Shown: one piece after another, positions 1 through 36,011 of the stretch
How positions within the stretch are numbered: the stretch's first letter is position 1
Layout of the letters: each line of letters opens with the position of its first letter
Assembly: GCA_029225085.1 (NCBI GenBank)
Contig: JAQXVU010000043.1
Span: 1-36,011 of the forward strand
Direction: 5' to 3'
Length of the DNA stretch: 36,011 nt
Source: Eggerthellales bacterium
GTDB lineage: Bacteria > Actinomycetota > Coriobacteriia > Coriobacteriales > Eggerthellaceae
Program-made: the position numbers and the translations under genes
Notes under the pieces: model-generated
The model's database searches: none
What the model was told of the DNA's origin: nothing
The model's input: the letters and a program-made list of their open reading frames with translations, nothing else

Positions 1-269
1 CCGGTGCCATCGCCGTTCAGGGAAAGGCGACCTTCAGCATTGCGCCATGGCAGCGGATCCGCCTCCTGCTTGGCCTTCATCTCGGAAAGGCCCTCATGGG
101 TGGCCTTAGCCTCGTCGAGCTGAGCGGAGAGTTGTTTGGTCTGAGCCTGCAGCTCGTCGGTCTTGTTCATGATGGCGTTGCAGGAAGAGAACTGCACCAC
201 GGCAAAAATCGCCAGCAGCGCAATCGCTACCGACAATCCGAAGCTTGCTATTTTCCGTGGTTTAGCCAT
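1..269 (-). CDS. N-terminal part of a membrane-anchored coiled-coil protein (partial)
   Basis: The gene reads leftwards from an ATG at 269 and is open to the window edge, giving 89 visible residues. The protein begins MAKPRKIASFGLSVAIALL: a short basic N-terminus and then one hydrophobic segment at about residues 9-28, which could be an uncleaved signal anchor. A Gln/Lys/Glu/Ala-rich stretch follows at about residues 33-70, of the kind that forms a coiled coil. No catalytic motif is visible and the family is not recognised. There is no strong Shine-Dalgarno before the ATG. The metK terminator upstream means it is probably transcribed separately. It could be a cell-envelope or division-associated protein, but that is a guess. 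Confidence is in the reading frame, not the function. Confidence 0.6.
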   Translation of the reverse strand, partial: MAKPRKIASFGLSVAIALLAIFAVVQFSSCNAIMNKTDELQAQTKQLSAQLDEAKATHEGLSEMKAKQEADPLPWRNAEGRLSLNGDGT

Positions 270-393
270 ACAGCCATTATGCACGGGCGAAAAGAAATAG
301 AACGTACGCCGCACATTTGATGCAAACCACCACAAGAACCCCGCCAAATCTCCATTTGACAAGGAAAAATAATGTAAAACACGCCCAGCACAT

Positions 394-424
394 AAAAACG
401 GGCCCGACAAATTGTCGGGCCCGT
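394..424 (-). terminator. Intrinsic terminator downstream of metK
   Basis: ACGGGCCCGACA at 398-409 pairs with TGTCGGGCCCGT at 413-424 around a very small loop. Read on the minus strand the stem is followed by TTTTT. It lies about 150 nt after the metK stop codon and separates metK from the partial gene at the left edge. The 303-nt gap 270-572 holds nothing else convincing. Confidence 0.8.
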
Positions 425-572
425 CCAACACGCAAGGGCTTCGACACAAAGGCTTCGCAAAGCGTGAACCCAGTCAGCGGCAGGTCTTTCACCGCGTCGG
501 CAACAGGCTTCGTCGCATCAGCAACAAATATTACTGCGGAAGGAGGCTCCGCCGCCTATCACCAGCGAAAGC

Positions 573-1838
573 CTACAGCTCTTCCACCGCTGCCTTCAGC
601 TGATCGGCACGATCGGTGTGCTCCCAAGTGAACTCAGGCAGCTCGCGACCGAAATGGCCATAGGCCGCGGTCTTCTTGTAGATGGGACGGCGCAGGTCGA
701 GGTCGCGGATGATGGCGCCAGGACGCAAGTCAAAGACCTTGGCAACCGCCTGCTCGATCTTCTCATTGGGGACGGTGTTGGTACCGAAGGTCTCTACCAT
801 GACGGACACGGGGTGGGCCATGCCGATAGCGTAGGCAATCTGCACCTCGCAGCGCTCAGCCAGACCAGCAGCTACCACGTTCTTGGCAACCCAGCGAGCA
901 GCGTAGGCACCGGAACGGTCGACCTTCGTGCAGTCCTTGCCGCTGAAGGCACCGCCACCATGGCGACCCATACCGCCGTAAGTATCGACGATGATCTTGC
1001 GGCCCGTCAGGCCCGCATCACCCATGGGGCCGCCTACGACGAAGCGACCGGTGGGGTTCACGAAGATCTCGAGGTCATCGGCAACCTTCACGCCCTCAGC
1101 TTCCAGAACGGGGTTAATGACGTGGGCAATGAGGTCGGCGCGAATCTGGTCGATGCCCACCTCCTCAGCATGCTGGGTAGAGATGAGGATCTTCTCTACC
1201 TGCACGGGCTTGTCGTTTACATAGCGAACGGAGACCTGGGTCTTACCGTCGGGACGCAGGTAGTCGAGGGTGCCGTCCTTGCGCACAGCGGTCAGGCGCT
1301 CGGACAGACGGTGGGCCAGATAGATAGGCATAGGCATGAGGGTAGAGGTCTCGTTGCAGGCATAGCCGAACATCATGCCCTGATCGCCAGCACCCACCAG
1401 GTCGATCTCGTCAGCCTGCTGGCCGTGCTGGGCCTCATAGGACTGGTCGACGCCCATGGCGATGTCAGCGGACTGCTCATGAATGGCATTGATGACGCCG
1501 CAAGTCTCGCAGTCGAAGCCATACTTGGCGCGGTCATAGCCGATCTCGCGAACGGTATCTCGCACGATCTGCTGCACGTCTACGTAGGCCTCGGTGCGAA
1601 TCTCGCCGGTAACCACCACCAAACCGGTAGAGGTCATGGTCTCGCAGGCGCAACGGAAGTTCTTAGGGTCGGCAGGTACGCCGGAGGGGGAAATGTACCC
1701 TGCCTCGGAAAGCTCGATCTCCTTCTGCAGGATAGCATCGAGGATAGCATCGGAAATCTGGTCGCAGATCTTGTCAGGATGGCCCTCGGTCACGGACTCC
1801 GAGGTAAACAAATAGGACCTAGATGCAGCTTCAGTCAT
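573..1838 (-). CDS. metK: S-adenosylmethionine synthetase
   Basis: MetK (421 aa) makes S-adenosylmethionine from methionine and ATP in the cytoplasm, with release of phosphate and pyrophosphate. Family hallmarks are visible: the N-terminal [16 protein letters not shown] segment, with the His and Asp used in catalysis, the central [12 protein letters not shown] loop, and the C-terminal [16 protein letters not shown] phosphate-binding loop. Length is slightly above the usual 385-400 aa. The start at 1838 is supported by AAAGGA seven nucleotides upstream. It is monocistronic, with a terminator after it and a strongly folded leader before it (see 1894-1990), which suggests regulation at RNA level. 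Identification is near certain. Confidence 0.97.
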
Positions 1839-1893
1839 AAAATTCCTTTCGATTGTCTCTGCCTTGAAGCTTGCGCTGGAGCCTTGCCTTCAC

Positions 1894-1990
1894 GCCGTGG
1901 GAAGCGGCAGCAAGACACCAACCCAGTGACACATCGAAGGCGCATGTTGTGGTCATGCGCTTCCCATGATTGTCCGCCCCTGTCACTTGC
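1894..1990 (-). promoter_or_regulatory. Structured 5' leader of metK with pseudoknot potential
   Basis: On the minus-strand transcript several pairings can be drawn. Seven base pairs join 1981-1987 with 1925-1931. They enclose a stem made of 1954-1963 and 1936-1946 with a bulged base and a 7-nt loop. A small stem (1905-1908 with 1894-1897) presents the loop CTTCCCA (1898-1904), which is perfectly complementary to TGGGAAG at 1960-1966. The complementarity extends to 9 bp (1898-1906 with 1958-1966), so it either forms a pseudoknot or competes with the bulged stem. A possible -10 box TATGAT lies at 2006-2011, which would start the RNA just before the fold. I cannot match it to a named SAM riboswitch class by eye. 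The remaining part of the gap, 2012-2109, shows nothing clear. Confidence 0.5.
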
Positions 1991-2109
1991 AAGGGCATAG
2001 GCTGCATCATACACGTTTACCGTGCCCTACCCTAGCCCCCAACCTTGTTTGCGGTGTGGAATATATGCGATAACGCGCACCCCATCAGGCAGATAGTACC
2101 CGTTCCGGC

Positions 2110-2138
2110 AAAAAGCGCCCGCCCGGAAGACAGCGGGC
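2110..2138 (-). terminator. Second (back-up) terminator of the amino-acid ABC operon
   Basis: GCCCGC at 2117-2122 pairs with GCGGGC at 2133-2138, and on the minus strand the stem runs into CTTTTTG. The stem is shorter than in the preceding terminator at 2147-2185, so this is probably a back-up. Confidence 0.5.
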
Positions 2139-2146
2139 TGGGCAAA

Positions 2147-2185
2147 CAAAAAACGCGCACCCCGTCTTGGCAGACAGAGTGCGCG
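2147..2185 (-). terminator. Intrinsic terminator of the amino-acid ABC operon
   Basis: CGCGCAC (2154-2160) pairs with GTGCGCG (2179-2185). The stem continues inward through wobble pairs to GTCT/AGAC, about 14 bp in all, with a GCCA loop. The minus-strand tail is TTTTTT. It lies 10 nt past the stop of the ATPase gene. Confidence 0.88.
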
Positions 2186-2195
2186 CAAAGGCGAC

Positions 2196-3086
2196 TTAAT
2201 TTCCGTACTGGGTCAGGAAGGCGCGGGTGCGCTCATGCTGAGGATTGTTGATAACCTGCTCGGAAGGACCCTGCTCGACGATGACGCCGCCATCCATGAA
2301 GATGATCTTGTCGGCCACGTCGCGAGCGAAGCTCATCTCGTGGGTCACGATGACCATGGTCATGTGCTGGTCGGCCAGGGCGCGAATGACGCGAAGCACC
2401 TCACGGGTGAGCTCGGGGTCAAGGGCACTGGTAGGCTCATCGAAGAACAGCACGTCGGGGTTCATACACAGAGCACGGGCAATGGCCACACGCTGCTGCT
2501 GGCCGCCGGAGAGCTGGCAGGGAACCAGATCCTCCTTGCCTTCCAACCCGATGCCCTTAATGAGGGCGCGGGCCTGCTTCTCTACCTGGGCCTTATCGCG
2601 ACGCTGCACATTAATGGGCGCATCGCAGATGTTTTGGAATGCCGTCATATGAGGGAACAGGTTGAAGTTCTGGAAGACCAAGCCGAAGCGAGCCTTGGCC
2701 TTGCGCAGGACGTCCTTGTTGCCGTATTCGGACTTGCCGTTGCGATCCTTGGCCACCGTCAGGTTGCCATAGGCCAAGGTGCCGGAATCGAGGGTCTCCA
2801 GCAGCGTCATGCAACGCAGCAAGGTCGACTTACCGCCACCGGAGGGGCCGATGATGCCCACCACCTCACCGGTGTGCACCGACAGGGAGATATCCTTCAG
2901 AACCTCGGTCTTGCCGAAGCTCTTCTTGGCATGATCGAGGCGAACCAGCACGCCCTCCTCGTCAGCCACGTCAGAGGCATTGGCAACATGCAGATCGAAC
3001 TCGGTAGATGCAGCACCTGCTGCCTGAGCGGCGCCCTCTGCGCCAGCGGCCATTGCGGTATCCGTTGTGGAAGAAGCATTAGTCAT
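2196..3086 (-). CDS. Polar amino-acid ABC transporter, ATP-binding protein
   Basis: This 296-aa ATPase powers import of a polar amino acid through the permease encoded just upstream. The visible motifs are Walker [10 protein letters not shown], signature [14 protein letters not shown], Walker [15 protein letters not shown] and the switch histidine in [14 protein letters not shown]. This set and order fit the GlnQ/HisP family. An Ala-rich extension of about 45 residues precedes the first ATPase strand ([13 protein letters not shown]) and is absent from typical members of about 245 aa. The ATG at 3086 overlaps the permease stop by 8 nt, suggesting translational coupling; Met13 is an alternative start. 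The amino acid transported cannot be told from this subunit. Confidence 0.93.
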
Positions 3087-3732
3087 GGTAGTAGTCCAGT
3101 TTCTTCTCGAGCTTGTTCAGGCAGAACTCCACGCACAGGGTGAAGCACCAGTACAGCAAAGCGGCCATCACGTAAGGAACCACGCTGACCAGCTTAGCGG
3201 CCAGGGCCTTTGCCTCCGTGAACATTTCCATAATGCCCAAAACGAAGGCCAGGGACGTATCCTTCACCAGTGCGATGATCTCGTTGCCCATGGCAGGCAG
3301 AATGCGCTTAATTACCTGAGGCAGGATGATACGAAAGAAGGTCTGGGTATTGGTGTAGCCCAGAACAGCCGCCGCCTCATACTGACCGCGAGGGATAGAC
3401 TGAATGCCGGAGCGGTAGATCTCGCCGAAGTAGGCGCTGTAGTTCAGGATGAAGCCGATAGAGCAGGCCATGAACTTCCAATCGGCGCCCAGCTGAGCAC
3501 CGAAAAGATAGTAGGGGCCGAACATCCAGAACATCAGCTGCAGCATCAGGGGCGTACCACGCAGCACAGAGATGTAGAACCGGGCCAAAAGAGCCAGGGG
3601 CTTGAACTTCGACATACGGCACAGAGCCACCACCACGCCAAGGGGCAGCGCTCCCACCAGGGTAATGACGAAGATCTGCAGCGTCATGCCGAAGCCGCTG
3701 ATCAGAATTGACATCATGCTGGAAAATTCCAT
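3079..3732 (-). CDS. Polar amino-acid ABC transporter, permease
   Basis: This membrane subunit of the same importer belongs to the HisM/GlnP type. The ATG at 3732 is preferred over one 48 nt upstream because GGAGGA sits five bases before it. This gives 217 aa, close to the family norm. Several hydrophobic helices are evident, as is the cytoplasmic EAA loop ([20 protein letters not shown]) that docks onto the ATPase. The segment [12 protein letters not shown] is typical of the family. The order of transcription is binding protein, permease, ATPase. Only one permease gene is present, so the channel is probably a homodimer (inference). Confidence 0.92.
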
Positions 3733-3748
3733 GCGTTCCTCCACAACA

Positions 3749-3832
3749 GAAGATGGACGAGACCCTCTCGCCTCGCCCATCTTCGCATCAAGCTACACAA
3801 TCAGCTTAGGAACTAACCCCGCCTAAGCCGAT
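3749..3832 (-). promoter_or_regulatory. Two intercistronic hairpins between binding-protein and permease genes
   Basis: The 121-nt gap holds two strong stems. One pairs 3800-3810 with 3822-3832 (11 bp with one G-T pair). The other pairs 3749-3756 with 3777-3784 and continues inward. Neither has a T-run, so they look like partial attenuators or RNA-stabilising stems rather than full terminators. Such stems could keep binding-protein mRNA above permease mRNA, which is common in binding-protein operons. Confidence 0.55.
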
Positions 3833-3853
3833 ATTCGCAAAACTAATGTCGGA

Positions 3854-4708
3854 TTACTCCAGGCACCAGTTAGCGTAGTCCATGCCCTGATCTGCGTACT
3901 TCTCGCAGAGAGCCTCGATCTCGCCGTCAGCGTCGAGCTGCTTCAGGGTCTCGGTTACCTTCTCAGCCAGAGCGTCAGAACCCAGAGCGAAGCCTACAGC
4001 GTAGTGCTCGGAGAACAGGGTCTCCTCGAGCTGTACGTACTTATCAGGGTTAGCAGCCATCTGGTAAGCAGCGATGGAAAGGTCGCAAGCGACAGCGTCT
4101 ACTGCGCCGGACTCAAGCTGCATGAAAGCGTTGTTGTAGTCGGAGATGGTGGAAACCTTGCCACCAGCGAAGGTTGCAGCCAGATCAGCCTGGTCGCCTT
4201 CCAGAACGTTCAGAGCGGAGGAGTCAGCCTGAGTGATAACGTTCTTGTCAGCCAGATCCTCGAGGGTCTTGATGTCGGAATCAGCGCGAACAACAACAAC
4301 CTGAGCGTTCACCATGTAAGGAGCAGAGAAGGAGTAGTTGTCCTCGCGGCCCTCATAGGTGAAGCCATTCCAGATGCAGTTGATGGTGCCGTTGCCCAGC
4401 AGAGCGTCCTTAGAGTCCCAGTCGATGGGCTCTACCTGAAGTGCCCAACCGTTGGCCTCGCAGACCTTAGCAGCAAGGTCGAGGTCGAAACCGGTGTAGG
4501 TGTTGCCGTTGGAGGCCTCGTAGCCCTCCTCGTCGTCATCGGCCAGATAGCCGTAAGGAGGATAAGCGGCATCGAAGCCCACGATCAGGGTGTCGATGTC
4601 AGCGGACTCGTCAGCGGAGTCGTTGCTGCCACCGCATGCGGTCAGGGCGAAGAGGCCCAGGCATGCAGCCATGGCGCAGGTAAGAATTGCGAGAAGCTTC
4701 TTCTTCAC
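3854..4708 (-). CDS. Amino-acid ABC transporter substrate-binding lipoprotein
   Basis: This is the extracellular solute receptor of the importer (284 aa, SBP_bac_3 family). It starts with GTG at 4708 behind AAGGGA. The signal peptide MKKKLLAILTCAM ends in the lipobox LTAC, so the mature protein is lipid-anchored at the Cys followed by GGS. The domain opens with LIVGFDAAYPPYGYL, contains GFDLDLAAKVCEANGW, and has the ligand-contacting region NGFTYEGREDNYSFS typical of polar amino-acid binders. It is first in its operon and has a good extended -10 promoter upstream. The ligand could be cystine, glutamine or another polar amino acid; the sequence alone does not decide. Confidence 0.93.
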   Translation of the reverse strand: MKKKLLAILTCAMAACLGLFALTACGGSNDSADESADIDTLIVGFDAAYPPYGYLADDDEEGYEASNGNTYTGFDLDLAAKVCEANGWALQVEPIDWDSKDALLGNGTINCIWNGFTYEGREDNYSFSAPYMVNAQVVVVRADSDIKTLEDLADKNVITQADSSALNVLEGDQADLAATFAGGKVSTISDYNNAFMQLESGAVDAVACDLSIAAYQMAANPDKYVQLEETLFSEHYAVGFALGSDALAEKVTETLKQLDADGEIEALCEKYADQGMDYANWCLE

Positions 4709-4805
4709 GATAATTCCCTTCTAATAATTCGTTCTCTGGAAGCAGCGAGCTTTGCCGAAACTTTGCCGATACTCCACTGCTCTACTACACTAAAGTGCTT
4801 GATGG

Positions 4806-4814
4806 ATTATACCA
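4806..4814 (-). promoter_or_regulatory. Extended -10 promoter of the amino-acid ABC operon
   Basis: On the minus strand TGGTATAAT forms a perfect extended -10 element (hexamer at 4806-4811), with no recognisable -35 box. The expected RNA start is near 4799, giving a leader of about 90 nt. That leader contains two copies of CTTTGCCGA (plus-strand view, 4750-4758 and 4761-4769) spaced 11 bp apart. The rest of the gap to 4989 shows no clear plus-strand promoter. Confidence 0.55.
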
Positions 4815-4989
4815 CGCTAGACACGCAATACCCTTGCGGCCAACGAAGACGCTTGGCGTTTCTTGGTGGAAGGCAAGGTTTCTCGCCAGAACGGCGCCCA
4901 TCACCGTTCGGAAGAAGACGCCTCCCTGCGCATCTTCCTATACGCCCACGCAAACAGGCCCGCGGCCAAAGTAGTACCATGGCTCCATT

Positions 4990-5865
4990 ATGAAAATCCC
5001 CGCATTCCTCACCCAGCCAGGCACGCCCCTGGCCCGCCTCATCACCGCAGCCACCACCCTGCTCTTGGCCTTCTGCCTCTTCGGCGCGGGCTTCGTGGCA
5101 TGCTGCCTTCCCCCAACCACCCAGATGCTGTCCCAAAACGTCAGCAACACCCAGCTGTCCCCCTACGATGCGGACAGCCTCACTAACCTGGCCCAGACCA
5201 CCCGGGCCTACACGGTAGAAGGTATGGCCTACCCCGCCTACTGCGAGAAGGAGTGCCAGGCCCTCGCCGACCTGTTGAACCAGGGAACCCTCTCCCCCTT
5301 CGCCGCTGACCGCCTGCGCACCGCGACCTCTCAGGCTCTGGCAGCGGAAAACGATCCTTCCACCTTGCCCGAGGCTTTGGCAACCGCCACCGGCGATGAT
5401 GCCGTGACCGCCGCTGAAGCCGCCGCCCTCGTCGACGACGGCCTGGCCCTGTCCGCCGACTCCGTCGTACATCTCGATCAGGTGCATCAGGTGGTCATCG
5501 TGGCCCTGGTCGCCATCGTCATCGCCCTCATTCTGCTGGTGGCCTCCTTCGGCCACGTGATCTTCAACTACGGCCGAAAGGCCGCTTCCACCTGCCTTAT
5601 CTGGGGACCTGTGGCCATGCTCGCGATCCTGGCCCTGTTCCTGGTCTGGGCTCTGGCAGACTTCGATGCTCTCTTCGCCTGGATGCACTCCCTGTTCTTC
5701 GCCGACGGAACCTGGACCTTCAGCGTGAAGTCACTGCTCATTTGCATGTACCCCGAGCCATTTTGGATGGGCATGGGTGTAACATGGTTGCTTACGACTT
5801 GTATCGCCAGCGTCATCTCGCTTGGCGTGGGAATACGTATGAAAAGGACTGACAAACATGTGTGA
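4990..5865 (+). CDS. DUF1461 (TIGR01906-type) integral membrane protein
   Basis: A 291-aa membrane protein with a hydrophobic helix at about residues 15-38, a long extracytoplasmic segment, and three further helices near 157-178, 190-215 and 258-285. The pattern HLDQVHQV, then LFFADGTWTFS, then LICMYPEPFWMGM matches what I recall of the DUF1461 family, whose function is unknown. No strong ribosome-binding site precedes the ATG. The stop overlaps the gltX start by 8 nt (ATGTGTGA), so the two genes are very likely cotranscribed. A role beyond the membrane location cannot be given. Confidence 0.8.
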   Translation: MKIPAFLTQPGTPLARLITAATTLLLAFCLFGAGFVACCLPPTTQMLSQNVSNTQLSPYDADSLTNLAQTTRAYTVEGMAYPAYCEKECQALADLLNQGTLSPFAADRLRTATSQALAAENDPSTLPEALATATGDDAVTAAEAAALVDDGLALSADSVVHLDQVHQVVIVALVAIVIALILLVASFGHVIFNYGRKAASTCLIWGPVAMLAILALFLVWALADFDALFAWMHSLFFADGTWTFSVKSLLICMYPEPFWMGMGVTWLLTTCIASVISLGVGIRMKRTDKHV

Positions 5866-7348
5866 CTGCTGCAACGATGAGGTTCGCGTACGCTTCGCGC
5901 CCTCCCCAACCGGCCGCCTGCACCTTGGTGGCGCCCGCACCGCTATCTTCAACTGGGCTTTCGCCCGTTCTATGGGAGGCAAATTCATCCTGCGCATTGA
6001 GGATACGGACCCCACTCGCTCTACCGACGAGAACCGCGAGGTCATCCTCCGCGCTCTGAAGTGGATGGGCCTCGACTACGACGAGGGCCCCGATGTAGGC
6101 GGCGAGTACGGCCCCTACCTGCAGACCCAGCGCACTGACACCTATCAGGAAGCCCTGCAGGAGCTCATTGACAAGGGCGCCGTGTACCCCTGCTTCTGCA
6201 CCAAGGAGACCCTCGACGCCAAGCGCGCTGCCGCTGAGGCCGAGGGCCGCGCCTATGAGGGCTATGACCGCACCTGCCGCGACCTCGATCCCGCCGAGGC
6301 CAAGGCCCGTATGGAAGCCGGCGAACCCTTCGTCTGGCGCCTGAAGGTGCCTCTCGATCACGGCCCCATCGCCTTCGACGACGCCGTCTACGGCCACACT
6401 GAGTTCCCTGCCGAGGTCATGGACGACATGATCGTGGTCCGCTCCGACGGCTCCCCCACCTACAACTTCGCCGTGGTCTGCGACGACACCAACATGAAGA
6501 TCACCCACGTCATCCGTGGCGATGACCATCTTTCCAACACTCCTCGTCAGATCCTCATCTACGAGGCCCTCGAGCGCCCCATCCCCACCTTCGCCCACCT
6601 GTCTATGATTCTGGGTCCCGATGGCAAGAAGCTCTCGAAGCGCCACGGCGCAACCAGCGTAGAAGAGTACCGCGATCGCGGCTATCTGCCTGATGCCTTC
6701 AACAACTACCTGGCCCTGCTGGGCTGGTCCCTCGACGGCGAGACCACCATCATCCCTCGCGACGTGCTGTGCTCTAAGTTCAGCCTCGACCACATCACCA
6801 AGAAGGACGCGGTCTTCGATGAGGCCAAGCTCGACTGGATGAACGGCATGTACATCCGCTCTATGGATCCCGCCACCTGGGTTGACGCCTGCCGCCCCTA
6901 TCTGGTGGAAGCCGGCGCAAACGAGGCCGACATCAACGCGAACCACGGCTACTACGAGAAGATGTACGCCCTAGTAGGCGAGCGCCTGACCCACCTCACC
7001 GAGGTCTCCGAGAAGCTGGCCTACCTGTTCTGGGGTCCCGAGGTGAAGCTAGACGAGAAGAGCGTCACCAAGGTCCTGAAGAAGGAGGGTTGCCGCGCTG
7101 ACGAGGTGCTGCCCGCCGTTCGCGACATCCTGGCCGACGAGAGCATCCCCTGGGAGACCGCTGCCCTCGAGGCTGAGGTAGAGAAGCTGGTGGAAAAGCT
7201 CGACCTGAAGAAGAAGTTCGTCTTCCAGCCCATCCGCGTCGCCGTCTGCGGCAACATGGTGTCCCCTCCCCTGTTCGAGAGCATCGAGCTGCTGAGCCGC
7301 GCCGATGTTCTGGCACGCATCGAAACCACCATCGCAGAAGTCTTCTAA
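5858..7348 (+). CDS. gltX: Glutamyl-tRNA synthetase
   Basis: This 496-aa class I synthetase charges tRNA(Glu) with glutamate in the cytoplasm. The HIGH-type motif is in PSPTGRLHLGGARTA near residues 15-30, and the KMSKS-type loop is DGKKLSKRHGATS at about residues 253-266. The stem-contact and anticodon-binding parts follow at normal length. The start at 5858 overlaps the end of the upstream gene; AAGGA lies 11 nt before it. The protein begins MCDCC, an unusual cysteine-rich tip not expected in the family. Whether it charges only tRNA(Glu), or also tRNA(Gln) for the transamidation route, cannot be decided here. Confidence 0.97.
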   Translation: MCDCCNDEVRVRFAPSPTGRLHLGGARTAIFNWAFARSMGGKFILRIEDTDPTRSTDENREVILRALKWMGLDYDEGPDVGGEYGPYLQTQRTDTYQEALQELIDKGAVYPCFCTKETLDAKRAAAEAEGRAYEGYDRTCRDLDPAEAKARMEAGEPFVWRLKVPLDHGPIAFDDAVYGHTEFPAEVMDDMIVVRSDGSPTYNFAVVCDDTNMKITHVIRGDDHLSNTPRQILIYEALERPIPTFAHLSMILGPDGKKLSKRHGATSVEEYRDRGYLPDAFNNYLALLGWSLDGETTIIPRDVLCSKFSLDHITKKDAVFDEAKLDWMNGMYIRSMDPATWVDACRPYLVEAGANEADINANHGYYEKMYALVGERLTHLTEVSEKLAYLFWGPEVKLDEKSVTKVLKKEGCRADEVLPAVRDILADESIPWETAALEAEVEKLVEKLDLKKKFVFQPIRVAVCGNMVSPPLFESIELLSRADVLARIETTIAEVF

Positions 7349-7364
7349 GCGAGGCTATGACCTT

Positions 7365-8963
7365 ATGGCACATGGCTTCGGCATGAAACCACTGAAGAGC
7401 CCGGCACCTATCCCTGTCGCATGGCAGGAGGAGCCGGGCGCTTCCTTTGTGAACCCTCTTTCCGGCGCTCCCCTCGACCGACGGGAGCGCGAGCGATTGG
7501 CCGCCGAGAAGACTGCCAAGGCAGAGGCGACCTCCCCAGCAAAGGACTCTTCCGCTGGCGAAATCCCTGCTGCAGCAGAGGCCTCTTCCATCGCGCCCCA
7601 CAGCGAAGGCGCCGCGAACAGCGCCAAGCTCCCAAGCGAGGCTCCTTCGGCCACCAGCACCCCAGCCGACGGCGTAGAAGCCCCTTGCGAAGCTGGCTCC
7701 GAGCTTGAAGCTGTTCCTGGGGCCGAACCTGAGGCCCAGCCCGTGACCGAATCCGAGGCCCAACCCGAACCCGAGTCCGAGCGCCCCAGCATCCTCACCT
7801 ACAACCAGGAGCTGGCCGAAGAGCTCGAACAGCAACGAGAGCAGGCTCGCCAGGCCCGTAGCGAGGCGCTGGCCGAAGAGGGCACCTACCTACCCCTGCG
7901 CGAGTTCTGCATCAACGGCCTTGGCGGCACCTGCAACCGCTGCCAGATCGCCTGCCCCGCTGGCGCCATCTCCTTCGACAACAAGGGCTACCCCGTCATC
8001 GACCAGGACAAATGCACCCGCTGCGGCATCTGCGCTGGCATCTGCGACGGCTTCACCTCTACCCGCATCACCCTGCGCGACCTCTACGATCGCATCCTGC
8101 GGGTGACGTCCTTCGCCGACGAGGTGTTCCTCACCTGCGACGAGAATATCTTCAGCGATATGAACCCCGCAGACAACGTGGTGGTGCTCCCCTGCCTTGC
8201 CGCCCTGCCCCCAGAGCTTTACGCAAAGCTCCTGGCCCAAGGCGTGAAGCTCACCATCGCTTGCGACTTCAGCTACTGCCAGAACTGCCTGCGGGCACCT
8301 GGCTTCGGCGAGCCCCTGTACACCGCCGCCATTCAGCAAGCCGAGACCTGGACGGGCCGCGCGGTTGGCATAGCCCCTGCCCCACCTGAGGCCACGGACT
8401 TCTTGGCCCAAGCCGTGAACGAGGGGGCCAGCCGTCGCGAGCTCTTCGACGGCCTGCGAGGGGGATTCACCAGCGTGGCTTCCGGCCAGTACCGCCGCAA
8501 GACCTCCCGGGAGCTGCAGGAGTTCTACGCCATGCAGGAGCGCATGCGCGCTTCCGTAGCCGCAGACCTGAACAAGGACACCTCCCTGAACCTGCGCAAC
8601 GGTCTGCTACACAAGCGCATGTTCCCCCGCCGCGAGTTCCTGCTTGAGGCCGCGAACCTCGACCCCGAGTTGGCGGACACCATCGCCGTGACCACCTGTG
8701 AAACCGACGGGTCCCGCTGCAAGCTGCACGGTGACTGCCTGAAGAACTGTCCCACCGGTGCCCGCTACCTGAACCAGGACGGGGACCTCATGTTCGATCC
8801 CAGCTACTGCATCGGCTGCGGCCTCTGCGTCAGTGCATGCCCCGAGGGCGCCTGCGCCACCTGCGTGAAGACCATCGCCGACCTGGGAGAAGAGCATCTG
8901 GTGCGCAAGGCGGAGCCAAAACCGGAGCTAGGGCCAAAGGTTCCCTTAGACGCCGAAGCGTAA
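7365..8963 (+). CDS. Polyferredoxin with long acidic N-terminal linker
   Basis: A 532-aa iron-sulfur protein read from the ATG at 7365, 16 nt after gltX; GAGG lies 10 nt upstream. Residues about 20-160 are Ala/Glu/Pro/Ser-rich and probably disordered. A first cluster-binding pair follows (CNRCQIACP near 188, CTRCGICAGIC near 216). A middle domain with further cysteines (LTCDEN, VLPCLAALP, ACDFSYCQNC) comes next. A second pair lies near the C-terminus (CKLHGDCLKNCP near 452, CIGCGLCVSACP near 481). These patterns are those of 4Fe-4S ferredoxins, so up to four clusters are plausible. It has no signal peptide and probably transfers electrons in the cytoplasm. Its partners are unknown; it could serve molybdoenzyme maturation or another redox complex. 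Confidence 0.85.
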   Translation: MAHGFGMKPLKSPAPIPVAWQEEPGASFVNPLSGAPLDRRERERLAAEKTAKAEATSPAKDSSAGEIPAAAEASSIAPHSEGAANSAKLPSEAPSATSTPADGVEAPCEAGSELEAVPGAEPEAQPVTESEAQPEPESERPSILTYNQELAEELEQQREQARQARSEALAEEGTYLPLREFCINGLGGTCNRCQIACPAGAISFDNKGYPVIDQDKCTRCGICAGICDGFTSTRITLRDLYDRILRVTSFADEVFLTCDENIFSDMNPADNVVVLPCLAALPPELYAKLLAQGVKLTIACDFSYCQNCLRAPGFGEPLYTAAIQQAETWTGRAVGIAPAPPEATDFLAQAVNEGASRRELFDGLRGGFTSVASGQYRRKTSRELQEFYAMQERMRASVAADLNKDTSLNLRNGLLHKRMFPRREFLLEAANLDPELADTIAVTTCETDGSRCKLHGDCLKNCPTGARYLNQDGDLMFDPSYCIGCGLCVSACPEGACATCVKTIADLGEEHLVRKAEPKPELGPKVPLDAEA

Positions 8964-9021
8964 TCCCATAGAAACCAAGGAGCGCTACCCTGGTCTTCGA
9001 CCACCTAGGAAAGGAAGAGCC

Positions 9022-9444
9022 ATGACCGATGAAACCCCTATCCTCATGGAGCGCGCTACCCAAGAGGAAATTGCCGCCTACTTCACCAACGACCGCTTTG
9101 CCACCGACGCTGGCTGCGTACTGCTGAAGGGCGACAAGGGGTACGGTCTGGCTAAGCTCGACCTTGAAGAGCGCCATCTGAACGCCAACGGATCGGTCAT
9201 GGGCGGCGCCATCATGACCCTGGCGGACTTCGCTCTGGCCGTGGCCTGCAACGTGCAGCAGCCCCCTACGGTAGGCGTACAGAACTCCGTGCAGTTCATC
9301 GCCGGTCCTAAGCCTGGCACCACCATCTACGCCGAATGCAAGGCCACCAAGATGGGCCGCCGCATGGGCTTCTATACGGTGGAAGTTCGCGATGAGGCCG
9401 GCAAGCTCTACGCCATCATGGAATCTACCTGCTGCCGCGCCTAA
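9022..9444 (+). CDS. PaaI-type hotdog-fold thioesterase
   Basis: A 140-aa protein of the acyl-CoA thioesterase superfamily. The segment NANGSVMGGAIMTLADFALA corresponds to the central helix and preceding loop of the hotdog fold, with the Asp of LAD as the likely catalytic acid. VQFIAGPKPGTTIYAECK is the expected following strand pair. The usual HGG is replaced by MGG. AGGAAAGGAAG precedes the ATG, a strong ribosome-binding site. It lies 58 nt after the polyferredoxin gene on the same strand. It probably hydrolyses an acyl- or aryl-CoA, but the substrate is unknown. Confidence 0.88.
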   Translation: MTDETPILMERATQEEIAAYFTNDRFATDAGCVLLKGDKGYGLAKLDLEERHLNANGSVMGGAIMTLADFALAVACNVQQPPTVGVQNSVQFIAGPKPGTTIYAECKATKMGRRMGFYTVEVRDEAGKLYAIMESTCCRA

Positions 9445-9523
9445 ATGCCGGCAATTGAAGCGCCAGCGCACGCCATCGTCTATTCGGACCCACCGAGCAC
9501 CAACACGCGCAAACATATCCTTG

Positions 9524-9553
9524 AAAAAAATGTGGCGGCCATTGGCCGCCACA
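9524..9553 (-). terminator. Terminator of the mfd-peptidase operon
   Basis: TGTGGCGGCC (9531-9540) and GGCCGCCACA (9544-9553) form a perfect 10-bp stem with a 3-nt loop. On the minus strand it is followed by seven Ts. It begins right after the peptidase stop codon. Confidence 0.9.
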
Positions 9554-9557
9554 GCCA

Positions 9558-10649
9558 CTATTTGCCGAAGGCGTAGAGGGCCTTGGTCTGGCCCAGCACG
9601 GCTTCCACATCCCAAACACGCTGCGAGTTCTGAGCGCTGTAGGGATCGCAGATCAGCAGCTGGTCGCCAGAATAGCCCGCAGCCACCAAGTAGTGGCCGC
9701 CGCTGGTGAAATCTCCCGGTCCCACGTTCACGATGACCAGCTCACCAGCGTCGAGGGCCGCCTTCAGAGCTCCTGCATTAACGTCTATCTCCTGACAGGT
9801 GAGGCCCAGCTCGTAGGCTCCACCGTACAGGAAGGCCATGTCGGTGCCCTCGTAGTCAGTCTCGTAGCCGCCCTTGGTGGCAAGAACGCCCATGTCGTAG
9901 GGCGTCATAGAATCATCGCCGGTAAGCCCCTCATACACCATGCTCATGCAGGTGGGGCAGCAGCCCGTCAGGGCAAAGGTGGTGGAACTATACACCGTGT
10001 ATCCCCAACGAGGATCCCACTGATACAGTCGGGGAACCTCGTTGCCGCAACGCACCCAGCCAGTGGCATCCAGACCATCTCCCGCTGAGGAAGCAGCAAC
10101 ACCTTGTGCAGAAAGATCCTGGTCGGAAGCGGGATAGCGCTCGGGGAATCCCGCCACGAAGCCGCAGGCCTGCACGTCGTCAGCCGCTAAGTTCAGCAGC
10201 TTCTGCCGCACCGCATCGCCATCTACCCAGTAGGCGTCGTCATTCACATGCACGGCCACCCAGGCAGCGTCCTCATCGCGCTGCGCGCTACCGATAAGGG
10301 CGGCGGCCCGCTCCTTGCCCAAGGCATCGATCACAGCGTCCTCGTCGATCTCGTTAAGCAGCGCCTGATGCTCGGCGGTGGGGACGAAATCAGCCTCTTG
10401 GTCATCGGCGTCAGAGTCAGCGCCCTCAGCGTCTGCGGCCGCAGCGCCATCGGCGCCCTGCTCCTGGTCGAAAGAGCTCCTGATGCCCGAGTCGTACTGA
10501 CTGGCGGGCCATCCGCCGATAGACCCAATGGCCAATACCACGATCATCACCAGCACCAGAATGCCCAGGCAGATCTTCCAGTCCTTAGGCTCGTCGGCAC
10601 CAACTGCAGCGTCTTCTGTGGGAATCTCGCGGACGTCCTTCTCTTCCAT
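9558..10649 (-). CDS. Membrane-anchored C39-like cysteine peptidase
   Basis: A 363-aa protein with a short cytoplasmic N-terminus, one membrane helix at about residues 25-46, an acidic linker at about 60-90 and an extracellular catalytic domain from about residue 200. The papain-like C39_2 pattern is visible: LYQWDPRW with Gln210, Cys230 in TGCCPTCMSMV, His319 in GGHYLVAAGY and Asp335 in CDPYS. This suggests cleavage of peptides outside the membrane; the substrate is unknown. The residue after the catalytic cysteine is Cys rather than the usual Gly. TAGGAGG before the ATG overlaps the mfd stop codon, so the two genes are cotranscribed and probably coupled in translation. Confidence 0.85.
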   Translation of the reverse strand: MEEKDVREIPTEDAAVGADEPKDWKICLGILVLVMIVVLAIGSIGGWPASQYDSGIRSSFDQEQGADGAAAADAEGADSDADDQEADFVPTAEHQALLNEIDEDAVIDALGKERAAALIGSAQRDEDAAWVAVHVNDDAYWVDGDAVRQKLLNLAADDVQACGFVAGFPERYPASDQDLSAQGVAASSAGDGLDATGWVRCGNEVPRLYQWDPRWGYTVYSSTTFALTGCCPTCMSMVYEGLTGDDSMTPYDMGVLATKGGYETDYEGTDMAFLYGGAYELGLTCQEIDVNAGALKAALDAGELVIVNVGPGDFTSGGHYLVAAGYSGDQLLICDPYSAQNSQRVWDVEAVLGQTKALYAFGK

Positions 10650-10658
10650 CGTGTCCTC

Positions 10659-13600
10659 CTAATCGGCCAGATCGAGGGTGAGGAACTGATACACCTGGCC
10701 CAGAATGTCCTCAGACCCGTGCTTCACGTAGTCGAAGAACTTCTTAGGCACCGTCAGCTTCTTGGTGTTGGGCACGTAGCGCACGCTGTAGCGACGCCAC
10801 TTGGTCACCTTTTCCTTCGACACCTGCACCGGGTCTACCTGTAGCTTTCCCGCCACCAGGGCAATGTTGCGGATGCCCATCTTGTTAGCCACGGCCTTAA
10901 TGCGGGCCTTCATGAAGAAGTTCTTGGCGGCATCGGGCATGTCGGGATGACGCTGTTCCAGATCCCGCTCAAGGGCATCGATGACTTCCACCTCATCGGC
11001 GGAGGCTATCTTTCGGTAGTACAGCACGCGCTCATCTACGTCAGGCACGTACTCGTCGGAGAGATACGTGCTGGCAGGCAAGCTGACGGAGATATCACTG
11101 AGGGCAGGTGGAATAAGGTCCGCGCTCTCGGCTCGGCCCTCGCGAGTGGCGTTCACGGCCTCGGCCAGCATCTGGGCAAAGAGGTCGAAGCCCACAGCGC
11201 TCATGTTTCCGCTCTGCTCCGCTCCCAGCATGCTGCCGGCACCACGGATCTCTAGGTCCTTCATGGCCACCCGCATGCCGCTGCCCAGCTCCGTGAACTC
11301 GTCGATGGCCATAAGGCGCTGCATAGACTCCTCGGACATGCTGGCGTTCTCAGGAAACATGAAGTAGGCGTAGGCCTGCACGCTCGAACGGCCCACGCGG
11401 CCCTTCAGCTGGTACATCTGAGCCAGACCCAAGCGCTGGGCATCCTCGATGATGAGGGTGTTGGTGTGAGGATTATCGATGCCGCTCTCGATGATGGTGG
11501 TGGCCACCAGTACGTCGAGCTCGCCGGCAGAGAAGTCTTCCATAACCCGTTCTATCTGCTCACGGCTCATCTTGCCGTGGGCCACGCCGATACGGGCCTC
11601 TCCCACCGCCGACTGCACGCGAGCCACCGCATCCTCGATGGTGCGCACACGATTAGACACGTAGTACACCTGGCCCTTACGCGCCAGCTCACGGCGAATG
11701 GCATCGGCCACCACGTCAGGATCCCACTCGCCCACGTGCACCTTCACGGCACGACGGTCGTCGGGAGGCGTCAGGATCAGGCTCATATCGCGCACGCCGG
11801 ACAAAGACATCTGCAAGGTGCGGGGAATGGGCGTCGCGGAAAGGGTCAGCACGTCTACGCTCTCGCGCATGTTCTTCAGCTGCTCCTTGTGGCCCACGCC
11901 GAAGCGCTGCTCCTCGTCGATGATGATCAGACCCAGGTCCGCGGGGTTCACGTCCCGGGACAGCAGACGATGGGTGCCCACCAGCACCTGCACGTCACCT
12001 GCGGCGAAGGCCTCGATAGACTCCTTCTGCTGGGCGGGGGTGCGGAAGCGGGACAGCACGTCTACCCGCACGCCATAGGGCTCGAAGCGGTCGTGGAAGG
12101 TGGTGTAGTGCTGCTGAGCCAGAATGGTGGTGGGGCACAGCACCATGACCTGCTTGCGGTCCTGGGTTGCCTTGAAGGCAGCGCGCAGGGCCACCTCGGT
12201 CTTGCCGAAGCCCACGTCGCCGCAGACCAGGCGGTCCATAGGGCGATTCGACTGCATGTCGGCCTTCACGTCGTTAATGGCCGCCAGCTGATCGGGGGTC
12301 TCCTGGTAGGGGAAGGCGTCTTCCATCTCCTTCTGCCACACCGTGTCCTCGGAGTACTGGTAGCCGGTGACCGCCGCACGGCGAGTGTAGATGTCTACCA
12401 GGTCGAAGGCCAGCTTCTTGGTGGCCTTGCGGGCTTTGGCCAGGGCGCGGGACCAATCGGAGGTGTTCAAACGGGTACGACGAGGCTCGGAGCCCTCGGG
12501 GCCCACGTAACGGGTCACGCGGTCAAGTTGCTCTACCGGCACGTACAGCTTGTCGTCCTCGGCGTATTCAAGCAGCAGATAGTCGCGAACGGATCCGCCC
12601 ACGTCCTGGCGCACCAGATCCTTGAACAGGGCCACGCCATGAGCCGCATGCACCACGTAGTCGCCGGGCTTAAAGGGGAAGGTCACCTGGGTGATATCGA
12701 TCTGCTTGCTGGTACGCACCGCCGCAGAGCCCTGGGTGTCAGACAGAGACACCAGCGCCAGATGAGCCTTGGGAATCACCATGCCCAGGGGGATGTCCGT
12801 GTCCACCACGTTCACCACGCCCCGCTTCAGCTTCTCCGGGGTCTCGGTGCCGAAGGTCTTCACCTCGCAGATGGGCAGGCCGCGGTCTACCAGCTCGAGC
12901 ATCATATCTTGGCGAGCCCGATATTTAGGAATGGAAAACACCACCGTGAAATGATCATCTACGAAGGTACGCAAACGGCCGAAGAGCTTGTCCGGGGCGC
13001 CTGCCACGTTGGTGCGCTTCACCGGCAGCTCTACATCCATGGCGCCGCCCACCCGCATGATGGAAACATAGGAAGCACGAGGGCAGGTGCCGAAGGTCAG
13101 GTTTGCGGGAGCCGTGTACAGGCCCCGCCATTCCAGGCGGCCGCCATCAGCCCGCACCCGAGCGTCCTCGAAGACGTGGGTGGCGTCGTCGATGAGACCA
13201 CGGGGTTCCACCAAGCTCACCAAAGCGTTGTGGGGCAGATAGGACTCCAGGGTCACCGTCTTAGGGTACAGATTGGCCAGCAGCAGGTCGCCTCGGGGAC
13301 CCACCTCGCCAGCTTCCACCTGCTCTAGGAGATCGCGATAGGTGTTGTTAATCTGAGCCAGCGATGCCAGCTTGCCACGGGGGCTCGCCGCCCGCTTCAG
13401 ATTGGCCTCGGTGCAGCGGTACTCCTTCACCGGGAATATCTGAACCTGGGAAAGGGACGAGATGGTCTGACCCGTAGAAGGGACAATACGGCGAATCTCG
13501 TCTACCTCGTCGCCGAAGAAATCCAGGCGCACGGGATACATGAGGTTACCGGGGAACACGTCGATGGTGCCGCCATGCACGCAGTAGGTGCCGTGGCCCT

Positions 13601-14135
13601 CTATCTCGCCGGTGTTCTCGTAGCCCATAGCTTCTAGGGCATGGGGGATGCTCTCGAAGGTGCCATCGAGCAGGCCGTCCTCCCTTTCGGGGACATCCTC
13701 GCCGGTCACCAGGCGCACAGGATGGCAGACCCCGGACTCTACGGGAGGCAAGCAGCGCATGAGGGCGCCAGCGGAAGCCACCACCACGCAAGGCGCTGCG
13801 GTCTCGAGGGCATAGGCCGCCTGCAAGCGGCGGGCGATATGGTGCTTGTCGGGCTCTCGCTCGTCGAAGGGGGTTTCCTCCCGTGCGAAGAAGCGCAGCA
13901 CCCGCTCCTCCCCCAGGTAGGCGCCGATGTTGCGGGCGAACTCCAGGGCCGAGGACTCACCGGGCACCACCACCAGCGTGGGCTGGGGGTGCTTGGCAAA
14001 GCGGGCGGCGATGAGGAAGGGGCGCGCCGAGGAAGCCACGCCCAGAGTGCCGTCCTGCCCCGCGTCGAGCTTTCCCCAAAAGCCTTCCAGGGCCTTGGAG
14101 TTATCGAGGGCAGTTGCCAGGGCATCGATGAGCAT
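10659..14135 (-). CDS. mfd: Transcription-repair coupling factor
   Basis: Mfd (1158 aa from the ATG at 14135) removes RNA polymerase stalled at DNA damage and recruits UvrA. The order of parts is as expected: an N-terminal UvrB-like region, the polymerase-interacting domain beginning FKPGDYVVHAAHGVALFKDL near residue 485, then the RecG-like motor. The motor shows Walker A GDVGFGKT near 640, the DEEQ box in LIIIDEEQRFGVGH near 738 and TLSATPIPRTL. The C-terminal TRCF domain follows. The chosen start has AAAGGTGG upstream; an in-frame ATG 60 nt earlier lacks support. The peptidase gene follows after 9 nt. Confidence 0.97.
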   Translation of the reverse strand: MLIDALATALDNSKALEGFWGKLDAGQDGTLGVASSARPFLIAARFAKHPQPTLVVVPGESSALEFARNIGAYLGEERVLRFFAREETPFDEREPDKHHIARRLQAAYALETAAPCVVVASAGALMRCLPPVESGVCHPVRLVTGEDVPEREDGLLDGTFESIPHALEAMGYENTGEIEGHGTYCVHGGTIDVFPGNLMYPVRLDFFGDEVDEIRRIVPSTGQTISSLSQVQIFPVKEYRCTEANLKRAASPRGKLASLAQINNTYRDLLEQVEAGEVGPRGDLLLANLYPKTVTLESYLPHNALVSLVEPRGLIDDATHVFEDARVRADGGRLEWRGLYTAPANLTFGTCPRASYVSIMRVGGAMDVELPVKRTNVAGAPDKLFGRLRTFVDDHFTVVFSIPKYRARQDMMLELVDRGLPICEVKTFGTETPEKLKRGVVNVVDTDIPLGMVIPKAHLALVSLSDTQGSAAVRTSKQIDITQVTFPFKPGDYVVHAAHGVALFKDLVRQDVGGSVRDYLLLEYAEDDKLYVPVEQLDRVTRYVGPEGSEPRRTRLNTSDWSRALAKARKATKKLAFDLVDIYTRRAAVTGYQYSEDTVWQKEMEDAFPYQETPDQLAAINDVKADMQSNRPMDRLVCGDVGFGKTEVALRAAFKATQDRKQVMVLCPTTILAQQHYTTFHDRFEPYGVRVDVLSRFRTPAQQKESIEAFAAGDVQVLVGTHRLLSRDVNPADLGLIIIDEEQRFGVGHKEQLKNMRESVDVLTLSATPIPRTLQMSLSGVRDMSLILTPPDDRRAVKVHVGEWDPDVVADAIRRELARKGQVYYVSNRVRTIEDAVARVQSAVGEARIGVAHGKMSREQIERVMEDFSAGELDVLVATTIIESGIDNPHTNTLIIEDAQRLGLAQMYQLKGRVGRSSVQAYAYFMFPENASMSEESMQRLMAIDEFTELGSGMRVAMKDLEIRGAGSMLGAEQSGNMSAVGFDLFAQMLAEAVNATREGRAESADLIPPALSDISVSLPASTYLSDEYVPDVDERVLYYRKIASADEVEVIDALERDLEQRHPDMPDAAKNFFMKARIKAVANKMGIRNIALVAGKLQVDPVQVSKEKVTKWRRYSVRYVPNTKKLTVPKKFFDYVKHGSEDILGQVYQFLTLDLAD

Positions 14136-14199
14136 AGATGCGCCACCTTTCTTCGGGGCGCCGTCACAGCGATGCGCCACCTCGTATATCGGCACGACA

Positions 14200-14246
14200 G
14201 AATTCGGTCGCGCCTTCTCTTCGTAAATGCGGCCGAATTCGGTCGC
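14200..14246. repeat. Two direct repeats in the mfd leader
   Basis: GAATTCGGTCGC occurs at 14200-14211 and again at 14235-14246. The second copy extends to the palindrome CCGAATTCGG. Both lie between the putative mfd promoter and the mfd start, so they fall in its leader. They may be operator sites or chance repeats. Confidence 0.5.
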
Positions 14247-14317
14247 ACCTCATGATCATGCAGAAGGACAAACACCGAAAGCCGCACAGGGCGGCCTTGG
14301 GGATTCTTTGTGGGGTC

Positions 14318-14326
14318 ATTGTAGCA
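14318..14326 (-). promoter_or_regulatory. Possible extended -10 promoter of mfd
   Basis: TGCTACAAT on the minus strand gives an extended -10 (hexamer at 14318-14323) with no good -35 box. It would produce a leader of about 175 nt for mfd. The gap between mfd and nth (14136-14491) is divergent and shows no clear nth promoter. Confidence 0.4.
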
Positions 14327-14491
14327 ACAGTTTCCCGTTCCTTGCACTACCATGAATCAGTGGAAGGCGGACGGACGTCCGCACCGCGCGGCAACGCTGG
14401 CACACGCCCACCAGGCACATGCCTGCCGTCATGTTAACGCGTGCCCACGCGTCCCTTCCACCGTACAAACGCGAAACCCCAAGGAGGAGCC

Positions 14492-15172
14492 ATGCCCCGA
14501 GAGCTGAAGGCGGACAAGGTAGCCCGTGCCCTGCAAATTGAGGAGCGCATGCTGAGCCACTACGGCGAAGGCGCTTGCAGCCTCGACTACACCGACCCCT
14601 TCCGCCTGACGGTGGCCGTGGTGCTCTCGGCTCAGTGCACCGACGCCATGGTGAACAAGGTGACGCCCCACCTGTGGGAGGCCTACCCCACCCCCGCCGA
14701 CCTGGCCTCTGCCAAGGTCGAGGACGTGGCCCAGATCATCCACTCCCTGGGCTTCTATCAGAGCAAGGCCAAGAACCTGGTGAAGCTGGCCCAGATGGTG
14801 GTCAGCGAGTACGGCGGCGAGATTCCCAACGATATGGAGCTCTTGCAGCGCCTCCCTGGCGTGGGTCGCAAAACCGCCAACGTGGTCATGTGCGAGGCCT
14901 TCCGTAACGCCCAGGGCATCGCCGTAGACACCCACGTGTTCCGCATCGCCCACCTGCTGAAGCTGGCGGGCCCCAGCTGCGACACCCCGGCTAAAACCGA
15001 GGCCGCCCTGCTGCGCATCTACCCCAAGGAGTATTGGAACTTCATCAACCACCAGTGGGTGCACTTCGGCAGGGACTACTGCGTCGCCCGTCGCCCCAAG
15101 TGCGACGACTGCTTCATCGCCGACCTGTGCCCCAGCGCTGGCACCGCCGCCCGCAAGAAGAGCAAGGGCTAG
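14492..15172 (+). CDS. nth: Endonuclease III (DNA glycosylase/AP lyase)
   Basis: A 226-aa base-excision repair enzyme that removes oxidised pyrimidines and cuts at the abasic site. The helix-hairpin-helix LPGVGRKTANVV carries the catalytic Lys, and the catalytic Asp is in VDTHVFRI about 18 residues further on. The C-terminal 4Fe-4S loop is C-x6-C-x2-C-x5-C (CVARRPKCDDCFIADLC). The ATG at 14492 is chosen because AAGGAGGAGCC immediately precedes it; an upstream in-frame ATG has none. It faces away from mfd, so two DNA repair genes flank one control region. Confidence 0.95.
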   Translation: MPRELKADKVARALQIEERMLSHYGEGACSLDYTDPFRLTVAVVLSAQCTDAMVNKVTPHLWEAYPTPADLASAKVEDVAQIIHSLGFYQSKAKNLVKLAQMVVSEYGGEIPNDMELLQRLPGVGRKTANVVMCEAFRNAQGIAVDTHVFRIAHLLKLAGPSCDTPAKTEAALLRIYPKEYWNFINHQWVHFGRDYCVARRPKCDDCFIADLCPSAGTAARKKSKG

Positions 15173-15175
15173 CGC

Positions 15176-15203
15176 AACGACGGCCGCATTGCGGACCGTC
15201 GTT
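15176..15203 (+). terminator. Hairpin just after nth
   Basis: AACGACGG (15176-15183) pairs with CCGTCGTT (15196-15203), and CCGC/GCGG pair inside, with one bulged A. The stem begins 4 nt after the stop codon. There is no T-run, so it may act as an RNA 3' end or pause site. Confidence 0.45.
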
Positions 15204-15227
15204 ACCCGCATACCAGCAACAACCGCA

Positions 15228-15269
15228 AAGGGGCCGCGGCTGGCGCGCAAGCGCCGACCGCGGCCCCTT
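15228..15269. terminator. Probable bidirectional terminator between nth and the ABC exporter
   Basis: GGGGCCGCGG (15230-15239) pairs with CCGCGGCCCC (15258-15267), flanked by AA/TT, and an inner GGCGC/GCGCC stem closes the loop. The position between convergent genes fits termination from both sides. The T tails are short on both strands. Confidence 0.65.
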
Positions 15270-15297
15270 CCATTGCTTACACCCAGAAGAGCAAAAC

Positions 15298-17118
15298 CTA
15301 GTCGACAGGATCCTTGCAGGCCTCGAACTGGGAGTTGTACAGCTCGGCATAGAACCCGTCCTGAGCCAGCAGCTCCTCGTGAGTGCCCTGCTCTACCACG
15401 TCGCCCTCGCGAATCACCAAAATCAGGTCCGCATTGCGGATGGTGCTGAGCCTATGGGCGATGACGAAGCTGGTGCGGCCCTTCATGAGGTGGTCCATGG
15501 CTTGCTGAATGCGCTCCTCGGTGCGCGTATCTACAGAACTGGTAGCCTCATCGAGGATGAGCATGCGACGGTCCGCCAGCATGGCTCGGGCGATGGTGAT
15601 CAGCTGGCGCTGACCCTGGGACAGGTTGCCCATGTCCTCGCTGACCACGAAGTCGTAACCTCCTGGCAGCGTAGAGATGAAGCGATGGGCGCGGGCAGCC
15701 TTGGCTGCTTCCACCACTTCCTCATGGGTGGCGTCGGGCTTGCCGTAGCGGATGTTCTCCTCGATGGTGCCGTGGAAAAGCCAGGCGTCCTGCAGCACCA
15801 TGGCCGTCTGGTTGCGCAGGTCATGGCGATCGAAGTCCCGCAAGTCATGGCCGCCCAGGGAGATAGATCCGCCCGTGACGTCGTAGAAGCCCATGAGTAG
15901 CTTCACGATGGTAGTCTTGCCGGCACCCGTAGGACCCACCAACGCCACCGTCTGGCCTTCCCGCACCGTCGCGCTGAAATCGCGGATGACGGGCTGATCG
16001 GGGTCGTAGCCAAAGACCACGTGGTCGAAGGTGACGCTGCAAGGCACATCGGCCGCCTGGGCCTTGGCCTGCACAGGCTCCTCCTCGGGAGCATCGAGGA
16101 ACTCGAAGATGCGCTCGGTTGCCGCCGCTAGCTGCTGCAGCACATTAGACACCTGAGCCAGCTGGCTGATAGGCTGGGTGAAGTTCTTCACGTACTGAAT
16201 GAACGCCTGAATGTCGCCCACGGTAATGCGACCCTGAGCTGCGAAAACGCAACCCATAATGGCCACCGCCACGTAGGCGGCGTTGCCCACGAAATCCATG
16301 ACGGGCTTCATGAGGCCGCTGACGAACTGTGCGCGCCAGGCAGACTCGTACAGCTGGTCATTGGTCTGCTTGAAGTGCTCGGCCGTGCGCTGCTCCTGAT
16401 TGAAGGCTCGCACCACCTCGTGACCGCTGCAGGTCTCTTCCACCACGTTGTTCACCTGGCCAAGCAGGGCCTGCTGGCGGTTGAAGTACTTCTGGGACTT
16501 CTTCACCACCACCGCAGTGACGATCAGGGAGAGGGGCACCATGGTCAGGGCCACCAGGGTCATCCACCCGTTAATGGACGCCATCATGGCCACCACGCCG
16601 ATGATAGTGGTAGTGGACGTGATGAGCTGGGTGAGGCCCTGATTCAGGCTCTGACCCAGGGTGTCGACATCGTTGGTAATGCGGCTCAGGGTATCGCCAG
16701 TGCCGCCCTTGTCGAAGTGGCCGAAGGGCATGCGGTTGATCTTGGCGGAAATGGCGTTGCGCAGTTGGAAGCAGGTGTCCTGAGAGACCTTAGCCATGAC
16801 CCAGCTCTGCACGAAGCTGCACAGAGCCGACAGGCCGTACAGGCCCAAGGTGGCCAGCAAGACCATGGCGATGGCGTCGAAGTTTATGCTGCCGGTTCCC
16901 TGCACCTTCGCCACCAAGCCGTTGAAGAGCTCCGTGGTTGCCTGACCCAGAACCTTCGGGCCCACGATGTTGAAGATGGTGGAGCCAATGGCGAAGACCA
17001 CCACCATGAGCACCAGGAACTTGAAGCGACCCATGAAGGACAGGAGCTTCAGCAGGGCGCCCTTCATGTCCTTGGGCTTGTCGACGGGACGACCGGGACC
17101 GTGATGCTTGGGAGGCAT
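15298..17118 (-). CDS. ABC exporter half, consensus ATPase site
   Basis: A 606-aa fused membrane and ATPase half-transporter. The membrane domain has about six helices in residues 30-330, and the ATPase follows. Its motifs are canonical: Walker A GPTGAGKTT, signature LSQGQRQLITIARA, Walker B LILDEATSSVD with the catalytic Glu, and the switch His in VIAHRLSTI. It is coupled to the gene before it by TAATG, with AGGAGGTGA as ribosome-binding site. Together the two products should form a heterodimeric type IV exporter of the TM287/288, LmrCD or BmrCD kind. The substrate may be a drug, lipid or peptide; no neighbour reveals it. Confidence 0.93.
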   Translation of the reverse strand: MPPKHHGPGRPVDKPKDMKGALLKLLSFMGRFKFLVLMVVVFAIGSTIFNIVGPKVLGQATTELFNGLVAKVQGTGSINFDAIAMVLLATLGLYGLSALCSFVQSWVMAKVSQDTCFQLRNAISAKINRMPFGHFDKGGTGDTLSRITNDVDTLGQSLNQGLTQLITSTTTIIGVVAMMASINGWMTLVALTMVPLSLIVTAVVVKKSQKYFNRQQALLGQVNNVVEETCSGHEVVRAFNQEQRTAEHFKQTNDQLYESAWRAQFVSGLMKPVMDFVGNAAYVAVAIMGCVFAAQGRITVGDIQAFIQYVKNFTQPISQLAQVSNVLQQLAAATERIFEFLDAPEEEPVQAKAQAADVPCSVTFDHVVFGYDPDQPVIRDFSATVREGQTVALVGPTGAGKTTIVKLLMGFYDVTGGSISLGGHDLRDFDRHDLRNQTAMVLQDAWLFHGTIEENIRYGKPDATHEEVVEAAKAARAHRFISTLPGGYDFVVSEDMGNLSQGQRQLITIARAMLADRRMLILDEATSSVDTRTEERIQQAMDHLMKGRTSFVIAHRLSTIRNADLILVIREGDVVEQGTHEELLAQDGFYAELYNSQFEACKDPVD

Positions 17119-19361
17119 TAGCGCTCACCTCCTTCCAGGCCCAGCTCCTGGGCGGACAGCTGGGACAGGGCGATATCCCGATATTCATCGCACGTGCGCA
17201 GAAGCTCCTCATGGGTGCCCTGACCTGCGATGATGCCATCATCGAGAACAACGATGCGGTCGGCGTGCATCACCGTGGCGATGCGCTGGGCCACGATGAT
17301 CACCGTCTTGCCCGCAAGGCGGGTCTGCAGCTCGTTCCGCAGGGCGGCGTCGGTCTTGTAGTCGAGGGCCGAGAAGCTGTCGTCGAAGAGATAGCCCTGA
17401 GCATCGGTGGCCAGTGCACGGGCAATGGCCAAGCGCTGGCGCTGACCGCCAGAGACGTTGGTGCCGCCCTGGGAGACGGGAGAATCAACTCCCTGGTCGA
17501 GTCCTTCCACAAACTCTGCGGCCTGGGCGATCTGCAACGCATCCTGCACTCGCTGATCGCTGGCGGCCTCGTTTCCGTAGATCACGTTAGAAGCGATGGT
17601 TCCGTTGAAGAGGAAGGAGCGCTGAGGCACATAGCCGAAGGTGCCGTGCAGCTCGGCGAGGGTCATATCCCGCACGTCTGTGCCGTTCACCAGCACCGCG
17701 CCGCTGGTCACGTCCCGGAAGCGCTCGACGAGCTTCAGAACGGTGCTCTTTCCCGAGCCCGTGGCGCCCACGATGGCTGTGGTCTTGCCGGCCTCGGCCA
17801 CAAAGGACACGTCATGCAGCACGTCGTCGGAACCGTCGTCGTAGCGGAAGCACACGTTGCGGAACTCCACCGTGGCGCCAGGTCGAGCCGCGGCACCGCC
17901 TTCCACACCTTCCGGCTCGTCGTCGGTCGCCAAACCCCCGGCAGCGACGGCAGCAGGCCAATTCGCAGCGGTGCCTTCCACACCTTTGCCGTCATGGATG
18001 ACGGGCTCCGTGGAAATCACCTCGTAGATGCGGTCCGCGGCCACATTGGCGCGAGGCAGCATGATGGACACCATGCCGATGAGCAGGAAGCTGGTGACCA
18101 CCACCATGGAATAGGTGATGAAGGCAATCAGGTCGCCGGTCTGCACCGTGCCCTGGTCGACATAGCCGCTGCCCACCCACACGATGAGGACGCTGAGAGC
18201 GTTCATCACCAGCATCATGGCGGGCATCATGAAGGACATGGCGCGGTTGGTGAAGAGCTGAGTGCGCATGAGCTTCTCGCTGGCGTCCTCGAAGCGATGC
18301 TGCTCGCGTTCTTCCCCACCGAAGGCCCTGATCACCGACATGCCGGAGAGAATCTCGCGCGATACCAGGTTCACCTTGTCGATGAGGGTCTGCATGATGC
18401 GGAACTTTGGCATGGTGATGGCCATGAGCAGAATCACCACCGCCAGGATGACGCCGATGCCCAGCACGATAACCCACGCCATGCTCAGATTGGTCTGAGC
18501 CACCAGAACGATGCCGCCAATGGCGAGGATGGGCGCGTACATGACCATGCGTTGGAACATGATGCTCACGTTCTGAATGAGGTTGATGTCATTGGTGCCG
18601 CGAGTGATGAGGGAGGCGGCGGAGAAGCGGTTCATCTCCTCCTCGCCGAAGGAGACCACGCGGCTGAAGAAGCGCTCGCGCAGGTCACGGCCGATCTTGG
18701 CACCAGTGCGAGAAGCCACCAGGCACACCAAAACGCTGACCACCATGGCCAAAGCCGCCAGAGCCAACATGATGCCGCCGGTTCGAAGGAGGTAGCCCAT
18801 CTGCATGTCGCCAAGATCTACCCCAGCACGGAAGTACTCGTCCTTAGCAGCCTCGATGGCCTGTTGGCGCACCATCGATTCGCCGACCTCGCTGATCTTG
18901 TCGTCGGTCTGAGCCATAGCGTCCTGAATTTGCTGATCAGTCAGAAGGCCGGCATCATAAGCCGCCAACAGATCGCTAAGGGAGACATCCTGGGACTGAC
19001 GCATCTGGTACAGGGCTACCAGGGGAACCTGCAGGGCATCATTCAGCTCGCTGCGCCGCTCTTTTCCCTGGTCAGTGAGACACCAGAGTCTCTGATCAGC
19101 TGCAGAGGTTTTGTCCTGAGCGTACGCCGCGTCATATAGCTCTCGGTCTTCCTCCGACAGCAACAGACGCAGCACCCCATGGGACTCGTCAGTCAGAACC
19201 TCGGGGGAAGGATCCTCGATACCCGATTGCTGGATGCCCACATCTACGATGTCGGAGGTAAGACGCGGCAGCGACAACTCGCTGAACGCCTGCACCACCA
19301 GCAAGCAGGCAACCAATGCCAGAGCAGCCTTGTGCTCGAGCAGAAACTTCACAATGCGCAC
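17118..19361 (-). CDS. ABC exporter half, degenerate ATPase site, with large external insert
   Basis: A 747-aa partner of the next gene, read from GTG at 19361 with AAGGGA upstream. After the first helix (about residues 13-30) comes a hydrophilic stretch of about 160 residues before helix 2 near 203, which should lie outside the cell. The ATPase has Walker A GATGSGKST and signature VSGGQRQRLAIARA. However, the Walker B end is LFDDSFSALD (Asp in place of the catalytic Glu) and the switch residue is Gln (VAQRIATV). These are the substitutions known in the non-hydrolysing site of heterodimers such as TM287/288. A spacer between membrane and ATPase parts is Ala/Gly-rich. Confidence 0.93.
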   Translation of the reverse strand: MRIVKFLLEHKAALALVACLLVVQAFSELSLPRLTSDIVDVGIQQSGIEDPSPEVLTDESHGVLRLLLSEEDRELYDAAYAQDKTSAADQRLWCLTDQGKERRSELNDALQVPLVALYQMRQSQDVSLSDLLAAYDAGLLTDQQIQDAMAQTDDKISEVGESMVRQQAIEAAKDEYFRAGVDLGDMQMGYLLRTGGIMLALAALAMVVSVLVCLVASRTGAKIGRDLRERFFSRVVSFGEEEMNRFSAASLITRGTNDINLIQNVSIMFQRMVMYAPILAIGGIVLVAQTNLSMAWVIVLGIGVILAVVILLMAITMPKFRIMQTLIDKVNLVSREILSGMSVIRAFGGEEREQHRFEDASEKLMRTQLFTNRAMSFMMPAMMLVMNALSVLIVWVGSGYVDQGTVQTGDLIAFITYSMVVVTSFLLIGMVSIMLPRANVAADRIYEVISTEPVIHDGKGVEGTAANWPAAVAAGGLATDDEPEGVEGGAAARPGATVEFRNVCFRYDDGSDDVLHDVSFVAEAGKTTAIVGATGSGKSTVLKLVERFRDVTSGAVLVNGTDVRDMTLAELHGTFGYVPQRSFLFNGTIASNVIYGNEAASDQRVQDALQIAQAAEFVEGLDQGVDSPVSQGGTNVSGGQRQRLAIARALATDAQGYLFDDSFSALDYKTDAALRNELQTRLAGKTVIIVAQRIATVMHADRIVVLDDGIIAGQGTHEELLRTCDEYRDIALSQLSAQELGLEGGER

Positions 19362-19388
19362 GCGCGCTTCCCTTCATGTTAACGGCTT

Positions 19389-19449
19389 GCTAAGAAGACG
19401 GAAGACGCAATGAGCCCGCAGGCACTCGCGTCCGAAATCTCTTCTTAGC
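19389..19449 (-). terminator. Long hairpin after the lipid kinase gene
   Basis: GCTAAGAAGA (19389-19398) pairs perfectly with TCTTCTTAGC (19440-19449), and GACGC/GCGTC can pair inside. The stem starts at the stop codon of the lipid kinase gene. No T-run follows on the minus strand, so terminator function is uncertain. Confidence 0.4.
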
Positions 19450-20675
19450 TAACCAACGATGACTTCTATAGCGCTGGGGAACATGAACACGTGGTACGAG
19501 TCGGCCATGGGAAGAGGCTCTCCGTCAACCTGAATAGGCAGGTCACGATCGAAGGAAACCTCGATCTCCTGAGCCTGGAAGGACTCGATCTGCTTAAAGC
19601 CGGTGTGATTGCCGTTCTTCGCAAGCAGGAACACCATGGTGGCATACGGCACGCTCAGAGGCGGATGGGCGATGCAGATGTCGAAGAGACCATCGTTCAG
19701 CGAGGCCTTCGGTGCAACCCTGAACCCGCCGCCATAGGTGGGGCCGATGTTCACGGCCATGAGGAAAGACTCCCCAGCAACTTCCACATCATCATAGCGA
19801 GAAGCGGAAACGGAGGGCTGAGCCGCAGTCTCTTCTTCACACTCTTCGCTAACTTTTTCGACAGATGCAGATTCCGTGTTGAAATCAGACTTCGTGCCAG
19901 AATCAAGCTCAGTGCTGGAACCGAACTCGGTGTCGGAATCAAGCTCGATGCCGGAATTAGACTCGGCGACGTCGACAGCCGCGGTGACCGAAACGTCATC
20001 GCCGCAAGATTTTGCAGCGGCATCTTCAACCTCTCGCCCCACTCGCTCGGGAATCGAGATCACCTGGGACAAACGACGGTTGCGCTGCTCGCCGGAAACG
20101 CCGAAGAACTTCGCAGTGTAGCTATAGAGCTCAAGATGATGGAAGAGCTGGTCTATACCCGACGCCAAGAACAGCGGGAATCCCTTAGCCTTGGTCTTCT
20201 TGCGACGCTCGACGGTATCGAGGGCGATGCCCGCATCGACACCGAAGGAAAGAGTCTCCATGAAGTACTCGCCGTTCACGCAGCCGATGTCTACGAACTT
20301 GCGGTTGCCGCGCACCAGACGTCGCACCGCCTCGGAGACGTCGGCAGGCATGTTGATGCTCTGAGCGTAGTCGTTTCCGGAGCCCACGGGGATGACGCCT
20401 ACAACCGGGCGATCGCAAGCAGGCAGGGTCATGAGGCCGTTCACCACCTCATGAATGACGCCGTCGCCGCCCAGCACCACCAGCGTGTTGTACTCCTTGC
20501 TGAGGTTCGCTGCGATTTCGCGAGCATGGCCCGCATAGCGCGTCATGATGACATCGAGGGCATCCGCGCCCAGAAGACGGCGCAGATCGGTTGCGGCAAC
20601 ATGGGCCGCGTCAGCACCACGCCCACTCTGAGAAGTGGGGTTGGCAACGAGCAGTATTTTTCCGTGGGGTAGCAT
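19449..20675 (-). CDS. Diacylglycerol/lipid kinase family protein with low-complexity insert
   Basis: A 408-aa protein of the YegS/BmrU lipid kinase family, which phosphorylates diacylglycerol or related lipids at the membrane face. The nucleotide-binding motif is VVLGGDGVIHEVVNG (residues 66-80), and GVIPVGSGNDYA (93-104) is equally diagnostic. Typical members are near 300 aa. Here about 100 residues (roughly 195-297) rich in Ser, Asp, Glu and Thr interrupt the C-terminal domain, with recurring ELDS/TEFGSSTELDSGT-like units. The C-terminal domain then resumes with GESFLMAVNIGPTYGGGF. No ribosome-binding site precedes the ATG. The substrate is inferred from family only. Confidence 0.9.
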   Translation of the reverse strand: MLPHGKILLVANPTSQSGRGADAAHVAATDLRRLLGADALDVIMTRYAGHAREIAANLSKEYNTLVVLGGDGVIHEVVNGLMTLPACDRPVVGVIPVGSGNDYAQSINMPADVSEAVRRLVRGNRKFVDIGCVNGEYFMETLSFGVDAGIALDTVERRKKTKAKGFPLFLASGIDQLFHHLELYSYTAKFFGVSGEQRNRRLSQVISIPERVGREVEDAAAKSCGDDVSVTAAVDVAESNSGIELDSDTEFGSSTELDSGTKSDFNTESASVEKVSEECEEETAAQPSVSASRYDDVEVAGESFLMAVNIGPTYGGGFRVAPKASLNDGLFDICIAHPPLSVPYATMVFLLAKNGNHTGFKQIESFQAQEIEVSFDRDLPIQVDGEPLPMADSYHVFMFPSAIEVIVG

Positions 20676-20682
20676 AGGGGAA

Positions 20683-20688
20683 AGTATA
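20683..20688 (-). promoter_or_regulatory. Possible promoter for a leaderless lipid-kinase mRNA
   Basis: TATACT on the minus strand ends 7 nt before the ATG at 20675, so transcription would start at or next to the start codon. No Shine-Dalgarno is present, which fits. The -35 region is poor, and read-through from the upstream gene is also possible. Confidence 0.35.
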
Positions 20689-20708
20689 TCCTGCGCAAGC
20701 CCCTAGCT

Positions 20709-21242
20709 CTAGGCCTTCTTTTGAACAGGAGGGAATCCTCTGTTGGTTAATACCGCCACCACGGTTTCCATCAGGAAGGGGATCTTCTCTTCCACCGCAG
20801 GGCTGAGACCCTGACAGAGATTGGCGGGGCTGGCATTCTCTACCTGCATGCCCAGGCACAGTCCCTCAGACTCGTAGCCCAGCAACGCCGCGGCGTCGAA
20901 AAGGTCGGCCAGCTTCAGCTCATGCAGGGAGGACATGGGGACATCGCGACGGGCCACGTCGTCGGGCTCGTAGCTGAACACCGTGCCAGGGGCCTCCCCC
21001 GTTCCTTCAATGGCATCGACCGTCAGCATGAAGTCGTACTTGTTTACCAGGTTGATCATGTCCATGCTCATGCAGCCAACGTTGTACAGGTCGACGTTCT
21101 CCGGGAAGTCATAGGCTGCCACCAGGCGCTCGTACACCTCGGGGCCAACGCCATCGTCGAGCATGAGAGGGTTGCCCACAAAAAGAACGGCGATACGGGG
21201 TGCATTGGCTTGCTGGGCATCTGCCTGCTGGGTTTCTTCCAT
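20709..21242 (-). CDS. Hydrogenase maturation protease-like protein (HycI/HyaD family)
   Basis: A 177-aa protein resembling the M52 endopeptidases that trim the large subunit of NiFe hydrogenases after nickel insertion. Visible signatures are VLFVGNPLMLDDGVGPEVYERL near residues 19-40, with the metal-binding acidic residue in the DDGVG turn, VDAIEGTGEAPGTVF in the middle, and SSLHELKLADL with a conserved-looking His. The N-terminal 14 residues are Gln/Ala-rich. It starts 2 nt after the small membrane protein gene ends, so they form an operon. No hydrogenase subunit or hyp gene is in the window, so its target must be elsewhere or be a different enzyme. Confidence 0.8.
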   Translation of the reverse strand: MEETQQADAQQANAPRIAVLFVGNPLMLDDGVGPEVYERLVAAYDFPENVDLYNVGCMSMDMINLVNKYDFMLTVDAIEGTGEAPGTVFSYEPDDVARRDVPMSSLHELKLADLFDAAALLGYESEGLCLGMQVENASPANLCQGLSPAVEEKIPFLMETVVAVLTNRGFPPVQKKA

Positions 21243-21244
21243 AG

Positions 21245-21706
21245 CTAAATTCCCGTCCTGACGCAGAGGTTGTAATAAGTGGCGAAAGCGATGAAAGCAA
21301 TGCCGATGATCACGCTCAGCACCGCCCAGAAGCGCTGCTTCTTCACGAACTCGTTCGTGGTGAGCCCCATGTCCAGCGCGCGCTGCACCGCATGCAGCTG
21401 GCCGAAGTAGGAGAAGGCGAAGGTAAAGGCCGTCAGCAATACGAAGGTGACCAAGGCGAGGATGCCCGCATTATCCGATGCACCGATATAGGCGGCGTAG
21501 AACACGTTGTCAGCGAAGAGCCACAAGGGGTAGAAAACGATGGCCAGCCACCATCCGTGGGCAGGGCCCCAGATAGGAGGCATGAACAGGGCGCCGATGT
21601 TGAACTTCGGCACCGCCTTCAACATCTCGCGAGCTCGCTTGATCTCTTCCTTCTCGCGCTTTTCCGCTTCGCGCTGCTCTTTCTTGAAGCCCTCTTGCTT
21701 GCTCAC
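21245..21706 (-). CDS. Small three-helix membrane protein, function unknown
   Basis: A 153-aa protein read from GTG at 21706 behind AAGGAGAGG. Residues 1-32 are highly charged (Lys/Glu-rich) and probably helical in the cytoplasm. A motif FNIGALFMPPIWGPAHGWW follows, then hydrophobic helices at about 52-70, 80-103 and 126-147. The FN-A-F--P-W pattern recalls DUF2628-like membrane proteins, but I am not sure of this. Close linkage to the HycI-like gene suggests a shared role. Confidence 0.65.
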   Translation of the reverse strand: MSKQEGFKKEQREAEKREKEEIKRAREMLKAVPKFNIGALFMPPIWGPAHGWWLAIVFYPLWLFADNVFYAAYIGASDNAGILALVTFVLLTAFTFAFSYFGQLHAVQRALDMGLTTNEFVKKQRFWAVLSVIIGIAFIAFATYYNLCVRTGI

Positions 21707-21868
21707 AGGCCTCTCCTTGCCATCGAGTTCATTTCATTCCTCTAACAGATACCACACCCAGCGCTTCCGCTAAACGAGTATGATTGCCTATGTGCGCATA
21801 TTGTCGCCGAATCGGCCGCTTCGCTCTTGCACGAAGCAATTGCGGAATTCAGCGCGCACGCATTAAGC

Positions 21869-21958
21869 GAAACAACACGAACGCGGCGCAACCAAGCTTC
21901 GAGTTAGGCTGGCGAGGCCGCGATTGGCCGAGTGAAACAACACGAGCGCGGCGCAACC
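21869..21958. repeat. Direct repeat pair upstream of glf
   Basis: A 25-nt sequence starting GAAACAACACGA and ending GCGGCGCAACC occurs at 21869-21893 and 21934-21958, with one A/G difference and a 65-bp period. It ends about 75 nt before the glf start. The 325-nt gap (21707-22031) contains nothing else recognisable. Confidence 0.7.
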
Positions 21959-22031
21959 GCGCAAAGCGGATAAGCATGACGCGCGTTTCTTCCACACCGA
22001 AGCGCACCGTCCCAACCAAGAAAGGACCACC

Positions 22032-23171
22032 ATGGCCCAGTACGACTACCTGATTGTCGGCGCCGGACTCACGGGAGCCGTGTTCGCCCACGAGGCTCTG
22101 AAGGCCGGCAAGAAGTGCCTGGTCATCGACCGTCGTGACCATATCGGAGGCAACTGCTACACCGAGAACGTGAAGGGCATCAACGTGCATACATACGGCG
22201 CCCACATCTTCCACACCTCTGACGACAGGGTCTGGAACTACGTGCAGCAGTTTGCCAAGTTCAACCATTACGTGAACAGCCCCATGGCCAAGTTCCACGA
22301 CGAGCTGTACAACCTGCCCTTTAACATGAACACCTTCTCGAAGATGTGGGGAATCAGCACCCCTGAAGAGGCTCGCCAGATTATCGAGGCTCAGAAGGCA
22401 GAGGCCGCCATTTCCGGCGAGCCCAAGAACCTCGAGGAGCAGGCGCTGTCCCTCATTGGCCGCGATGTGTTCAACAAGCTCATTCGCGAGTACACCGAGA
22501 AGCAGTGGGGCAAGAAGTGCACCGAGCTGCCTCCCTCTATCATCAAGCGCCTGCCTGTGCGCTATATCTACGACAACAACTACTTCAACGACTGCTACCA
22601 GGGCATTCCCATGGGCGGCTACACCAAGATGATCGAGGCCATGCTGCAGGGAACCGAGGTTCGCTGCGCTGTGAACTACAAGGACCTGATTGCTGCAGAT
22701 CCCGACATCGCCGAGCGCGTGATCTACACCGGCCCTATCGACGAGTACTTCGACTTTAGCCTGGGTAACCTGGAGTGGCGCACCGTCCGCTTCGAGACCG
22801 AGGTGCTTGAGGGCGTCGAGAACTGGCAGGGCAATGCCGTGGTGAACTACACCAGCCACGACGAGGCCTTCACCCGCATCATCGAGCACAAGTGGTTCGA
22901 GTTCGGCAAGGACGAGGAGGGCAACATGCTGCCCGACACCGTCATCAGCCGCGAGTACAGCTTCACCTGGCAGCCTGGCGACGAGCCTTACTACCCCCTG
23001 AACGACGAGAAGAACACGCAGCTCTTCGAGGAATATCGCAAGCTGGCCGAGGCCGAGGAGAACGTGGTGTTCGCCGGCCGCCTGGGCGCCTACAAGTACT
23101 ACGACATGGCTCCCTGCATCGCCGCCGCCCTCGATCTGGCCGAGGCCGAGCTCGGCGTAAAGGCGGAGTAA
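22032..23171 (+). CDS. glf: UDP-galactopyranose mutase
   Basis: Glf (379 aa) is a flavoenzyme that interconverts UDP-galactopyranose and UDP-galactofuranose, the donor for galactofuranose in surface glycans. The N-terminal Rossmann FAD motif is YLIVGAGLTGAVFAHEA, followed by the acidic strand end CLVIDRRDHIGGNCYTE. The family segments HTYGAHIFHTSDDRVWNYV, RDVFNKLIREYTEKQW and GRLGAYKYYDM are all present, and length matches the family. AGAAAGGACC precedes the ATG. It stands alone, with no glycosyltransferase beside it. Confidence 0.96.
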   Translation: MAQYDYLIVGAGLTGAVFAHEALKAGKKCLVIDRRDHIGGNCYTENVKGINVHTYGAHIFHTSDDRVWNYVQQFAKFNHYVNSPMAKFHDELYNLPFNMNTFSKMWGISTPEEARQIIEAQKAEAAISGEPKNLEEQALSLIGRDVFNKLIREYTEKQWGKKCTELPPSIIKRLPVRYIYDNNYFNDCYQGIPMGGYTKMIEAMLQGTEVRCAVNYKDLIAADPDIAERVIYTGPIDEYFDFSLGNLEWRTVRFETEVLEGVENWQGNAVVNYTSHDEAFTRIIEHKWFEFGKDEEGNMLPDTVISREYSFTWQPGDEPYYPLNDEKNTQLFEEYRKLAEAEENVVFAGRLGAYKYYDMAPCIAAALDLAEAELGVKAE

Positions 23172-23273
23172 GGAGCCTGGCTGCAGAGGCAACCTAGTAA
23201 CGCATCGCGCTGCGAACCGTCTGCGAACTGAGCTGCAAAATCGCCCCACTTGGCATTTAACGCTCATTAAACA

Positions 23274-23312
23274 GAGCCTCCCATTTCTGTTTAAGAGAAA
23301 TGGGAGGCTTTC
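23274..23312 (+). terminator. Terminator after glf
   Basis: GCCTCCCATTTCT (23276-23288) pairs perfectly with AGAAATGGGAGGC (23296-23308) around a 7-nt loop and is followed by TTTCC on the plus strand. It may also stop transcripts from the convergent nuclease gene. Confidence 0.75.
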
Positions 23313-23376
23313 CAATGAGAAGGGCCTTTGAACGATTTGGTACAGGGCAATGGACGCATCTCTTGGCGAGAATCTC

Positions 23377-23658
23377 GACAAATGACCCCGCGCAATCTCA
23401 AATCAAGCATCCTATGCCATATTCTCTGATAAATGACCCCCTCAAACCAGAATCCATCGACTCCACGAACGTAAGTAGAACGTAAAGACAGACCGTTAAT
23501 CCACATTTCAGGGATAAATGTTGATTATCTGATTGTCATAACGGTTCTTGCCGCCCGTAAGCCTAATCGAATTTCTTCGACGCCATGAATCATGGGGGCA
23601 TTTACCGGGAAAGTTGGCAACAACCCCTCAAATCTCCTTACGTTAAAGGTCATTTATC
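23377..23658. repeat. Dispersed GATAAATGACCCC-type motif
   Basis: In the 427-nt gap between glf's terminator and the nuclease gene the motif occurs as GACAAATGACCCC (23377-23389), GATAAATGACCCC (23428-23440) and GATAAATG (23513-23520). It also occurs in inverse orientation as GGGGGCATTTACC (23594-23606) and GGTCATTTATC (23648-23658). No gene is evident in this gap. Confidence 0.55.
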
Positions 23659-23735
23659 AAGAAACCCGCCAAAGCACAATCTTCCTATCCGCCCTCGAAG
23701 ACCAACGAAAATCATATGCAGGCGAACGTCAGACA

Positions 23736-24695
23736 CTAACGCCTAAGCCCATCGAACAACTGCTTATGAAGTCTCATTCTCCTAGCAGGAAGATCTCTGA
23801 CTTCGCTCCGATTTCTCAAGCCGAGACAACATCGAACGCTCCTCATGGCGGTATCAAAGCTCATGCTGTATCTAAGTTGGTTTGTCGTCAACGTGCATAC
23901 TGTGTATCCAAGTTCGGTAAGCGCATTAACCCTAATTGCATCATACGAACGCCTATTAAATCCATGGTACGAATCACTGTCATATTCGAGAATTACCCTC
24001 TTCTCTTCCCATAGGAAATCACAACGATAAGAATCCTTGCCCAACCTTGCTCGCAATCGTTCGGGAATCTCTATCTCACCATTTAGCGAAAAACCCTTCA
24101 TGCCATAGCCACCTCTGACAGTAGAGAAGGACATGGCTATAGCTATATCGGTTTCGTAAGGAGAGCCAGAATTGTCCATGATGTAATGCACAGCGTCTCT
24201 ATTGCCCGCCAACCCTCTTTTACGACCAACCTCTCTAGAGAGCTTCTCCACCTTCTGCATATTGCATAAAGGCGCTAAACCGTATTCAACAGTTCCCCCA
24301 ACTTTAAAAGAGTACGTTCCACAGAATTCAAAACCGAGCCTAACCGAGGAAACCAACTCCGAATCCTTCATCAATTGAAGCAAGCATAACTCCGGAGAGG
24401 CGACATACACGCCTGCAGAGACCCGCCTAAAAGACCTATCGGGAACAGTACGGCAAACATGCGCTACGGTATCACCCCTCTTTACCCTGTCAGCACCCCT
24501 GGCAACACAAATGGAAAGAGCTTCATCCTCAGGCAAGTGCAAAAGGAGCCGAGCATACTCAACCTCCTGCAGCAATGGCCTCATACCCGACAAAGGCGTC
24601 ACGGAGGTCGATGCAGGCTCACATAACGCAATGTCACCTGTCCGGCACATACGCCAAAACCTAAGAGCTGATTCATGTCCTATGAAAATAGCCAT
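23736..24695 (-). CDS. Orphan protein with PD-(D/E)xK (DUF559/Vsr-like) nuclease C-terminus
   Basis: A 319-aa protein in a relatively AT-rich region. The C-terminal part has a nuclease-like core: Glu181 in SPYETD, Asp226 in YRCDFLW, and Glu237/Asp239 in VILEYDSDSYHG, followed by a helix with Arg and Asn (YDAIRVNALTELGYTV). This is the pattern of DUF559/very-short-patch-repair-type endonucleases. The N-terminal half, starting MAIFIGHESALRFWR, resembles putative regulatory or DNA-binding parts of abortive-infection (AbiEi-like) proteins, but only loosely. No methylase, toxin or antitoxin gene is adjacent. The ribosome-binding site is weak. It could be a defence nuclease or a mobile remnant. Confidence 0.65.
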   Translation of the reverse strand: MAIFIGHESALRFWRMCRTGDIALCEPASTSVTPLSGMRPLLQEVEYARLLLHLPEDEALSICVARGADRVKRGDTVAHVCRTVPDRSFRRVSAGVYVASPELCLLQLMKDSELVSSVRLGFEFCGTYSFKVGGTVEYGLAPLCNMQKVEKLSREVGRKRGLAGNRDAVHYIMDNSGSPYETDIAIAMSFSTVRGGYGMKGFSLNGEIEIPERLRARLGKDSYRCDFLWEEKRVILEYDSDSYHGFNRRSYDAIRVNALTELGYTVCTLTTNQLRYSMSFDTAMRSVRCCLGLRNRSEVRDLPARRMRLHKQLFDGLRR

Positions 24696-24719
24696 GAGCC
24701 CAGCTTAAGGCGCAGTTCA

Positions 24720-24884
24720 TACGAAAACCTCTCTCGAACTTCTGTCGAACCTCCCCCAAAGTTCAGTCAAACTCCACCGAAGCATCCTTCAAATCCCCCG
24801 CCAATCTTCGCCCGAACACCCTTTGAAGTTAGTCCGATTCTCAGCCACTTTTCACCAATCTCGTTCGAAGCGTGGATTCAAACG
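24720..24884. repeat. Degenerate 11-bp tandem array upstream of the nuclease gene
   Basis: From 24720 the plus strand can be cut into consecutive 11-mers: TACGAAAACCT, CTCTCGAACTT, CTGTCGAACCT, CCCCCAAAGTT, CAGTCAAACTC, CACCGAAGCAT, CCTTCAAATCC and onward, with an approximate consensus CYNTCGAACYT. The pattern is clear to about 24818 and weaker to about 24884. It starts 25 nt upstream of the nuclease start codon. I see no convincing gene in 24696-25057. Confidence 0.6.
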
Positions 24885-25057
24885 CAAGCAGCATTCTCAA
24901 TCACACCCAGCACGAGGGGGTATTCGAACAGGTATTGGTATAAAAAACGGGGCTCTAGCCTCCTCGGAATCAAACGCCCTCATCCCCAGCCATCCAACTA
25001 GCATCCCCAGGCAGAAAACAAGAGCCAGAACAATGCCCCTGGCCCTCACATGCCTTG

Positions 25058-25161
25058 CTTCTCCCAAATCCGTGCGCATCTTGCTTCTCCCAAATCCGTG
25101 CGCATCTCGCCTCTCCCAAATCCGTGCGCATCTCACTTCCCCCCTAACCCATGCGCATGTA
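25058..25161. repeat. Four tandem 26-bp repeats
   Basis: Units begin at 25058, 25084, 25110 and 25136. The first three are almost identical, each carrying CTCCCAAATCCGTGCGCATC; the fourth is diverged but keeps TGCGCAT. There are no spacers. The array ends right at the terminator of the second dctP gene. Confidence 0.9.
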
Positions 25162-25200
25162 GAAAGGAAGAACGGCCAGAGCGTTTGCTCTGGCCGTTCT
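25160..25200 (-). terminator. Terminator of the second dctP gene
   Basis: AGAACGGCCAGAGC (25169-25182) pairs perfectly with GCTCTGGCCGTTCT (25187-25200) around GTTT. On the minus strand the stem leads into TTCCTTTC. It lies 64 nt past the dctP stop. Confidence 0.85.
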
Positions 25201-25264
25201 ATCGAAAGCTTACGGTTCGAACTCCACGTTCGGAAGTCGTCCCCTCTTATCTCTCGGCTACATC

Positions 25265-26353
25265 CTAGGCAGCGTCGAGAGCGGCGATCAGCTTGTCGGA
25301 CAGACCGTTGGTCTGCTTAGAGATGTCAGCGTAAACCTTCTGTACGCCCTCGTTGTTCTTGAACTCGGTGAAGAAGTCCTCGTCATACTCAATAACTTCC
25401 ATGCCGGCGTCGGTCATAACCTTCTCGTTGTCAGCGTCGAAGCTAGCAAGCTGAGGAGCGATCTCTGCTGCGGACTCGTTTACAGCCTGCTGCAGTGCCT
25501 CCTGGTATGCAGGATCCAGGGAGTCCCAAGCATCCTTGTTAATGCATACGAAGTTAGCGTAGATGATGTGATGGGTGCGGCACAGGTACTTCTGCACTTC
25601 CTGGAAGGATGCGCCCACGGAGGTGTCGGTTGCATTCTCCTGGCCGTCAACGGTGCCGTTCTGGAGGGCGAAGTACACCTCGCTGAACGCCAGAGGAGTG
25701 GGCTCAGCGCCTACTGCCTTCCAGAAGGCCATGTGGTTGGCGTTCTCCATGGTGCGGATCTGGAAGCCCTTGAAATCGGCGAGAGTGCGGAGCTCCTTGT
25801 TAGAGGTGGTCTCACGGAAGGTAGCTGCCTGCAGCCAACCGAGGTTGTGCAGACCGTTCTCCTCGAAGGATGCCTGCAGGCCCTGGCTGAACTCGTTGTC
25901 GCCGTTCAGAACGGAGTCGATCTGCTCAGCGGACTGAGTTGCGAAAACCATAGGAAGGTCGAATGCGGCAAGACCAGGAACGAATGGAACGGCAGGAGCT
26001 GCCTGAGTCAGAACCATCTGAATGTCATTAGCCTGCTCCTGGCGGAGGATGTCAGCGTCACCGCCGAGCTCGCCAATGCCGTGATACTCGATGGTCAGCT
26101 TGCCACCGGTGATGGCAGAAACTTTCTCAGTCATCAGCTCGCCCCACTGGTTGCCAGCGGAACCCTTAGAGGTGCTATCGGACAGGATGAGGGTTACAGG
26201 GTCGAGGTCCTTATAGGCGCCCTCGTCGGAAGACGAGCCTGAACCCTGGTCGCCACCGCAACCAGCCAATGCGACCATTGCAGCCAAAGCTGCTGCAGCC
26301 AAAGCCATAAGCAGGCCGCGCCTGGTCTTGCGGGAATTCTCGTAGCCTTTCAT
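25265..26353 (-). CDS. dctP: TRAP transporter solute-binding lipoprotein (second copy)
   Basis: A 362-aa extracellular receptor of a TRAP transporter, DctP family. The signal peptide ends in the lipobox LAGC before GGDQGS. The ligand-binding signature is GFQIRTMENANHMAFWKAVG, whose Arg normally holds the ligand carboxylate, followed by SEVYFALQNGTVDGQENA. The protein is a close paralogue of the dctP at 26841-27929, with the same length and long identical blocks. It differs in the N-lobe (IQMVLTQAAPAVPFVPGL here against IQIWVGQPAPAVSFIPEL) and near the pocket. AAAGGAG precedes the ATG. It has its own likely promoter and terminator, so it can be expressed apart from the permease genes. Confidence 0.95.
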   Translation of the reverse strand: MKGYENSRKTRRGLLMALAAAALAAMVALAGCGGDQGSGSSSDEGAYKDLDPVTLILSDSTSKGSAGNQWGELMTEKVSAITGGKLTIEYHGIGELGGDADILRQEQANDIQMVLTQAAPAVPFVPGLAAFDLPMVFATQSAEQIDSVLNGDNEFSQGLQASFEENGLHNLGWLQAATFRETTSNKELRTLADFKGFQIRTMENANHMAFWKAVGAEPTPLAFSEVYFALQNGTVDGQENATDTSVGASFQEVQKYLCRTHHIIYANFVCINKDAWDSLDPAYQEALQQAVNESAAEIAPQLASFDADNEKVMTDAGMEVIEYDEDFFTEFKNNEGVQKVYADISKQTNGLSDKLIAALDAA

Positions 26354-26370
26354 CTCTACGATCTCCTTTC

Positions 26371-26390
26371 TGCCAGCCCCTTACCTGGCA
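26371..26390 (-). promoter_or_regulatory. Hairpin just before the second dctP ribosome-binding site
   Basis: TGCCAG (26371-26376) pairs with CTGGCA (26385-26390). An alternative pairing, CCCCTT (26377-26382) with AAGGGG (26401-26406), competes for the loop. Either could modulate translation or mRNA stability. Confidence 0.4.
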
Positions 26391-26434
26391 ATAAAAAATG
26401 AAGGGGACCTGATGAAAAGTGTACTAGGAGCGCC

Positions 26435-26463
26435 CTTATAAAGCTCATGAATTAAAGGGCCAA
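26435..26463 (-). promoter_or_regulatory. Likely promoter of the second dctP gene
   Basis: TTGGCC (26458-26463) and TATAAG (26435-26440) are spaced by 17 bp on the minus strand. The expected RNA start is near 26428, giving a leader of about 75 nt. Confidence 0.5.
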
Positions 26464-26757
26464 TGCAACACCTTGGGGATTAATTACGATACGGACAATT
26501 ACCCCTAATTTGTGAAAATAACCAGTTGACGCATATAGACCCTATATATAAACGAATCTCGAGATAAAGAAATAAAAAGCGTTCAATTTAAATTTGCCTA
26601 AAACGCTTCAATGACCTGGGATTTCGCACACATAGCCTACGTACATCAAAAGCCGGTAACAGTGTTGGCAAACAAAGGATTTACAAAGGACCCAGGGAAC
26701 AAATTACGCCCCTTCTAAGCGAAGACGCGAACGGAGATCCCCCCCGCATCCAGAAAC
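26464..26757. other. AT-rich intergenic region between the two dctP genes
   Basis: No gene is seen. Two items stand out. One is the palindrome ATATAG-ACC-CTATAT at 26533-26547. The other is a stem AAGCGTT/AACGCTT (26577-26583 with 26602-26608), which on the minus strand is followed by TTTTATTTC and may be a second weak terminator. Base composition is clearly more AT-rich than the genes around it. Confidence 0.5.
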
Positions 26758-26792
26758 ACGAAAAGGGCCGGAAGCAACTGCTTCCGGCCCTT
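26758..26792 (-). terminator. Terminator of the dctQMP operon
   Basis: AAGGGCCGGAAGC (26763-26775) pairs perfectly with GCTTCCGGCCCTT (26780-26792) around AACT. The minus-strand tail is TTTTCGTGTTTC. It lies about 50 nt after the dctP stop and separates the two dctP genes. Confidence 0.88.
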
Positions 26793-26840
26793 CCCTTCGG
26801 TCAAGCGACCGCTGTGACGTTTTGTGCTCTCGACTAGCTA

Positions 26841-27929
26841 TTAAGCAGCGTCGATAGCGGCGAGCATCTTGTCGGACAGACCGTTGGTCTGCTTGGAGAT
26901 GTCAGAGTAAACCTTCTGTACGCCCTCGTTGTTCTTGAACTCGGTGAAGAAGTCCTCGTCATAGGTGATCTCGGTCATGCCAGCGTCGGTCATAACCTTG
27001 GCGTTGTCAACGTCCATCTGAGCCAGCTGAGGAGCGATCTCAGCTGCGGCATCGGAGACGGCCTGCTGCAGTGCCTCCTGGTAAGCTGGGTCGAGTGCGT
27101 CCCAACCCTCCTTGGAGATGCTCATCATGTTAGCGTAAAGGATGTGATGGGTGCGGCACAGATACTTCTGTACTTCCTGCAGGGATGCGCCAACGCAAGT
27201 GTCGGTAGCGTTCTCCTGGCCGTCAACGGTGCCGTTCTGCAGTGCGAAGTAAACCTCGGACCAAGCCAGTGGGGTAGGCTCAGCGCCTACTGCCTTCCAG
27301 AAGGCCATGTGGTTGGCGTTCTCCATGGTGCGGATCTGGAAGCCCTTGTAGTCAGCGAGGGTTGCGAGCTCCTTGTTAGAGGTGGTCTCACGATAGGTAG
27401 CTGCCTGCAGCCAACCGAGTACGTGGAAACCGTTCTCCTCAGCAGCGGCCTGGAGGCCCTGGCTGAACTCGTTGTCGCCGTTCAGAACGGAGTCGATCTG
27501 CTCAGCGGACTGAGTTGCGAATGCCATAGGCAGGTCCATGCATGCCAGCTCAGGAATGAAGGAAACTGCAGGGGCTGGCTGACCAACCCAGATCTGAATG
27601 TCGTTTGCCTGCTCCTGGCGGAGGCCGTCGACGTCACCGCCGAGCTCGCCAAGACCATGGTAATCGATAGTCAGCTTGCCACCGGTGATCTCGGAAGCCT
27701 TCTCGGCTACCAGCTGACCCCACTGGTTGCATGCGGAACCCTCAGAGGAGGAATCGCCAGCGATCAGGGTTACAGGATCAAGATCAGCGTAGGCATCATC
27801 GCTGCTGCTGGAAGAGCTGCTGTTGTCGCCACCGCAGCCTGCCAGTGCGACCATTGCGGCTACCATGGCGGCTACTAAGCCCATGACCAGGAAGCGCTTG
27901 GTCTTCTGAGATTTCTCGTAGGCCTTCAT
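26841..27929 (-). CDS. dctP: TRAP transporter solute-binding lipoprotein (operon copy)
   Basis: This 362-aa DctP-family receptor is encoded 54 nt after dctM. The lipobox is LAGC before GGDNSS, followed by a Ser-rich tether. It shares with the second copy the ligand signature GFQIRTMENANHMAFWKAVG and SEVYFALQNGTVDGQENA. It delivers a carboxylate-bearing solute to the DctQM membrane complex, driven by an ion gradient. It carries extra cysteines (SACNQW, ELACMD, DTCVGA) where the paralogue has Gly, Ala and Ser. AAAGGAG precedes the ATG, in a leader nearly identical to that of the second copy. The ligand is unknown. Confidence 0.95.
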   Translation of the reverse strand: MKAYEKSQKTKRFLVMGLVAAMVAAMVALAGCGGDNSSSSSSSDDAYADLDPVTLIAGDSSSEGSACNQWGQLVAEKASEITGGKLTIDYHGLGELGGDVDGLRQEQANDIQIWVGQPAPAVSFIPELACMDLPMAFATQSAEQIDSVLNGDNEFSQGLQAAAEENGFHVLGWLQAATYRETTSNKELATLADYKGFQIRTMENANHMAFWKAVGAEPTPLAWSEVYFALQNGTVDGQENATDTCVGASLQEVQKYLCRTHHILYANMMSISKEGWDALDPAYQEALQQAVSDAAAEIAPQLAQMDVDNAKVMTDAGMTEITYDEDFFTEFKNNEGVQKVYSDISKQTNGLSDKMLAAIDAA

Positions 27930-27946
27930 CTCTACGATCTCCTTTC

Positions 27947-27966
27947 TGCAATCATCAGCGATTGCA
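27947..27966 (-). promoter_or_regulatory. Inverted repeat before the operon dctP
   Basis: TGCAATC (27947-27953) and GATTGCA (27960-27966) flank a 6-nt loop, directly upstream of the dctP ribosome-binding site. The plus-strand sequence TGCAATCATCAG resembles TGCAATCACCAG in the operator-like palindrome upstream of dctQ. Confidence 0.45.
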
Positions 27967-27983
27967 TATAGAAACTATTTGTA

Positions 27984-29273
27984 TTAGCCCAGGAACGCCA
28001 CAGAGAACCAAGGCACATACACGATGAGTACCAGGGCAATGAGGAAGGCACCGATGAATGGGATAGCGCGCTTCGCGATTGCCATGGGCTGCTCGCCGGA
28101 GAGGTTGCCAACGACGAACAGGTTGAGTCCGAACGGTGGAGTTGCGAGGCCGATAGCCAGGCAGCACACCAGAACGACGCCGAAGTGAACAGGATCGAGG
28201 CCCATAGACTCCATTGCAGGAAGCAGCAGCGGAGCAAGGATGATGATTGCGGGGCCGGTATCCATGACCATGCCCAGGATGAGGAAGAGCACGGTGCAGA
28301 AGGTAAGAGCCAGCCAAACACTACCGAAGGTGCTGGTAATGAAGTTGGTGATGGCAGAGGATGCGCCGGTCAGAGCAAGAACGCGACCGAAGGCGATGGC
28401 GAATGCCAGCACGAAGGCCAGGCCACCATAGGTGCGGACAGCGCTGCACATGATGGGGATGATGTCCTTGATCTTAATGGTGCGATAGATAACCAGGGCA
28501 ACGAACAGAGCGTAGAACACGCTGATGCAAGCAGCCTCGGTAGGAGTTACGAAGCCAGCGTAGATGCCGCCCAGAACGATGATGGGGCAAAGCAGTGCAG
28601 GCAGGCTGTCGAGGAACAGATGGCCGAAGCCGTCCTTCTTCAGCTCGGTGATTGCATCGGTGATGCGCTCGCGATCCTCGCCCTTACGAATGCAGTAGAT
28701 GACGGAGTACACCATCAGGCACAGGGCGATGAGGATGCCAGGAAGGATGCCGCCCAGGAACAGTGCGCCAGTAGAAACGCCGGTTGCCAGGGAGTACAGA
28801 ACGAACGGAATAGAAGGAGGAATGATTACGCCCAGGGAGCCAGCAACTACGATCATAGCTGCGCTCCACTTGCGGTCGTAGCCCAAGCTCACCAGGAAGG
28901 GCACGCACATGGCGCCAACTGCTGCTGCAGTTGCAGGACCGGAACCGGAGATTGCACCGTAGAACAGGCAGGTCACGATAACAGCGCAAGGAACGCCACC
29001 GTGGAAGCGGCCCAGGAAGAATGCGAAGAAGTTGAACAGCTTCGCGGAGATGCCGCCCTCGGCCATGATGATGCCGCCGAAGATGAACAGGGGAACAGCC
29101 AGAATTGGCGTGGAGTTAGCACCAGAGAATGCGTTGGTGATCAGCTGAGTGATGGTACCACCAGAGCCGGTAACCAGAATTGGTGCCATGGAGCCGGCAA
29201 CCATTGCGAAGCCGATTGGCAGGGACAGAGCAATGGCAACCAGGAATACGACGAATACGAGTACTGCGGGCAT
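27984..29273 (-). CDS. dctM: TRAP transporter large permease
   Basis: A 429-aa membrane protein of the DctM family, the channel subunit of the TRAP system, with about twelve hydrophobic helices across its whole length. Typical segments are PLFIFGGIIMAEGGISAKLF, GAISGSGPATAAAVGAMCVP and the C-terminal ATPPFGLNLFVVGNL. Its ATG shares one base with the dctQ stop (TAATG), so the two membrane subunits are translated together. It should use a sodium or proton gradient to import the solute presented by either DctP protein; use of both is inference. Confidence 0.96.
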   Translation of the reverse strand: MPAVLVFVVFLVAIALSLPIGFAMVAGSMAPILVTGSGGTITQLITNAFSGANSTPILAVPLFIFGGIIMAEGGISAKLFNFFAFFLGRFHGGVPCAVIVTCLFYGAISGSGPATAAAVGAMCVPFLVSLGYDRKWSAAMIVVAGSLGVIIPPSIPFVLYSLATGVSTGALFLGGILPGILIALCLMVYSVIYCIRKGEDRERITDAITELKKDGFGHLFLDSLPALLCPIIVLGGIYAGFVTPTEAACISVFYALFVALVIYRTIKIKDIIPIMCSAVRTYGGLAFVLAFAIAFGRVLALTGASSAITNFITSTFGSVWLALTFCTVLFLILGMVMDTGPAIIILAPLLLPAMESMGLDPVHFGVVLVCCLAIGLATPPFGLNLFVVGNLSGEQPMAIAKRAIPFIGAFLIALVLIVYVPWFSVAFLG

Positions 29274-29884
29274 TATGCGTCACTCCTTCCGTTGGTAAAA
29301 GCGGAAGCGATGACGTCAGCCTCATGAACCTGCTCCTGCTTCTCAGCATTGCGCTTCTCGGCCTCGAGCTCCTGCTTCGCCTGCTCTTCAACAGTGTTAG
29401 CGGGCTCTACATTGATGTTCTTGATGTGAATGACGCACATCTGAACAGCACGCAGAGCACCAAGAGCGAAACCGACGAGGACGAACAGATACATGATCCA
29501 CATGGGCCACACCATAGCGGGAGAAGTCTCGCCACTTTCGAGGACACGCTGGAACACGGTAACGGCGTTGACGGTCAGGAAGGCCATGAGAACAGCAGTC
29601 ACAGCGTCAACGGCAACGTCGAAGATGTTGCGCAGCTTCCAAGGGATGATGTCAATAAGAGCAGTAACCCTCAGAGCGGTGCACGTACGGATGGTGTAAG
29701 GAATCGACATGAACACAGTAGCGATCCATGCGAAGCGGCAAAGCTCCTCTGCCCACGTGAGTGCCGGGAAGAAAGGAACGTTGCGGGCGACAACCTGCAT
29801 CAGCTCGACGCAGGAGATGATAGCCAAGAGGGAGACCAGAAGGACTTCCTCAAAGTGCTCATCAAGCCACTTAATGACTTTCAT
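29273..29884 (-). CDS. dctQ: TRAP transporter small permease
   Basis: A 203-aa DctQ-family subunit with four membrane helices (about residues 12-30, 48-66, 86-108, 125-150) that partners with DctM. The segment VVARNVPFFPALTWAEELCRFAWI is characteristic of the family (Arg-Asn, then TWAEE). The C-terminal 45 residues are Glu/Lys/Gln-rich and probably a cytoplasmic helix. GGAGGTGA lies 11 nt before the ATG, a longer spacing than usual. It is the first gene of the operon, and the control region upstream holds a palindrome overlapping the likely promoter. Confidence 0.92.
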   Translation of the reverse strand: MKVIKWLDEHFEEVLLVSLLAIISCVELMQVVARNVPFFPALTWAEELCRFAWIATVFMSIPYTIRTCTALRVTALIDIIPWKLRNIFDVAVDAVTAVLMAFLTVNAVTVFQRVLESGETSPAMVWPMWIMYLFVLVGFALGALRAVQMCVIHIKNINVEPANTVEEQAKQELEAEKRNAEKQEQVHEADVIASAFTNGRSDA

Positions 29885-29978
29885 GAAATACGCTCACCTC
29901 CAACAATGAGTCGGGTGAAAAACGAACCCAGGGGCTGAACTGGCATTCCTCTTTCACATGGCAACTGAAATTAGCTTC

Positions 29979-30006
29979 AGTATAGACATGCAATCACCAG
30001 GTGATT
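29979..30006 (-). promoter_or_regulatory. Promoter and operator-like palindrome of the TRAP operon
   Basis: A -10 box TATACT (29979-29984) lies 8 bp downstream of the perfect palindrome AATCACC-A-GGTGATT (29992-30006). The palindrome therefore covers the -35 area and could bind a repressor or activator, for example of the GntR type. The leader would be about 88 nt. The rest of the AT-rich 348-nt gap up to 30232 holds only a small hairpin (30054-30059 with 30065-30070). Confidence 0.5.
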
Positions 30007-30232
30007 ATTGCAATTAAGGAAGATATTAATTCAGCAGGCGAATTGTTAATACTCAAATCCTAAAGATTTGATGAATGAATTTCACCTTTGAATTAATAGA
30101 GCGATTTATTGCGCCTTATCGCATAACCGTTCCCAAACACATCTTCCATAATGACTAAATACCCAGATGATTCTTATAGGACAAATGTCTATTAAGAATA
30201 GTAATGCCTGGTCAGGGCCGAATGCAACAGAA

Positions 30233-31174
30233 TTAGGCGATGAAAACCATTACAAGTGGAATGGTAATGATAGAAAACAGCGTGGTGAGGAACATGCACT
30301 GGCTAAGGGTGAGCGTATCTCCCCCATAGTTCACCGCGATAATGGTTCCCATCATGGCAGCAGGCATAGCAGCGACCAATGCGATAGAGGCAGACTGGTA
30401 CGGCGTAAGGAAGAGCATGCAGATGCCGAACACCACAGCAGGCACCACGATGAGGCGCACGAAGGTGGTGATGTAGGCCCAACCGTTGCTGAGCATATCC
30501 CGCACCCGGTACTTAGCCATGGTCGATCCGATGACCAGCATGGCTGCGGCAGGGGTCATACCGCCAATGAGCTCGCAAGCGCGGCCAATGGGACCCGAAT
30601 CCGTCACGTGCAGCAAGGCCAGAACCAGAGCGGCCATGCAGGCCAGCATGATGGGGCTCACCATCATCTTCCCGATCTTGCGCAGCTGATCGTTCCAATC
30701 GAGACCAACGTCGCCAGTACTCGCCACCGCCCACATGCCGAAGCTGTAGATCATGAGATTGCAGATAAGGTTGTAGATAGCGATATAGAAGATAGACTCG
30801 CCGCCCAAGAGCACATCACTGATGGCGAAGCCTATAAAGCCCACGTTGCTGAAGGCGATGGTGAAGGCATGGCCGCCCCGCTTGTTCTTGGGAATGCGAT
30901 ACAGCATGGGCACCAGCACGGAAATGGCGATGACGGCCGCGAAGACCAACACCGACACGCCCAGAATCTTTATGACCACGTCTCCTCCGGGAAGGTTGCT
31001 GTTGCCAAGCACGGAGTCGAGGACGATGCAGGGGCAGGTGATTTTCATGATCACGTCAGAGAGAACGCTGTCGAAGTGATCGTCGACCATGCCGATCTTC
31101 CGGGCCAAATACCCCAAGGTCACCGTAATCAGCATGACCAGCATCATCGATTCTGCGTTTAGGAACGTCTCCAT
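30233..31174 (-). CDS. AEC-family (auxin efflux carrier-like) transporter
   Basis: A 313-aa membrane carrier with about ten helices. The first half has ITVTLGYLARKIGMVDD and SDVIMKITCPCIVLDSVLG, and the middle has the conserved FTIAFSNVGFIGFAISDVL with its Asn-Val-Gly-Phe turn. These are typical of AEC proteins, which in bacteria often carry malate or other organic acids. AAGGGAAGG precedes the ATG. It lies upstream of the TRAP genes on the same strand and may handle a related carboxylate (inference). No convincing terminator follows it. Confidence 0.92.
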   Translation of the reverse strand: METFLNAESMMLVMLITVTLGYLARKIGMVDDHFDSVLSDVIMKITCPCIVLDSVLGNSNLPGGDVVIKILGVSVLVFAAVIAISVLVPMLYRIPKNKRGGHAFTIAFSNVGFIGFAISDVLLGGESIFYIAIYNLICNLMIYSFGMWAVASTGDVGLDWNDQLRKIGKMMVSPIMLACMAALVLALLHVTDSGPIGRACELIGGMTPAAAMLVIGSTMAKYRVRDMLSNGWAYITTFVRLIVVPAVVFGICMLFLTPYQSASIALVAAMPAAMMGTIIAVNYGGDTLTLSQCMFLTTLFSIITIPLVMVFIA

Positions 31175-31215
31175 GTTCGCCTTCCCTTCGAACGTCTTGG
31201 TTCCTCCCCAGTATC

Positions 31216-31243
31216 AGTGTATCGGGCGCAATCTCGGAAACAA
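31216..31243 (-). promoter_or_regulatory. Possible promoter of the AEC transporter gene
   Basis: TTGTTT (31238-31243) and TACACT (31216-31221) are spaced by 16 bp on the minus strand, placing the RNA start near 31209. A palindrome containing TCACCAGGTGA lies just upstream. Confidence 0.35.
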
Positions 31244-31249
31244 TTGTGG

Positions 31250-31287
31250 AAAAGAAAAGCCCCTTATTCACCAGGTGAATAAGGGGC
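31250..31287 (-). terminator. Terminator of the HAD gene, overlapping an operator-like palindrome
   Basis: GCCCCTTATTCACC (31259-31272) and GGTGAATAAGGGGC (31274-31287) are perfect inverted repeats around a single A. The minus-strand tail is TTTTCTTTT. Its core TCACCAGGTGA equals that of the palindrome upstream of dctQ, so it may have a second role as a binding site. Confidence 0.8.
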
Positions 31288-31388
31288 AAAAGCCTTCGAA
31301 GCTCTGGCGCGGCACGAAAGCCAGCGTCATCCGAAGACCAGGCGCAGTGCGAAGGGTAGCACGGCATGGCCTTCCAACGCGAAGCTCA

Positions 31389-32195
31389 CTATTCTTCCAA
31401 ACCGCAAATACGGAGAACGCAATCGGCCACCTCAGAGACCGACGAAGCCAACGCGGTAGCATCCTGAAGCTCCTCGTAGGACCCGTAGCCGTACAGACAT
31501 CCCACCGATGGCAGGTCGTGAGCGCGGGCAAGGTTCAGATCCTTATAGCGGTCCCCCACCGCCATCCAGCTTCCGGGCTGCTCCTTGGCGATGGTCTTGA
31601 AGATCTCCTCCTTAGGGATATCCCCGAAGGCCTCAGCGCTGTAGTAGGCGCTGAACCATTGGTCTAAGCCGAAGACCTCCCTGGCCACATCCTTGTAGGC
31701 GATGCGGCAATTGGAAAGGAACACACAGTTCAGGCCCGCATCATGCACGCGGGTGAGCATCTCGGGAACCCCGGGGAACAGCCGGGCCGAGCCGTCGGTC
31801 ATGAACCTATCCATAGCGGCGCCCACAATACGAGCCGCCTGGTCAGTCACGGACTTGGGAAGCTCCGGTGCGAAAGAGGACCACATCTCGTCGGCGGTAA
31901 GGCCCAGATAGCAGGAGATATCCTGCAGCTGAAAGGTCCGAGGCTGCGCATGACCCTCGGCCACCAGCCATTCGTAGGCCTCTAGAAACGCCTTCATATA
32001 TATGTAGGCGCTGTCATGCAGCGTGCCGTCGAAATCGAAGATGACGGTGCGTATGGTCGAAGAGTTCGCAGGCTGCGAGCTGAGGTTGGCAGCCTGAGCC
32101 CAGTTCGCAGGCTGCGAGCTGGGGTTGGCAGCCTGAGCTCCGGCGCAATCGCACTGAGGCTCAGTAGGTATGGTTTTGGAATTCGTTTCAGTCAT
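31389..32195 (-). CDS. HAD-superfamily phosphatase with repeated N-terminal tail
   Basis: A 268-aa hydrolase of the phosphoglycolate phosphatase-like HAD group. The catalytic motif is TVIFDFDGTLHDS near residues 49-61 (nucleophile Asp in DFDGT). Motif II is probably CVFLSNCR, and motif IV lies in WMAVGDRYKDLNLA. A helical cap lies between motifs I and II. The first 47 residues are an Ala/Gln/Ser/Asn-rich tail with two copies of a 13-residue unit (AQAANPSSQPANW and AQAANLSSQPANS), unlike the family norm. The ribosome-binding site is weak. It follows ribH on the same strand after 96 nt and might supply the phosphatase step of riboflavin synthesis (inference). Confidence 0.88.
   Translation of the reverse strand: MTETNSKTIPTEPQCDCAGAQAANPSSQPANWAQAANLSSQPANSSTIRTVIFDFDGTLHDSAYIYMKAFLEAYEWLVAEGHAQPRTFQLQDISCYLGLTADEMWSSFAPELPKSVTDQAARIVGAAMDRFMTDGSARLFPGVPEMLTRVHDAGLNCVFLSNCRIAYKDVAREVFGLDQWFSAYYSAEAFGDIPKEEIFKTIAKEQPGSWMAVGDRYKDLNLARAHDLPSVGCLYGYGSYEELQDATALASSVSEVADCVLRICGLEE
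32064..32141. repeat. 39-bp in-frame tandem repeat in the HAD gene
   Basis: Two copies start at 32064 and 32103, sharing GTTCGCAGGCTGCGAGCTG and GGTTGGCAGCCTGAGC. They encode the 13-residue duplication in the N-terminal tail. Confidence 0.9.
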
Positions 32196-32291
32196 GCCGC
32201 TATTCTAAACGAGATTAAAGATGAGACCGCATTCAGTAAGAAGTTCGGCCTCGCGCAAAGAGCCCAGCACGAGACCGAATTTAGAGCAAAA

Positions 32292-32759
32292 TTAGATCTG
32301 ACGCAGAAGGTTAACCATCTCGATGGCGCCAACGCCGCACTCGTAGCCCTTGTTGCCGGCCTTGGTGCCCGCACGCTCAATGGCCTGCTCGATGGTGTCG
32401 ACGGTGAGGATGCCCATCATGACAGGCTTGCCGGAAGCCAAAGCAACCTGGGCGATGCCCTTAGAAACCTCGTTACATACCACCTCGTAGTGGCTGGTAG
32501 CACCGCGAATGACGGCACCCAGGCAGATGACGGCGTCATACTTGTCGGACTGGGCCATGGCCTGAGCGGCTACGGGAACCTCGAAGGCGCCGGGAACCCA
32601 CGCGATGGTGATGTTCTCCTCAGGGACGTCGTGACGGACGAAGGCGTCCATAGCACCGCCTAGCAGCTTGCTGGTGATGAACTCGTTGAAGCGGGCGCAG
32701 ACGATGCCCACCTTCATACCCTGATTAACGACCTTGCCCTCTAGTACCTGTGCTGGCAT
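32292..32759 (-). CDS. ribH: 6,7-dimethyl-8-ribityllumazine synthase
   Basis: RibH (155 aa) condenses 5-amino-6-ribitylaminouracil with dihydroxybutanone phosphate to form the lumazine precursor of riboflavin. The N-terminal [15 protein letters not shown], the central [13 protein letters not shown] and [14 protein letters not shown], and the C-terminal [12 protein letters not shown] are the usual active-site and interface segments. The ATG at 32759 is selected because AAAGGAAG precedes it; a further upstream ATG would add a repeat-encoded tail. It is the last of the recognised rib genes. Confidence 0.96.
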
Positions 32760-32782
32760 AGTTGCTTCCTTTCTCTTCATTT

Positions 32783-32847
32783 GCACGTTTATTTGCACGT
32801 TTTGCACGTTGAATTTCGCGTTCCGCGCGTTTATTTGCGCGTTTTGC
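32783..32847. repeat. Direct repeats in the ribBA-ribH spacer
   Basis: A 23-nt element occurs at 32783-32805 and, with two A/G changes, at 32825-32847. It is built from shorter TTTGCACGT-like units. It lies in the leader region directly upstream of the ribH ribosome-binding site. Confidence 0.7.
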
Positions 32848-32943
32848 CTGGTTGATTACTCGTTTTTCCTAGCCATTCAGCTGATTTCGCGTTCAATTCG
32901 CTTGCCGTTCGCTCGTTACGCTCGAGCGCTTTCCATTTACAAG

Positions 32944-32974
32944 CTTGGGCGAGCGCCACGAGCGCTTGCCCAAG
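32944..32974 (-). promoter_or_regulatory. Intercistronic hairpin after ribBA
   Basis: The 13-nt arms 32944-32956 and 32962-32974 pair along their length with one G-T pair, around a 5-nt loop. No T-run follows on the minus strand, so this is more likely an attenuating or stabilising stem than a terminator. Confidence 0.5.
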
Positions 32975-32984
32975 CGACTTCCAC

Positions 32985-34187
32985 CTAGTCTTCTACGGAG
33001 ATCATGTGGCCCATCTTCTCGGCCTTGGTCTTCAGGTAGCGATGGTCATGCTCCTGAGCCTCGATCTCGATGGGCACGCGCTCGGCAATTTCCAGATTGA
33101 AGTCAGCCAAGCCGTAGATCTTGTCAGGGTTATTGGTGAGCAGTCGCAGGCTCTTGCAGCCCAGATTGCGCAGGATCTGCGCGCCGGACCAGTACTCGCG
33201 CAGATCGGGCTCGAAGCCCAGCGCGACGTTGGCCTCCACCGTATCCAGGCCCTGCTCCTGCAGCATGTAGGTCTTCAGCTTATTGATAAGGCCAATGCCG
33301 CGACCCTCCTGGCGCATGTACAGCACCACGCCGCGACCCTCGCGCTCCACCATTTCCATCGCATGGGAAAGCTGAGGACCGCAATCGCAGCGCAGGGAGC
33401 CGAAGACATCGCCGGTCAGACACTCGGAGTGTACGCGGCACAGGACGTCCTTGCCGTCACCCAAATCGCCCTTCACCAGAGCGACGTGCTCCTCGCCAGT
33501 GATGTCGTTCACGAAGCCGTGGATGGTGAAGTTGCCGTAGCGAGTGGGCAGCTGAGCCACCGCCTGCTCCTTCATGTGGTTGTCATGGATGCGGCAGTAG
33601 TCCTGCAGCTGCTTAATAGAGATGAAGCACAGGTTGTGTTCCTTGGCCATCTCGGCCAGCTCGGTGGTGCGCATCATGGTGCCGTCCTCGCGCATGATCT
33701 CGCAGCACAGACCGCACTGCTTCATACCGGCGTGACGCAGCAGGTCGACGGTGGCCTCGGTATGGCCGTTGCGCTCGAGAACGCCGCCAGAGCGAGCGAT
33801 GAGGGGGAACATATGGCCTGGACGACGGAAATCCTCGGGCTTGGCATCGGGGTCGACGCACTTCATGGCGGTGACGGAGCGCTCGTAAGCGGAGATGCCG
33901 GTGGTGGTGTCTACGTGGTCGACGGACACGGTGAAGGCCGTCTCGTGATTGTCGGTGTTGTCGGTGACCATGGGCGTGAAGTTCAGCTTGCGAGCCAGCT
34001 CGATGCTCATGGGCATGCAGATGAGGCCCTTGGCGTAGGACGCCATGAAGTTCACGTTGGCCTGGGTAGCGTACTCAGCCGCGCAGATCAGGTCGCCCTC
34101 GTTCTCGCGATCGGGGTCGTCCACCACCATGATCACGTGGCCGGCCTGCAGCTCGATGAGAGCCTCTTCAACCGTGTTCATTTGCAT
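32985..34187 (-). CDS. ribBA: Bifunctional dihydroxybutanone-phosphate synthase / GTP cyclohydrolase II
   Basis: A 400-aa fusion that supplies both precursors of riboflavin. The N-terminal half makes dihydroxybutanone phosphate from ribulose 5-phosphate ([16 protein letters not shown], and [20 protein letters not shown]). The C-terminal half opens GTP to the pyrimidine intermediate ([18 protein letters not shown] with the zinc cysteines, then [15 protein letters not shown] and [13 protein letters not shown]). The ATG at 34187 follows AAGGAG by seven bases; more upstream starts lack this. It lies between ribE and ribH, with repeat-containing spacers on both sides. Confidence 0.97.
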
Positions 34188-34284
34188 ATCGTTCTCCTTC
34201 TCGTAAGGTTTGCTCGCGTATAAGTGGAAGATGGGCAAGCCCATCGGGTTGTTCGGGATGCCTCGGCGTGCGCTCACGCGGGAC

Positions 34285-34387
34285 GCGCCTTGGGCGGCTA
34301 GTAGGTCGCGCCTCGCTCAGGGCTGGCGAGATCGCGCCTTGGGTGGCTGATGGGTCGCGCCTTGCTCGGGACTGGCGAGATCGCGCC
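34285..34387. repeat. 49-bp tandem repeats in the ribE-ribBA spacer
   Basis: Two 49-bp units start at 34285 and 34334, with 42 of 49 positions identical by my count, and a third starts at 34383 but ends at the ribE stop. Each unit contains GCGCCTTGGG and CTGGCGAGATC. All differences are transitions. Confidence 0.8.
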
Positions 34388-34388
34388 G

Positions 34389-35084
34389 CTAGAAGCCGTT
34401 GGCCACGAGGTACTCGAGGCTCAAGGCTCCAGCAGATCCCCTCGAGGAGCCAGTGGGCGGTTCAGGTGCCCTCCCCTCCTTGGCTTCCTGACCCAGGGCC
34501 GCGCCCAGAAGCCGCTGCACGTACTTGCCCACCACGTCGTTTTCCAGATTCACCAAATCACCTGGGCGCTTGCGCAGCAGGATAGTTTCGTCGCGGGTAG
34601 TGGGAATGAGGGACACGCTGAAAGTGTCCGCACCCAGAGAGGCCACCGTCAGGCTCACACCGTCGATGGCGATAGAGCCCTTCTGCACGATGAGAGCCAG
34701 GACGTCGGGGGTGGTGCGAATGGTGACCCACACCGCGTTCTGGTCGGGACGAATCTGGGTGATAGTGCCCACGCCGTCTATGTGTCCGGAAACGATGTGG
34801 CCGCCGAACCTGCCGCCTGCCGCCATAGCGCGCTCAAGGTCGACGGGGTCCCCCGCCTTCAGGCTGCCCAGGTTCGACCTCTTCAGGGTCTCGGGCATGA
34901 CATCGGCGGTGAACTCGTCGGCGGAAAAGGACGTCACCGTCAGGCACACGCCGTTCACCGCGATGGAGTCGCCAAAGTGCACGTCGCTGAGGACCTTCTT
35001 CGCAGCGATGACGATCTTGCCCGCGCGAGCGGAGGGAAGGACGCGACGAACCGTGCCCACCTCCTCGACAATGCCGGTAAACAT
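34389..35084 (-). CDS. ribE: Riboflavin synthase alpha chain
   Basis: A 231-aa enzyme that dismutates two lumazine molecules to riboflavin. It has two homologous lumazine-binding repeats, starting MFTGIVEEVGTV and, near residue 97, GHIVSGHIDGVGTI. VNGVCLTVTSF in the first repeat is matched by IDGVSLTVASL in the second. About 30 residues beyond the usual end (after GKYVQRLLG) are Gly/Ser/Pro-rich and then LEYLVANGF. The ATG shares a base with the ribD stop (TAATG) and follows AAGGAGG. Some naming schemes call this gene ribC. Confidence 0.95.
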   Translation of the reverse strand: MFTGIVEEVGTVRRVLPSARAGKIVIAAKKVLSDVHFGDSIAVNGVCLTVTSFSADEFTADVMPETLKRSNLGSLKAGDPVDLERAMAAGGRFGGHIVSGHIDGVGTITQIRPDQNAVWVTIRTTPDVLALIVQKGSIAIDGVSLTVASLGADTFSVSLIPTTRDETILLRKRPGDLVNLENDVVGKYVQRLLGAALGQEAKEGRAPEPPTGSSRGSAGALSLEYLVANGF

Positions 35085-36011
35085 TAGGAAACCTCCTTGT
35101 GGTCAGGGGTTTTAGTGGAAGAAGCTTCGCGGGAGGGATACAGCGTGATGAGGGGACCGTCGTTCACGGGATATTCCAAAACGATGTCGTCACCTAACAC
35201 GGAAACCCGCGGGGATCCCAAAGGCAGGGCATCAGCCATACGAGAGATACCTGCGCCGCCTACAGGGGACGCTCCCGTGCCGCCGATGATCTTCGGGGCC
35301 AGATACACCACCACCTCGTTCACCAGGCCAGCTTCGAAGGCCGCCGCGTTAAGCTGCGCGCCGCCTTCCAGAAGGACGGAATCGGTGCCGTTTTCAGCCA
35401 GGTGGGACATGACGTGAGGCAGGGACACGCGACCCTGCTCATCCGAGGGGACCGCTACGACCTGAACCCCGGCGGCGGAAAGGGACGCCTGCTTCGCGGG
35501 ATCAGGGTCGCAGCAGTACACCCTGGTAGGAATCTGATCGGCAGTCTTCACCAACTGGGAAGACAGAGGAATGCGCAGGTGAGAGTCGCATACCACCCGC
35601 AGAGGGTTGTTGCCAGTTGCGCCGCCTGCGCGTCGACAAGTCAGAGAGGGGTCGTCGGCTAGCACCGTGTTCGCACCCACCATGATGGCGGCAAGGCGAT
35701 GGCGATACTCGTGCACCTGGGCACGGGACGCCTCGCAAGACACCCACCGGGAATCGCCGGTGCTTGCGCTGATGTGGCCATCGGCGGTCATGGCCCACTT
35801 AGCCACCACGAAAGGCAGCTTGCGGGTCATGTAGTGGAAGAAGATGGGATTTAGCTGGTCGCACTGCGCGCGGCAAACGTCTTCATCTACCTGAATGCCG
35901 GCGGCGCGAAGGCGGGCGTTGCCCTTACCGGACACCAGAGGGTTAGGGTCGCGAGAGCCCACCACCACGCGAGCGATGCCAGCTTCTATAAGGGCATCGA
36001 CGCAGGGAGGC
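35084..36011 (-). CDS. ribD: Riboflavin biosynthesis protein RibD (5' end outside window)
   Basis: Partial gene, open to the right edge, with 308 residues visible. The first visible residues, PPCVDALIEAGIARVVVGSR then DPNPLVSGKG, are the end of the zinc deaminase domain. The reductase domain follows: VAKWAMTADGHISASTGDSR, IMVGANTVLADDPSL and SVLLEGGAQLNAAAF. RibD deaminates and then reduces the pyrimidine product of GTP cyclohydrolase II. It is the first visible gene of the operon ribD-ribE-ribBA-ribH. Any FMN riboswitch would lie beyond the edge. Confidence 0.95.
   Translation of the reverse strand, partial: PPCVDALIEAGIARVVVGSRDPNPLVSGKGNARLRAAGIQVDEDVCRAQCDQLNPIFFHYMTRKLPFVVAKWAMTADGHISASTGDSRWVSCEASRAQVHEYRHRLAAIMVGANTVLADDPSLTCRRAGGATGNNPLRVVCDSHLRIPLSSQLVKTADQIPTRVYCCDPDPAKQASLSAAGVQVVAVPSDEQGRVSLPHVMSHLAENGTDSVLLEGGAQLNAAAFEAGLVNEVVVYLAPKIIGGTGASPVGGAGISRMADALPLGSPRVSVLGDDIVLEYPVNDGPLITLYPSREASSTKTPDHKEVS

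Follow-up and report, generated by a model that had tools for sequence, protein, structure and literature searches.

The window analysed here is a stretch of 36,011 nucleotides from an Eggerthellales genome. On its minus strand, at 23736..24695, lies a gene for a nuclease of 319 amino acids with a PD-(D/E)XK-like C-terminal DUF559 domain (PF04480, residues 221-275). Immediately upstream of this gene, at 24718..24860 and in the same orientation, is an array of 13 degenerate direct repeats with a period of 11 bp. The array is intergenic, being located between the nuclease start codon at 24695 and a terminator-like hairpin on the minus strand (25169..25200) that follows the upstream dctP gene and separates it from both the array and the nuclease. 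Neighbouring paralogous genes at 25265-26353 and 26841-27929 encode two TRAP solute-binding proteins (DctP) and stand beside genes for DctM and DctQ. A 26-bp tandem repeat (CTTGCTTCTCCCAAATCCGTGCGCAT) is present in three copies, 96% identical, at 25054-25133, in the gap that separates the dctP terminator from the array. Three more short tandem repeats (39, 21 and 49 bp), at 32063-32138, 32780-32847 and 34284-34387, do not belong to the 11-bp class.

Read on the sense strand of the nuclease, the repeat units follow a consensus of about NTTNGRSGRAR (GTTCGACAGAA, GTTCGAGAGAG, GTTTGACTGAA and so forth). When scored with a matrix built from its own units, the array resolves into 13 head-to-tail units in a single unbroken register that runs from 24860 down to 24718 on the minus strand, which corresponds to positions -165 to -23 relative to the nuclease ATG. 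Beyond either end, the adjoining unit scores below zero with this matrix. An earlier, sequence-only reading had reported a period of 11 bp across 24720-24884; its limits reached about two units too far since 24861-24884 is outside the array, while the array itself proved to be real. Over 24720-24884, the identity at lag 11 is 0.448 against a mean of 0.269 for shuffled controls (z 4.9), the identity at lag 22 is 0.427 (z 4.2), and none of 2000 dinucleotide shuffles reached the maximum of the array over lags 5-29. The array is also the only place in the whole 36-kb window where the lag-11 z exceeds 3.9. Tandem Repeats Finder (TRF) recovers just 2.5 copies because the units are degenerate, and the same degeneracy led to the rejection of an exact tandem repeat or a CRISPR. 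A coding repeat was rejected as the source of the period as well, in agreement with the earlier reading, since the array is wholly intergenic. A promoter scan returned no sigma-70 promoter above its threshold near the array; a possible -10 hexamer, TATGAA (24716..24721, minus strand), is weak, was read by eye and overlaps the array end. No Rfam match above chance was obtained for 24500-25300, the one narK match (E 0.56) being far under its gathering score, and RNA folding of the array region is weakly better than that of shuffles (z -1.7). The intergenic location of the array, its place directly upstream of a gene and its pitch of about one helical turn support the proposal, already made in the earlier reading, that it serves as an operator. 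The CGAA-centred pattern described in that reading applies to the window array and does not extend to other genera, where the unit is spelled otherwise.

Single-sequence structure prediction of the nuclease yielded a pLDDT of 30, and an alignment-based AlphaFold model (pLDDT 89.8) was used in its place. In this model the C-terminal domain is PD-(D/E)XK-like, and a helix-turn-helix is not apparent from the secondary structure. Four residues, E181, D226, E237 and H244, are invariant in the family alignment. The catalytic fold of the C-terminal domain (PF04480) resembles that of DUF559/Vsr-fold nucleases such as I-Bth0305I (3r3p; Foldseek TMt 0.61; profile E 5.6e-4). Unlike I-Bth0305I, the window nuclease possesses an additional N-terminal part of about 170 residues with no Pfam match, and its family is represented by several chromosomal paralogues per genome. 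Homologues were found in 40 of 60 relatives, with up to 14 copies per genome, and make up a large chromosomal family of the Coriobacteriia whose named genera include Gordonibacter, Paraeggerthella, Raoultibacter, Adlercreutzia, Slackia and Olsenella. A phage or plasmid origin was considered and rejected, as there was no match to a phage record and only one weak match to a plasmid record, a 900-kb Collinsella record. Kinship of the N-terminal part to AbiEi, suspected from the motif SHxSALEYW, was likewise set aside, as no match emerged when profiles were compared with a single AbiEi protein.

The upstream regions of the nuclease homologues bear out the expectation that arrays of this kind would recur in the family. 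In a first set, the lag-11 z exceeds 4 in 15 of 68 distinct regions and in none of 152 control intergenic upstreams. An enlarged set gave 32 of 146, with period 11 as the best period in 49 regions and the runner-up period best in 18. The units of these arrays are spelled in several ways, comprising TCCAGCGNGGA, a CCTTGC type, CTCAGGNAAAG and the type seen in the window. Three upstreams in the family (L083, L018 and L016) carry strong periods of other lengths, namely 15, 12 and 7 bp (z 11.9, 8.1 and 10.1), and a CCWGGT box that overlaps the presumed -35 is seen in nuclease upstreams.

Arrays are not confined to nuclease genes. Scanning 279 kb of the window's own genome at lag 11 without any matrix, and leaving out a block of N, identified four intergenic arrays: that of the window, one in the pgsA/recA gap, one in the rnhB/yraN-comM-dprA gap and one unrelated longer repeat. 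The last of these (L237:2902, contig C7) has a longer period with a partial 11-bp signal, is missed by the window matrix and lies 94 bp upstream of a gene with a 5'-nucleotidase-like start. A matrix trained solely on the window units was then scanned across both strands of 640 kb of the same genome, sampled in stretches that over-represent the surroundings of recA, dprA and rpsF since these regions were chosen on purpose. Its ranking places the window first (61.3 bits), followed by recA (35.7), yraN-comM-dprA (33.8) and a site 216 bp upstream of rpsF in rpsF-ssb (20.7), after which scores are at chance level. Retraining with the recA and dprA arrays added a weak match upstream of comFC. Because column-permuted matrices reached 33.8 in 9 of 200 cases and 20.7 in 94 of 200, the arrays at recA and dprA are firm, those at rpsF and comFC are suggestive only, and the rpsF match in this genome is by itself not significant. 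Relative to the gene, the units have the same orientation at the nuclease, recA and dprA. The genome encodes recA, dprA and comEC, with comM and dprA following yraN; no array was found at its comEA region. With recA and yraN-comM-dprA both recovered by the window-only matrix, a cis element is common to functionally linked genes within one genome, and its sharing between the nuclease and competence genes is a direct observation. Four related genomes (G003, G023, G007 and G035) each hold several array loci.

These results bear on the earlier suggestion that the nuclease system has the array as its operator or target, in which case the DUF559 nuclease or its N-terminal domain would bind the array upstream of its own gene and regulate itself. 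Such autoregulation would suit an array directly upstream of the nuclease and the presence of arrays before many homologues. However, the recA and dprA operon arrays of the same genome are spelled like the nuclease array, most nuclease homologues are without one, arrays also occur in genomes where no nuclease homologue was detected (G026, G030, G033, G049 and G054), and the predicted fold has no obvious helix-turn-helix. Autoregulation by the nuclease is consequently very improbable. The array is very probably an operator, and likely one that serves a competence-type regulon including the nuclease and not the nuclease itself; the nuclease is probably a member of the regulon as opposed to the reader of its arrays.

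In related genera, arrays precede recA, yraN-comM-dprA, rpsF-ssb, comEA, comFC, the Flp-pilus gene cpaB and toxin-antitoxin genes. When 700 bp upstream were scanned in each relative and an array was called at z>4 with a best period of 11, arrays were present in 11 of 28 genomes for yraN, 6 of 28 for rpsF and 9 of 27 for recA, with half or more of the relatives' recA, yraN and rpsF upstreams falling below the threshold. Collectively, 26 of 83 of these upstreams bear an array compared with 9 of 555 for other genes (Fisher p 6e-18); several of those nine are true arrays, and the best periods of 9, 12 and 15 bp among the controls reflect codon structure. The pgsA/recA gap holds an array in four genera, and in three an array flanks thiI on the side of comEA. 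At cpaB/rcpC, arrays occur in three genera other than that of G003, and at comFC in two, with a third using the same intergenic site.

The closed 3.38-Mb genome of one relative, G003, permits a fuller inventory. It contains about 20 separate arrays of a TCCAGC-type pattern, against none for a reversed control pattern. Just three precede nuclease homologues; the remainder are intergenic and mostly sit ahead of an opposite-strand gene, in its upstream region. The ribosomal protein S6 gene is the usual first gene of rpsF-ssb, and it adjoins an array in G003, as do recA, comEA (SLBB and HHH), yraN (UPF0102, beside rnhB) and the comFC locus. Three Gp49-type toxins, RelB, a CopG-type antitoxin, AbiEi_4 and a small DUF559 protein are also encoded next to arrays, and some arrays adjoin genes unconnected to competence. 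Pfam assignments among array-linked genes comprise ComEA, UPF0102, RcpC/CpaB, ComF-like and S6. The array at the nuclease is oriented opposite to that at recA in G003, G023, G031 and G007, and in the same direction in the window genome and G035. A conserved CCCCAGGTCA box terminates many of the TCCAGC-type arrays of G003 and G007 (L186-L202 and L205), on the side facing away from the left gene. Neither this box nor the CCWGGT box was seen in the window genome.

In view of its genomic distribution, the array likely acts as operator for a genome-wide natural-competence regulon, covering DNA uptake and recombination, in the Eggerthellaceae and related families. The competence role is suggested by gene content, namely comEA, comFC, dprA, recA, ssb and pilus genes. 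In the ComK, SigX/ComX and Sxy-CRP regulons, recA, ssb, dprA, comEA, comFC and pilus genes are placed under one common cis element. The gene content proposed here is alike in that respect, whereas the cis element is an array of 11-bp direct repeats. A different assignment would make the arrays operators of an SOS-like DNA damage response or of a general stress response. Since recA and rpsF-ssb belong to both kinds of regulon, recA, ssb and nucleases would fit either, and toxin-antitoxin genes are often linked to stress. Yet comEA, comFC, yraN-comM-dprA and the Flp-pilus gene cpaB are uptake genes and not classical SOS genes, and none of the loci read had lexA, dinB or uvr genes beside an array. 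In addition, the array repeats are direct and head-to-tail while the LexA box is palindromic. A damage or stress operator is accordingly unlikely, though it is the least improbable of the alternatives to a competence operator.

How the units are spelled provides a separate line of evidence. The similarity between units of recA/dprA arrays and those of nuclease arrays is 0.719 within a genome (18 pairs) and 0.447 between genomes (255 pairs), with a scrambled baseline of 0.396; no permutation of 10,000 reached the within-genome value. The nearest match to the window array is the recA array of its own genome. Spelling therefore drifts between genera while being common to the recA/dprA and nuclease arrays of a genome, a covariation that is observed directly. 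Because units are alike within genomes and unlike between them, one trans-acting protein per genome probably reads all of the arrays, with a specificity that would drift between genera. Common ancestry of the arrays within a genome offers a partial alternative explanation for this likeness. Another possibility is that the array is a dispersed selfish or structural repeat, either REP/RAYT-like or a nucleoid-organising site, which occupies intergenic regions and is carried along by mobile genes, nucleases and toxins among them. The some 20 arrays of G003, several of them beside toxin-antitoxin and DUF559 genes, and the conserved CCCCAGGTCA motif at the end of many would be in keeping with such an element. 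Against it, the sites upstream of recA, comEA, comFC and cpaB stay in place across genera while their units drift, and the arrays are strongly biased towards the upstream regions of competence genes. A selfish or structural repeat is thus improbable, if marginally less so than autoregulation by the nuclease.

As to the reader of the arrays, what is already known suggests OmpR-type winged helices of the SARP class. The operators of SARP regulators (the afs box of AfsR and the sites of PimR, ActII-ORF4 and DnrI) are direct repeats at an 11-bp pitch, as are the arrays, and their readers join an OmpR-type DNA-binding domain to a BTAD domain. On two 11-bp repeats, the protomers of AfsR are bound next to each other (PMC10936776), and PimR reads heptamers with 4-bp spacers (PMC5930380). 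As expected of a SARP operator, the window array presents direct repeats of 11-bp pitch near the promoter region. Known SARP sites differ in that they have two or three repeats and belong mostly to antibiotic clusters, whereas 6-13 degenerate units are associated with DNA-uptake genes here. BTAD, the defining SARP domain, was found in 54 of 60 relatives, nearly always in one copy and including the window's genome. Its gene is located upstream of secA-prfB and encodes a protein of about 870 amino acids with BTAD at the C-terminus in most genomes; the open frame in the window's genome is 366 amino acids. Searches of G051 and G043 (family f9) recovered no BTAD protein, and G051 nonetheless has clear arrays. 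By analogy, the single-copy SARP/BTAD regulator encoded beside secA-prfB is the leading candidate for the reader, a guess that has a reasonable chance of being right and a larger one of being wrong. In G003, G031 and G007, the BTAD gene has an array 3-4 kb upstream, next to toxin-antitoxin genes in each case, and in G021 it has one directly upstream; given those neighbouring genes, the arrays of the first three favour the SARP reading weakly. In G021, 187 bp separate the upstream array (L300, z 6.3) from the predicted start of its single BTAD gene, which could possibly be autoregulated.

A mechanism can be outlined on this basis. One DNA-binding protein, with one specificity per genome, would read the 11-bp units head-to-tail. 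Since 11 bp is about one helical turn, its monomers would all face the same side of the DNA, and binding to 6-13 weak units could be cooperative. The reader would then recruit RNA polymerase to recA, yraN-comM-dprA, rpsF-ssb, comEA, comFC and cpaB; DUF559 nuclease and toxin-antitoxin genes would be further targets in some genomes. Activation is favored over repression because arrays sit upstream of genes and not within them. In the window, the 319-residue nuclease would be placed under competence control. More tentatively, gut Coriobacteriia might possess a new type of competence switch consisting of long operator arrays at helical pitch and a single-copy SARP-type regulator, with the unit coevolving with the regulator. 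DUF559 nucleases and toxin-antitoxin genes would then be part of the DNA-uptake programme, and incoming DNA would meet a dedicated nuclease.

The control of competence in Actinomycetota is an open question. In the actinobacterial model Micrococcus luteus, the upstream signals and regulators of competence are yet to be identified according to a 2026 paper (PMC12849477). Transformation of M. luteus requires Flp/Tad pili (PMC4322843), which fits the arrays at cpaB. For Eggerthella and related bacteria, arrays like these were not described in the papers searched, and no paper on Eggerthella competence was found in the literature searched. As a cis element found at recA, dprA, ssb, comEA, comFC and pilus genes, the array could offer a direct handle: it may be used as bait for the regulator, as a reporter for screening growth conditions and, through its 11-bp period, as a means of reading the regulon across the Eggerthellaceae. 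Gut bacteria that carry arrays and are genetically hard to manipulate may be naturally transformable; shuttle plasmids are available for Eggerthella lenta (PMC9734109). Through the array, DNA uptake would also be connected to an extensive family of nucleases that are uncharacterised.

Toxin-antitoxin genes (Gp49-type toxins, RelB, CopG-type, AbiEi_4 and HI1420-type) adjoin the arrays at L186, L187, L193, L194, L195, L196 and L215, and from this placement they may be members of the regulon. As an AbiEi_4 gene adjoins one G003 array, the AbiE type IV toxin-antitoxin systems provide a point of comparison. AbiEi antitoxins autoregulate via repeats located upstream of their own operon, and these are described as inverted (PMC7319586). 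In contrast, the window repeats are direct, and the window gene has no AbiEi match. At another G003 locus (L198), an array lies between a small DUF559 gene and a parA-like gene, beside two parS-like TGTTTCACGTGAAACA sites.
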